A stretch of 64,000 nucleotides of DNA, taken from NCBI GenBank assembly GCA_941918925.1, contig OW799236.1, positions 102,688,562 through 102,752,561 on the forward strand, given 5' to 3'. The DNA comes from Phyto melanocephala (lineage: Eukaryota > Arthropoda > Insecta > Diptera > Rhinophoridae). The notes below the pieces were generated by a model that saw only the letters and a list, made by a program, of their open reading frames with translations, had not been told where the DNA came from and ran no database searches. Positions 1-64,000 of this stretch are shown here, piece by piece; position 1 is the first letter of the stretch; every line of letters starts with the position of its first letter. Both the position numbers and the translations under genes were made by a program.

Positions 1-1905
1 AAAACTGATCCGGAAAAAGTTGTATGTATTCGTAACTGGCCAGTACCTAAAAATATTAAGCAAGTCAGAGGTTTTCTTGGCTTAGCTGGTTGGTACCATA
101 GGTTCGTTGCTAATTTTTCCTCTGTTGTGTTCCCAATCACTGAAGTCTTATCCACAAAACGAAAGTTTAAGTGGACATCTGACGCTCAAGATGCTTTTCA
201 GAAAATTAAAGACCTTCTTACTTCTGCCCCTGTTTTGACAAACCCAGACTTCGATAAAAAATTTTATTTGCATTGTGATGCAAGCGATTTTGGTATTGGC
301 GCCGTATTAGTGCAGTGTGATGATGAAGGCAATGAACGCCCAATAGCCTTTATGTCAAGAAAATTAAATACTGCGCAACGCAATTACTGCGTCACCGAGC
401 GCGAGTGCTTAGCGGCACTGGAGGGCATAAAGAAATTTAGGTGTTATCTAGAGCTTCAAGATTTCGAGGTTATTACAGATCACTCCTCACTAGTGTGATT
501 GATGAAACAACCTGACTTGTCGGGACGACTTGCAAGGTGGGTTTTTAAGCTACAGGGCTACAAATTTTCGATAAGTTACAGAAAAGGAAAGGAAAATGTA
601 GTGCCTGATGCTCTGTCAAGAATACCGTTCGAAGAAGTGGGAAGTGTAACATTGGCTGAACCTGCGATAGATTTAACTTCGATACATTTTAGTGACCCCG
701 ACTATATAGAATTAAAAGAAAAAATTAAAAATTTCAGTTCTAAATATCCGGATATGAAAATCATAGAGAATTTTGTTTACATTCGTACTCAACATTACAA
801 TGGTAACGTTGAACAGGAGAATGATTGTTGGAAACTATGGGTACCGTGTAAATTACGACAGTCGGTTATACGTAGTGCTCATGACAACCCAATTGCTGCA
901 CACGGTGGCATGGTAAAGACTATTGAGCTTATTCGTAGACATTTCTTTTGGCCAGGTCTAGTGCGAGATGTACGTGAATATATTCGTCTATGCGAAACCT
1001 GTAAAACATCGAAAGCCCCAAATTTTATTATGAAACCAGAAATGGGTAAACCTATTATAACTTCAAGACCTTTTCAGTTATTGTACGTAGACATTTTGGG
1101 TCCATATCCCCGTAGTTAACAAGGTAATATTGGCTTACTAATTGTGTTACACCATATGACTAAGTTTCATTGGCTATTTCCCCTTAAAAAATTTACTTCC
1201 GCTGTGATTCAAGACAACCTACTTAAACACGTATTTCATGTCTTTGGTGTCCCAGAAATTTTGTTGAGCGACAATGGATCTCAATTCCGAGCAAATGAAT
1301 TTAACGCTTTTCTGACGGTTTTGGGTATAACTCATCGATATACCGCCGTATATTCCCCTCAGTCAAACTCGTCCGAAAGAGTAAACCGTTCGATTATAGC
1401 CGGTATACGATCATACCTTAAAGAAGATCAAACCCTCTGGGATCAGAATCTTAGTGCAATTAGCTGCTCTCTACGCAACTCACTACATCAAACCATTCAA
1501 TGTTCTCCATACATGGCTGTGTTTGGGTTTGAAATGGTTACTCATGGTAGCTCGTACGATTTATTGAAAAAGTTAAATCTACTAGATGAACCTGGCATAA
1601 GTCTTAATAGGGACGATAATTTATATTTGATTAGGAAAAACCTTAAGGAACATATGGCTAGAGCATATGAGACCAACAGAACTCAGTATAACTTACGATC
1701 TCGACCTATATCTTATAACGTTGGACAGGAAATTTATCGCCGTAATTTTTCCCAAAGCAATTTTGAAAAAAAATACAATTCAAAACTTGCACCCTTATTC
1801 ATAAAAGCAGTTATTAAGGAAAAAGTCGGTAATAATTATTACGTTCTACAAGATATGAACGGAAAGTTACTAGGCACTTATCACGCGAAAGACATTCGAC
1901 CATAA
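1..1905 (+). pseudogene. pol: Ty3/gypsy retrotransposon pol (RT end, RNase H, integrase), interrupted by two stops
   Basis: One reading frame runs from the window's first base to the stop at 1903-1905, so the 5' part (gag, protease, most of RT) lies outside. In order: the end of the reverse transcriptase thumb (VRGFLGLAGWYHRFVANF, from about 67), RNase H (LHCDASDFGIGAVL near 268-310; TERECLA near 394; ITDHSSL near 472), the integrase zinc-binding HHCC segment (about 880-1010, ending CETCKTSKAP), and the integrase core with its acidic residues at 1090 (D), 1270 (D, in LSDNGSQF) and 1375 (E, in SSERVNR). A basic C-terminal region follows, ending GTYHAKDIRP, typical of gypsy-group integrases. 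Two nonsense codons break the frame: TGA at 496-498, where the family normally has tryptophan, and TAA at 1117-1119 inside the integrase core. No frameshift or env frame was seen. The element is dead but quite young. Domain calls are family knowledge; the clade is not settled. Confidence 0.93.
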
Positions 1906-4900
1906 ATACACAGCTTCTCCTAATACTGCTGCCTAATATGCCAGTATTATGCGATTTGTAATGTGCGCTCTCAAGTATATAATTATAAAAATTTTTTTTC
2001 TAAACCTTATACATTTTTTATATTTTATGGTTGACTAAATATTAGGTTTTTTCTTAATTTTAACCCAACTGTTATTACTACATAAATACTTGCAACATCG
2101 TATCCCAATTATACTTCGTTAGTTTCATTTCTATAATTATATCACCTTATTTTGAATACGTTGCAAAATTTATAATAACAAACAATAGGATACACTTATT
2201 TGTTTTTTTATACTAATTTAATTATTAATTTTCATTGTTTTAAAACACAATTTAAATTAACATATACAATGGAAATATTAGGAAAAAAATAAAAATTTGT
2301 GTTAGGCAATTGCCTTATTTATAGAACAACGCATAGAAACGCATCTCTACGCGTTGTGCAAACCCAGCAAAATTGCAAGGATGAAAATATTTGCAACAAG
2401 AAAGCAACCATGCGTAACTAACATCAAAAAAATAAAAATGTAAATTTTAGTTTTCCGGTAGCCTAGAAAAATTCTTTCCGCACAAACCTTTACTCCATTC
2501 AGACGTTCTTTTTATAATACAGTAAAAAACATTAAAATCTCTGAATCTGTGTCTTATAATAAATAAAGTTGAAACAATTTCATCATTTTCGCAAAAGAAA
2601 CAGATTTTTTGCTAAGGCAAATTTAAAATCGACTATAACCTGAAACTAGAATTTTATTAAACTGGCCGACATATTGCTTTCGGTAACAATTTGTATTAAT
2701 TTTGTTTAATATATAAAAGAAAAATAAATCGATAAACATCTGCAGTTGATTCAACAAATTCTTGTTTCTGGTCATAAAAATAACTACTGCAATGTAATGT
2801 GGATGAGAGTTTTAAAGCAAAAAGCAAACCAAAAAGCATCGAATTAATCATTCTACTAAATAACTTTCATCAGAAGCCAGAGTAAAGCAGCAAACAACAG
2901 AAAGAAATAAAATAGAAGTGAAAACTACATTTGTTTAAAAATTTTTAGAAGCAGAGAAAAATATTAAGATAAAAATGCAAATATCAAGCAGATCCTAGCT
3001 TCCGAACATATACTCCTTTTTCTGGCAAATACTTACAAGCCTTAATCATCCGCAGGACGTATCCGTAGTCTCCATAGTGTGGTAATTAGAAATATCGATA
3101 TTATAATATAGTGTAAATTAGAAAAAACTATGTAATCTTGTGATAGAGTGAATTGTTGAACAGTGCGCGGAAAAATACAAATACAGTCGTAGTTTCAAGG
3201 TTATGAAGGGCACCTAACCTAACTTACCAGGCGTGCTAAAGCGATAACTATCTCGTGTTTTAAAATTTTATTCAATACTAATTTCAATAAAAGTCATTTA
3301 AATTTAAAAATACACTTAAATGCTGGTAATAAAATCAAAGTTATAAAATATTGGTATGCATATAAATATTAAAATTATTAACTTAGCTTAACAGTGTGTA
3401 TTTTTGTTCAAGAATTTGCTCTACTTTTTTTAAATTAATTCATAAATTGTTATTATATTGTTCATCTATTTAAATGTACACCTATGCCAAGTAATGAAAT
3501 AATGATATATTTAGTAGTAGAAATTCAATTTAATATATTTCCTTATTTTCCATAGTTAAATAGTTTTTTAAGTATTCGTCGACCATTTAAATGAATACCC
3601 CTGTTTTAAATTGCAAGACATCCATAGATACTCCTTGTTATTATTAAAACTTCCCACAGCACTTCAGCAACTGCAGTTTGACGAGGCCTCTTCATCCCGC
3701 AGCGGCAGAATAATTAGCCTATAAAGTGGTGAGTCAATTTATAAAGTAAATACAGTTTTGCAATTTTTTATACCATTTCACCTTATTTAAGAGAATACAT
3801 AAACCGTAAATAAAAGTAAAATAATGTGGGCACGAGCCTGTACAATTCCATAACATTCTCTCTTTATATTTTCATATATTTCTTAATATCATGATCTGTA
3901 AGGGACTACTGTTCCTTTAAAAAGGTGACAAAAATATTATATTATTTTTGTTGTAGGTTAGTTGAACACACAACTATACAAATCTTGTTCTGTAGTTTTT
4001 TTTTACTTCGTTTCTTCTTATTGTTTATGAGAAAAAAAAAAAGAAGAAGAAAATATTGAGAAATATATAGATCAAAGAGAGAGTTTTATTGGAAAGTAAT
4101 TAGCAATTTGTGCGGAGTAAATTATATCTATTGAAATATTTAATATAATTTAGTTTTTTTAATATTCTCACACGGTTTATGTATACCCTACAGTATAAAA
4201 TATTTCAGTCAATTTCTATTGTCTACAAGTAATAATAATATATGTATATACCTAGATAATAACAAAGAATTTGAAATATTTTTTTTAAAACTATTTTGTT
4301 TGGTAATCTACTTAGATTTAAAGGCATATTTTTTTTATTTTATAAGATATTTTATAACGTAGTCATACAATGAAAAAATGAATAAATATTGAATTATAAA
4401 TAATGGAGCTGTAAATTAGCAAAATTCTTTACATGATGTGAGCAAATAGACTGACGAAGCAGTTACTGTGGGATCTTAGCTTAACCCGTATTTACGCTCT
4501 AAGATCATAGGCAGGGAGGGTAATGAGGCGTTATCCCTATGAACATCTTAGGGAAAAATAAACTTAATAATTTGATAGTAATAATGGTTAATACTTTTCT
4601 TTCCGTATAATCAGTTGATTAATAATGGGGTTTTCTTTTCATCAATTTGTATCAAAATCAACTACCCTGTCCTCTATTGTTTTGTTTTCTTTTAAGGGAG
4701 TCTACAATAATTATTTATGTGTGACATTTGATGGCAAACAGATTAGAGTAGACAAGAACCTCCCCAACCGACTGATTGCTAGCCCAATCAATGGCTCCCG
4801 TTAGTCACTCTATTCTGATAACCTTAAGTTTTAGGCCAGGATTTTATCCTTGAAACCATCTTACCATGCCGTGTTCATTACAATATAAAAAAATAATAAA

Positions 4901-5074
4901 TGCAACGCCATTTATCGGTTCAACAAAATACTGCCTTTAACTAACGGCAAGTTGTAATAATGGCCCTAAGTGTTTCTAAATTAGAAATAATAAAATAATC
5001 TACTGCAGATTTTATTTAAGTTTTGTCCATGTAAAGATAATATAAATTAAGGATAAGTATTGAGGATCGTTATC
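1906..5074. other. AT-rich stretch without genes; may hold the 3' LTR of the gypsy element
   Basis: No coding frame is convincing. The 3' LTR of the preceding retrotransposon should lie here, but its ends could not be fixed because the 5' LTR is outside the window. A candidate start is the TGTG at 2298, just after an A/G-rich tract. An imperfect hairpin (arms ACAACGCATAGA at 2326 and its near-complement ending 2357) and an AATAAATAAAG polyadenylation-like signal near 2561 would suit an LTR. Two segments with more G+C (about 4440-4560 and 4730-4880) stand out. The first contains a perfect 8-bp inverted repeat, GATCTTAG (4472-4479) and CTAAGATC (4499-4506). Their identity is unknown. Confidence 0.4.
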
Positions 5075-5962
5075 TGAAAGGTGTGCATTAAAGTAGGCGT
5101 GTCACCTTAATTTTTTAGAATTGTGCTTTTATTAGCACAACTAAATTCTCCAGAAAGCTATATAAGCGCAATTTTATCATCTAGTATATATAATTATGTA
5201 GATTTTATGAGCTTTTAAATTTTTTTGACAGCAAATTATGTGAGAAGTGGGTATTAAAAAAGGCGTGTCAAAGCAGTTTCTGCTAATAAATTCAACTTAG
5301 ATATTTCATTCTTCAAAAAAATTTGTTCATAGAGAGATTATATGAATTTGAAATAAGCGTCTCCTTAATTTTCCGTTATTCCGTTTGATCCAAAAGCAAT
5401 GTTTGCATAATTTCACAATCGTATATTTAATTTTGTCAGTTTTGTTAAGTTTTAAATTTTAAATATACCGAATAATACACTGTGAGCTATAAATTTTCAT
5501 ACATTTTGAAATATAGCTCCTTTTGTAATGTACAGCAATTTTCTGGAAATATATTATTTTTATTCAGAAAATATACTTTCGAAATTCATCGCTCTACGTC
5601 AACGCATTATCTTTATGACCTACTCTTGAATTACGAACTATAATACTAATATACCGATCCAGCCCATTTTCAATTTACAACAAACCTTGTGTATCAGAAA
5701 TATTCTAGCAAAAATTTAAAACCCTTAACTTTTTCGGTTCAAGTTCTGTCATGCTTTCAACAGATGGATAGACAAATGAACATAGCTACGTGGTTCAAAA
5801 ATATGTGAAATATCAAATGCAACTATAGAATTACTGTAATTAATAAAATGAAATCAGAACCCAGAAAATTTATACCTTACGGGGTCTTAAATGGATATTT
5901 TGATGTGTTGCAGATGGAATGTCAAAATGAATAGACCACCACACCATTTTTTTGTTGGTAAG
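5075..5962 (-). mobile_element. Decayed mini-me/Helentron-like non-coding repeat
   Basis: Diverged copy of the family seen complete at 46838-49255. In the same order it has a tandem-unit part (TAGGCGTGTCACC near 5094; GAGCTTTTAAATTT near 5208; a second GGCGTGTCAAAG near 5264), the ATACCGAATAATACACTGTG block near 5465, the block equivalent to TTTTTCGGTGCGACCTCT (5731-5750), the GTCY region reduced to a few degenerate units near 5765, and the 5'-terminal block ending TTTTTTTGTTGGTAAG. It lacks the hairpin end and the mariner insert. It is one of the oldest copies in the window, judged by its many substitutions. Confidence 0.72.
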
Positions 5963-7198
5963 TATTTTAAAGAATTATTGAAAAAAAAATTAATAATAAT
6001 AAATTATTTTATTTTAGATATAAATGATGCTATTAAAGACTACATTGTTTGGCCTTAATTCGACTTTTTCATTTCATAAAACGACGCATAAACCCAGTTC
6101 TTTTAATGTAATGCGCTCGCTTCATACATAAATATTATTGATTATTTCAAAATCGCATATACTTTAATCGAGAACTTAAAAGTCAAGTCGCATAAAAAAC
6201 TCTAAAGAAATTTTATTTTATTTACTGACACAATAAAACAAATTAGTAATAAAATACGAAAAAGAATAAATATAAAAAAATCAATAATATTTTATCGCTT
6301 AAAAGAAAACTTGCAACATCAGGGGGAAAATATACATTGCCATCATCTGGTAGATCGTTATTTGCATCATTTAAAAGAACTCCATTACGTAATCATTCAA
6401 AAAAGCTTGACATCACTGCTGATTCTTTACGCACTTATTAGCTAAATAAAACTGAAAATATATAATTCATTTCTTTTGGGATGTAAAAAGCTTTCATTGT
6501 CATAAATATTACAACATAATATTGAAATGGGCTTTTGCAACTGCGAGGTAAATAAATATATATTACGTCAACTGGGTTAATATACAACATAATATACAAC
6601 GACAAAAACCAAAAATAGTTAAATTCCGCATAAACTTGAATTCACATAAAACGAATAAACTTAAACAAGGTCTAAATGTGAGTTTCTATACTTAAAAAAA
6701 ATTTCGAAAAATGTTTGTTAATTATGGATAAATTTATAAAATATAGGCATTTGGGTGACATTCCGAACTGAGCTTAATACAGGTTTGCCCAAAAGATATC
6801 ATGAGTTTTAAAGATGTAGTTAATCCTTCATTTATATACAAATATTTCTTTCACGTTACTAAATATATAAAAAATATATGGAAATATATAAATGAACTCC
6901 GTTTCCAAATTTTTCGAAATTCTTTGGTTTATATTTATTCAAAATACCATTTTGTTTAAGGTAGTGAAGGTAGTAGTTCCATTCTTATAAAATTCTATAT
7001 TAGGTCTGTGTTCAGAAGCAGGATATAAACAATTTACTATCATATACTAATATCACACTCTGCTGCAGAGGGCGAAGGCCTGACGTTAGAATGTCGATGA
7101 TAAGCTCTTTGCGGCAAAATATTTGATCGCTGATTTATATAATAAGACCCTTTTATTTTGGTTTTAGCAAAGTCATTAATTTTAATACTATTTATAAT
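5963..7198. other. AT-rich stretch, nothing recognised
   Basis: No long frame, tRNA, inverted repeat or transposon end was seen. The composition is typical of fly intergenic or intronic DNA. Confidence 0.5.
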
Positions 7199-8060
7199 AG
7201 GTGTCCCAACTTGAACGCAATTTTTAAATTTGGCGCCATTCGAAGTGTCATTGTTTGATATTTGAACAATTGTTATTGTTTGCTAGTAGAAGGTACGAAG
7301 TTAGTAAAAATGGAGCGCTACACGAATGAACAACGCATTCTCATTGTGAAATTGTTTTACCAAAATGATGAAAGTTTTGCGGCTACAGTTTTCAAATTCC
7401 GATCAACCCATTTCCATCTTGATGGCTTCGTCAATAGGCAGAATTGTCGCATTTGGGGTGAGGAAAATCCTCGAGTGATTCCCGAGAAGCAAATGCATCC
7501 TCAGCGTGTCACTGTGTGGTGTGGTTTTTGGGCCGGAGAATCATTGGACCTTTTTTTATGAAAATGAGGCAGGTCAAGCCCAAACAGTCAATGGTGTTTG
7601 GTATCATGAAATGATAACCAGTTTTTTCTTGCCTAGAATTGAAGAAATGAATGTGGAGGGCATGTGGTTTCAACAAGATGGCGCCACATGTCATACAGCC
7701 AGATAAACAATTTAATTGCTGCATCAGTCATTTCCCGGTCGTGTTATTTCGCGTTTTGGAGACCAGAATTGGCCGCCTAGATCGTGTGATTTAACACCTT
7801 TAAATTTTTTTCTTTGCGGTTTTTTGAAGTCGATGGTTTACGCGAATAAGCCGACGACGACTCAAGCCTTAAAAGAGGAAATTGAACGCTGCATTAATAA
7901 AATACCGCAGCATTTATGCAAAAAGGTCATTGAAAATTTCATTAAAAGATCGCGTGTGTGCCAGCAAAGCCGCGACGGCCATCTGCACGATATATTGTTC
8001 CATACATAACCTCATTTTGTCTACTTTACGATATATTAAAGTTTCACGATTTTTTTTTTA
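7199..8060 (+). mobile_element. Tc1/mariner-superfamily element, internally deleted
   Basis: Starts at about AGGTGTCCCAACTTGAACGC after a TA and contains the broken transposase at 7310-8009. About 35 bp after the transposase stop comes AT-rich DNA and a poly(T) run (8096-8130). I could not find a clean matching right inverted repeat, so the right end is uncertain; the segment up to about 8180 may belong to it. The element belongs to a different subfamily from the deleted mariners in the composite repeats. Confidence 0.7.
7310..8009 (+). pseudogene. mariner-like transposase, deleted and frameshifted
   Basis: The start is the ATG of MERYTNEQRILIVKLFYQND, the N-terminal helix-turn-helix of this transposase group. 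After about 33 residues the sequence jumps to FHLDGFVNRQNCRIWGEENP in the catalytic domain, so the second half of the DNA-binding region and the first catalytic aspartate are deleted. One missing base near 7541 shifts the frame; the protein continues as FENEAGQ-like sequence, with the second aspartate in FQQDGATCHTAR (D at 7677). Two in-frame TAA codons follow at 7704 and 7713. The same frame resumes with FPGRVISRFGDQNWPPRSCD (third aspartate at 7788) and ends DGHLHDILFHT. 36 residues separate the second and third aspartates, a spacing longer than in classical mariner (DD34D). It cannot be active. Confidence 0.88.
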
Positions 8061-8096
8061 ATTATCTGTGTTTTATTTAAAATTTAAAAAATTTTC

Positions 8097-8130
<34 letters not shown>

Positions 8131-11100
8131 TTTTTTTTAAATTTTTTTGTCCCTAAGGTGTCTTGTGGTCCACTCTGAATAAGAGTTAAGAAAAGTTATA
8201 TAACAAAAATTTCTTAATAAAACCATATTTTTCCACATCTTTTTCTCATTATAGATTCCTTCATAATCACCAGCATTTGCATCGAACTGATTTGACCTAC
8301 AATATTCATACAAAATGTGTGCCTGCCTGAGGTTCTTAATCTACTGACACCTATTGCTGGAGTGTTGCATACTAAATGTGACTTGTCTCACCACCCTCCA
8401 ACAAAGATTCAGCAAAAAACATCCTTTTCGATTCTCATCATATTCATATGATACTTAAATTCTTAGTGCTCTGTGACCAATCGAGTTATTCGGCTTTAGG
8501 TCCTCCGATTATGTCAGTCCTAGCAAGAAGCACTTTAAGTGCTATAAGAACTTGTTTAAGTTTTCAGGTTCATTGATGCCACTAATTGAAAAATTTATTC
8601 CTACATCATCACATTTTCTAGTAAAACTTTTTTCTCTATTTGCTTTAGTATATTTAGAGATTAGCCTCTCCTACTATTGTAGAAAAAAAAAAAAAAAAAA
8701 AAAAATTAAATAATAGTGGCTTCAATATCTTTCTAGTTACAGCCTCTTCGCTGGACAAGCTTTACTTGGTTTTATTCTTAGATAAACCTTATCATCGTTT
8801 GCAGGGCTTCAGTATCTATTATTTAAGAATTACCCTGGATATATTTATTTTAATTTTTAACTATTATAATGAGTGTAGTATTGGTTAAAAATATCCATCC
8901 CTTGCTTCGATTGCAACTTTCAGAGGCATGCTCTATTTAATATCTATTAAAAGCCGCCACCACGAAGAAATCTTTTTCACACTTCTGAAAAAAATATAAA
9001 CAAATCTTTAAAAGTAATGACGTTACTCAACTCAACTTTAAATAGACTTCCACGATGATAATAAAGTGGGACTGTTTTGATAATTTGAGCTATATTTTTG
9101 TAGTTAGATATCGGTGCTGCTCTGACAAAATCGGTTATGTGATAATTTTCAAAAATAACTTTATTGCTCTATTTTGAGCCATTATTGGTCGTACATCTAT
9201 CCACCAAACTGTTTAAGGATATCTTGATTGGTTCAGATAAAAACAATAGTCAGTATTCGTAAGTTAAATACTGTAAAGTTATAAAATTAAATGCTTATTT
9301 TGCTTTACTGAAAACTCAGAAAAAACACATAACAGAGTTTGTTAGAGCAACGACGATATATTTAATAAAAAAATTGAAAAATTTTTAAAACAAACAGTAC
9401 ATCCTTTCAATATTTCCTATTTTTGTTTTATACTAGTATCGATGAAGGTTAATTAGAATATATTGTTTTATAATAAATTTAATTTTCAGTATAGCCACAT
9501 TTTAATAGTTGTCAGGACTCAACCTATAACTACTTGGCAGATGACAATATCGACCCCTGTGCACAAAACAAAACAAAATTTTACAGGACGGCATTTCCAT
9601 TACTTTTAACAAAAAAAAACGTAAACAACACTGCTACATACGTAAAAATGCATACAGTGCTATCTCCATAATTAAAACAGTTATATTTTACCAGCGGATA
9701 TATTGATTGATGTAGAACCAACTTGTATAAAAAATCGATTTCTAAAAAAACGTAACATATGATAATTTCGCGCACAGCGGTCGGTATGAAACAACGTCAT
9801 AAGTTAAAAAGTTAACGATGTATGCTTTAACAAAGCATTAAAACTGATAGATAGTTTATAGCTACCCGAACTTAAGTCTCTATGTCTTAGAATAGATTTG
9901 AATATTTTTCGTCAAACTTTCAAATTAGGCATTCTACAAACAACATGTAGGATAAAATTAAAACGATATTTATGTGAACAACATTTATATTCAACAAGAA
10001 AACGCTTAGTCCCACAAAAAGTAGTGATATCATAGCTCTTTTGCTTTAACAGTTTCCGTGTAAATTTTTGAGGAGGCGTTCATAATTGGCCACCGCAATA
10101 TTTGTAATTTAAGTTCTAGATGTCTTTGTTTTGAACTATTTGAAGATAGATATTTGAAGATGTTTATGGAAAATTTCTTTAAAATATTTCAATCCTGCAA
10201 ACATGGCCATTCCGTTTATTATCCAAAAACTTTTTTCCATTATTACTAGCATACGCTCATCCTTTTACTTACTTCAAATTAGCTTAATTATATAATATAT
10301 ATAAAATTTTATTTATTTAAAAAACTAATCTCAATAAACTTAATTACAACTACGATGATAACTTTATCTTGATTGGCTGTAATTTAATTGAAATTAAAAT
10401 TATTAAAACTTGTTACCCATTCCATTGTTCAGACACATTTTTTATAATTCTCGTAGTTTTTCTGTATGTTTTTAAAATTTTCTACATAAATTTCATTTAG
10501 ATCATTGTTTTGTTTTATTGTTTATGAATCTTACGCTAATGAACATCAAAATAAAAACAAAATTAACAACAATATAACAAAGCTTTTTTTTAAATAAGTA
10601 GTAGAAGTAGTACGAGTAGTATATAGTAGTCTTAGTCAGCACAATAAGCAAATAATACCAAAAACCAAAAAAACAACAACAACAACAGCTAAAAAAAATA
10701 AAGGAAATCCGCAAAATGTAAATGTCGTTGACAATAAAAGGACGCATATTTTTGTTGTTTTTTTTGCTGTAGTGTTAAAGAAGAAGAAAAATAAATAATG
10801 GCAAAAACATACTGCTGTAATGAAAGCCAACAACATCAGTAGCAACAATAATATTTCAAGTATAATGTGAAGAGGAAAACAAGTGTAAAGAAAACAACCT
10901 GCAGCTGCAAGTTATACATTTGCTTAGAGCAGGCTGTAGTTACCAGCATAGCATAGTCAGCAGTTGTAACACCAACACAAAATAAACAATAATACTGTAA
11001 TAAGACAACCTGAATAACGCGCTCTTCTCTATTACGTCTCTTCGCATTTGGCAATTGTTATTTCTTAAGATTTTTTGGAAAAAAAAAACAGAAATAGTAA

Positions 11101-11870
11101 AAGATAGCGAGAAAGTACTCATTGTATGTAAAGTCTTAAGAAAGCAGTGGCCAACCTTAATGCTAAAATTTCCATGTTAGGTGTGTCCTTAATATATTTA
11201 GTGATAAATTATTGCAGTTTTATGTATGTATGCCAACATTATCGGGGAGTATATTATACATTCATGCTAGAAAAAAAGGGCTAGTCTTTATAAATAAAGA
11301 AAAAAAAAAATCACATCATGCATCCCGCTACTCATGCCTGATTTTATTCTAAACTTCAATTAAGCAAAGGAGTGTTTAGTGTAAAACTTTATGTAGTATT
11401 TTTTTGTCCTTTCATCTATCTGTCCAAATAAGTTTAAGTTAAGGTCAGGTCCAAATTTTTTTATATCTAATTCAATAATATCTTATTCGACAATATGTTA
11501 CACTTTGACTCTACTAAAGATTGCTATTGATTTGTGATTTCAACTGTCTTTAAAAACCACAAAATTATATTAAGAATGCAATTATTTTTTATTTGAACAG
11601 AATAACTCTTTTGATATCTGCGGTGGGAATCCCACTTGTTTCTTTGCGAGAAATAGTGTATCATCTTTTTACAAGACATTTGTTTATAGTTTAAGTGAAT
11701 TCTTTGTTCGAAATATTAATGTTTATTTAACAGGATAGGTGATAATTTCGATTTCCATTAGTTTTTTAAACAGCACGATTGGAGCGGCTTCTTCTGTTTG
11801 TCATCTCCTAAGTGATCTTGTAGAGATTTTTTCTTGTTCCTGTGTGTGGCCGAAGTTTTTGCTTCCACGT
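8061..11870. other. AT-rich stretch with homopolymer tracts, no gene recognised
   Basis: Contains poly(T) at about 8096-8130, poly(A) at about 8681-8704 and CAA/ACA-rich low-complexity DNA at about 10660-10870. The minus-strand frames here (9581-9775, 10502-11122) are rich in F, Y, I, L and C, come from these tracts, and look like chance. No RNA gene or transposon end was found. Confidence 0.5.
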
Positions 11871-12997
11871 TTTTTTATACCCTCCACCAAAAAAATGGTG
11901 GATGTATATTCATTTTGTCAGTCCGTTTGTAACACATCGAAATATCCATTTCTGAATCGGGGTTTCATTTTATAACGTTGAAAGCATGACAGAGGTCGCA
12001 TCGAAAAAGCTAGGCGGCTCAAATTTTACCAGAATCTTTAATACATACAAGGTTTGTTTCGTAATAAAAATGGGCTAAATCGAAACATCAGGAAGAGGGT
12101 TATAGCTCGTAATGCAAAAGTAGGTCGAAAAAACCGTGTCCTTCCAATTGTGTCCAAACGCATTAACGTAGAGTCATACAAATACGAATATATAACTCCT
12201 GAGTAAAAAAATATTTTTCCATGAAAATTGTTTAAAGCTATGCATTAGGAAAAATGAACGAAAATTTTTACCGCGCAGTGTATTTTTTGGTATGTTTAAA
12301 AAGCAAAACGTCATAAAACCAACAAAATTGGATGTACGATTCTGAAATTTTGCAAACATTGCTTTTTTGTCAAATGCTTTGTTCTAACAGAAAATAAATG
12401 TGACACGCAAACTTTTACGCTCATCTCTCTATGAATAATGATTTTGGAATAATTAATGACTATATTAAAATATCTGAGTAAAACTCATTAGCAGAAACAA
12501 TTTCGACACGCCAACTATAATGCACACTTGCCACGTTATATAATGTTAATGAAATTTAAAAGCTCATAAAACCGAAAAAAAGAGGTATGATGATAAAATA
12601 TGCTACTTATATTTTCCTACTCAATATCATTTTTATGCTAGAAAATTAAGGTGAAACGCCCACTTTTACGCCGACCTCCCATATAACGTACAATTTGTCT
12701 ATGAATAAAGATTTTGGAATAATAAAGGACTACATTAAAATATCTAAGTTGCACTCATTAGTAGAAACAACTTCGGCATGCCTACTTTAACGCCCATTTT
12801 TATTGAAAAACTAAATTTACGAAATTATTTTACTAGAATATCGAAGTTATACAAAGAAAATGCTTTCAACAAACGGACAGACGGACGGACATAACTAGAT
12901 CGTCATAAAATGAACGAAAATGGATATTTCGATGTGTTATAAACGGAATGACAAAATGAATATACCCCCACCATTTTTTTTGGTGGCGGGTGTAAAA
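11871..12997. mobile_element. mini-me/Helentron-like repeat with a 5' end at both sides
   Basis: The left side starts with the family 5' end (TATACCCTCCACCAAAAAAA at 11877), then CATTTTGTCA, the TTGAAAGCATGACAGAGGTC block (here without its GTCY tract), the ATAACTCC block and tandem-unit remnants (12380-12830). The right side, from about 12862, is a second 5' end in reverse orientation: degenerate GTCY units (read as GGAC near 12880-12893), GATCGTCATAAAAT, ATGGATATTTCGATGTG, and CCACCATTTTTTTTGGTGGC ending near 12997. The element therefore has inverted copies of its 5' end and no hairpin 3' end. It is either a head-to-head recombinant or a foldback derivative. Confidence 0.8.
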
Positions 12998-15381
12998 ATG
13001 GTGGTAGTATAGAAATTGCTAATTTTTTGCCTGAGTAATACTAGATCTTCAAAAAATATTTAACAATACTCCCCAAATAAATTAAGTATGTTCTTTTCCG
13101 CGATAATTTTTAAATGAAATTTTTAAACTGTTTTAAGAAAACAACAACTAATGAAAACAAATATGTCTGTTAAAATCTTAAAGAAATTAAAAACAGACGT
13201 TGCTTTTAACTTTTCTTTGTCTTTCACCACTTTTCTTTCGCTGTCAAGCTGGCAGTTCTTATCAATATATTTTGCCTTTGTTTTGCACAACTTGTGTTGT
13301 TATTAATTTGCTGAAATGTTTTGCTACATCCTTTTGTGTAGAATTCATTAGAAGTTTCATTTTTTCCCGCATTTTTCTTGTGTGCTCCTATTCGCTTGCA
13401 ATCATATACAGTTGCATTACTTTATACAGACAGTCATAAGCAAATAGTGGAAGCCAAAAGTTGACGAGAAAACTGATAATTGTCTAACATTGTCGAACTT
13501 TTAACTTATATATTAAGCAAAAGACAAGATTTAAGTGGGACATGAGAAAAGTTGTGTCTTTTATTGTAAATGTTCAAACATACATGCATTTGATTGTATC
13601 TACTGTATGTATCAATGTATACTTCTGTTATGCTTTAACACTTCCATACCTAATTGTTTGTTTGCTGTTGTTATTTTTTGTTTCTATGTTGCCTTTATTT
13701 GCAACACACATATGCTAGTCTGAACGTGTTAATATTGCTATGTGTATGTTATATTTTTTGCACAAAATACATACGAATACAAAAATATCTGTACATGTGC
13801 TTGCATTAACATGCATAAATATATTTATGCAAAGTAAGATATTTTTCACAAAACTTGATAATTAAAATCGTATATTTTTTCTACTATTTTCTCCTGTTTT
13901 AATTTTTACATAATCAAACATAAAACTGAAACAAACAGCAAAATTGTTGTTACAAACAGAAGTATGTATAGATATGTATGTATGCGTTTGTGTAAAAATT
14001 CATTGCATTCAGACATTTGTTATTATTTGTTGCAGTTGCCGTTTTATGTGTTTACGTTTACATTTTAATAAGCAACCAACACATTTTATTTTCTATAGTC
14101 GGTTAATGAGAGTGAGCTTTCAATGAGATTGTGGCTCTTTGGCTGACTAGATGGTTGGATGACTGGCTAAGTGCCTGTCTTTTCTTCCTTTAGCTAGATG
14201 ACTGGTTGGTTGCTTGCTTTATTGTTTTGTTATCATCGTTATTATGATTTTCCTCCTTTAACTGCAAATAGAGTAAGAAATAAAAAAAAGTAAGCTTCAA
14301 CTCCATACTTTGTTTTTTCGTTCTTTATGTTTACTTATTAAACATGATGCGTTTTTAATTAATTAGTTACCAGGTAATATCAGCAAAGAATCTACAAATG
14401 TATGTGTTTGTATATATATATATATATGAATATTTGGTAGGGTTATTATTGTTTTATTTAAATTGAGCTCCAGGTATTATTAATAATCTTTTTCAGGTGT
14501 GGCAAAGTATTACAGTCATGTTTTAATATTATAATACACAGTCATTATTAATTATTAGTAGGAAAGGCCTTCCAAACTATAATATTATTAATACTTTGTT
14601 TTAAATTTTATATTTTTTTGTATTATTTTCAAAAGGAGCAGCTTGGGTGTGTCATCTATTGCCCTTATTTTCTATAAGTTTTTTTTTAATTTTTTTTTTT
14701 GGCTTACAGAAACATTTTTTTAACATTAAGCAAAATCATGTTTAAATTTTTTTCGATACAGGAAAGTTGTACTTAAATGAGATGAGTATCGTTTCGCCTT
14801 TTTTAACATGAATATTAATAAATTTTTTATTATATTATATTATTAATGTAAACTATTTAAATAAATAGTCTGCTGCTTCAACTCAAAAAATTTCAAAAGA
14901 CTTTAAATGAATTCGAAAAATATATGTTGCTGTTTGAAGTATATTTTTATTTAAGTTCTTATAAGTTTTTTAAAGGTATAATCAATTTTGCTAAAATCAA
15001 AAAATACGAAAATCTGTAATATAATATATTTGAATACGAAAATGCACTGAACTTCTTTTATTACCAATTTCTATATATTAAAACTCTAGATGAATACATT
15101 AATTTGAATTTCTATTTACAACAAACATTATATATTAATTCAAATATTAATAAGTCAATGAGTGCTTAAGAGAATTAAACATGTAAAAACACAAAAACGA
15201 ATAAAATGCATGTAATTCCAAATTATACAAAAACAATGCATTCATTTTACATGTTTCTCTTTAAAGTGTATAAAATTCATTTGATCATGCAAAAACATAA
15301 CAGCATTTGATAACAGTTACACTTATACATGCAACACTCGAATATTATAGGTGTTAATGGATATGTACCCATATAATTGAG
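12998..15381. other. AT-rich stretch, no gene recognised
   Basis: Plus-strand frames at 13200-13439, 13535-13723 and 13944-14126 are cysteine- and phenylalanine-rich and match no family I know. There is a (TA)n run near 14412-14427. It looks like ordinary intergenic or intronic DNA. Confidence 0.45.
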
Positions 15382-16697
15382 AAATTGGAAAATTAAAGGG
15401 TCGATGTTGATTTTGAATAAAACACAAACTATGTAGGAAATTGTTGTCATTTTTTTATATGATAATATTGGTATAATTCAGTTATTTATGTAACAAAATA
15501 TCGTCCAAATTGACGCCGCGAACTCGGCGGCACACCTTCATGCCATGGTTTAAATTTTTGATGACGCTTAGGCATAAAACCCATATCTTCCATCTCCATC
15601 CATATCTTCCAATTCGGACCATAAAAAGTTCGTAATCATCTCACGACAGCAAACATCATTCATAGTTACGGGCTGACCGGCCTTGTTTGGGAAAAAATAT
15701 GTCCCGATGATGCCGCCAGCCCATAAAGCACTCTAAACAGTCAATCTTTGTAGATGTATTGGTTTTTCGACAATCACTCTTGGATTATCATTCTCACAAA
15801 TATGGTAATTATGCTTATTGACGAATCCACTGGTGTGAAAATGTGGCTCATGACTAAAGATTATTTTCTTCAAAAATTTTCATTTACGGCTGCCATTTCT
15901 TGCCACCATTGATGACGTTTGGAATGGTCAAGGGGCTTAAGTTCTTGAGTCAATTGCACCTTGTAAGCATGTAAAGTTATGCATAATAATCAACGACGGG
16001 CGTGAGAGCTGCAATTGTTGGTCACGACGACGAGTTGAGGTGGACGACTAATCAGCCACACTATCGCGAACAGCAGAAATATTTTCTGCAATAGGAACTG
16101 TAAGAGCATGCACTGGTGTTTTCACATCTCCTTCAGACCCGGTTCGCTCACGATTTTTTCGATTGTAGCACATTTGGACGATTATATTGACAGAAAAGAT
16201 CACGAGCTGCATGATATGCATCTTGATTTGAGCGATCATTTTAATAATAAGCCAGAATAACTTTAATGCGTTGCCCGATTATTTTTGTTTCCATGGTTCA
16301 AATTGAGTTACTTAGTCTGAAATTGAGAAATGTCATATTTTTTTTTTTAATAGTTCTTTCTTTATTTGCAATCTATCTACTTAAAGACAATAAGCAAATT
16401 TAATAATCAAAGTACAGCATAACAGGAATTATATAGCTGCAATGAGCTGCATAACTATAAATAATTTAAAAATAGTTAACAATGTTTTTTTTTTTGTTTT
16501 TTTTAATATAACTATACATTATTTAAGCAGACTAGTTTCTAGAAGGTAAATCTAATACGTGTACACGTTTCAGTCTTCGTGTATTTTTGCTGTCGTCTAA
16601 GAGTGCAACAGCCAGAGAAATGTCATATGAAGTGCAGAAAAAAAACTCAATGTTTAGGTGTGGTTCACACTCAGCATCGGCCTTTAAAATTTAACCA
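15382..16697 (-). mobile_element. mariner-like element, longest copy of the family, with nested retroposon
   Basis: Ends resemble the family's terminal repeat (GGTTAAATTTTAAGGGCC): TTAAAGGGTCGATGTTGA at the left and GGCCTTTAAAATTTAACC at the right. Read on the minus strand, it carries N-terminal transposase remnants (16048-16239; the piece ENISAVRDSVAD is conserved in this group), and then the catalytic part around 15840 to 15620: KKIIFSHEPHFHTSGFVNK, LTV-stop-SALWAGGIIG, and EMITNFLWSELEDMDGDG. In the first catalytic motif the usual SDE reads SHE, so the first aspartate is gone. Soon after, the sequence jumps to the C-terminal end of the family, so the second and third catalytic residues are deleted. 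A separate retroposon sits inside at 16339-16614. This copy shows that the shorter copies elsewhere are internal-deletion derivatives. Confidence 0.85.
16325..16628 (-). mobile_element. 5'-truncated poly(A) retroposon (LINE or processed mRNA end) with 14-bp target duplication
   Basis: GAGAAATGTCATAT occurs at 16325-16338 and again, identical, at 16615-16628. Between them lie 276 bp that are absent from the other mariner copies. On the minus strand the insert starts in an open frame (16612 to the TAG at 16532) of 26 codons, AVALLDDSKNTRRLKRVHVL and six more, then a 3' untranslated part, an AATAAAG signal close to the end, and a poly(A) tail seen here as T's from 16338. This is the signature of target-primed reverse transcription. 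The C-terminal RRLKR-type motif resembles the end of jockey-clade LINE proteins, but that is from memory; a processed host mRNA end is the alternative. Confidence 0.82.
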
Positions 16698-19600
16698 AAC
16701 TTATATGAATATATTATTAAAAATATAAATAAAAAAAATTATAAAAGTTCTACTTATTGGGCTTAAGAAACCGATCAGTAAATTAAAACAAAACAAAAGT
16801 AATTGTTTTATGATACGACTTCTGTTGTTTAACTATCTTAAGAAAACAATTAAATTTTTATAACTCTGGCTGTTTGCTGTTCGATTTTCTTTTAATATTG
16901 TTTAAAAATTCTTTCACTATAATTTCATACTGGCAAAAAACATTAAATTGCTGCTTCATATTTATATTTGTTCTACTTGTTCCATATGTACACATATGTA
17001 TGATTATATCTCCTTTGAATTTATAAAAAATCGAATATAATAAAATTTTTACCTTTACAAAATTAGTTTTATAAAATTGTTTGTTTTGGGCTGATCTTGT
17101 TACTGAATACAATAAAATGTAAGAAAAGATATAAAGAAGAAAAAAAAAAAACGAAATATTTATCTGATTGTAAAAACAGAATTCATTGCAAATGCTTGTA
17201 ATGGATGTAGGTTGTTATTGGTGCAATAATAGTTGTTGCTGATGGCGATGTAGTAGTAGTTTTTATTGGCTCTATTACAACGATTGCATTGGAAATTCAC
17301 TATGGTAAAAGAAATATATACTCGTAAATATACAAATAAATATATGTACATATGAATGTATTTGTGAATATATGTATATGAATGTATAAACAGTAAAGTG
17401 TATGCATGTGTATTAACATATGAATGTATATGCAAGAATGTAGAAACAAGAAACAGAAGGCTTAAGGTAAAGAAATATCTTTAAAAAAAAATAATCATTT
17501 CTTTATACAGTTCCATAGAGCATATGTTGAAAAAATAAATTCAGTAGATTGTTTTTTAAAAGCGTGTATGTGTTGTAAACTAAACTGGTAAATTGTTTAC
17601 TAGATTTTAGTAACATGCTCTGTTACAGAGCCGTAACTCAAAGAGTTTAAATTAAGAAAAAATTTGTTTATTTCGACTTTTACGAAATCGTTTGAAAATA
17701 TTTTTTCATTTTGTAAAAACCGCTCAATACGTTTATTCTTTTCCAGAATATATGTATATATTCACGTCTCTGTGCTTTAATAACTTTAGAAAATATTTCC
17801 CTTCAACATAGACACAAGTGTGTTAAAAAGTTGCACATATCAATAGCAAATAAATTAAAGTACAAGATTCAATATAACGATTGTCAAATAGAAATGTTCG
17901 TTATATTTTTTTAATTTTTGTTTTTTTATTGTTAAAAAAAGTATGTCCTACAAAGAGGCATACGAAAAAGAACTGAATTGAATTGGATTTTGTAACAGCT
18001 TCAAAGTTGACAGAAAAACAAACTCAGGAGACAGGAATAAAAAAATATCGTATACCCACCTATACCAACACTTATTGGTAGATACATAGTTGAATGAATG
18101 GTGAACATTGAAAATGTATAAAACGTTTAATATGTTTGTTCAGTTATAACAAATGCAAAAGGTTGCAACGTTGGTGTCTAGACTGCATTTATCATTCAAA
18201 ATCATTCATAACAATAAAAAAAGTAAAAAGTAAACGCGTAAAAAAACTTGTAAAAATTATGTTGGAACAAATATATGTTTGCTTCATGGCCAGTTTGTGC
18301 TTTATTGTCCTCTTTATCTTCTTATTGCTGAATTAATAAAAATAAATTCAATAACAATTGATTAATAACCAATTATTGGCCAGAAATGTTATCTTTTCAA
18401 TATTAAGCAAACAAAACATGCATTTCACACAGATAAATAAAGAAACTTACAACAAAAGGTAATAAATGGAAAGAGTAATATACAGTTATAAATATTTTTA
18501 TAAACACTGAATTGCACTGTTGGGAAAATTGTACTTTTAGTTGTTATATTCGTTGTGCAGAAAAAAAATCAACAATATATGTACGTTGTCACCAACAAAA
18601 TATATACAATTTTCTTACGTATTTTTTTATTTTTACCTCTAGACGTATACGTAATATAATATCAATAGTTTTATATATAGATGTTACGTATACGTAATTT
18701 AGTAGATAAATTTGCAGGTTTGTAAAGCACAATAATCTTAAGTTTCCCTAAACATCTATCTAAGCTGAAACAGTTCCATGATATTAATTATTATCATAGC
18801 TTTTTCTAGTCCTACTCCTTTTTTTATTAAAATATTTTGTATTAAAACAGTTTTTGTTTAATGAAACTATCTGGAAGTAAATGTTTTGTTATTTTCATAT
18901 TTATTTTTCTATTGTTTACAAAGAAAATTTAATAAGAATTTCTTTTTATAAAATCATAAGTTTAAATAGTTGCATAGGTACGTTTTAAGATGGCTGTTTA
19001 AAGAATTCCAAGCTTGGTGTAATACATAACTTCAATTACTTGTTCCCACAATTAATATTTCTATAATTGCTATCAGATTTTTTTTGTTACTTTTTTGGTT
19101 TTCTTCTTGTAAGGCTTAAATTTATACCCACAAATTTTCTTGTTTCATTTTGAGAGAATTGTACATTCAGATTTCTAAATTAAAATTATGACGACATGAA
19201 TATATTATGTCTAGACAATAAAATTTTATTCCATAGTAACGCGTGAGTGGAAAATAATATTATTTTCCTTTAAGAATGGAACAATATATTAAAATATAAT
19301 CAAAATGTTTTTATAAACAAAATTGATTTAAAAGTATACTGTGTAGCAGAAAAAGTTATTTATGTGCTTGATATAAATTAAATTTAGTTGTTCGAAAAAT
19401 AAACTCAATATCAAATAAACATGCAATAATTAAATAATTTGCATATTATAATTTACACCGTGCACAGTAAATTTCTCTTATATTTTATTGTAATAAAATT
19501 GCCAAACTAACCATTAATCAAGTTAACATAGCAAACACAAAGATTTATTCGATTCTCGTCAGTTTTCTTAACCAGAAACTTTATTTATATGTAGACTAAA

Positions 19601-19770
19601 GATTAGAATAATTAATAATTTATTAACCTGAATAATAGTCTAGAAGATTTGTTTCAGATAACCACTTCACCAACTACTAGTACGATAACAATGCAACCAA
19701 ATTTAATAATTAATATTTTAAGAGAACTTGATTTAAAATCTGTCGATTATGTATTAAGTGTATTTAATAG
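16698..19770. other. AT-rich stretch, no gene recognised
   Basis: Holds (TATG/CATA)-rich low-complexity DNA at 17300-17440. A perfect 14-bp palindrome, TTACGTATACGTAA, lies near 18684-18697, with a second GACGTATACGTAA near 18643. Minus-strand frames at 16858-17112 and 17160-17435 are low complexity. No transposon end was found. Confidence 0.45.
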
Positions 19771-19885
19771 GGTGATCGATTATTCGACTTTTTTAAGAAA
19801 CCGGTTTTCAAATAGTTTGAAATTTAGAAATTTAAAAAAACCGGTTGCTATTTTGAAAATTATGAAAATACCGGTTAACCGATTC
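19771..19885. repeat. Cluster of ACCGGTT motifs, possible transposon subterminal repeats
   Basis: Within about 110 bp there are AACCGGTTTTC, AACCGGTTGC, ACCGGTTAACC and the neighbouring GGGTGATCGATTATTCGA. Regularly spaced CCGGTTT-like motifs next to a GATCGATTATTCGA end occur in some hAT-type or MITE subterminal regions, but no matching second end was found, so this stays an unassigned repeat cluster. Confidence 0.35.
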
Positions 19886-21885
19886 CAATATATGAAATAT
19901 AATAATAAAAGAAAAAATTAAAAATATTGTGTTCAAAAAGATTATAATAAAAATGATATTTAAATATGAAATTTTTACAGTTTATATACGTGTGGCTGCA
20001 CAATAACGCAACAACTAACATGAATGCAGTTGACGAATTTGGTTTTAAATTTAAGGACAAAAGGTATTCTTTACTAGATAAATAAATAAATACAATAAAT
20101 TAATACATAAATAAATAAGACTTTTTATAAGGCTGTTATAAAATTTTGTATTTCCTTCTGTACTTTTTTTAAATGTTAAATATGTCTTTTAAACTAATAT
20201 GCATAAACGTATTTTGTTTTAAATGATTTCTGTAATTTGAAATACATTTTAAAGGCTAGAGAAAAAATCTTTAAAATTTAATTTTAAAAATTATTTCTTA
20301 TACCCCAAATATAGGTATAAACTAGTTTGTTTGATGGTTTAATTGAAATTTAAGTTGACAGACACTCAATGCCATTAATTAAAATTAGGATCTGGAAAAA
20401 GAAATTATTTGTTTTTCTTTATTGTAACTTCATTTTTCAACTAAAAGTGATCGATCAGCTTCAATTACCTTTAACTTTTAACTTTAGGTTTATATCCTAT
20501 AAAAAATAATATTTAAGCTTAATTATTTTTCTTATTTTGCATTTGGTTTTTAAACAACAAATAGATTACTTACAATATTATATAAGAATATTTAATAGTT
20601 TTTATTTTCTGATTTTTGGGAACTTTTCGTACTATGGTACGATTGGTTACAAAGATATTTGAAAATAAACTTAAAAATTTAAAAAAAAACCGCAGATAAA
20701 TAGCAGAAAATAGCAGATGTTATATATAAACAATAGCCAATATGTCTTTTATAAACCAAACAAATATATTTTCATATTTATCTTGAATTTTAAAAATGTG
20801 TGGCCTTTCACAGTTTTTTGTGAATATTCAGTACAATAATATAAAAATATTGTGTTTTTTGAAAAAATCTAGCCCAACATAAATATTTGTAGCATGAAAT
20901 ATGTGCTTGCTTTGTCTAGAATTTATCTAGGGAAATTAATAGCGGTCATTGGAAAAAGTAAAATAGCTCTTACAGTAGTTGCAATGATAGAGAGAAATAA
21001 GGTACCACCACTAACATCAGCTATGTCACTATTCAGCATATGCAGACTTGAAAAATCATACCCTTGTGTTACAAATATTTAATAAAAAACATGTCGTTCC
21101 ATAAGTTATTTACGTAGAATTCATACAAAAAGAAGTATTGCACGAATTCTGAGACGGTGAATTTGGTTACATAATGGGACCTTATATGAAACCAGCGTGA
21201 GCAATGCCTTAAAGCAGCTATCAAAGTAACTTTTACTCAATTTTGCCTCAATCAGTATTAAAATCAGTTTCGCATCATCTCTATTGTTAAGCGGAATTAA
21301 CTACCAAAATACTATATTAAAAAATTGTTCTTCGAGCGAAGCATGTTTGTAAGGCAGAAATGATTTATTTACAAACTAGTTTATGAAAGGCATTAAATTT
21401 GTATGGAAATGTATTGTGTTTGTATTGAGATTTTACTATTTTAGTAGAAAACGCGCTTTTTGAACATTTTAAGACAAAAAGTAATTTTAGTTGTTCTTTA
21501 CAAAACTGATTCATATTGAGAGAAGGGTAAATGTTCTTGTAGCTGACTACTGCATCAAAGGAAAGTTTCATTTGTTTCGTAGTATTTATAAACATGCATC
21601 TGTTTTATATTAAAAAAACTCGACTTTTTTGATTAAAATCGGATGAATGAAAATGAAAATATCGAATTTAATGTCATTGTTTAAAAATGTATATAAAAAG
21701 GCAAGATCCGTTGGTAAAAATATCAAGTATTTTGATTAAAATACATTTACAATAAATTTTCGTACATGGAAACTATTAATATCTTCTGAAACCTAAAAAA
21801 TTGTGAATTCGATTCAAAAATTAAATTTTGTCTGTATGTTCTCCTTATATATATTTATTACAAAAAGAGCTTCAAATATAATCAT
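19886..21885. other. AT-rich stretch with one less AT-rich segment
   Basis: Most is AT-rich without signals. The segment at about 20890-21300 has more balanced composition and open frames on both strands (for example plus 20894-21082). On the minus strand a hydrophobic stretch (SGGTLFLSIIATTVRAILLF, upstream of 20950) is open for about 40 codons. It may be a decayed exon of a membrane protein gene or an unknown repeat; I cannot name it. Confidence 0.35.
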
Positions 21886-21950
21886 ACAAAGTAAGTATGG
21901 TATATTTGGCTTTGCCAAATCTTGTATATTATCCTGTATGCCATCATGTA
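21886..21950 (-). mobile_element. Truncated 3' end of a mini-me-like repeat (diverged subfamily)
   Basis: ACAAAGTAAGTATGGTATAT followed by the hairpin TTTGGC-TTT-GCCAAA and TCTTGTATATT has the same layout as the family 3' end (ACAAGTAAGAGCACTATATT, hairpin TTCGGC-TGT-GCCGAA, TTTTATACCC). No other part of the element follows, so it is a fragment. Confidence 0.55.
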
Positions 21951-22216
21951 TATACAAACGGCAAAAATTGTAATTTAACAGCTGACAAAGTCTGCATTAC
22001 ATATATTCGATCATATGTATAAGCGTAAAGCAATATAAAAACTACATTAAAACCCACACAGCCAGTACCATTATGTACATACATACAGAATTATATATCA
22101 AAAAAGAACTTGCTTTTATTGTTGTTGTTCTTTTAATTAAATTTTGATACTTCAATCTAAATAAAAATTTTAAATTTTTGGCAATGTGTTTGCCGTTAAT
22201 TAAACTTAACTTACCG

Positions 22217-22225
22217 AATAATAAT

Positions 22226-22279
<54 letters not shown>
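22217..22279. repeat. (AAT)n microsatellite
   Basis: About 60 bp of nearly perfect AAT/ATA repeats. Confidence 0.95.
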
Positions 22280-22281
<2 letters not shown>

Positions 22282-24325
22282 CAAAAAATAGTCTGTGGCC
22301 TATTTATAAAATTTTTAAAAGTTTACTAGGCGTTAGTTAATAAAATTTCAATAAACATCCGTTTTGAAAGCTCCCTGTAACCATTTTTAAGTTTTTGTTA
22401 ATAAAACAGTTTGTATTTTATAAAAAAAGTACTTTGTACTCACATACTGATAACAGATAAGTTGACCTTAACACAGCCGAAATAATAACTTTTACTTAGT
22501 CATTGTGTACTGTTCTTTGCATTTCCTCTTTATCAATTAAGTTGTGATTATAAATAATAAAAACATATAAGATACAATACTAAATATTTTAATTGTTCAT
22601 AATTGAAATAAAAACTTTCCAAACCCATGATTTTTTATCCTAATATAAATAAGAATAAAATCTCTTCACATTATTACTAATCTTACGTACACATAATCTA
22701 TTAAAAAGAATCACTTGGTTTTTGGTTGATTATTATGTTGTTGTTTTTTTTAATTTTCTAACCCCCATATCAACTTAATGTTCATTAAAAACAAACCGTC
22801 ATCAATTCTTTTAAAGATTTTCCTTCGTTTTTTTACGGGAAAGTAGGTGTAAGTGTGCAAGCAGACAAAACACTACTGTCAGCACATTTTACACTTTTTC
22901 AACAGTGGCTGCTTGATGCCACAAACATTTGCAGTGGCCGTACAGATAATTTTGCATCATATATACAGACTTTATACAAAAGTTTGTGTATGTGAGTGTT
23001 ATCTTTGTGTGTATACATGCAACTTAGCTGCTTTTTAACTGCAATATATGTATGTTTGTATGTAAAACAACTTTTGGTTTGATATTTACATGTTTTGCAT
23101 GCCTTAACAGAAAATCAACCTAAGGCACGTTTTTAGCATGAAGTACAAGAATATCAGAACAACATGCCACAACCACAACTAACTGAAAACGGAAATCCCT
23201 TAAAACGTCACTATACATATTTTAACACGCATACGTTCCTTAAACCATGTGCGTGTGTATGTGTTGGCGTAGGCAAGTGCATACACTACCGTAAATAATG
23301 GTTGAAAGTAGTAGTAATAACAAGAATAAGAAGAAGAACAACAACAATTATTATGATGGTAGCACAAGCCGAAGTTGTTGTAAAAAAAAGACACTGTGAA
23401 AAATACTTGAACTTCAAGCTGTGGTTTAGTCTTTTGTACTAAAAAAGTACGCATATACCTAACATACATGTTTATATAGACACAGTAAGTTGCATACACG
23501 GTTGGTTGCTTAAATGAATGTAGTAAAAAGATAGAGTACATACATACGTATACGCGTATGAAAAGCTTTCAAGAAATTATAAATTGTTGAAGGATGTGAC
23601 ATGCAACATAAAGTTGAAGGAGGTTGAATAGACTTAAAGATTCTTCTTGGCTACTAACAACAAAACAAAAACAATGCGGGAAAAAAGAAAATAAAAGTGT
23701 CATATATATCAGCAGATATAGCCGCAAATTTGGTGTGCTACAGCGGGATAGAGAATCAGGATTAAATCAGGATTATAAAATTCAATAACTTTTTACTGGC
23801 AAAATTCTTAAGAGAAATGTATCCATTGTATTTTATTATTTGTTTCCTTCAAAAGACAAGTTTTTGCACAATTATTTAAAGATTATCTGCCGTATTGATA
23901 AAAATATTTAGGGGTTTTTAAAGGAATATTTAAAAAATTACGGTACAACGTGTGTCAAAGAAACCCTAAAATATTGTTCATAAATACGGCAGTAAAAATA
24001 AAAATTATCAGAAAAATATTTCTAACTTATAACTTCTCTATATACATAAATAATTTTCAAAGATAACATTGGGCTGTTGCTATTTGAATGGAAAAGTTTA
24101 CAAAAATAGAAAAAAAAATTTACAGAAAATTAAAAACAGATATTAATTTACTGACGACGCTACACAACGGAGTAGCGAGATATTGGAAGAACTATTATTT
24201 TAAATATTAAAAGACCTTGAGTTAAAATAGTTTTAGTTAATATTTAAAATAAAAAAGGTAAAAAAAACTAAATAATTATTAAAAATAGAAGCATCAAAAA
24301 TAAAGCACACTTTAGTAGCTTTAGA
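22280..24325. other. AT-rich stretch, no gene recognised
   Basis: The minus-strand frame at 23200-23541 and plus-strand frame at 22853-23038 are tyrosine- and cysteine-rich and match nothing known. No RNA gene or mobile end was seen. Confidence 0.45.
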
Positions 24326-24440
24326 GTGCCCCGGTGGACTAGTCAGTAGTGTGCTGGTCTGTTAGTTTGGGAGTTTGCGGGTTCGATTTCCGCCAGAGAC
24401 TGTGGCTATTCTGTTCTATTCTATTCTGTTCTATTCAGGT
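24326..24440 (+). mobile_element. tRNA-derived SINE head with TTCTATTCTG repeats
   Basis: A tRNA-like region (24326-24400) has an A-box-like TGGACTAGTCAGTAG (about 24335) and a B-box GGGTTCGATTT (24379-24389). The T-arm stem GCGG/CCGC and its seven-base loop are intact, and a GTT triplet lies where an asparagine anticodon would be (TCTGTTAG). The acceptor stem does not pair well, so it is not a working tRNA gene. Downstream are short direct repeats of TTCTATTCTG (about 24408-24436) and a unique part up to a poly(T) tract near 24497. A tRNA-type RNA polymerase III promoter with such a tail is how SINEs are built. Where the 3' end lies is unclear. Confidence 0.68.
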
Positions 24441-24532
24441 ATCAAAAACGGATCAATATAATGGACCCAAGTGAGCTGCAAACAGGTGCATGTTTTCTTT
24501 TTTTTTTCCACCCATACTGCTTGTCAAAATTC

Positions 24533-25735
24533 TTTTGACCCTTTAACACTAAACCTAGCCTAGGAGGCTACTTTTTTAAAAACCAAAAAATTTCGCTTTT
24601 TTAAACTATTTTTTCTTATTAAAAAAATGTCTTATTTTAAATGTACATATATATTTTGAATGAAAAAACCAAAACCAAATTCATTTACTTTATAACTACA
24701 TTAAAAAAATTAACTTAAAAAGGATCACGTTAAATATTTTTTTTTTTTTTACAAAGAGATCATTTTTTATAAAATATATATTTAATTTTAATGAAAAAAA
24801 AAATTAAAAGTCATATCTGCTTATAGATCCTGGGACGTATTTTCAAAAAAATAAAAAGATTTTAATATGTCTTCAATATTTTTCTCTGTACATAAAAATC
24901 AAATCAGGCAATTTTGTTTTTTATGCTATTGTATTTAGCACAAAAATAAGCACTCATACGTCTCTTTATTGACGGACAAAATTGGCAGATCGATCGTTTT
25001 CCTCTTATTATTTGTGGTTCTGAATCTTCATTTTGATCTGCAGGATTGCGTATAGGCTTTTGTTTCAATCTGGAAGTGCGCTAGTCGTGGCATAGTTTGT
25101 TTCTTGTACTTATTCGCCCTCATTTCATGTCATCGTTATCGCGAAAAAGGATTTCATTAATCTTTCTAAAAGTTTTACAGTATTATTAATTCCCTTGTTT
25201 GATCCTGGGAAGTTATGTATAACGTTTCTCGCTGAAGTTGTGTTTAAGCTTCTTTGCCAGATGGAGGAGACGACCAAATAAAAATATTCTTACCTCTTAT
25301 AACAGTGATTATAAGAATTTCTAAGACTCTCAATTATTTGCAGTCTATTAGTAGTTGCAGCTGGATTGACCATTGCTTAGTACCTAAAAGTATATTGTCC
25401 ATTTCATCTTCAGGATTAGGATTGTGATTTGGATCAAAGTGAATATCGTCTAAATCTAATTCAAACTCTTAATTGTCCTCAAATCAGCTTCGATTTATCG
25501 AAAGTTCTTCCAACCATTTTTGTTTTTAAGATTAAAAAGTACATTTCTTAAAAATTAAAAGGAGATAGGTCTTAATTTAGAAGAATGTATTAAAAGAGAA
25601 AAATTAGAATTGAAATCTACAGAAAGCATTACCATTTATACTAAATCCTGCCTCTCAGGCTTTAACAAAAAAAATACCTTTAATACTTAATCTCGCCTCT
25701 CAGGCAATAAGAGAGTGTATATCTCCGAAACAAAA
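24533..25735 (-). mobile_element. piggyBac-like element, heavily decayed
   Basis: Minus-strand pieces match the piggyBac transposase layout: an acidic N-terminal segment (DDIHFDPNHNPNPEDEMDN, near 25450-25400), GKNIFIWSSPPSGKEA near 25290 (the family's GxxxxWSSxPP block), and a C-terminal cysteine cluster near 25045-24950 (GKRSICQFCPSIKRRMSAYF) like the family's zinc-binding tail. The DDD catalytic core between the last two is missing, and stops and frameshifts are frequent. Both sides carry related terminal-like words around TTAA: CCCTTTAACACTAAACC at 24540 and CTTTTAATACTTAATC near 25677. Exact ends are uncertain. Confidence 0.62.
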
Positions 25736-27046
25736 ATATACTATGCGTTCAATATTCACTCACAAGCTAACTCTGCTGTCTACTGAGGTGGCGCGAAAGC
25801 TCGTGGTAGTATGTGTAACTAATTAATATTTATTACAGGCAACATTTAATGTTCTGGGTTTAAACTTATAGGCCTGACGTAGAATTTAGGAAATTTCTAA
25901 GTACTTTTAATATAATTTTCTTTTGAAAATGTCAGTCTTAAGAAATATATTTTTTCAAAACAACAATTGTTTATAATAATTTAAATAAGCCGTTTTCTTT
26001 TCTGTAAAGTGATGAGCACATGTAAGAAATGAATTTGAAAAGCCGATCGCATAAACATATATATTATAGTGTTGGTTAAAAAGTGTAAGACTGATAAAAC
26101 TCAAAAGAAAAAACTTGATTGTGTAACCTTAAAGATAAAATTATAATTTTTGGAGTAAACAAAAAGTTTCTAAGTCCAAAAATTTTAGTTTTTGGTTTTA
26201 ATAGGGTTTTACTAAACTTTATTCTCTTTTGTTTTGTATCCATAATATAAGTTTAGTACAACGTATTCATTTGCTCGATAATTCAAAAAAATTAAAATTG
26301 TTTTGGCATTTAACAGAATTTGTAGTTTCAAAATTTTGCCCCTCTATAAAAAATTGTAAAATTGTTATTGCACTCGGCTATTTTTGGTAAAAAAAATATA
26401 TAAAGTTTTTCAGATTATTCTTTTACTTATCACAATTAAAAATTCTTTGTTACAATGAAAACGTTAATTTAAATATAAGTTTAAACCGAAAAGTTCAATA
26501 AATAAAAATTCAATTTAATTAATATATATTTGAGAATCTATTGTTGATATGATCTTAAACACTTTCATTGTCACAATAGAAATCGAAATTATATTTATCA
26601 TATTAAAAAACTTAAAATTTATTATGTTTCATAGTAATAACAAATTTTTCATCTTAAACCAATATTTCATGTTATTGCTCCAACAATAGATAGTCCTATT
26701 TACAGATTGCTTTTGTACTTTTTTTCTGTTTTGAGCATTTGAACATTTGAAAATTGGAAATACTTTGAACACTGATTATGCGAAAAGGTGATTTTCTTCT
26801 TTAAAGGGTTGTCTGATGTGTTAAGATTAACTAGATATTAATAGTTTGCTTATAAGAACTTTATTCATGCTTAAAAATCTGAAAGAGCCAGATTTTTAAT
26901 TTCCGATTAGCCTAGAGAATAAATAATGCGAAGATTCACAATTGAAAAACAACTAGTATTTTAGAATTTTGTAATAATAAAATAATATCGTTGGCATTTT
27001 ATTTTCAGAATTTAACACAGCAAAAGAAAACCCCCTCCCACCCATT
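25736..27046. other. AT-rich stretch, nothing recognised
   Basis: No long frame, RNA gene or repeat end was seen. Confidence 0.45.
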
Positions 27047-27667
27047 AAGGGTGGGCCATTTAAAATTTTAAATTTAAATAACCTAATACTTTAACTTTAA
27101 AAGGTAGACTAAGATTTATATTAATGGTCCGCCATCTAACGTTTTTTTTTTCAACTAGTGCTTATTTCGTAAATGGTAACACTTAGCTCATGTCCGATTT
27201 GACAGGTAATTAGTTTTATCCTTCCGCTGAACGAATACGGTTGTGTGTACGCTTGGCAACGCTGGCAAATATTGCGACATTACTTTGGCCGATTTTGCCA
27301 AAAAATCATCTTTTCAGATGAAACTCATTTTGATCTTGGTGGGTATGTAAACAAGCAAAATTGTCGCATTTGGGGCACAAAAAACCCGCACGCATACATT
27401 GAAAAGCCGATACACCAAAAACGAGTCACTGTTTGGTGCGGATATAGAGGTATAATTGGGCCATTTTTCTTCGAAAATGAGCAAGGAGTGGCCGTAGTCA
27501 ATGGCAATCATTATCGGGCCATGTTGAACGAATTTTTGTTCATAAGAATTGAAGAAGAGGATATTGGCAACATTTGGTTTCAACAGGATGGCGCTAGTGC
27601 CACACAGCCGAAGCTTCACTTTTTTATAGCATTTTCAAAAAATAAAAATTATTTGGCGGACCCTTTA
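27047..27667 (+). mobile_element. Tc1/mariner-superfamily element, internally deleted
   Basis: The left end AAGGGTGGGCCATTTA (27047) and the right end, whose complement reads AAAGGGTCCGCCAAATAA (to about 27667), form an imperfect terminal inverted repeat, with TA at each side. The interior carries the truncated transposase described next. Confidence 0.7.
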
Positions 27668-27673
27668 TTATAA
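27245..27673 (+). pseudogene. mariner-like transposase fragment (catalytic middle)
   Basis: The open frame carries the catalytic middle of a Tc1/mariner transposase: KIIFSDETHFDLGGYVNKQN with the first aspartate, NPHAYIEKPIHQKRVTVWCG, GPFFFENEQG and IWFQQDGASA with the second aspartate. The N-terminal DNA-binding region is absent, and after the second aspartate the frame runs straight into the terminal repeat, so the third catalytic residue and C-terminus are missing. The frame itself has no stop over these 142 codons, which suggests a recent deletion copy. It is related to, but clearly different from, the transposase pieces at 7.3 and 15.6 kb. It cannot act alone. Confidence 0.88.
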
Positions 27674-30600
27674 AATTTTCTTTGAGCTCTATTAATACTA
27701 AATATACAGTAACTGTAAGATATCACGCCGTAAAATATTTTACAAACAGGAGAAGAAAACCAAAATACTTACCAACATTTTGAATATTTCTATTGCGGAT
27801 ATGCAAAAAAAACTAGCAACAAAAACAAACAGGAATAAAACATTTTGTTTTAAGTGTTATTTATATAAGAGAGCATGTCTACATTTAAGTTAGTTATGTG
27901 TGAGCGTTTCCATATATGACAATATGTGAAGGTGTATTTGTATGTGTATAAGCGTGATAAAGTACACGAATATATTTCGACTTAGTGTGTTGTTGTAATT
28001 GTTTTCTTTATTTGCTTTATTTTTGTAAAGGAGTTTTTAAGTTTCTCTCTTTTAAAACAAAAAAAATATGCCACAACAGAAGTAATTGTTATGCATGCTT
28101 TAATGTTACCCGAGATTTCTACACATGTTTTTTATTTCAGTTTTTCTTTTTATAAAACTTTGTTTGCTCCCTGAGAAAACTAAACAACTTCTTTTATGCC
28201 ACTTTTTACTTGAAGCTACAAAACGGCATGCTAACATTCATTCAAATTAATTTATGCATGTAGCACGCATACAACTAAGACAAATGAGTTGACATCTCAG
28301 GTAAGGCACTTTTTTTTGTGCGTGGCTTTTTAACTTTGTAACAAGCAGTAGAATAACATTAGCAACAAAAAAATATATCAAAAAATTTTTGTTCCCATTT
28401 TTTCTGTTGCTTGTTTAGCTCCTGTAAATATAACAAAAAACTTAGGATTTTTGTTTGGTGGCAAGTTTGCTGTAAAAGCAGTTTTGAAATATTTAAAAAA
28501 AAAAAGATAAACTTTAAGTTGTGGCACAATGGGCAGGAGATGGTAAATATTAAATGCTTATTAAATAGTGATGTAAAGTTATATTATTGTTTCTTAATAT
28601 AGAAAAAAAAACTCAAATAAGATATAATCCTTAAGACTTAAATTTAAATTAAAGTCAGCCGTGCTCTCTATGTTTTATTTGATATTAATTTTGAAACACT
28701 AATGAATTTTGAATCCGTTGAATATATACATTCTTCAGAATACATTACACTTATATTATGGTCACCTTGACCATGTTTTTTTTTTCTTTTCGTGTTATTT
28801 TTATAAATATTATATATTTTTTCGTACAGAAAATATATTTTTTTCGTTTCTTAAATAAGAAATACGCTTAATATAATTTTGTTAAAATTTTTGTTTAATC
28901 TATTCCTACATAGATTAATGAACAAAAATCTATAATATGTAATAAGTTTGTCGTAAAAACTACTGTCGGTAATTAAATACAGGATGATCGTCAACTTTAT
29001 GTTTAGGTGATCCAAACTTTACAAAACTTGTACTTTAACTATTTTTTTAAATTTTCCAGCTTTGCCTTTTCTATTTGCAAAAGTTACGTTTCATATTACA
29101 TTTGAGATTAACATGATAAACTTATGTAATTTTTTAAAGAAGTAACAAACTTAATACATCCATACATAAACGAGTGTGCTATTCAGACATATTTATGTTT
29201 ATAATTGCCCATAAAAAACAACTGCAATTCAGAAGGTTTCAATTGAATTAATGACTTTAATCTTAAAGGTAAAGTTCACATTACATCTTTTATATAGCCA
29301 GGACCATGGTGTTATTACTTTTTTCAACCAGTTTTCTCTGTATTGTTTTGTATTGTCTAGTTGTATAAGCGCCTTTGTGTGTGTGTGTTGTATTCATCCA
29401 CACATATCTTCGCACACACGTATATTTTATTTATATACCACGCATTAAAACTATAAAAGTTTTTTTTTCTTGCTGCTATTTTCGTCATTATTGTAAAAGT
29501 GTTTGTGTGTGTGTGAGTGTGTGAGCGCATATAAATATGTATGTGTTTGTTTTATGCTTGAGCTTAATAGCGATTATCCTGTGTTCAGCATATCAATTGC
29601 TTTACTTTCATTTATGTTATGTCTGTCGGTGTACGAGTATGTACGTGAAAGTATGTATGTTTATGTTGATGTGCGTAATATACTTATATAAGCATTTGAA
29701 TATGTGTGTATATTTATTTTTTGTTGTAAAAGTCAGCGGGATTTGATATGAATATCTAATGGATAAAAGGATTTTCACAAAGTGATACCAGATGAAATTA
29801 TATTTTGCTTGGAATTTTTTCCCTCTGAGTCTCTCTCTCCCTCTCTCTCTACTGTCATCATTTTGCTTAAGAAATGTCTGAAAATGTATGAATGTGTTTT
29901 ATGTGTCTATAAGTGAAAAGAGCAATAATATTAAAACATTACATTATTTGAAGATTTAACTATTAAGATGTACTTTATTCTTTTTCAAGAATGTTATGAC
30001 GCAATCATGTATGAAATCGGTTTTTCTTTAAAGCAATGTGTATAAATAAAGGCACAAATCACTGATAAAGGGATATACATAATTAACGTAAATTGAAATA
30101 ATTGTAATTGGAAAATAAAATTAACTATCCAAAGTAAAATTTATATATTTTTTTAATATTTTTCAAGAAAAAGTAAGTACTATATATAATTGTTACGATG
30201 TTATTTATATATTTTATATAAACTTAATATCTCGATTATTAAATACACTTTAATAAAAGTCGCCATAAAACTTCTAGAAAAATCTATAAATATTTTCATA
30301 TACTTGTATTTATTTAAGTATTTAATGTTAAGTTTAGTGTCGACAAAGGTAGAACTTATCCAATTGTAACAAAGTTATAACCTTAATTTTGTTTTATATA
30401 AATTTTTTTTTTTTTTCAGTGCAATACTATACCATTTACTAACGCCAGCACTATTTTGACTTTAAAACACGGTTTTTGTTATTCATTAACTCCCATATTT
30501 TTACATAAATTACAGATCAGAAATATTTTTTTTTGCATTATAGTTTTTAAACAAGACACAATCTTTCCAATTAAATACAAAAACAAGTTGTACACACGTT

Positions 30601-32152
30601 AGCTCGTTTCTTAATTGTTTCACCTGTAAATAAGATCATAAAAAATATTAAACCATTTTGCCACAAAATATTTTTTTTTCTTCTATTCACATTTCTTTAG
30701 AAATATATTAAACAGAAATTTAATAAATATAATTTCCCCTTTCATAAAGAGCATACAATTTATTTTTTTAATAGAAACAATTTCAAATGCATAATCTTGT
30801 TTGTTTACTTTTGGCGTGCATATATTGTCCCAAGTCGAGTTAAATTTTGAGTTGCCATAAACACACAGGCTGAACTGTCAAAAGTTATTTATGTTTAACG
30901 GTTTACTTTTTTCCGCTCAAAATTTTTGGAAAAAAAAACACAAAAAATCATGTTTTTGACAAATCGTCACACTAAAGCTACAATAAAAAGCCATGTCGAT
31001 TTTTAATGCATATGTTATGGAATTACCACCTTGTGTAATGATTTTAAAATACATAAACACTCTTTAATACTGATCAAAAATTGCTGTTGTTAAAGAAATT
31101 ATCTTTCAAGTGAACTTTAGATATTATTTTTAAACTATTAACTCTCAACCCTAACCCTTAACCCCCAACAAACTGTAGTGAAAAATCAAAAAAAATTTTT
31201 TTATCTAATTAACAAAAAATTGTGTTTTATTTGTGTTCGAAATCTAGATAAAGAAAAAAATCACATCATTTGACATTTGCGATGTGTTTTATTTTATTTA
31301 TTTATCAACACATTAAAATTATTACTGTTGAGCATCCCAGCAGAAAATTATTAAGTTTTAGGAAGCAGTAAATTATTTTCATTTTTCCTTAATGCGCATA
31401 TTTGAAATGCTTTCTTGGATGCAATTTTGTAAGCCAGAGATAAATCAATTTAAAATAAATTTAAGTTATTCGCTTACGAGGATGCAGTAAACGGAAACCA
31501 GACATTTTAAGTAATTTTCTCTTCGAGTATACGAAGGTTTTAAAAGTAAATAAACGATTATAAGCGATTTTAGAATTAGATGACGCAATAATTATAGCAA
31601 GAGTTTTAGTTGTAATCGTATATTTTAAAGGCAAGCACATACCGGAGTTCGTAAAAAAGTTAAATTAAAATAAACACGTGTACAATATAAATTATTTAGT
31701 ATTATTTAAAATCAGGTAAGTTTATAAATAAATTAATATTGTAAACTGTGTTTTCTTTTTATTGCAACATCGATACGTTTTTTGTTTGATTTAGTATTTG
31801 TTGTTTGCCTATTTTTACTAAGAGTATTTGACAAATTTTCTTAAACAAAGACACGTTGCTTTTTTATTCCAATTATTTTTTTTTAGTTTTGCCTATATGT
31901 TTTTTGTTTTTTACATAAATTATGTACTTACATATAGAAGTAATATTTATGTTTATATAATGGTCGGTACAAGGTAAAGAAATAGATTAATTAAAATAAA
32001 AATAAAAAAATAAGAATACACTAAAACATTCTATCAGTTCCACAACTCAAGAACGAAATTAAAATCCTTATATTTTCCTATCCAATAAATCCAATAATGA
32101 ACCGTCAGATGAAGAAACGCATGTACTACTAAGAGATGATCTAAAGAACGGA
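27668..32152. other. AT-rich stretch, no gene firmly recognised
   Basis: Contains GT-rich low-complexity DNA (29490-29530) and a CT-rich run (29830-29850). Plus-strand frames at 29251-29746 are shadows of these. Near 32080-32150 an open plus frame with an acidic composition (NNEPSDEETHVLLRDDLKN) could be an upstream exon of the gene at 32491, but it is cut by the inverted repeat at 32157. Confidence 0.4.
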
Positions 32153-32156
32153 GGGA

Positions 32157-32276
32157 AAATTACGGCATTCGAACGTGATCGAAATTTGAAAATTCTTACT
32201 AGAATTTCTATACATAAAGCACAGCTAACTCGATCATTCAAGTAAAATTTCGATCGTCGACTTATGCCGTAATTTG
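32157..32276. mobile_element. Short inverted-repeat element (MITE-like)
   Basis: Left arm AAATTACGGCATTCGAACG (32157 on) pairs with the right arm ending TTATGCCGTAATTT (32276); about 31 bp per arm with a few mismatches, both running into ATCGAAATTT. A related half (CCAAATTACGGCATTCG) occurs at 58597. The superfamily is unknown because no transposase or clear target duplication was found. Confidence 0.6.
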
Positions 32277-32490
32277 GCCACTGGTTTCTGAAGTGTCGGC
32301 CCTCTGTAGCAAGAACATCTGCTTTATTAAAAATTTTAAATTCTAAACATTTTTATATTCCACTGTTACTAACTACTTAAATAGGTAAACAAAATTCAGT
32401 TGTTAAAAGAACCGTTTCGACCAGGTCCTATTTTCATTTAGCAATTGAAAAAAATTTATTAAAAGTCGTCAATATATTTTTAGATTTCAG

Positions 32491-32866
32491 CAGTAAAAAA
32501 TTTTGCGGAGGAATAAAGACAAATATATTAAATCTATTTGATATATCCTTTCTCTTGGAGTACAATTTCGATGGAAGACAGCAGATGCAACGACTATTAG
32601 TTTATCCAAAACTGCTAAACGTTATTTATAGTAAGAGATTTTTTTTCTTGGTTTCATAAAAAAAAATTAATTTAAATTTAATTTTTACAGGATCGACTGG
32701 CAAAGATAACTATGAAAAAACTATTTTCTTCGATCAATTACGCAAATCTATTAGATGCGCCAAAAAAAGAGATATTATAAAAATAAATCTAAGAACAAAA
32801 ATCATAAAAAATACAACTCGTTTACGAGTGAATAAAGCATTCAATATTTTATTTGAAAAATGTTAA
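32491..32866 (+). CDS. Last two exons of an unrecognised spliced gene (partial)
   Basis: Exon 32491-32630 is open in one frame after an acceptor (ATTTCAG at 32484-32490; TTTTTAG ending 32483 is an in-frame alternative). It ends at a donor GTAAGA, and a 60-bp AT-rich intron (32631-32690) ends TTTTTACAG. Exon 32691-32866 continues the frame (split codon A+GA, arginine) to TAA. The joined tail has about 104 residues; readable pieces are NLFDISFLLEYNFDGRQQM, LLVYPKLLNVIYRSTGKDNY and FFDQLRKSIRCAKKRDIIK, followed by a lysine/arginine-rich end and FEKC. The pattern of a short hydrophobic helix, YNF-G, then a conserved-looking Q-LRKSI-AKKR, reminds me of small insect domains such as DUF4806, but this is a weak resemblance. 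Upstream exons were not found. A mobile element starts only 35 bp after the stop, in what should be the 3' untranslated region. Confidence 0.62.
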
Positions 32867-33040
32867 CCTAATACTTATTTTATAAAATGAACAAAATCAT
32901 TTTTATACCCGCCACCAAAAAAATGGTGGGGGTATATTCATTTTGTCATTCCGTTTGTAACACATCGAAATATCCATTTTAGACCCCATAAAGTATATAT
33001 ATTCTGAATCAGGGTTTGATTTGATGACGATCTAGCTATG

Positions 33041-33093
33041 TCCGTCCGTCTGTCCGTCTGTCCGTCTGTCCGTCTGTCCGTCTGTCCGTCTGT
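33041..33093 (+). repeat. (GTCC/GTCT)13 microsatellite inside the composite element
   Basis: Thirteen tetranucleotide units, mostly alternating GTCC and GTCT. The same place has about 7 units in the copy at 46838-49255 and about 5, one mutated, in the copy at 61542-63362. Confidence 0.95.
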
Positions 33094-34289
33094 TGAAAGC
33101 ACGATAGAGGTCGCACCGAAAAAGCTAGGGAGCTCAAATTTTGCCAGAATCTTTCTTATAGATAAGGTTTGTTTGGTATTGAAAATGGGCTAAATCGGAA
33201 TATTAGGAAGAGAGTTATAGCTCGAAAAGCAAGAGTAGGTCGAAAAAACCGTGTCCTTCAAACATCGAATAAAATGGAATTGTGTCCAAACGCATTAACA
33301 TAGACTCATGAAACTTCGAATATATATTTCCTGAGTAAAAGCACTATTTTTCCCCGAAAATTGTCTAAATCTATGCATTAGGAGAGGAGTTATCGATCAA
33401 AATGTACGAAAATTTATACCGCACAGTGTATTTTTCGGTATATTTAAAAACAAAAACGTCATAAAAGCAACAAAATTGGATGTACGACTCTGAAATTTTG
33501 CACACTTTGCTTATTGGTGAGACGCTTTTTTGTAACGGAAAATCAATGTGCCACGCCCACTTTAACGCCCACCTCCCATATAACGTTTTACCCAAAATTC
33601 ATATAATTTCTCAATTTATGTAGATTTTGGAATAATAAAGGGCTATATTGAAACATCTCAGTTGTACCCATTCAAAAATACAACTTTGACACGCCCACTA
33701 TAACGCCCACTTTTCACGTTATATACCGTTAATGAAATTTAAAAGCTCATAAAACCGCCAAAATTAGAGTTATGATGATCAAATTCGCTACGTATATCCT
33801 TTTAGGCAATGTCATTACTGCGCCGGAAAATTAAGGCGCCACGCCCACTTTTACGCCCACCTCCCATATAACGTTTTACTTAAAATTCATATAATTCCTC
33901 TATTAATAAAGATTTTGGAATAATAAAGGACTATATTGAAACACCTAAGTTGTACTCATTCGCAAAAATAACTTTGACACGCCTACTATAACGCCCACTT
34001 TTCACGTTATATACCGTTAATGAAATTTAAAAGCTCATAAAACCGCCAAAATTAGAGGTATGATGATCAAATTTGCTGTGTATATCCTTCTAATCAATGT
34101 TATTGTTGTGCCAAAAAGTTTAGGTGACACGGCCAGTTTAACGCCTACCTCCCATACAACGGCTTACCTTAAATTCATGTAATTTCTCTATTGACAAAGT
34201 TTTTGGGAAAATAAAGGGCTATATTGAAATATTTAAGTTGTATTTATTAGTGGAAACTTTATTGACACAGCTACTTTAACACACTTTCA

Positions 34290-34904
34290 TTGAATTTCAT
34301 TTCATTTAAGGACCGATGTTGTATTTAAATAAAACACAAATTATTTAGGATATTATTATTTCTTTTTATAATGATAATATTTGTATGGTTCAATTATGTA
34401 TTTAACAAAATATCGGCGAAATGGCCCCCCCATCCTTGGCGCCACTCCTCTATCTGATGGTCCAAATTTTCAATGACAATGTTGATGCTCAATTATTGGG
34501 CATGATGATGAGTCGAGGTTGACTGCTCTTTTGCCACACTATCGCAAAAAACAGCAATAGTTCCCATTCAACGAACTAAGAAGGTATTCACAGATTTTCT
34601 AAGATTTTATACAGACCTGTTTTGCAGAAATTTAAATATTTTTTACAATTCTCCCGATTGTGGACGAATTTGAACGATTATGTTGATCAAAAGAATTACG
34701 AAGTGCACAAAATGCATTTTGATTTGAACGCCCATTTTTATAAAAAACCTGAATAACTTTAAAGCGTTGCTCATTTGCGTATCTTTCCACGGATCAAAAT
34801 GAGTAAGTTTGAGATTGAGAAATGTCAAGTGAAATGCAGAAAACAAACTTAAAGACTAGGTGTAGTTCACCTTCAGCTTGGGCCCTTAAAATTTAACCAC
34901 CCTC
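34290..34904 (-). mobile_element. Internally deleted mariner-like element inside the composite
   Basis: The right terminal repeat (CCCTTAAAATTTAACCACCC) ends before TA at 34905. The left repeat is damaged (TTTAAGGACCGATGTTG). On the minus strand it has transposase N-terminus remnants and the family C-terminus, with the catalytic middle gone. Confidence 0.85.
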
Positions 34905-35014
34905 TACAAAGAAAGTGATACATATTTTATTATAAAGAGATTATTCCATAATGATTAACAAAATAATAAATATTGTGCTTTAAATGTACACAAAATTGGT
35001 GGTGGGTATAAAAG

Positions 35015-35031
35015 ATTCGGCACAGCCGAAT
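35015..35031 (+). other. 3'-subterminal hairpin of the composite element
   Basis: ATTCGGC-ACA-GCCGAAT: 7-bp perfect stem, 3-base loop, 18 bases before the 3' end. The position matches the hairpin of Helitron-type elements, where it marks the end of transposition. Confidence 0.7.
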
Positions 35032-35582
35032 ATAGTGCTCTTACTTGTTTAATATAGAATTGATCCCATAATTTTTTACATTGTTTTTTGAATTGATTGT
35101 TCAATCTGAATATAATACCTTTTCGGTACAATAAGTTTATTTTTTTAATTTATTTTAATATTTAATTCTTATTAATTTGAGATTTTTTTATTATTGGATT
35201 GATCTTATAATTACTCGTAAATTTATGAAAGTTTTTTATTTACTTTTTTAAACTAAAAGATTTGTGCTTTTGAATTAATTATTTAATATTATTATTTTTA
35301 AATAAAAATTTAAACAAATATCCAATTAAGAATATTAAAAATTAATAAATTTTTATTTAATAATTATAATAAATCTTACAGCGCTCTTTTGTTGGTATTA
35401 TTTCAATGAATAAAGCGCTTAAAAGAGACATGAATTAAGCGCATTTTAAAGGTATGAATTGTAAGCGTCGTTGGTGCTTTGAAAACAGGTCGTAAAAAAT
35501 ACATGATTTGTGCGCCTACTTGATGTCTTTAAAAAAGAGTCCAAAAGAGAGCTGCCAAGTGGGACATCGCGAACAAAAAAAA

Positions 35583-35654
35583 TGCCTTCCGTAGGCAGGT
35601 TGGGAAGGGAGAGTCTAATAAACTCTCCCTTACAAACCTGCTCGGGCGGAAGCA
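35583..35654. repeat. Long imperfect palindrome with a 10-bp perfect inner stem
   Basis: From outside in: TGCCTTCCG / CGGAAGCA, CAGGTT (35596-35601) / AACCTG (35635-35640), AAGGGAGAGT (35605-35614) / ACTCTCCCTT (35622-35631), loop CTAATAA. It lies in a less AT-rich segment (about 35510-35670) with open frames on both strands (35446-35748 minus, 35510-35698 plus). These frames are symmetric because of the palindrome and are not called genes. It may be a fused head-to-head repeat or a structured RNA. Confidence 0.8.
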
Positions 35655-35736
35655 GTACTTTTTGCTGGGATGGTATATATGTACACTTGAACACTTGAAC
35701 GTTTACGTTTATGGCACAAATTTCTTCACTGTTACC

Positions 35737-36019
35737 CATAGGTGCCACATTAAATTGTAGTAAAATCGTCTAATTTGGGGGAAAAAAATCGTCAAAATCG
35801 TTAAATGGTTTAGGCAAATCGTCATAAAACGTCAAAATAAAGAAACTCATTTTTTAAAACAAGACATTTTTTATTTAATGCATAACATAATAAACTTTTT
35901 AAATCTAGAGAGATGAATGGTTCTATTATAACCTTTTAAGTTAAGAAAGTGACAGAAAATATAATACAATTTAGAATTAATTTCGAAAAATAAATATTAA
36001 TATATAAATACAAAAAATA

Positions 36020-36050
<31 letters not shown>

Positions 36051-36960
36051 TGGTTGCATCTTTTTGGACTATTTGACAAATAATTATAATCATTTCTTGC
36101 TAAAGTTTTTATGGATTAAGGTAGTTTTAAACAAGCGTAAGACTAGCACAACGCCAAAATAAACTACATTGTTTCGCTTTTCAGCCCGTAAACTTATTTC
36201 TGGATCTGCAAACCAGTCTTCCTTAATTTTCCTCTTCTTGTTTGTTACCTGTGAAAAACACCATTGAAATTTCATTTGAACTACTACAAAGTTTTGTATA
36301 AAAAATGGATGAAACTTCTACTTACAGAGGAAAAGCTGCTAGAATTTTCATCATCTTGGTTTTCAATTGAAAATATAATGTTTGATTTTTAAGGTTTTAA
36401 TGTATGATTAAAAAGAAATTTTTTTTAAGTATTAACATATTAACTTGTCACTTATTTTTTTCCCCTATTAACTGTAAAATGTAAATAATTTTAAAATGTA
36501 AATATTTTAAGTAAGGACGAAGGCCTCTGTAGCCAGTTCCTAAACCCTCTACTATTAATTTGTAAATTTACTTTACTTTTAATAATTAAAAAATAAATAA
36601 ATAAATATACTTAAAATCTTAAAATTGTTATAAATGCGTTTCCAAACTTATGTTTGTTCGTGTTGTAGGTATCAGTTGATAAAATATTAAAAATGTACAA
36701 AGTGGAAAAATTATCCACACAAACACAATAAATAATGATAGATTTATTTCTTACACTCTGTTATATTATTTATAACATAAAAAACTGTTACAAATCATTT
36801 TTATTTAGTTTAATGTTGATATAAAAGTAATGAAAAATTTTGCAAACTTGAATTCTTGAAAATCGTCAAAAGCATAACATAAATCGTCAAATCGTCAGCA
36901 TTCAATTTTAGCACGTAAAATCATCAAAAAGACGATAAATCGTCAAATCTCGCAGCTATG
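35737..36960 (-). mobile_element. hAT-type element with 8-bp target duplication
   Basis: CTGTTACC at 35729-35736 and again at 36961-36968 is a perfect 8-bp direct repeat, the size hAT elements create. Inside it the ends are inverted: CATAGGTGCCACAT at the left, and at the right CGCAGCTATG whose complement starts CATAGCTGCGAGAT (11 of 14 match). Both subterminal parts carry several AATCGTCAAA motifs (35766-35845; 36858-36947). A minus-strand frame (36090-36275) contains KRKIKEDWFADPEI, loosely like the N-terminal zinc-finger region of hAT transposases, but no catalytic domain is present. It also holds an (AAT)n run at 36018-36048. Probably a non-autonomous remnant. Confidence 0.78.
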
Positions 36961-36968
36961 CTGTTACC

Positions 36969-39470
36969 TTATCGTACAAGCTTGACGCGAAGTCTCTCTT
37001 CTACTCGTTCTTCAGATTTGTTAAACCTGCGGCATCACAAAATATATGAAAAAGGTCTTTATTGTGACTCGGAAACTGGGACTTCAGTGCACTTCTCCCC
37101 ATAAACTTAAACAATATTTTTATGAGATTTTAGTACGCCAGACATTATCTTCAAACTAAAAATATATGAAGCTCAATTATATAATTATTTTAAATTCGTA
37201 ACCACGAATGAAGTATTCTTTTCTGTTAGTGTCTTATTTGACATTACTTGAATTTAAACTATAAAACTGATTAGCTGACTTAGATTTTCTCGCAAGCGAA
37301 TACTTTTGTCTAAGTTTTAACAAACTCTTAAATGCTCTCAATCGTTAAGCTTTTAATGCTAATGCTATTAGGTACGAAACACAAACATCGTGTTTAAATT
37401 TTTTTTATTTGATTATTATTAATTTGATTATGAATTATCAGTAAGAATATTACATTTAAATTATAAAATATTTTTCTTTGTGTCAGTATCTATAATGTTT
37501 TAATTCTATTATTCTACTTTTGAAAATGCACGCCAAATTGAGGTAACCTCACAAACCTTCAAATATTTAAATTAAAGTCTACGTAAATAGTGCTAATTTA
37601 TTATGCATTTTAAAAGTGTATTAACCCCTCACACGAGAGGATAGAGGAGTTGAATAAGCTTTGTTAGAGTTTATATTGAAATTAGCTTTTTAAGCAATAA
37701 CGTATGCAACGCTTGTTACGTATGTATAAAATAAGCAATTTTTCTGTAGCCCTAAACCCTAACAGCACGATTTAAAATATAACACAAAATCATGATGGGT
37801 CAGTTTGACCTAAAGGCAGCAGAAAAGCTACATAAAGTTTAAAGATTCGTCTTATCATTCGGTCTGCCTGCTCTGACATTTGTTTGGAGTTGTTACTCCT
37901 GGAAATAATAGCATCTTTTCTTTAATACTGCAAATCTCTATCAAAATTTTTTTGTAAAACAATAGTCATAAATCAAGCTATGCTTTTTAGGAATACAATT
38001 TATCTTTATTAGTTTATAAAACCAAAAACAAAAAAAGAAAAATAAATAACAATTATTTATTTTTAAGTACTCGTTTCTTTATGGTTGTCGCGCTTTTCTT
38101 GAATATAAGATGTATGCAAAATTGTGAAGAAAAAGCACAACGGTATATTAAAATTTTCTGTAAACTCTGCTAAAATAATATATAAAGAGAGATTCTTATT
38201 AGTTGTCTGCAGCTGTATGTTCGAATAATAAACATTGACTTTTAAAATAATTTTCCAATTTTCTTCTTTAGTTATTTCGATAACAATGCTAAACTGAAAC
38301 CGTTTTAAAATCTCTATCAATATTGTTCAACAACTAAAATTATAAAAATGTTTCAAAAATTCTTTACAGGCTTCTGTTCATGTGGTGAGAACAAAAAATT
38401 CAAAGGTATACCCCAATATATAAATTGCTTTTAAAATATTTCACTTTAAATAACTAACGTTAAAAAAGAAAAATTAGTGGAGATGGATAACATGAAAAAT
38501 TCCTATCGAAAACCACAACATTTTTAGAAAATTTACAAGTACAAGAATATATAAATAAATGGTATGAAAGCATATACTAGCTTACTTCGTATGCACAACA
38601 CATTGAAATCCTTTTACAAAACTTTCATACAGAAAATTCTCTTAGATGCATAGACAAAAATTTATACACACAAACTCTGTGTCGTACGGATTGACACATT
38701 TCATGTCATATTGAAACATCTACAAAAATTCATATGTATATATAAGTATTGACAAACATATATCAACCAGGCAAAGTTTTAAAGGCATAAGGACTTAATT
38801 TTACCAATCAAAAGAAATGGATATATATTTTATTTGTTTTTTTTATTCATCCAGCCACTAAGACCGCCACCATGAATGTGTGTTTGCTTATTTTTGTTGT
38901 TGTTCATGTTGTTATTATTATTTGTACTTAGGTCTAAATACATACATAGTTTAATACTAACATCAATTTCTTGTTTATGCAATTTTTCTGTTTACTGTTA
39001 CATTTTGTTTGTATACTTAATGTGTGTGTGCGTAGGTGTTTGTGCATTTAAATATGAAACACAAAAATATGTTATTTTTCTCTTTCTTGTTGTTTTTCGT
39101 TATCGTTTGATTGAATGTTTGTAGATTTCAATGTTTAATGTTGATGAGGATGTTTATTTGGAGGACGATGCTGAAGAACAAACACACAATAATAACATTT
39201 CTATTACTATTACAACTACCACCATAACCAACACCGCTACAAAAGAACAACAACAAAAGAAACGACTTAAGCTAAATTGCTACTGATTGTTAAATGAGAA
39301 GGCAAAACGATAACTGAATCACTGTAGAGGGTGAGATTGAGAGAAAAAATGCCAAAAATTTGAAAAAAAATATATACACATATATATAAATATATGTAGT
39401 ATATATAAAATTCAAGCGAATAAAAGAAAAAAGTAGTGAAATAATCAGTTGAGTGGCAGTGTTGAATATT
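36969..39470. other. AT-rich stretch, nothing recognised
   Basis: No convincing gene, RNA or mobile end was seen. The minus frame at 38063-38320 and the plus frame at 38876-39124 look like chance. Confidence 0.45.
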
Positions 39471-40202
39471 TGTATACCCTTCACATGTGGTGCACAAGGG
39501 TATATATAGCTTTGTCATTCCGTTTGTAATTTCAACAATTTTCATTTCCGACCACATAAAGTATATATTTTCTGAAAGCTTATGAATAGAGGAGTCGATT
39601 AAGCCCTGACTGTCTGTCCGTCTGCCCGTCTGTCCGTGTGTTGGTTGAAATCAACTTCTAGAAGCAACTATATGTTCCTCAGATCTCTATATGGTATCAA
39701 TCTCTTGGAAATATCCAGGAATGAATCGCTATTGGAATTCAGCACAATCGCCTTATAACTTTCTGAGATATGAGCAAAAAACCACGACCACTTCGATTTT
39801 TTCACAATTACAACAACAACCTACATACATACTGGTTAAAGTAAACGTGGCATCGAATCCCAGCTGAGCCCAAAAAAAATTAATTTTATTTTATTTAATA
39901 TATTATTTATATTTTATAATATTTTTTTTTAATTAAAAAAAAAAAAAAATTTTATAAAAATTTGTTAAAATTTTATTTAATTTTTTTTTTTAATTTTTTT
40001 TTTATTTTTTTTTTTTGTAATTTTTTTTTTTTATTTTTAATATATTTTTTTTTGCAATTTTTTTTTTGGGTATGTTCTTTACATGTATGTACGTATATTA
40101 TATGAGATGCATGGTGATACAAACATTTGTTTTTGCATGACTACACGTTATGAAGGGTATATATGATTCCGCACGGCCGAATATAGCACTGTTACTTATT
40201 TA
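39471..40202 (+). mobile_element. mini-me-like repeat, second subfamily
   Basis: Starts TGTATACCCTTCACATG with an inner short palindrome (CACATGTGGTG), has the core ACATAAAGTATATATTTTCT, a degenerate GTCY tract (about 39610-39640), and ends GAAGGGTATATATGATTCCG, CACGGCCGAATATAGCACTG, TTACTTATT. The start TATACCCTTC and the end GAAGGGTATA are inverted repeats. The middle includes a homopolymer-rich A/T segment (39890-40070). Its ends are closer to the DINE-1 pattern known in Drosophila than the other copies here are. Confidence 0.78.
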
Positions 40203-40507
40203 TCCTACTGTTACGCAAAATCCATTAAGATAGAAATGTTGATTTTCGAGTGTTTATTTTTTAAAGGGATTTCAAAATTTCTGAATTTAAGCGGATGTGT
40301 GATGAAAATTGAAATCAAAAGCGCATAAATTTAAAAAGTTTTTTTTTAAATATATTTTAAAATATTTTAAAGATTATATTATTTTTATTCTGGCTCAAGT
40401 TCATTTTCATACTAAATTTCTCATATATTTTTCTTTTCATATACATATGAAGAAATCAGTTTTTATTTGTGGTAATGAAAGAATATACTGGAAAAGTATC
40501 TTATTAT

Positions 40508-40579
40508 CCCGACACCAGCCGAGTGGAATGCATTTTCGAAACCAGCTACGGTTTCATCATCAGCACTCTTTTGATCGGG
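40508..40579 (-). ncRNA. Hammerhead ribozyme motif, copy in repeat A
   Basis: On the minus strand the 72 bases are identical to the motif at 41155-41226: all core positions, with stems I, II and III formed. See that entry for residue positions. Confidence 0.72.
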
Positions 40580-41154
40580 ATGTCTTAGTGTTGATAGTAA
40601 ATATCATCTATTTAACTCACAAGTTTATATGAAAATTGATTTTGTAAATTAATTCTTTTACCTATAAACTCATATATTTGCCATGGTGAGTGAGAACGAA
40701 ATTTCTTCAACACTAAAGCTTTTCCCCTTTTTTCTTTGTTATTCTTTTCAATTACCACATTTTAATCGTAGCTTTAAACCATCAGTCTGATGGCAATGAA
40801 AGCTCTTTTTTTGTTGGTTGTTATGCTCACAACTTTTATTTAGATCATACATGTTCTTGTATTTGTCTATATGATCTACACCGTGCCATGTGTAATTGTT
40901 AATTTCCCTTTTATTTAACTGTCGAACTATTTAATATCTTAAAGATTATATTATTTTTATTCTGGCTCAAGTTCATTTTCATACTAAATTTCTCATATAT
41001 TTTCCTTTTCATATACATATGAAGAAATCAGTTTTTATTTGTGGTAATGAAAGAAAATATATATGTTTATAGGTAAAAGAATTAATTTACAAAATCAATT
41101 TTCATATAAACTTGTGAGTTAAATAGATGATATTTACTATCAACACTAAGACAT

Positions 41155-41226
41155 CCCGATCAAAAGAGTGCTGATGATGAAACCGTAGCTGGTTTCGAAA
41201 ATGCATTCCACTCGGCTGGTGTCGGG
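41155..41226 (+). ncRNA. Hammerhead ribozyme motif, copy in repeat C
   Basis: Core CTGATGA (41171-41177) and GAAA (41197-41200). Stem I: GAGTG (41166-41170) with CACTC (41209-41213), then an internal loop, then CCCGA (41155-41159) with TCGGG (41222-41226). Stem II: GAAACC (41179-41184) with GGTTTC (41191-41196), loop GTAGCT. Stem III: two A-T pairs (41200-41201 with 41206-41207) closed by the tetraloop TGCA. The predicted cleavage is after C at 41208 (TTC site). One extra T (41178) lies between the core A and stem II; an extra residue at this place is known from a natural viroid hammerhead. A type I shape with a very short stem III is the form known from Penelope-like elements. Activity is not shown by the sequence. 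Confidence 0.75.
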
Positions 41227-42084
41227 ATAATAAGATACTTTTCCAGTATATTCTTTCATTACCACAAATAAAAACTGATTTCTTCATATGTATATGAAAA
41301 GGAAAATATATGAGAAATTTAGTATGAAAATGAACTTGAGCCAGAATAAAAATAATATAATCTTTAAGATATTAAATAGTTCGACAATTAAATAAAAGGG
41401 AAATTATATTTTAAAATATTTAAAATAATCATCAATGTTTCGTTAATAAAAAACTTTTTATAACAATAATAAAAAAATTGATAATATATTAAATAAACTT
41501 ACAAACCTGATACCTTTTAAATTTTAATCAACAATACCTTAATCCTTTTTTGACCACCACCAAAAAAAATGTCAGGAACTATACTCATTTTTTCATTCTG
41601 CTTGTAACGCATAGAAATATTAATTTTAGATCCTATTTTGGATAATTGAGAACGATCTAGGTATGCCCATCTGTCTGTCCGTCTTTCCTTTTGTTGAAAG
41701 CCGATATAGCTTCAACTAGCTAGGAAGATGAAATTAGTCAAACTATTGCCCATATATTAAAAATGTATGGTGTTGAAAATGTGCTTAATTGGTTTAATAG
41801 GAATAAAAAAAAAACTTTTTATATTTAGTAAATTATGATTGCGTCTTAACATAACGTAACGTTGAGTGATAAAATTTCAAATATATAAGTGTATTTTCTG
41901 AGTAAAATATATACATTTCCTTTAAAATTTTTTTAGATCTGTAAATTATGAAAGAAGTAATAGATTAAAATGCACAAGCAGTAACATTTTAATTTTTTTA
42001 ACATTTAAAATGCTGTTAAGCTGACAGAATTACATATACGATTCTCAACTGTATGAAGCTTATAAGCAAGTATTATTGCAATTA

Positions 42085-42612
42085 TCCTACTAATTAAATA
42101 AATGTGAATGTTTGAATGTTTTTATGTTTGGATGTTTGGATATATCGATGCCTAACTTCCTCAACCTCGTATCTTAAAAAATACAATTTTTCAAGAGAGA
42201 AAAAAAAACGGTTCATCTTTTAATACTTCGGTGTTTGGTTAAAAGTTTAAATGCAATTATTAAGGAATTGATTGTATTTATTTATATTAGTAGTAGTTAT
42301 ATACTAATCTTTTTTAGTTATAGCATAAAACAATTGTTTGATATGAAAAAGTCAAAACCATATTTTTTAAGATACGAAGTTGAGGAAGTAAAGCATCGAT
42401 ATGTTACTCAATCACGCAATAACGGCTAAACGGAACTAAATGATTGTGGTATTATTTAGATTTTCTAAAGCGAATCTATAACTCAATCAAGCAAAAAAAT
42501 GCCGAGTGGAATTAAATGAAAATTGACAAACATATAAATAATAACCTAGATTAATACTAAGTCTGCTTTTTATCCCGATAACTACGCAGACGAAGTCGAG
42601 GACACAAGCTAG
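42085..42612 (+). mobile_element. Non-autonomous Helitron with nested inverted-repeat element
   Basis: Starts TCCTACTAATTAAATAAATG after an A and ends ACACAAGCTAG before a T, matching the Helitron rule: 5' TC, 3' CTRR, insertion between A and T, no target duplication. The 5' word followed by GTGAATGTTTGAATGTTT, the inner TTACTCAATCACGCAATAAC and the end CGCAGACGAAGTCGAGGACA are widespread in insect non-autonomous Helitrons. The 3' hairpin has decayed. It is interrupted at 42141-42402. Confidence 0.75.
42141..42402. mobile_element. Inverted-repeat MITE inside the Helitron
   Basis: TATATCGATGCCTAACTTCC and the following bases (42141-42185) pair with the segment ending AAGTAAAGCATCGATATG (42361-42402): about 42 bp per arm with few mismatches. 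ATAT/TA lies at both junctions. The interior is open on the plus strand (42235-42429) only by chance. Removing it restores the Helitron word GGATGTTTG followed by TTACTCAATC. Confidence 0.72.
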
Positions 42613-43148
42613 TGAATTATAAGGTAATATGCCCACTTTAAAGGCTACCAGATATAAAACGCCTTTTTCTAAATTTATAAAATTTCCTTATGAACAAAGA
42701 TATTAAGAATAATGATCCCTGTGTTTTAAATATTATCTAAACAGAAATTATTTCCAGAAATTACTTAGATACGTCTATTAAAACGCTAACCTCTTGCATC
42801 TGTCTTAATCTACTAGAATTCTGCAAATTGAGGCATTTAGTTAATATTTTTAAAATAACGACAAATAAAAATGACACACCTACTATGGGAAATATTACTT
42901 AATGTTACATATAAATACTTAGCAAATATATTTAGATTTAATTTTGAAACTTGATATAGCAAAATAAATTAAAAGCAAATTAGAACTAAGCAAAGATAGT
43001 AATAAATATTTTTGTATAAAAAAATTATTCTATTGTGATCACAGTTGTCAACAAAGTAAAAAATTTTTAGGTTTTAAAAGTACAACACTAAATTGGTGAT
43101 AGGTATCACAAATGCGACATAGCCGAATAAAGTGCTCTCACTGCTTCT

Positions 43149-44619
43149 TTTTCTTTTAAATTAATAAAGTAATGAAAAGCCTTTTAGCACCGTTAGCAAT
43201 ATAGAATATAACCGATTCCTTAAAGTCACCTTAGCGCAAATTATACAAACATTATTTAATAAGATAGCGTATACTATATTTCCGATTTTTTGATATTTTG
43301 TTCAGAGTTAGATTTATATTATCAATAAATTTCATTGTAAAAATACTTTAATTACAACGTTTATTATGACTGATTTATATTTTTGTTACAAACCACCTGA
43401 CTAAATTAATATACGTTTTTACTTAAAACATTTATCTAAAGATCGAAAAGTTTAACGAAATAAATATGCGACACCATATAAAACAGGACAAAGCAGGAAT
43501 TTGTTATGGGGCATATTTTTTTTTTGCATTTATTCAATATGTACAAGAAGGAGGGTTAAATAAAACAAATAACAACAAAAACCACACTACTTTTATATAC
43601 ATATACTTATATAAAAAAATGAAAATATACTTTTAAAGAATTTGTGAAAAGTGAAGAAAGCAAAAATAAGAAAATAAATAATAACTGAAAAGGTTTTAGG
43701 CCATATTAAATTACAAAAAGTAAGAGTGAGTGATATGAAAAAAAAGAACAGAAGTTAATAGACTTAAAAAAATAACAAAAAAAAGGAATTCAATTTAAAA
43801 TTTGTTTTCATAAATATGGTAATAACAATATAATTAGTATGAAAAAATAAATGATATAAAACAAATTAGAAAACAAAGATACTGTAATAATATTTCTAAT
43901 ATTGTTTCTAATTCGAATAGATACAAACACAAGTTTATTGAACACAAAGTTAAAAACAAATAAAACAGAATTATTTTAAAATTTTTAGTTTGCCGCATAA
44001 AATGGTTTGAGCAAATTAAAAACAATATTTACTATAAATTTTTAAATTGTAAACATACATACACACGTACACGTACACATATGAGTGTAGGATGGTAGTC
44101 ATGCGTTGTAGCACATACTTCATTTCTCCGAGAACATATACTTCTTGCTGCCGTTACACATATTATATTTGTATAACAATTACTGTCAAGTGTTATAATT
44201 TGTTAGTGGCTCTATGTTTCCTATAGACAGTGCCAGATAAAAATATATATCATTGTAAACATATTTAAACATTAATAATAAGGGGTTCCAGTGAGTTTTT
44301 TTGCTGTTAATTGCTTTGATTGTTATCGTTATGATTATGATTATCTCTTTTTAGTTAATTCAAAAATAGATTAGCACTAATTAAGCTTAAAAATGTATAC
44401 GAATTGTTAAAAAAAAGGTAACACAAATATTACCCATTGTTGTAAGTTACTATATCCAATTTTGTATATGATTGCGTGAAAATTCATTTTATCTAAATAT
44501 TAAATATAGCAGGGCTGAAAGACTTTTCTTACTGAATTTAAGATAAAGATTTGTATGACTGTACTATGTATTGAAAGTTAAATTTTTTCTAATTTTAAGA
44601 CAATTTTTTAACATAAAGT
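43149..44619. other. AT-rich stretch, nothing recognised
   Basis: No gene, RNA or transposon end was seen; frame 43834-44025 (minus) looks like chance. Confidence 0.45.
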
Positions 44620-45223
44620 GTATTTAATTTTAAGGGCCGATGTTGATTTTAAATAAAATGGAAATTACTTAGAAATTATTGTCATTTCTTTTTATTACGA
44701 TAATATTGGTATGGTTCAAGTACGAATGGAACAAAATATAGTCCAAATTGTTGTCGCAACCTCGGTGGCACACCTCCTTCCGGTGGTCAAAATTTTCAAT
44801 GACAGTATTAATGTTCATTTATGGGGCACGATGATGAGTTGAGATTGGCTGCTCTTTTGCTACACTATCGCGAACAACAGCAAGGTTTTCCGTTCAACGA
44901 ACTAAAAAGGCATTTACAGATGTTTTCACATCTCATACAGACCTGGTTTGCTGAAATTTAAAAAATTTTCACAATTCTTCCGATTGTGGACGAATTTGAA
45001 CGTTTCTGTTGACCAAAAGAATCATGAAGTGCACAAAATGCATTTTGATTTGAACGCCCATTTTCATAAAAAACCTGAACAACTTTAGCGCATTGCTCAA
45101 TTAAATATCTTTACATGTTCAAATTGAATTAGTCTGAAATTGAAAAATGTCAAATGAAATGCAGAAAAAATTTGAAGTTTTGGTGTGGATCACTTTCAAC
45201 ATCGGCCCTTAAAATTTAACCAT
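44620..45223 (-). mobile_element. Internally deleted mariner-like element, solo copy
   Basis: Terminal repeats TTTAATTTTAAGGGCCGATG (left) and CGGCCCTTAAAATTTAACCA (right). Minus-strand remnants of the transposase N-terminus (the NQNAFCALR-type helix region near 45050) and of the C-terminus near 44760. It is not inside a mini-me-like repeat, unlike the copies at 34.3, 47.0, 60.2 and 62.6 kb. Confidence 0.83.
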
Positions 45224-46837
45224 GTTTAAGATCTATATTCATATTAGGAATTATTTAGCAAAATAGACAAAAACACCAAAGAAAAGAAATAATTTTTCTA
45301 CGCATAAGTAAACGATAATTTAACTAAAAATTATGCTATGGATTAAATTATATTTAGCGTAAGACGAATAACATAACATTGAAAAATTGCTAATTTAAAA
45401 AAGTGTTTACGTTTAGTTTAGTAAGTTTTGCCACATGTGAACGTAGCTGTAGGAACATAGAGACAGTGATTTCTTTCACCTGAATACCAGAAACTTAAAA
45501 GGTTTTTTACTCAAAGTATAAAAAGACATATAATTTATTCCCAGAAAAAAAAATTGGAAGTAGTGCAAATTGATTTACATTTTCAAGACTTCAAAATAAA
45601 TAGTGCAAGGCATTCATTCTAAATGACTTAATAAATGCAAGATAATTTATCATAAATGGCGTGCTTAGAAATAAATGCAACATCATATAAAATATTCTAA
45701 AAATTTAATGTAAACAAACAAAATCAACTATGACGCATCGGACTATTTCAGCAAATATTTATTTATGAGTTCTATTTACTTATTAGAATGAAGGGCAGCT
45801 CATTGATATATTTATGTAAACACTTGATCTACAATGACATGCAAATTTTTAAATCTAACCACTATACTATAACCACTTTGTCACCAGTTGAACTATTGTA
45901 AATTCACTTTTTTTTCATACCCTTTTTTGCTGGGTAGTTTTAATAAATTTGCTGGCTGAATGCTAAAGGAAAACTAATTTAAATTATTTCTTAAAATTAT
46001 ATTTCATAAAATTTTTTTAAACCTTATAACTCGTAAGATTAAAATAGATGTTTTTATTAAAGATTTTTTCATAATGTTTATTTATTTCATTTGTTTGGCT
46101 TCTTATACATATGATGCTAAGGGTATACCTACAGATAAATTATGTAGATAGAAATATGTTAGTTCCGTCTTACTTCAAACTAAGTGGTGAGCATCATCCT
46201 GTCTCAGACAAGCTTTGCTGGTTTTGAAGTTTCACCCTGTAACCACTACATTAACACATTATTATATTAAATAAATATTAGTAAAAATCAAAATGTTTAA
46301 AAATGGTTAATTTGTTAATTTTTAGTCAACAGCCTTGTTTTATTTATATGACTGGTTCAGAACATTAGAATTCAGGTTTGGTTGAAAAGGAGAGGCACTT
46401 AAAGCCCAAACCCAAGACAGGTATACACTTATGCCCAATTGGCATGTTGTGCGCTCCATATAACATAATATATATGTTTTAAAAATTCTACATTTATTGC
46501 ATATACACAGGAAAACCCTTAAGTATTTGGAAAAAATCGATTTGAAGAAGTAGCCCAACTGGTCTATGTTCTATTGAAATTACAGCAGATACATGACTGC
46601 TTCTGTTTCTTAAAAAATGTTGATCACTGTGTTTCGGATTATTCGGATTTTGAAAAAAATCTATCCCTATCGATAAACCATGTACAAATGCATTTTAAAC
46701 AATTTCTCAATACAAGATAATTAATTTTGAAATTCTTTTATAAGTTTCTGTGCGGGTGACAATAAATTGGAAGTCATTGTCTTGAGAGTAACTATCAGAC
46801 TCAGCTTTTTTATCAACTGAAAAGCATGCAGTATGAA
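45224..46837. other. AT-rich stretch, nothing recognised
   Basis: The minus frame 46340-46558 sits in a slightly less AT-rich segment but matches nothing I know. Confidence 0.4.
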
Positions 46838-46982
46838 AACAAGTAAGAGCACTATATTCGGCTGTGCCGAATCTTTTATACCCACCACCAATTTTGTGTA
46901 CATTTAAAGCACAATATTTATTATTTTGTTAATCGCTATGGAATAATCTCTTTATGATAAAATATGTATCACTTTCTTTGTA

Positions 46983-47594
46983 GATGGTGGTTAAATTTTA
47001 AGGGCCCATGTTGAAGATGAGCCACACAAACAACAAGTTTTTTTTTTTCATTTCATTTGACATTTCTCAATCTCAGACCAACTTAAAAGTGGAAAGATAC
47101 GCAAATGAGCAACGCGTTAAAGTTATTCAGGTTTTTTATAAAAATGGGCGTTCAAGTCAAAATGCATTTTGTGCACTTCGTAATTCTTTTGATCAACATA
47201 ATCGTTCAAATTCGTCCACAATTGTAAAAAATATTGGAGAATTGTAAAAAATATTTAAATTTCTGCAAAACAGGTCTGTATAAAATGTTAGAAAATCTGT
47301 GAATGCCTTCTTAGTTCGTTGAATGGGAACCATTGCTGTTTTTTGCGATAGTGTGGCAAAAGAGCAGTCAACATCGACTTATCATCATGCCCAACAATTG
47401 ACCATCAACATTGTCATTGAAAATTTGGACCACCAGATAGAGGAGTGGCGCCATCGACCATTTGGCCGATATTTTGTTAAATACATAATTGAACCATACA
47501 AATATTATCATTACAAAAAGATATAATAATAATTTCATAAATAATTTGTGTTTTATTTAAACTCAACATCGGCCCTTTAAATTTAACCACCCTT
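46983..47594 (+). mobile_element. Internally deleted mariner-like element in the composite, best-preserved ends
   Basis: GATGGTGGTTAAATTTTAAG at the left and TTAAATTTAACCACCCTTT at the right, with TA at 46981-46982 and 47595-47596. The frame 47008-47247 carries VERYANEQRVKVIQVFYKNG and FCALRNSFDQHNRSNSSTI, a mariner-type DNA-binding helix region. After a break, 47323-47526 carries SVAKEQSTSTYHHAQQLT and then IVIENLDHQIEEWRHR, the protein's C-terminal end. The roughly 700-bp catalytic middle is missing, so the piece is a passenger unless another element supplies transposase. Confidence 0.88.
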
Positions 47595-47639
47595 TATAAC
47601 TTCGATATGCTACTAAAATGCTTTTGTTAATGTAGTCTT

Positions 47640-48640
47640 TCAATGAAAGTGGGCGTTAAAGTATGCGTGTCAATAAAGTTTCTGCTAATAAATACAACTT
47701 AGACATTTCAATATAGTCCTTTATTTTCCCAAAAACTTTGTCAATAGAGAAATTACATGAATTCAAGATAAACCGTTATATGGGAGGTAGGCGTTAAAGT
47801 GGTCGTGTCACCTAGAAGGATATGTGTAGCGAATTTCATCATCATACCTCTAATTTCGTCGGTTTTATGAGCATTTAAATTTCATTAACGGTAGATAACG
47901 TGAAAAGTGGGCGTTATAGTAGGCGTGTCAAAGCTGGTTTTGCTAATGAGTACAACTAAGGTATTTCAATATAGTCGTTTGTTATTCCAAAATCTTTATT
48001 AATAGAGAAATTATATGAATTTCAGTTAAACCGTTATATGGGATGTGGGCGTGGCACCCAAATTTTTTGGCACAGTAATGACATTGCCTAGGGGGATATA
48101 CGTAGCAAATTTGACCATTATACCTCTAATTTTGGCGGTTTTATGAGCTTTTAAATTTCATTAACGGTAGATTACGTGAAAAGTGGGCGTTAACGTAGGA
48201 GTGTCAAAGTTGTTTTTGCGAATGAGTACAACTTAGGTGTTTCAATATAGCCCTTTATTATTTCAAAATCTTTATTAATAGAGAAATTATATGAATTTTA
48301 GGTAAAACGTTATATGGGAGGTGGGCGTAAAAGTGGGCGTGGCACCTAAATTTTTTGGCACAGTAATGACATTGCCTGGAAGGATATACGTAGCAAATTT
48401 GATCATCATACCTCTAATTTTGGCGGTTTTATGAGCTTTTAAATTTCATTAACGGTAGATAACGTGAAAAGTTGGCGTTATAGTAGGCGTGTCAAAGTTG
48501 TTTTTGCGAATGAACACAACCAAGATGTTTCAATATAGTTCTTTATTATTCCAAAATCTACATAAATTGAGAAATTATATGAATTTTGGGTAAAACGTTA
48601 TATGGGAGGTGGGCGTAAAAGTGGGCGTGGCACATTGATT
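47640..48640 (-). repeat. Tandem GC-rich units of about 260-290 bp in the composite
   Basis: The word GTGGGCGTTATAGTAGGCGT, or close forms, recurs at about 47650, 47908, 48183 and 48471. A second word, GTGGGCGTAAAAGTGGGCGT, lies roughly midway between (about 48045, 48320, 48609). Each unit also has GAGCTTTTAAATTTCATTAA and AGAGAAATTATATGAATTTT. The same units occur in the copies at 33.5, 62.2 and 63.4 kb. Confidence 0.9.
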
Positions 48641-49255
48641 TTCCGTTACAAAAAAGCGTCTCACTAATAAGCAAAGTGTGCAAAATTTCAGAGTCGTACA
48701 TCCAATTTTGTTGCTTTTATGACGTTTTTGTTTTTAAATATACCGAAAAATACACTGTGCGGTATAAATTTTCGTACATTTTGATCGATAACTCCTCTCC
48801 TAATGCATGGATTTAGACAATTTTCGGGGAAAAATATTGCCTTTACCCAGGAAATATATATTCGAAGTTTCATGAGTCTACGTTAAGGCGTTTGGACACA
48901 ATTCCATTTTATTCGATGTTCGAAGGACACGGTTTTTTCGACCTACTCTTGCTTTTCAAGCTATAACTCTCTTCCTAATATTCCGATTTAGCCCATTTTC
49001 AATACCAAACAAACCTTGTCTATAAGAAAGATTCTGGCAAAATTTGAGCCCCTAGCTTTTTCGGTGCGACCTCTATCGTGCTTTCAACAGACGGACAGAC
49101 GGACAGACGGACGGACATAGCTAGATCGTCATAAAATCAAACCCCGATTCAGAATATATATACTTTATGGGGTCTTAAATGGATATTTCGATGTGTTACA
49201 AACGGAATGACAAAATGAATATACCCCACCATTTTTTTGGTGGCGGGTATAAAAA

Positions 49256-52200
49256 TGTATTCCCTAAAAAAATTTAAAGATGAATTTTACACTTCTCAAG
49301 CCCTCTCAGAGTAGATAAAAAATTAAAGAAATTGACTGGGAAATAACAGTACATTGGGAAAATTTTAAAACTAAAGATGGGCGAATAATAAAAAATATCA
49401 TTGTCACAATTTTTATATACCCGTATGCCGGTGAAGTTTATATAAAATTCAGCTCGAACGAATACGTAAAATGAGTATTTTTGTTGAGATGTAATTCCAA
49501 AGGATTTATCTTTTTGGATGAATTTAATAGCAATTCTTATATACTTAACATTACACTAATTTTTTGTTTGTTTAGAACTACGGTTGAGTTGTATGAAAAA
49601 TTTTAAACTTATTTGTTTTGAAATAATACATCGCTAAGAGCCTGTTGTTAATTTTGTTTTATTCATTCAAAACATAAATAGGATAAAAATTTTACAAAAT
49701 ATTACCTTTTCTATAAAATTAAGTAGATTAAATTTATTATAATTATTATTAAGGCGCTATTGTCTAAACAATAATAACATTCTTTCTTTTGTTTCAATTC
49801 ATTTTTAAAAATTAATACTTCAAATAGATCTAGGAAACTTCTTGTTACAAACTATGATTGGTGCTTACTTAGTTGGAATGAATTATTTTTTAAGTATTTT
49901 AGGCTATAAATTTTGTCAAACATTCTTAGCACATAAATATAATTTCTAACGATCTATTTTGGTTTCGATGGGTATTGATTCTATTGTATAATTTATAATA
50001 AATTGAAGAAGAAAATATTTTTAAATTAGAAATACCCTAACATAATTTTACTATAAATTAAACCTGAAAATTATCCTAAAATAAAATCTGTAAATTCTGT
50101 TTTTAAATTTTACCAATTTTTTAAATTTAGTTGACTGAAATTTCTATTGAAAGTGCTCACTCTTCGATATCTAACATTTGTATGACAGGTTTATTATAAA
50201 GTTGACCACTTAAATATATTCATATAGTTCTAATAACCGTTTAAACTATTATAATACTGGGAATGCAATTTTTTTTTAATAAATATATTCAACTTTCTTT
50301 TTAGATATTCTCTTATACCTTTAACTGAACATAAAAAGTTAATCTATATATTCAAACACCCACAACTTTAACACTGTGCTGAATAAAAGTCCATGTGACC
50401 TTTTGGTGGATAAAAACCTAAAACATAAATAGAGCATAGAGAAAACACCCAATTGGGTGTGTTAAAAATAAAAACAAAACCAATACATAACAACCTTGAA
50501 AATGTACACAAAAGTGGTGAATTTAACGCAACATACAGAGAAAAAGAGAGTACACGAGTACTTGCTGAGATATAAAAAAAAATTTTTTATGAGATAAAAT
50601 GAGGGAGAAAATATTGGTGATATATTTTTAGTACATTCGCAAGAGAGTTATCACAATTTTTCAAGTCAGTAAAAGAGAGCTTAAAATATTTCTATGAATT
50701 TGTGTAAATAAACACCCGGAAAATAGTTGCTGTATAACAGTTATGTACTCTTTTTGCTTTGTATTTACCAAAATCATATGCTTTTCTTCATATATTTTTT
50801 AGTACAATTTTTTTAATATTTTGATTTCGTTTACGTCCTTTTTTTGGGTTACAGAAGGAATCGTGTTGTTGAGGAAGAAAAAAAAATCAGTTGTATGTGC
50901 GGCATGATTTGGAATCTAGTCTATTAGCGTCTTTCATACACAACACCACGATGTTGTGTCGTGTGCTGCAAAAGTAAATATAATTTTTTTAAGAAAAATT
51001 ATTTAAAAATATGTGTAACAATTGCAATGAAAATGAGTAAATAAAAAATTTTTACTTAAATGTTATAGTGAATTTAAAAAAAAAAATTATAATAAAATCT
51101 AAAAATTATACTAAGTGTATATGAAAAGTTTTTAATAAGGAATCATAAGAAAATATATTATTTCCTGTGCAATTGTGGGTGGTCTCTATTCATATAAAAA
51201 CTTAGAAAACAAATTGAAGAAAAAAGAAGTACATATTGAATCTTAACTTGTCATATGTCATTTAAAATAAAAACCATTTAGCACTTATCATATTTACCAC
51301 ATACAGCTGATGTCACAATAGACACAAATAGACTCGCTAACTAAGGCACAGGTCATGTTGCATAGTAAACAGTGTAGTGACATGAGGAAGAGATCTGTAC
51401 AGATAATTTAAAGAGATTCCCTATGTTGCGGTGGTGCTGTTTTTCCCTGTTTTCATTTTAATAATTGTGTTTTATTTGTTGGCTAAGAGTGATTGTTGTT
51501 GCTGTTTCCATGGAAAAGATATATTTTTTCTCTGAAATTTTGTACTTTTGTTTTTTTGTTAATGCATATATAATATGTTGACAGTCACAGTCAAATTATA
51601 ATGGATCTTGATTGACATGATGAATGGAGTGAGATATGTGTGAAATATGAATAATAAAAATTATTAAAAACAAATTTAATATAATAAAAAATTCATGGAA
51701 ATATTAGGAGTGGTGCAAGATTTATAAAAAAGTAATATGTTTCAATAAAAATACTTAAAAAAGTATAGTGTTAATTTAAGTACAATTTGTGTGAAAGTAT
51801 GTAATAAAATTATATAAAAAAAAATATAAATTCCATATAAATAGCAATTATTTGTTTACATAGCGTAATATAATATAAAAGATATAAAAGTAAATAAATT
51901 AAGAAAAAAAATTTAAATTCAGTAAAACAACTTAAAACATATGTATCTAAGTTTATTATAAAAAATATCAAAACATATAATAAAAAATTCCCAAAAAAAA
52001 ATATGAAAAACTTCCTTCAAGCTAACTGCCAAACTCAATGATATTTAAAACAAGTCCCATTTAATACAATACTACAATACTAACAAAATACAAAAAAAAA
52101 ACTTTTAAATAAAATCGTAACTAATCCCTAACAAGGTAGTCAGTTTTTATAACAGAAACACCTGTCAGCCCCACATAACCAAAAACAAAATAGAAACAAC

Positions 52201-53360
52201 AAAAATAAAAAAATAAACTTATTTAAAATTTAGACAAAAAAAAGAAAACAAAATCACAACCAATTTTAATTAAAAGTTTGAGCATACAACAAACAATTTA
52301 AAAAAGCACAGTTTGTGAACACAACCCATTTGTATGAATTAATATAAAAATACATGATAAAAAAATATAAAAAACAAAAAGAAAACAAACCATAAGCTTT
52401 TCCTTCGACTAAAACCACTATTTGAAATGGATTACAAACAAAGTATGTCAGCCTTTTATTAAAACAACAACAGTATATGCTATACAATAACACAACAACT
52501 GCAAAAATATCAAACAAAGTTTTTTACACCATAAGGTAAATTTACTTTCTATGTATTATTTGCAATTATATGTATAGCCAAAATTGAACATATAGGCATA
52601 ACACAGATTAAAATCACACAACAAAAAACTGCATACAAAAAATAATTTTTCACTACCTTTTGATTTTAGTTAAATAAATTGCTTCTTCTTATCCGCAATA
52701 CAATAACTTATTTTTAACAACATCTGTGATATGCCTTAATAGCTATGTTAATCCGTTTATATTGTATGTGCTTAGCTTTTACAACATTTTCAATTTTTTT
52801 TTCAATATAAACTGGCATATAGTTAATTAGATTTGCATATATGTTTTTGCTATACAATTTACTTGTTGTTTTTGCTTTTACATTTTATATTATTATCTTG
52901 TTTGTCAATTAAATATTTGTATCCTTTATGGTAACAGGATATACTGTCTGTATCTAGAACGGAAATGTGCTCATACTCAGATGTTATTTAATTGCAGTGC
53001 ATACAAAACTTTTATTTCTGCACACCACTAATTTGCTTAACACATAAAGAAGCAGGAAGTGTCAAAGAATGTTTAGAAATATAAAGGCTTTCTCCAATAA
53101 TTAAATTAAAAATGTATTTATGAAAGAGGATTTGTGTATGCTGATATCTAGCAGGAAATATTTCAGTCAATAAAAAAAGTGAAGAAAAAAATTATTGCAC
53201 ATTTGAGTTTCAGTTTAATCAATAAGGGGTATTATTTCATTAAAACTGGGTTTGTTTAAAAAATTATTTTGTAAATTGTAATGATTTAGTTCAAATATTT
53301 TAAAAATTTTTTCTTTAATCGTTAAGGGCGCGACAAAAATAATACAAGGTACCCGGTACC
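49256..53360. other. AT-rich stretch, nothing recognised
   Basis: Long A-rich non-coding DNA. The minus frame 52266-52517 is low complexity. No RNA gene or mobile end was seen. Confidence 0.45.
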
Positions 53361-53362
53361 TA

Positions 53363-54785
53363 CACTGTTAGACAAAATAAAATGTAATCCTAAATGTGGT
53401 TCTGTATGTTTAAAAAAAAACAATGAAATTAACTCTTAATGTTATAAATTGGACTAAATTAATTTATTTAATTTAGTATATAACATAAAAAAAATTTTAA
53501 CTAATTATTAAACTTACCATTTTTTTGATAAATTCAATAATACTAGTCATATTGAAAAGTATGGCTGGACAAAATTAAGTACAAATTTTACACTTTTTTA
53601 TATAAAACCTAGAATAAATAAACTTTTTTATATATTGTAGCTTCTCTCTTATTATTGTGAACTATCTAAGCCTGTCAGGAATACTTGAAGCAAGATTTTC
53701 AATAATATTATCTGGAGTTAATCTCCACTCGTATTTGCTTTGTTCACAAAACGATTAAGTGTTGGAAAGTGTTTCGATTTTATTTTTATTATCGAAAATT
53801 GTCCACAGGTGCTCGACTGATTTTAAAATTATGTGAGTTCTAAGGACGACCATTTTTGCAATATTACCGTCTCTAAAACAATTGTCGTGTGTCTGGGGTC
53901 GTTATTCTGCTGAAAGATAAAAGAGTTTTCTTTATTCCTTAGATTTTCTTTTAAACTATTAAGATAAGCCTAAGCGACGATTTTGACTCGTCGAACTACA
54001 CTATTTGACGATAAACAGCCCCAAACCATTAGGCTACTTTTAAGCAAAATTCAATCGCTTTTTTAATATTAGGCTTTTTCTTTTGAAATTAACTTTTAAA
54101 ATTAAATTTTAATTGGTTTTATTTTTTTTTAAATTTCTGCTTATGGTTCGGATTGCTACACATAATTCGAACTCATTTTTTAAACTTTTTGAATGGAATG
54201 GGGTTTTTTCAGTAAAGCTGCGATTAGATGGTCGTCGTGCTTCGCTGTCTGTAGGTTCCTAGAAATGTCCTTGGAGTTCCGGTAAGCGTGTACGTTTTAA
54301 CTATTTTTTGAACCAGACTAAGAGATGTTATACTTTTGAGTTAAAGTGTTTTATGTAATACCATTTTGACTTTATTTTTGAATAAAGATTTTATATTATA
54401 TGCTCTTGTCTGTTTAGACTTTGTGGAGTAGTTTCTCTACTACAGTATACATAAATAAAATTCTGTAAATGTATTTACAAGTGCAAAAAACTTACTATTA
54501 AGTTTAATGAATATATTTGGAAAGCTTTAAAAATAGTTGTATACACAATGAAATTTAACTTTAATTTGGCTAACTGCACAATTGCTCTAGTAACTGATAT
54601 TGTCTCCAGCACAGTAAAATAAGAATAATTAAAAATTTATGTTTTTTTATAAGGTAAACATGACAATTTAAGAATAACGGTTGCTATTTCGTTTTCGTAT
54701 GTAGTCATTGTTTTTGTTTATATTCTCTGAAACTTTTTTTATTTTTATTTTTGTATAAGGTTACACTTTATTTTGTCCAAGAGTG
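53363..54785 (-). mobile_element. Tc1-like element, decayed, with terminal repeats
   Basis: The left end CACTGTTAGACAAAATAAAA and the right end, whose complement reads CACTCTTGGACAAAATAAAG, are inverted repeats. TA lies at 53361-53362 and 54786-54787. The length of about 1.42 kb is normal for Tc1. On the minus strand the transposase can still be followed in pieces: SLMVWGCLSS near 54030, FIFQQNNDPRHTT near 53915 (the family's second acidic residue region; here the D is N), and traces of the C-terminal part towards 53650. The N-terminal half is hard to read. Stops and frameshifts are many. Dead element. Confidence 0.83.
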
Positions 54786-54790
54786 TATAT

Positions 54791-55031
54791 CGATGGTCAT
54801 AAGTAGAAAGGCCTTAAATCGTATTTTTTAAGAAATTAAGTTTTTCAGTGATTCCAATACATTCCATACAAATATATCTGGACACAAAAATTTAATGCAA
54901 CAATTAAAACAGTTTTACACGCAGTTTCACAAAAGAAGTTTGATTTTGATAAAAGAGTTTCGATTACGTTTTTAACTTCTCCTGAAATGTCACAATTATT
55001 TGCGTTAAAGCCTTTCTACTTGTGACCATCG
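54791..55031. mobile_element. MITE with about 28-bp inverted ends, directly next to the Tc1 copy
   Basis: CGATGGTCATAAGTAGAAAG followed by GCCTTAA at the left (54791) and AAGCCTTTCTACTTGTGACC then ATCG at the right (55031) are inverted, with few mismatches. TAT flanks both sides. The 241 bp are too short for a protein. It starts five bases after the Tc1 element ends. Confidence 0.78.
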
Positions 55032-58000
55032 GTATAGAAGTTACATTGAAAGAAACACTTACACACTTAATATCAAGTTTAAACACTGAAATATTTACAG
55101 TATTTTTTTATTTTTTTTGGAACTAGAAGGCGCTTTTAAGTTCTCTTAACCTGTCACTTTTTGACAGTGAAAAAGGTTTTTACTACCTAGTTCGCCGGCA
55201 CGTAAACTTTGGTTTTATTCTATACATATTTGAACACAAAATACATATATTGGCGATTGCACCTATTATATGTTTAAGATAAACTGTATCTTATTGTTTC
55301 TAAAACCAGAAAAATAACATAATTCAGAAAAACTAATGGATGGGTCATAATATTGATAAATTATTGGGTGAATATACATGCAGACGAAAAACAAATCATG
55401 TCGCTATTTTTAAAGAGTCTACAGGAAGCCATTGTGCTGTTATCTGAGTGCCACATATCATTAAAGGTTATTTAGCCGTTTTTGAGTGGTACAGTAAAAA
55501 AGGTCGGAACATCTAAACATCGAAACATATATAAACATCAAAAGATCTGCCCTAAAATTTTATTGTTTTGTTGTTGTCAGATATTGAATTTTAAATTCAT
55601 TATTTTCTCTCATTTCTTGAAGTAAATTATTTACATTTTTATTTTATATGGACTTAGTTATTTAAGCAGAGCTACTAATAACTTCAGGCACTCGACCAAC
55701 TAAGTGAATAGTTAAAGTCGGTAAGAGTAAATCTAAGGCTGCAAAACTATTATAATCTTTGAAAGCTTGAAGTTTCCAACAAGTATAAGATATGAGGATG
55801 AACAATTTCAATGCAATAATTATGTTAAAAACGCAAAAGGTACCCAGGCATCTAAGTGGGTTAAGCATACAAAATTTTGTTTGAATATTTGTTATAAATA
55901 AATTATATATATTTTATAAATTCTTTATTTTGATAATTAATATGTTTTTTTTTGTATATAATATCCGGTTCACTATTCTATGTCGCTACTGATTAAAAAA
56001 AAATTTATAATAATTGTATATTTTATTTAAATGAAATTTCGTATTTGTATTATTTGTGGCTGAACATTAAATAAGATGATGTCTGGCTAAAGATTGTAAG
56101 TGTGTGTTAGTGTCGGTATATGTAGGTGATACTCTTTGTTTGTGGGGTGATCTAATAACTAATTCAGATTACCAAGGTAGAGAGGGTAGCTAGAGGGGAA
56201 TACTTACATATTTTTTAATATAATTTTTTTTCCCTGTGACTAGAATCTATGCGCTATAATTATTGCATTATCCAAATTAGATAAAGGAAATTTAGTTTTG
56301 TTTTGGTATTTTATTACAAATTAGTTTTCGTATTTTATAGTATTTTTCAATTATAAAATTTCTTTTTTGTTAGAATATTTTTTTTTATTATTTTGACAAA
56401 ACTTATTGTTGCCACTCGATTGGTAGTGATGGGTCTTACTCCCCCTGACGTCGTGAGCTAGTTGAGGGCAAATGTGTTCGCTGCCAATCCATCTGGCGAG
56501 GGTTTTGCAACAATAATTGCAATTACAAAATTTTTTTCTAGTCTTCTATATTTTAGATTTAATGAGTTCTATAGTTTTGATTTCAAATTATCGTATTTAA
56601 AATTTTCATTAAAAATTTCGTTTTTAACATTTTTTTAAAATTTTAAAATGTACAAAAATAATATATTTTTTTAATTTAAAAAACCTACCTTGTTTTTCAT
56701 AAATTGTACCTTCAGTTCGAAGATGGTAATAAATCGAATAATACAGAGTAGCGATAAATGAAAACAACTTCGTAATTTTCGTTTTCTTTTCATAATATTT
56801 TCTTGCATGTAAATGAAATAGATAGATAGTTAAGATTACACAACAATAAACCAGATTACCTAACATTTATATATACTGATAGGCACAAAAATAAAATTCT
56901 TGGATTTATTTCCTTCTTACAACTGATAAAAACAAATAAATAAAAGGCCATTTTGTAACAAAGGCATACTTACTAACAATGAATAAACTATTTATTATCT
57001 TTTATTTGTAATCGTTTTCAGCAGTTTGCGTATTACAAACAGCCAATAGATAATATTGTCATCAAATACTTTAAATTCGTTGGAAACGTTTTGTGTTTTA
57101 TTTTTTTTAATGTCATTTATTTTTTTTATATTTATTAGTTTTTTGAAAGTGTTTGGATTAAAAACTGGAATTTCTGAACTTCAAGAGTTTTGCTTTAGGA
57201 AAAAGTTGTCTTTAGGAGAGCCTTATAAAAAATTATTTTTTTTTTTGATTAGCAGTTGGATCAAGAGAATAAAAGACAGATTTCTTGCCTTCCTCCAACC
57301 GATTTCATTTCGTCTCATGGTATTCTATTAAATATAAGTGTTACATTTTTGTCTTTAACATCTATTTTGATATGTTTAAAAAAAAAAAAAAAATTATTAC
57401 TAAATGTTTAAACAAAAAATCGCATTTATTACCTTTTTCTAACTCACGGTACAAGTGTTGTTCGTGCATTCTAATAAAACTAAAAATTATTGTATATGTA
57501 TGTATGCATATTGACCAATAAGAATACTAAAATAATTTATAGATTTTTGAGAATACTGTTATTTTTATCAGATCCATATACATATGCAATACACCAGTGG
57601 CGAATTTCGACTATATCGTCACTATGACATTTTCGTCAATGAACTATAGTTACAGAATCAGTATTAATTCGCATCTTGAACAAAATTACCTTAGATTAAA
57701 TTCTCATTGAACTACGTGACAATAACACAAACAAATGGATATATACATGACAACAACATTATGGTATCACCGTAATTCGTAAAGTTAAAAAAATTATAAA
57801 TCGTTCCTTTTTTTATAATTCAACACAAATATCTGTATGATATTGTATGTTTAGACTCACTAATACGAGACAAAATTAACTTTGGTCATCTATGAAGGTT
57901 TGAACAATTACTTTAAAAATTCATATAAATGAGACACCACAGAAAAGTCAGCAGCTGTCACAAATGACTTTACATTGTCAGAATGAATCATGATAACCTC

Positions 58001-59384
58001 TGCCATGGGGATAGTTCTTAAATAAAATCAACATATGATGCCGATGTAATTTAAAAATAAGTTCGTTAACTATTTTTTTGTCACTTATACAAATTTAGTT
58101 TTGAATTTTATAACAAATGAAAAAACATTAAAATATTTAAAAAAGAAAATTTTTATTTATTTTAAAATATTAAATTTTAATAATGACTGATAAGTATCAT
58201 CAATCAATGTGTTTATATGCTGCTCAGAAATTTTTTTATGAAAAATAAACGCAAACACAACTGTAACTATATACACTTTATACAAAAAAAAAAAAAATTA
58301 GGCCACAGATTTTAGGACTATATTCTAAAAATATGCTTGTCTCAATTTTATTTTATATTTTGTCGATGTTGTTGTTTTGTTGAAAATCACAATCTACTTA
58401 ATATAAAAAAGCAAGGAAAATTAAATTTTCATGTTGTTTTATTTTTATTTTAATTATTGTAAGCAAGTAATTTAAACAATTTTTTTCGGCTTTTTATTAG
58501 ACAATGTTAACAATAGTACTTAGTACACCTTCTTAAGATTGCATTGAAGATTTTGTTATGAAATAAATTATGAAAGTCTACGTCTAGTCTAGAGACCAAA
58601 TTACGGCATTCGTTTGCATGCGAAAGTATAAAATTTTAAATTGAATCTTTGTATTTTACAGAAATTTCGATGACTATCTTACCGCTACTTATCACCTTGT
58701 TACTTTATTATAAAAATTTCTTAAATTTTCAGTAAATTATTTTATTATCTATCTCCGCACATTTTCAGTAATATTAAGATGTTACGAGTGTGATGACTAC
58801 CACAAAATTTCACCAATTTTTACTGTCATATGCATTAAGATTATCAAAGGTTAATGGAAGGTTTATTTAACTGATTTTCTGCAGAATATTGATTTGTAAA
58901 TTTTTGTTAATATATTGTAATTTTTATGCACACTGCATATTTAGGTGTGTGAGTTAAAACGTTGTCGTTTTAAAATATCGGTCAGAAAAGCTTTAAGGTA
59001 AAATGTAAAAACTGTACGAAATGACTTTCCGTATTATTGCTACTTTCTTCGAGAATAAGGTTTGGTCAGGATACTTGGTTTCTTATCTTAATATATCTTT
59101 GAATTTAATAATTAATTACCCTCAATGACGTATTTTGACTTGTATTTAGGTTGGAAAATGTGCCATTGAAAATGATACATATAATTACGTATGTAGGTTA
59201 AGATAAATACTATGATATTATTGTAAGATGGTAAAATAATTATCAGGGTACACTTAATTTGGCAGTTTTAATTGATCGGATAATCATCAACTATTCCTTT
59301 CCAAGCATCGATATGTTCATTCCTTTTCCCTGTTCCCTCATAATTTCCAGTTGTGAATTTTTTATAACAATACTAGCTGACCTG
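55032..59384. other. AT-rich stretch with an odd GC-richer island at 56400-56515
   Basis: The island (GTTGCCACTCGATTGGTAGT to CCAATCCATCTGGCGAGGG) has balanced composition, unlike everything near it, and includes GATTGG and CCAATC as inverted partners. It may be a structured RNA, an exon or a retroposon piece; not identified. The minus frame 55662-55868 is hydrophobic and unassigned. At 58597 a single arm of the inverted-repeat element of 32157 occurs (CCAAATTACGGCATTCG). Confidence 0.4.
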
Positions 59385-59525
59385 GCAAACGTTGTTTTGC
59401 CTTGTAAATTATTTCTAGGAAATATTTTTTTTTCATAAAAAAAAACGTAAACCATATGTGCTCTACGGTATGCATATCTGAGTTTAAAATACATCAAAGT
59501 CGATACGTTATTTTGGTGAGGCACT
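59385..59525 (+). repeat. Copy of a widespread arthropod repeat (ACTAGCTGACC... motif)
   Basis: ATACTAGCTGACCTGGCAAA, CGTTGTTTTGCC, then a segment with CTCTACGGTATGCATATCTG and AAAATACATC are words I know as a recurrent end motif of repeats in many insect genomes. The class (Helitron or LINE tail) is not settled by the sequence. Confidence 0.5.
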
Positions 59526-60006
59526 AAAAACTTTAAAATTTTAATTTAATTTTTTTTTTCAATATATTAAAACTTTTAAATATAAGTCCTTCTTTCAGTA
59601 AAATAATAATACTTTGGAAAAAAAATTTTTTATTTAATCTTCTAAACGAGGTTTAGTGTTAAGAGCTGAAAAAAGAGTTTAAGTGTTATAGGGTTAAATC
59701 TGGTACACGGAAACGCGTTAAGCGAGACTGTAATTCCAACAATAAAATATATATATTTTCAAAACTTTTTATTTAGTTTTTTTTAATAATGTAAAAAATA
59801 TCTTATGAATTCATAGACAAGACGGTTTTCTGTCACGCTGTTTACGCTTATATTATATTACTAAATTTAATAAAAACAAAATTCCTTTTGAACGGATTTT
59901 TCCTTGAAGTGTGTGCAATCTTAATCGTTTAAAATTGGTTCGAAATTCTAGGAGTCATAGGCGTTTAAAACTGCTACTAAAACATGCGCAAACTACATTT
60001 GTTAAA
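59526..60006. other. AT-rich stretch with a possible piggyBac-like end
   Basis: AGGTTTAGTGTTAAGAGC (59650) and GTGTTATAGGGTTAA (to about 59695) resemble, in reverse, the CCCTTTAACACTAAACC end at 24540. No transposase is present. Confidence 0.3.
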
Positions 60007-60990
60007 AACAAGTAAGAGCACTATATTCGGCTGTGCCGAATATTTTATACCCACCACCAATTTTGTGTACATTTAAAGCACAATATTTATTATTTTGTTA
60101 ATCGCTATAGAATAATCTCTTTATAATAAAATATGTATCACTTTCTTTGTAGAGGGTGGTTAAATTTTAAGGGCCCATGCTTAAGGTGAACCACATCTAA
60201 ACTTCAACTTTTTTCTTGTATTTCGTTTGAGATTTCTCAATCTCAGACTAACTCAATTTGAACCGTGGAAAAATACGCAATCGAGCAACGCTTTTAAATA
60301 TTAAAGATTTTTATAAAAATGGGCGTTCAAATCAAAATGCATTTTGTGCACTTCGTGATTCTTTTGGTCAACATAATCGTTCGAATTTGTCCACAATCGT
60401 GAGAATTGTAAAAAATATTTAAATGTCTGCAAAGCAGGTCTGTATGAAATGTGAAAACATCTGTGAATGCCATCTTAGTTCGTTGAATGGGAAACATTGT
60501 TGTTTTTCACGATAACGTGGCAAAAGAGCAAGCAACCTCGACTCATCATCGTGCCCACCAATCGAGCATCAACAGTGTCATTGAAAATTTAGACTATCGG
60601 ATCGTGGTGTGCCGCCTAGGTTGGGGGGCCATTTGGCCGATATTTTGTTCCATACATAATTGAAGCATACAAATATTATCATTATAAAAATAAATGATAA
60701 TAATTTCATAATAATTTTATTCAAAATCAACATAGTCCCTTAAATAAAATTAAACCACCCATTATAACTTCGGTATGCTGGTAAAAAGTTTTCGTAAATT
60801 TAGTCTTTCAATGAAAGTGGCCGTTAGAATACGCGTGCCAATAAAGTTTCTGCTAATAAGCATAACTTAGATATTATAATATAGTCCTCTAGTATTCCAA
60901 AATCTTTATTCATGGAGAATTTACATTAATTTAAGAGGAAGAAAGTGAATTTAAGGTTAAATTTTAAGGGCCACAGGGTGGTTTAAAATA
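60007..60990 (-). mobile_element. Composite mini-me/Helentron-like element, 3' part
   Basis: 3' end ACAAGTAAGAGCACTATATT with the hairpin, the deleted mariner (60152-60762), and part of one tandem unit (GTCTTTCAATGAAAGTGG near 60803). After about 60950 comes a duplicated scrap of the mariner end (TTAAATTTTAAGGGCCACAG) and then unrelated AT-rich DNA (61000-61370). A further piece of the same element resumes at 61378. Confidence 0.8.
60152..60762 (+). mobile_element. Internally deleted mariner-like element in the composite
   Basis: TA at 60150-60151 and 60763-60764; ends AGGGTGGTTAAATTTTAAGG and AAATAAAATTAAACCACCC. It shares the N- and C-terminal transposase pieces with the 46983 copy (VEKYAIEQR near 60268; C-terminus near 60600-60660), with additional stops. 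Confidence 0.85.
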
Positions 60991-61377
60991 TACATTCTCT
61001 GCATTTTTCTAAAACTGGAAATTTATTAGTAAGATTTTGATTTTTAAACTTCTATAACATTTTGCTTTTAAAAGATTTTCAAACGAAAAAGGTTTTGTAT
61101 AATTTTAAAATTTGTTAGCCATTAGTACATGAAAATAAATTGTTTATAATGTTTAGAGATAATTTTTGTTTACTTAGGTCAAAATTTTCCTAAATTCCCA
61201 TTTTTAATAGAGCATAACCTTAGGAGAACATAAGCATAAGTTGTTGGCATGCCATCTAGTAGTTGCTAGTAGAGTCATCTATCTTATCATATTTATCTTA
61301 TATTTAGCTACAGTACAATAAATGGCGCAGTGTAAGATGAATAAATGCTAATATATATGACTAATATATTTTTATAA

Positions 61378-61541
61378 AAATTTAAGGAAAAAAGTGTGCG
61401 TGGCACATCTATTTTCCGTTATAACGAAGACTTTGACCAAAAAACCATGTTTGCAAAATTTCAGAATCGTACATATAGTTTTGTCGGTTTTATTACGTTT
61501 ATAATTTGAAATATACACTGAGCGGTATAAATTTTCGTACA
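61378..61541 (-). mobile_element. Middle piece of the broken composite, left of the nested insertion
   Basis: GTGTGCGTGGCACATCTATT through ATACACTGAGCGGTATAAAT, TTTCGTACATTTT is the block that in the 46838-49255 copy lies just inside the tandem units. It stops where the next element begins at 61542; its continuation appears at 63364. Confidence 0.8.
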
Positions 61542-63362
61542 TTTTTATACCCGCCACCAAAAAAATGGTGGGGGTATATTCATTTTGTCATTCCGTTTGT
61601 AACACAGCGAAATATCCATTGTAGACCCCATAAAGTATATATATTCTGAATCGGAGTTTGATTTTATGACGATCTAGCTATGTCCATCCGTCTGTCCGTC
61701 TGTTGAAAGCTCGATAGAGGTCGCACCGAAAAAGCTAGGGACTTCAAATTTTGCCAGAATCTTTTTTATAGACAAAGTTTGTTTGGTATTGAAAATTGGC
61801 TAAATCGGAATATTAGGAAGAGAGTTATAGCTCGAAAAGCCAGAGTAGGTCGAAAAAACAGTGTCCTTCGAACATCGAATAAAATGGAATTTTGTCCAAA
61901 CGCCTTAACGTAGACTCATGAAACTTCGAATATATATTTCCTGGGTAAAGGCAATATTTTTCCCGAAAATTGTCTTAATCTATACATTAGGAGAGGAGTT
62001 ATCGATCAAAATGTACGAAAATTTATACCGCACAGTGTATTTTTCGGTATATTTAAAAACAAAAACGTCATAAAAGCAACAAAATTGGATGTACGACTCT
62101 GAAATTTTGCACACTTTGCTTTTTGGTGACACGCTTTCTTGTAACGGCAAATCAATGTGCCACGCCCACTTTTACGCCCACCTCCCATATAACGTTTTAC
62201 CTAAAATTCATATAATTTCTCTATTAATAAAGATTTTGGAATAATAAAGCGCTAAATTGAAACACCTAAGTTGTAGTTTTCACGGTATCTACCGTTAATG
62301 AAATTTAAAAGCTCATAAAACGGCCAAGATTAGAGGTATGATAATCAAATTTGCTACATATATCCTTCTAATCAATGTTATTGTTGTGCCAAAAAGTTTA
62401 GGTGACACTTCCACTTTAACGCCTACCTCCCATATAACGGTTTATCTTATATTCATGTAATTTCTCTATTGACAAAGTTTTTGGGAAAATAATGGACTAT
62501 ATTGAAATATCTTAGTTGTATTTATTAGCAGAAACTTTATTGACAATCCTATTTTAAGTCCCACGTTTACTAAGAGACTACATTTACAAAAGCATTTTAG
62601 TAGCATATCGAAGTTTTAAAGGGTGGTAAAATTTTAACGGCCGATGTTGAATTTAAATAAAACACAAATTATTTAGGATATTATTATTATTTCTTTTTGT
62701 AGTTATAATATTTGTATGGTTCAATTATGTATTTAACAAAATATCGGCCAAATGGCCCCCCCCATCCTTGGCGCCACTCCTTTCTCTAATAATACAAATT
62801 TTCAATGACAAATTTGATGCTCAATTGTTGGGTATGATGATGAGTCGAGGTTGACTGCTCTTTTACCACACTATCGCAAAAAACCGCAATGGTACCCATT
62901 CAATGAACTAAGAAGGCATTCACTGATTTTCTAACATTTTATACAGACCTGTTTTGCAGAAATTTAAATATTTTTTACAATTCTCCCGACTGTGGACGAA
63001 TTTGAACGATTATATTGATCAAAAGAATTACGAAGTGCACAAAATACATTTTGATCTGAACGCCCATTTTTATAAAAAACCTGCTCATTTGCGTATCTTT
63101 TCACGGATCAAATTGAGTAAGTTTGAGATTGAGAAATGTCGAATGAAATGCAGGAAGCAAATTTAAGACTAGGTGTAGTTCACCTTTAACATGGGCCCTT
63201 AAAATTTAACCATCCTCTACAAAGACCGTGATACATATTTTAATATAAAGAGATTATTCCATAACGATTAACAAGATAATAAATATTGTGCTTTCAATGT
63301 ACACAAAATTGGTGGTGGGTATAAAAGATTCGGCACAGCCAAAAATAGTGCTCTTACTTGTT
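61542..63362 (+). mobile_element. Fourth composite mini-me/Helentron-like element, nested in the third
   Basis: Complete from 5' end (TTTTTATACCCGCCACC) to 3' end (AAGATTCGGCACAGCC, AGTGCTCTTACTTGTT). It contains the core, a short GTCY tract (about 5 units near 61681-61703), conserved blocks, a shortened tandem array (62160-62550) and the deleted mariner (62619-63217). The second half of its 3' hairpin is mutated (GCCAAAAAT instead of GCCGAATAT), so the stem is broken. Target junction: the host words CGTACATTTT and TATCTATAACTC lie at its two sides. Confidence 0.85.
62619..63217 (-). mobile_element. Internally deleted mariner-like element in the nested composite
   Basis: TA at 62617-62618 and 63218-63219; AAGGGTGGTAAAATTTTAAC at the left and TTAAAATTTAACCATCCTC at the right. 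Same deletion structure as the other copies. A plus-strand open frame at 62954-63166 is antisense to the transposase remnants and not a gene. Confidence 0.85.
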
Positions 63363-64000
63363 ATCTATAACTCTTTTCCTAATTCATAGATTTAAGCGAT
63401 TTTCAGGGAAAAATGGGTGAAAGTGGGCGTTATAGTAGGCGTGTCAAAGTTGTTTTTGCTAATGAGTACAACTTAGGTGTTTCAATATTGTCCTTTATTA
63501 TTCCAAAATCTTTATTAATAGAGAAATTATATGAATTTTAGGTAAAACGTTATATGGGAGGTGGGCGTAAAAGTGGGCGTGGCACCTTAATTTTTTGGCA
63601 TAGTAATGAAATTGCCTAGGGGGATAGACGTAGCAAATTTTATCATCATACCTCTAATTTTAGCGGTTTTATGAGCTTTTAAATTTCATTAACGGTAGAT
63701 AACGTGAAAAGTGGGCGTTATAGTAGGCGTGTCAAAGTTATTTTTGCGAATGAGTACAACTGAGCTGTTTCAATATAGGCCTTTATTATTCAAAAATCTT
63801 TATTAATAGAGAAATTATATGAATTTTAGTTAAAACGTTATATGGGAGGTGGGCGTAAAAGTGGGCGTGGCACATTGATTTGCCGTTACAAGAAAGCGTG
63901 TCACCAAAAGCATAGTGTGCAAAATTTCAGAGTCGTACATCCAATTTTGTTGCTTTTATGACGTTTTTGTTTTTAAATATACCGAAAAATACACTGTGCG
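63363..64000 (-). mobile_element. Continuation of the broken composite, running off the window
   Basis: TATCTATAACTCTTTTCCTA and TTTCAGGGAAAAAT continue the block cut at 61541. At about 63416 the sequence jumps to tandem units (GTGAAAGTGGGCGTTATAGT, then GTGGGCGTAAAAGTGGGCGT near 63560 and 63850) and again reaches the ATACACTGTGCG block at the window end. So there is a second rearrangement, or a further copy starts here. Confidence 0.75.

Follow-up and report, generated by a model that had tools for sequence, protein, structure and literature searches.

Features of the locus

The window analysed here is a stretch of 64,000 nt from the fly Phyto melanocephala (C4:102688562-102752561 of the 740-Mb assembly in 9 contigs that was searched as the genome). 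It carries two copies of a predicted hammerhead motif, which is part of a 572-nt unit with many genomic copies, a point missed by the preliminary description. The features of the insertion are listed below (unit positions refer to the 572-nt unit; PLE, Penelope-like element; S3, a divergent subfamily of the repeat; short and long ends are defined further below).

40351..40367: candidate 17-nt target-site duplication TATATTTTAAAATATTT, left copy
40361..41406: whole insertion; a minus arm (unit 193-572 then 1-319, 699 nt) head-to-head with a plus arm (unit 1-352)
40361..40367, minus strand: short 3' end of the minus arm (unit about 312-319)
40508..40579, minus strand: identical hammerhead motif, copy 1, by sequence identity
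40680..40899, minus strand: unit part 353-572, present once only in the insertion
40924..40974, minus strand: internal copy, in the minus arm, of the predicted stem-loop at 41332..41382
41155..41226, plus strand: copy 2 of the predicted type I hammerhead motif, at unit 101-172, with cleavage predicted after 41208
41171..41178, plus strand: core CTGATGA (41171-41177) and one extra base, T 41178, before stem II
41179..41196, plus strand: stem II with loop, GAAACC GTAGCT GGTTTC (44/44 cells paired in the comparison below)
41200..41207, plus strand: palindrome AATGCATT, a 2-bp stem III with tetraloop or an 8-bp stem III in a dimer; the same in S3 arrays
41332..41382, plus strand: predicted stem-loop GAACTT...TAGTTC near the 3' end, common to several PLEs; its loop holds the short ends, and the long ends come directly behind it
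41404..41406, plus strand: long 3' end of the plus arm (unit about 350-352)
41405..41421: candidate 17-nt target-site duplication, right copy

The 72 bases of 41155-41226 on the plus strand are the reverse complement of 40508-40579 without any difference, as the preliminary description had stated, and both copies sit inside larger inverted repeats of 319 and 160 nt. The conserved core and the three stems that it had described were likewise found in both copies. Stem I consists of the halves CCCGA/TCGGG and GAGTG/CACTC with an internal loop between them, and its CCCGA/TCGGG part grows to 7 bp if 41153-41154 and 41227-41228 are included. After stem II, the core continues with GAA and then the 8-base palindrome; the predicted cleavage position, C41208, corresponds to unit 154. 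The hallmarks of a type I hammerhead are present: the core CUGANGA / GAAA, H17, an A-U pair at the base of stem III and an open stem I.

The surrounding 2 kb have a G+C content of 26%. A dispersed repeat of 47-56 nt adjoins the element (40155-40210) and recurs at 35004-35051, 46829-46883 and 60006-60052. The window also holds two arrays of 288-nt tandem repeats (33536-34242 and 47811-48633) and, at 499-1905, a Gypsy-type integrase fragment (Integrase_H2C2, rve) whose best named relatives are from the calyptrate flies Stomoxys, Lucilia and Musca, higher-scoring matches being unnamed. A search of a plasmid collection gave no match.

The predicted hammerhead fold

A hammerhead descriptor run over the whole window returned only the two copies. 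Dinucleotide shuffles matched it in 0 of 2000 cases at the observed stem lengths and in 2 of 2000 at looser lengths, which agrees with the earlier claim that chance is an unlikely origin, the descriptor being partly fitted to the motif in that it permitted the extra base. The preliminary description had also proposed a search with the Rfam hammerhead models, and had counted a failure to match, jointly with two other outcomes, against the motif; no hammerhead model matched at gathering or relaxed thresholds (E <= 10, 106 bases). An Rfam match is a feature of the database, not what defines a hammerhead ribozyme.

The hammerhead fold of the 72-mer has a predicted energy of -13.4 kcal/mol at 37 C, 8.4 kcal/mol above the minimum-energy fold (-21.8 kcal/mol), and 46 of 1000 shuffles of the 72-mer reach the stability of this minimum. 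Folded as a circle, the 572-nt unit exceeds its own shuffles in stability (z -4.2, 200 shuffles). In the stretch 41071-41246 (unit about 18-192), splice-like signals lie on either side of the hammerhead, TATAG/GTAAAAG and TTTTCCAG/ (slash, splice position), and the stretch GTAAAAG...TTTTCCAG that encloses the hammerhead was weighed as a predicted intron.

An apparently non-coding repeat in tandem and inverted copies

In the genome, the 72 bases were unchanged at 40 of 40 scored places (1037 candidates), which is a lower bound; all listed places are on one contig and the window's own two copies are absent from them. The loci fetched resolve into 25 distinct insertions, or 26 with that of the window. 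These 26 belong to two subfamilies, S1 (572-nt unit, about 98% identical to the window) and S2 (559 nt in L026, 92% identical to S1, with single units that vary, such as 583 nt in L037). All map to the 572-nt unit, occurring as multimers joined head-to-tail, as truncated pieces and as inverted arms in head-to-head arrangement.

A tandem S1 unit has no stop-free run longer than 89 aa, and none of 120 PLE-like proteins had a match within the window; the repeat lacks the reverse transcriptase (RT) and GIY-YIG endonuclease gene of an autonomous PLE. The repeat is apparently non-coding, with no frame long enough for an RT. The preliminary description had spoken of an inverted-repeat mobile element. 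Mobility stands; the simple inverted repeat does not, as the element is a non-autonomous, retrozyme-like tandem repeat inserted head-to-head.

A divergent relative, S3, with 543-nt units, was first met around an inserted PLE of the L060 family. A search with S3 gave 217 matches (39 of 329 candidates scored). In a BLAST comparison of S1 with the S3 copy that holds this PLE, two stretches alone could be aligned, the hammerhead (88%, 73 nt) and the 3'-end region (72%, 110 nt). Where an L060-family PLE lies inside an S3 copy (L072/L073, C2:27536000-27544300), ATTCCTAAAATG is visible by eye at both flanks.

Non-coding tandem units with one predicted type I hammerhead each are what is expected of a retrozyme. 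As far as the excerpts of Cervera and de la Pena 2020 (PMC7229834) describe them, the metazoan non-LTR retrozymes are similar in forming tandem repeats without a coding frame, in having one type I hammerhead per unit, a low G+C content and duplications at the ends, and they are proposed to spread as RNA circles. Their units are given there as 170-400 nt, against about 543-572 nt here, which is a matter of reported range and not of mechanism. Unlike the retrozymes as portrayed in those excerpts, our repeat has head-to-head arms, two clusters of 3' ends and a PLE-type end motif.

Penelope-like elements of the same genome

PLE-like proteins were collected with an approximate query; 4435 proteins matched at E <= 0.001, and the listing comprised 120 of them. 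Many of those listed have RT domains, and one (P0063) is listed with a GIY-YIG domain. Against the genome, a mosquito PLE-like protein (P0039) had 1275 candidate matches, 123 of them scored, with frames of up to 859 aa, arranged in tandem and inverted sets. An 838-aa frame (L042) contains an RVT_1 domain and is 40% identical to P0063 over 220 aa. Two PLE frames with RVT_1, L042 among them, gave no Pfam GIY-YIG match at E <= 0.01, although a YVGT...R...H stretch is visible by eye. Searching the genome for Pfam GIY-YIG produced a single match, which from its sequence we take to be SLX1-like. The identity of the frames as PLEs is likely, and rests on protein matches and on anatomy. A weak PLE-like match beside L023 was set aside, as by eye it looked like another RT (GTPQGG, YADD). 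A scan of IMG/VR with one PLE protein found no relative.

We inspected 22 windows upstream of PLE matches, 20 picked for long frames and 2 from 12 P0039 loci. On the 12 P0039 loci the strict hammerhead descriptor found nothing, and a looser one succeeded. With this looser search (CTGANGA, then GAAA only), a hammerhead was found in 13 of the 22 windows, in seven sequence types, and not in the other 9.

Predicted hammerheads of the repeat and of the PLEs

Nine hammerhead types of this genome could thus be compared: the seven PLE types, found upstream of RT frames, and those of S1 and S3. In all seven PLE types, stem II pairs over 5 to 7 bp if one base is skipped after CTGANGA, and in none of them if no base is skipped. 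The extra T 41178, which had been presented as the single non-canonical point of the motif, is therefore a common trait: one extra base follows CTGANGA in 9 of 9 types, PLE and repeat alike. In a viroid hammerhead, the extra base is reportedly positioned before helix II. The viroid provides an example of an extra base in a natural hammerhead (PMC3705267, in part).

Stem II pairs in 9/9 types (44/44 cells), and 4 of its 5 pairs are changed on both sides; sliding the stem II partner abolishes the pairing. The covariation score was reached by 0 of 500 shuffles, the count of two-sided pairs by 52 of 500. The compensatory changes that the preliminary description had suggested looking for in genome copies are thus present in stem II across the nine types. 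In S3, C29-G38 of stem II has become U-A, a true double change, and AATGCATT is kept in the arrays read. By eye, stem I of the repeat (5 + 7 bp with an internal loop) is fuller than that of the PLE hammerheads.

In the 26 S1/S2 insertions, 42 of 49 motif copies of at least 60 nt are perfect, a proportion biased by the picking of loci through the motif. One imperfect copy lacks the first base; the six base changes, assigned by hand, comprise three that leave a pair as G-U and three in the stem I loop.

Another reading takes the hammerhead for a dead motif or one that arose by chance, and gives the conserved stretch a different role, for example in protein binding. The missing Rfam match and the competing minimum-energy fold would fit such a reading, as would the equal lack of change between S1 and S2 in the ~60 nt that precede the motif. 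However, neither the shuffles nor the stem II covariation in nine types is expected from it, and the mostly perfect motif copies, with base changes confined to G-U pairs and the stem I loop, speak against it as well, so that we regard it as very improbable. The comparison supports 41155-41226 as a predicted type I hammerhead, its self-cleavage remaining a prediction from sequence. The Penelope-associated kind that had been proposed for it also fits: the PLE hammerheads of this genome have one extra base likewise, and the element has Penelope-type ends.

Insertion ends and target-site duplications

We mapped 47 3' ends of S1/S2 insertions, of which 42 are clustered: 20 are short (unit 296-330), 22 are long (unit 340-365) and 5 lie elsewhere. 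Among the 21 insertions with two ends, 17 combine a short with a long end, 3 a long with an odd end and 1 a short with an odd end; none has two of a kind. The 17/17 short/long pairing has a chance of 8e-6 if the classes are independent and equal, the ends having been transcribed by hand and the class limits fixed after inspection of the data. One odd-ended insertion (L021) has a further piece, up to unit 313, past an interruption of ~0.9 kb (L022), and may be an eighteenth short/long insertion. Among five S3 insertions with readable ends, four are short plus long, and both ends of the fifth (L083) are long. We considered and dropped a foldback DNA transposon, as the two ends differ and obey the short/long rule.

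Direct repeats of at least 10 nt flank 16 of 26 insertions, compared with 36 of 650 mismatched flank pairs, which served as the control because the flanks are AT-rich. The insertions thus combine inverted terminal copies, a tail at one end and a target duplication. PLEs have been described with an inverted pLTR, a 30-40-nt tail on one copy and short target duplications (PMC3846280, in part), and their insertion with two RT start sites and both strands cut (PMC11167929, in part). Since the ends and duplications of the repeat reproduce the anatomy reported for PLEs, we read them as insertion in the manner of a PLE.

Were the template usually cut linear RNA, 5' ends would be expected to start at unit 155. 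Of 46 mapped 5' ends, none lies at this predicted cleavage site and one lies within 2 nt; none was at the site among the 5' ends visible in the S3 arrays examined. The genome therefore appears to favour uncut or closed templates. Four of the 46 fall in unit 155-165, where 0.9 would be expected, and unit 191-208 holds the main cluster (8/46, reached by uniform placement in 5 of 300 simulations). A single 3' end, that of L029, lies at unit 153, next to the cleavage site. The acceptor-like site TTTTCCAG/ coincides with the 5' end cluster at unit 191-208.

A predicted stem-loop shared at the 3' ends

For unit 273-310, an alignment was obtained with 38 nt that follow the hammerhead of the PLE L060 (79%, E 0.002). 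The motif GANCT(T/C)(A/G)AGC(C/T) with a downstream partner AGNTC occurs in 9 of the 22 PLE windows and in S1, S2 and S3, and was not found in 13 of the 22; the pattern was composed after some instances had already been inspected. A slightly stricter form has 2 matches in the window, both within the element, and 8 in 200 shuffles of the 64 kb. The third pair of the stem is A-U, U-A or C-G depending on the family and the other pairs are near-invariant, a covariation count that carries little weight because the partners were selected by their pairing.

In three PLE families, copies end at related positions: in the L060 family at 719-721 (one copy) or 762-765 (two), in the L057 family at 737-740 (two), and in the L054 family at 770 (one) and near 731-743 (one). 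In all seven the end falls within the loop of the shared stem or immediately beyond it, and the ends of the repeat fall in the same two places relative to this stem. Just past the long end, ACACATGGCACGGTGT (unit 359-374; L073 149-164) is unchanged between S1 and S3, and the PLEs have, by eye, a GGCAC-containing sequence at a similar place.

The excerpts of the papers on PLEs with minimal hammerheads (PMC3846280, PMC11167929) describe further likenesses: a type I hammerhead whose stem III is minimal and palindromic, terminal copies in inverted orientation, a tail of 30-40 nt at one end, duplicated targets and AT-rich sites. The PLEs of this genome resemble the repeat also in the extra hammerhead base. 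Unlike PLEs, the repeat lacks an RT or endonuclease frame, has the fuller stem I and is built of units of about 0.55 kb, against a PLE unit of ~2.85 kb. Terminons also have a PLE-like hammerhead near the 3' end; in the excerpts of PMC6431247 they are giant, coding and telomeric, and our repeat shows nothing comparable.

Uniformity of S3 arrays

The arms of S3 can be long, with 12 to 16 units; at C5:6226853-6240392, 12 minus-strand units are followed head-to-head by at least 11 plus-strand units. We compared six S3 arrays, selected for length, with 42 full units. All 42 units carry the variants of their own array (3, 1, 1, 3, 3 and 2 per array; two variants occur in two arrays), and in all four arrays with full units in both arms, the variants are present in both. 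The exceptions are 8 further single-unit changes, one site in L093 at which five units differ from three, and an A added in L092 at different places in the two arms. Differences amount to 0.15% within an arm, 0.17% between arms and 0.96% between arrays. The corresponding values in S1/S2 (1.0%, 1.2%, and 2.0-2.5% between insertions) show a smaller excess and are suggestive.

The uniformity of the S3 arrays is as expected if one RNA, probably a circle, had been copied many times. Alternatively, uniform arrays could arise by gene conversion, or if an older array, already uniform, had served as the source of linear transcripts. A separate reading would make the repeat an ordinary satellite or foldback repeat that spread by recombination and gene conversion and happens to contain a hammerhead-like stretch. 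The tandem and inverted arrangement and the uniform arrays would be accommodated; it seems hardly credible, though, that such a repeat should insert at dispersed places between flanking duplications, show 3' ends in two clusters that follow the short/long rule, and bear a PLE-type motif at these ends.

The repeat could also be a shortened, degenerate PLE derivative. It would have moved as an ordinary PLE from linear RNA, with an inherited hammerhead that plays no role. Hammerhead, end motif and ends are all PLE-like, the hammerhead of a PLE was dispensable for insertion in vitro (PMC11167929, in part), and 0 of 46 5' ends are at the cleavage site. However, the repeat has a fuller stem I than the PLE hammerheads, the hammerhead and the 3'-end region are the parts that can still be aligned between S1 and S3, and rolling copying is the better fit for arms of 12 to 16 units whose sequence is uniform within each array. 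We therefore consider this derivation rather unlikely.

A possible parasite of Penelope-like elements

Our preferred reading, to which we assign a probability of roughly 0.8, is that the repeat is a PLE-mobilised, retrozyme-like parasite with a type I hammerhead, likely copied by a PLE RT and probably from circles. It would be a parasite of PLEs because it has no frame long enough for an RT of its own. The ribozyme would cut multimeric transcripts, perhaps in dimeric form by way of the palindromic stem III, and the monomers would be closed into RNA circles. The PLE RT would start at two sites ~40 nt apart, one for each broken DNA end, and travel round the circle several times; the two cDNA arms would then be joined head-to-head.

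More tentatively, and at somewhat less than even odds, the repeat may be an obligate parasite among retrozymes, whose circles are copied repeatedly from both ends of one PLE-cut site, with two fixed starts in the stem-loop shared with PLEs, giving a dozen or more near-identical units per arm. If this is true, it would join the worlds of retrozymes and Penelope elements and suggest a use for the PLE hammerhead, namely the making of circular templates.

Retrozymes and PLE hammerheads are already known; what is new is a direct anatomical link between them within one genome, and the open-licence PMC papers searched included none found to show it. In the parts of the literature at hand, PLEs have been proposed as the movers of metazoan retrozymes (PMC7229834, PMC7761336, PMC11722881), on the ground that both have type I hammerheads and co-occur (PMC7229834, PMC7761336). 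In this genome, the repeat and the PLEs have in common an end motif, two end positions and an unusual hammerhead core, and the proposal is therefore directly testable with purified PLE protein. Copying by PLEs would answer the question of what moves the hammerhead retrozymes of animals. The arrays look like a genomic record of PLE insertion, with two starts, one per arm, and several rounds per template.
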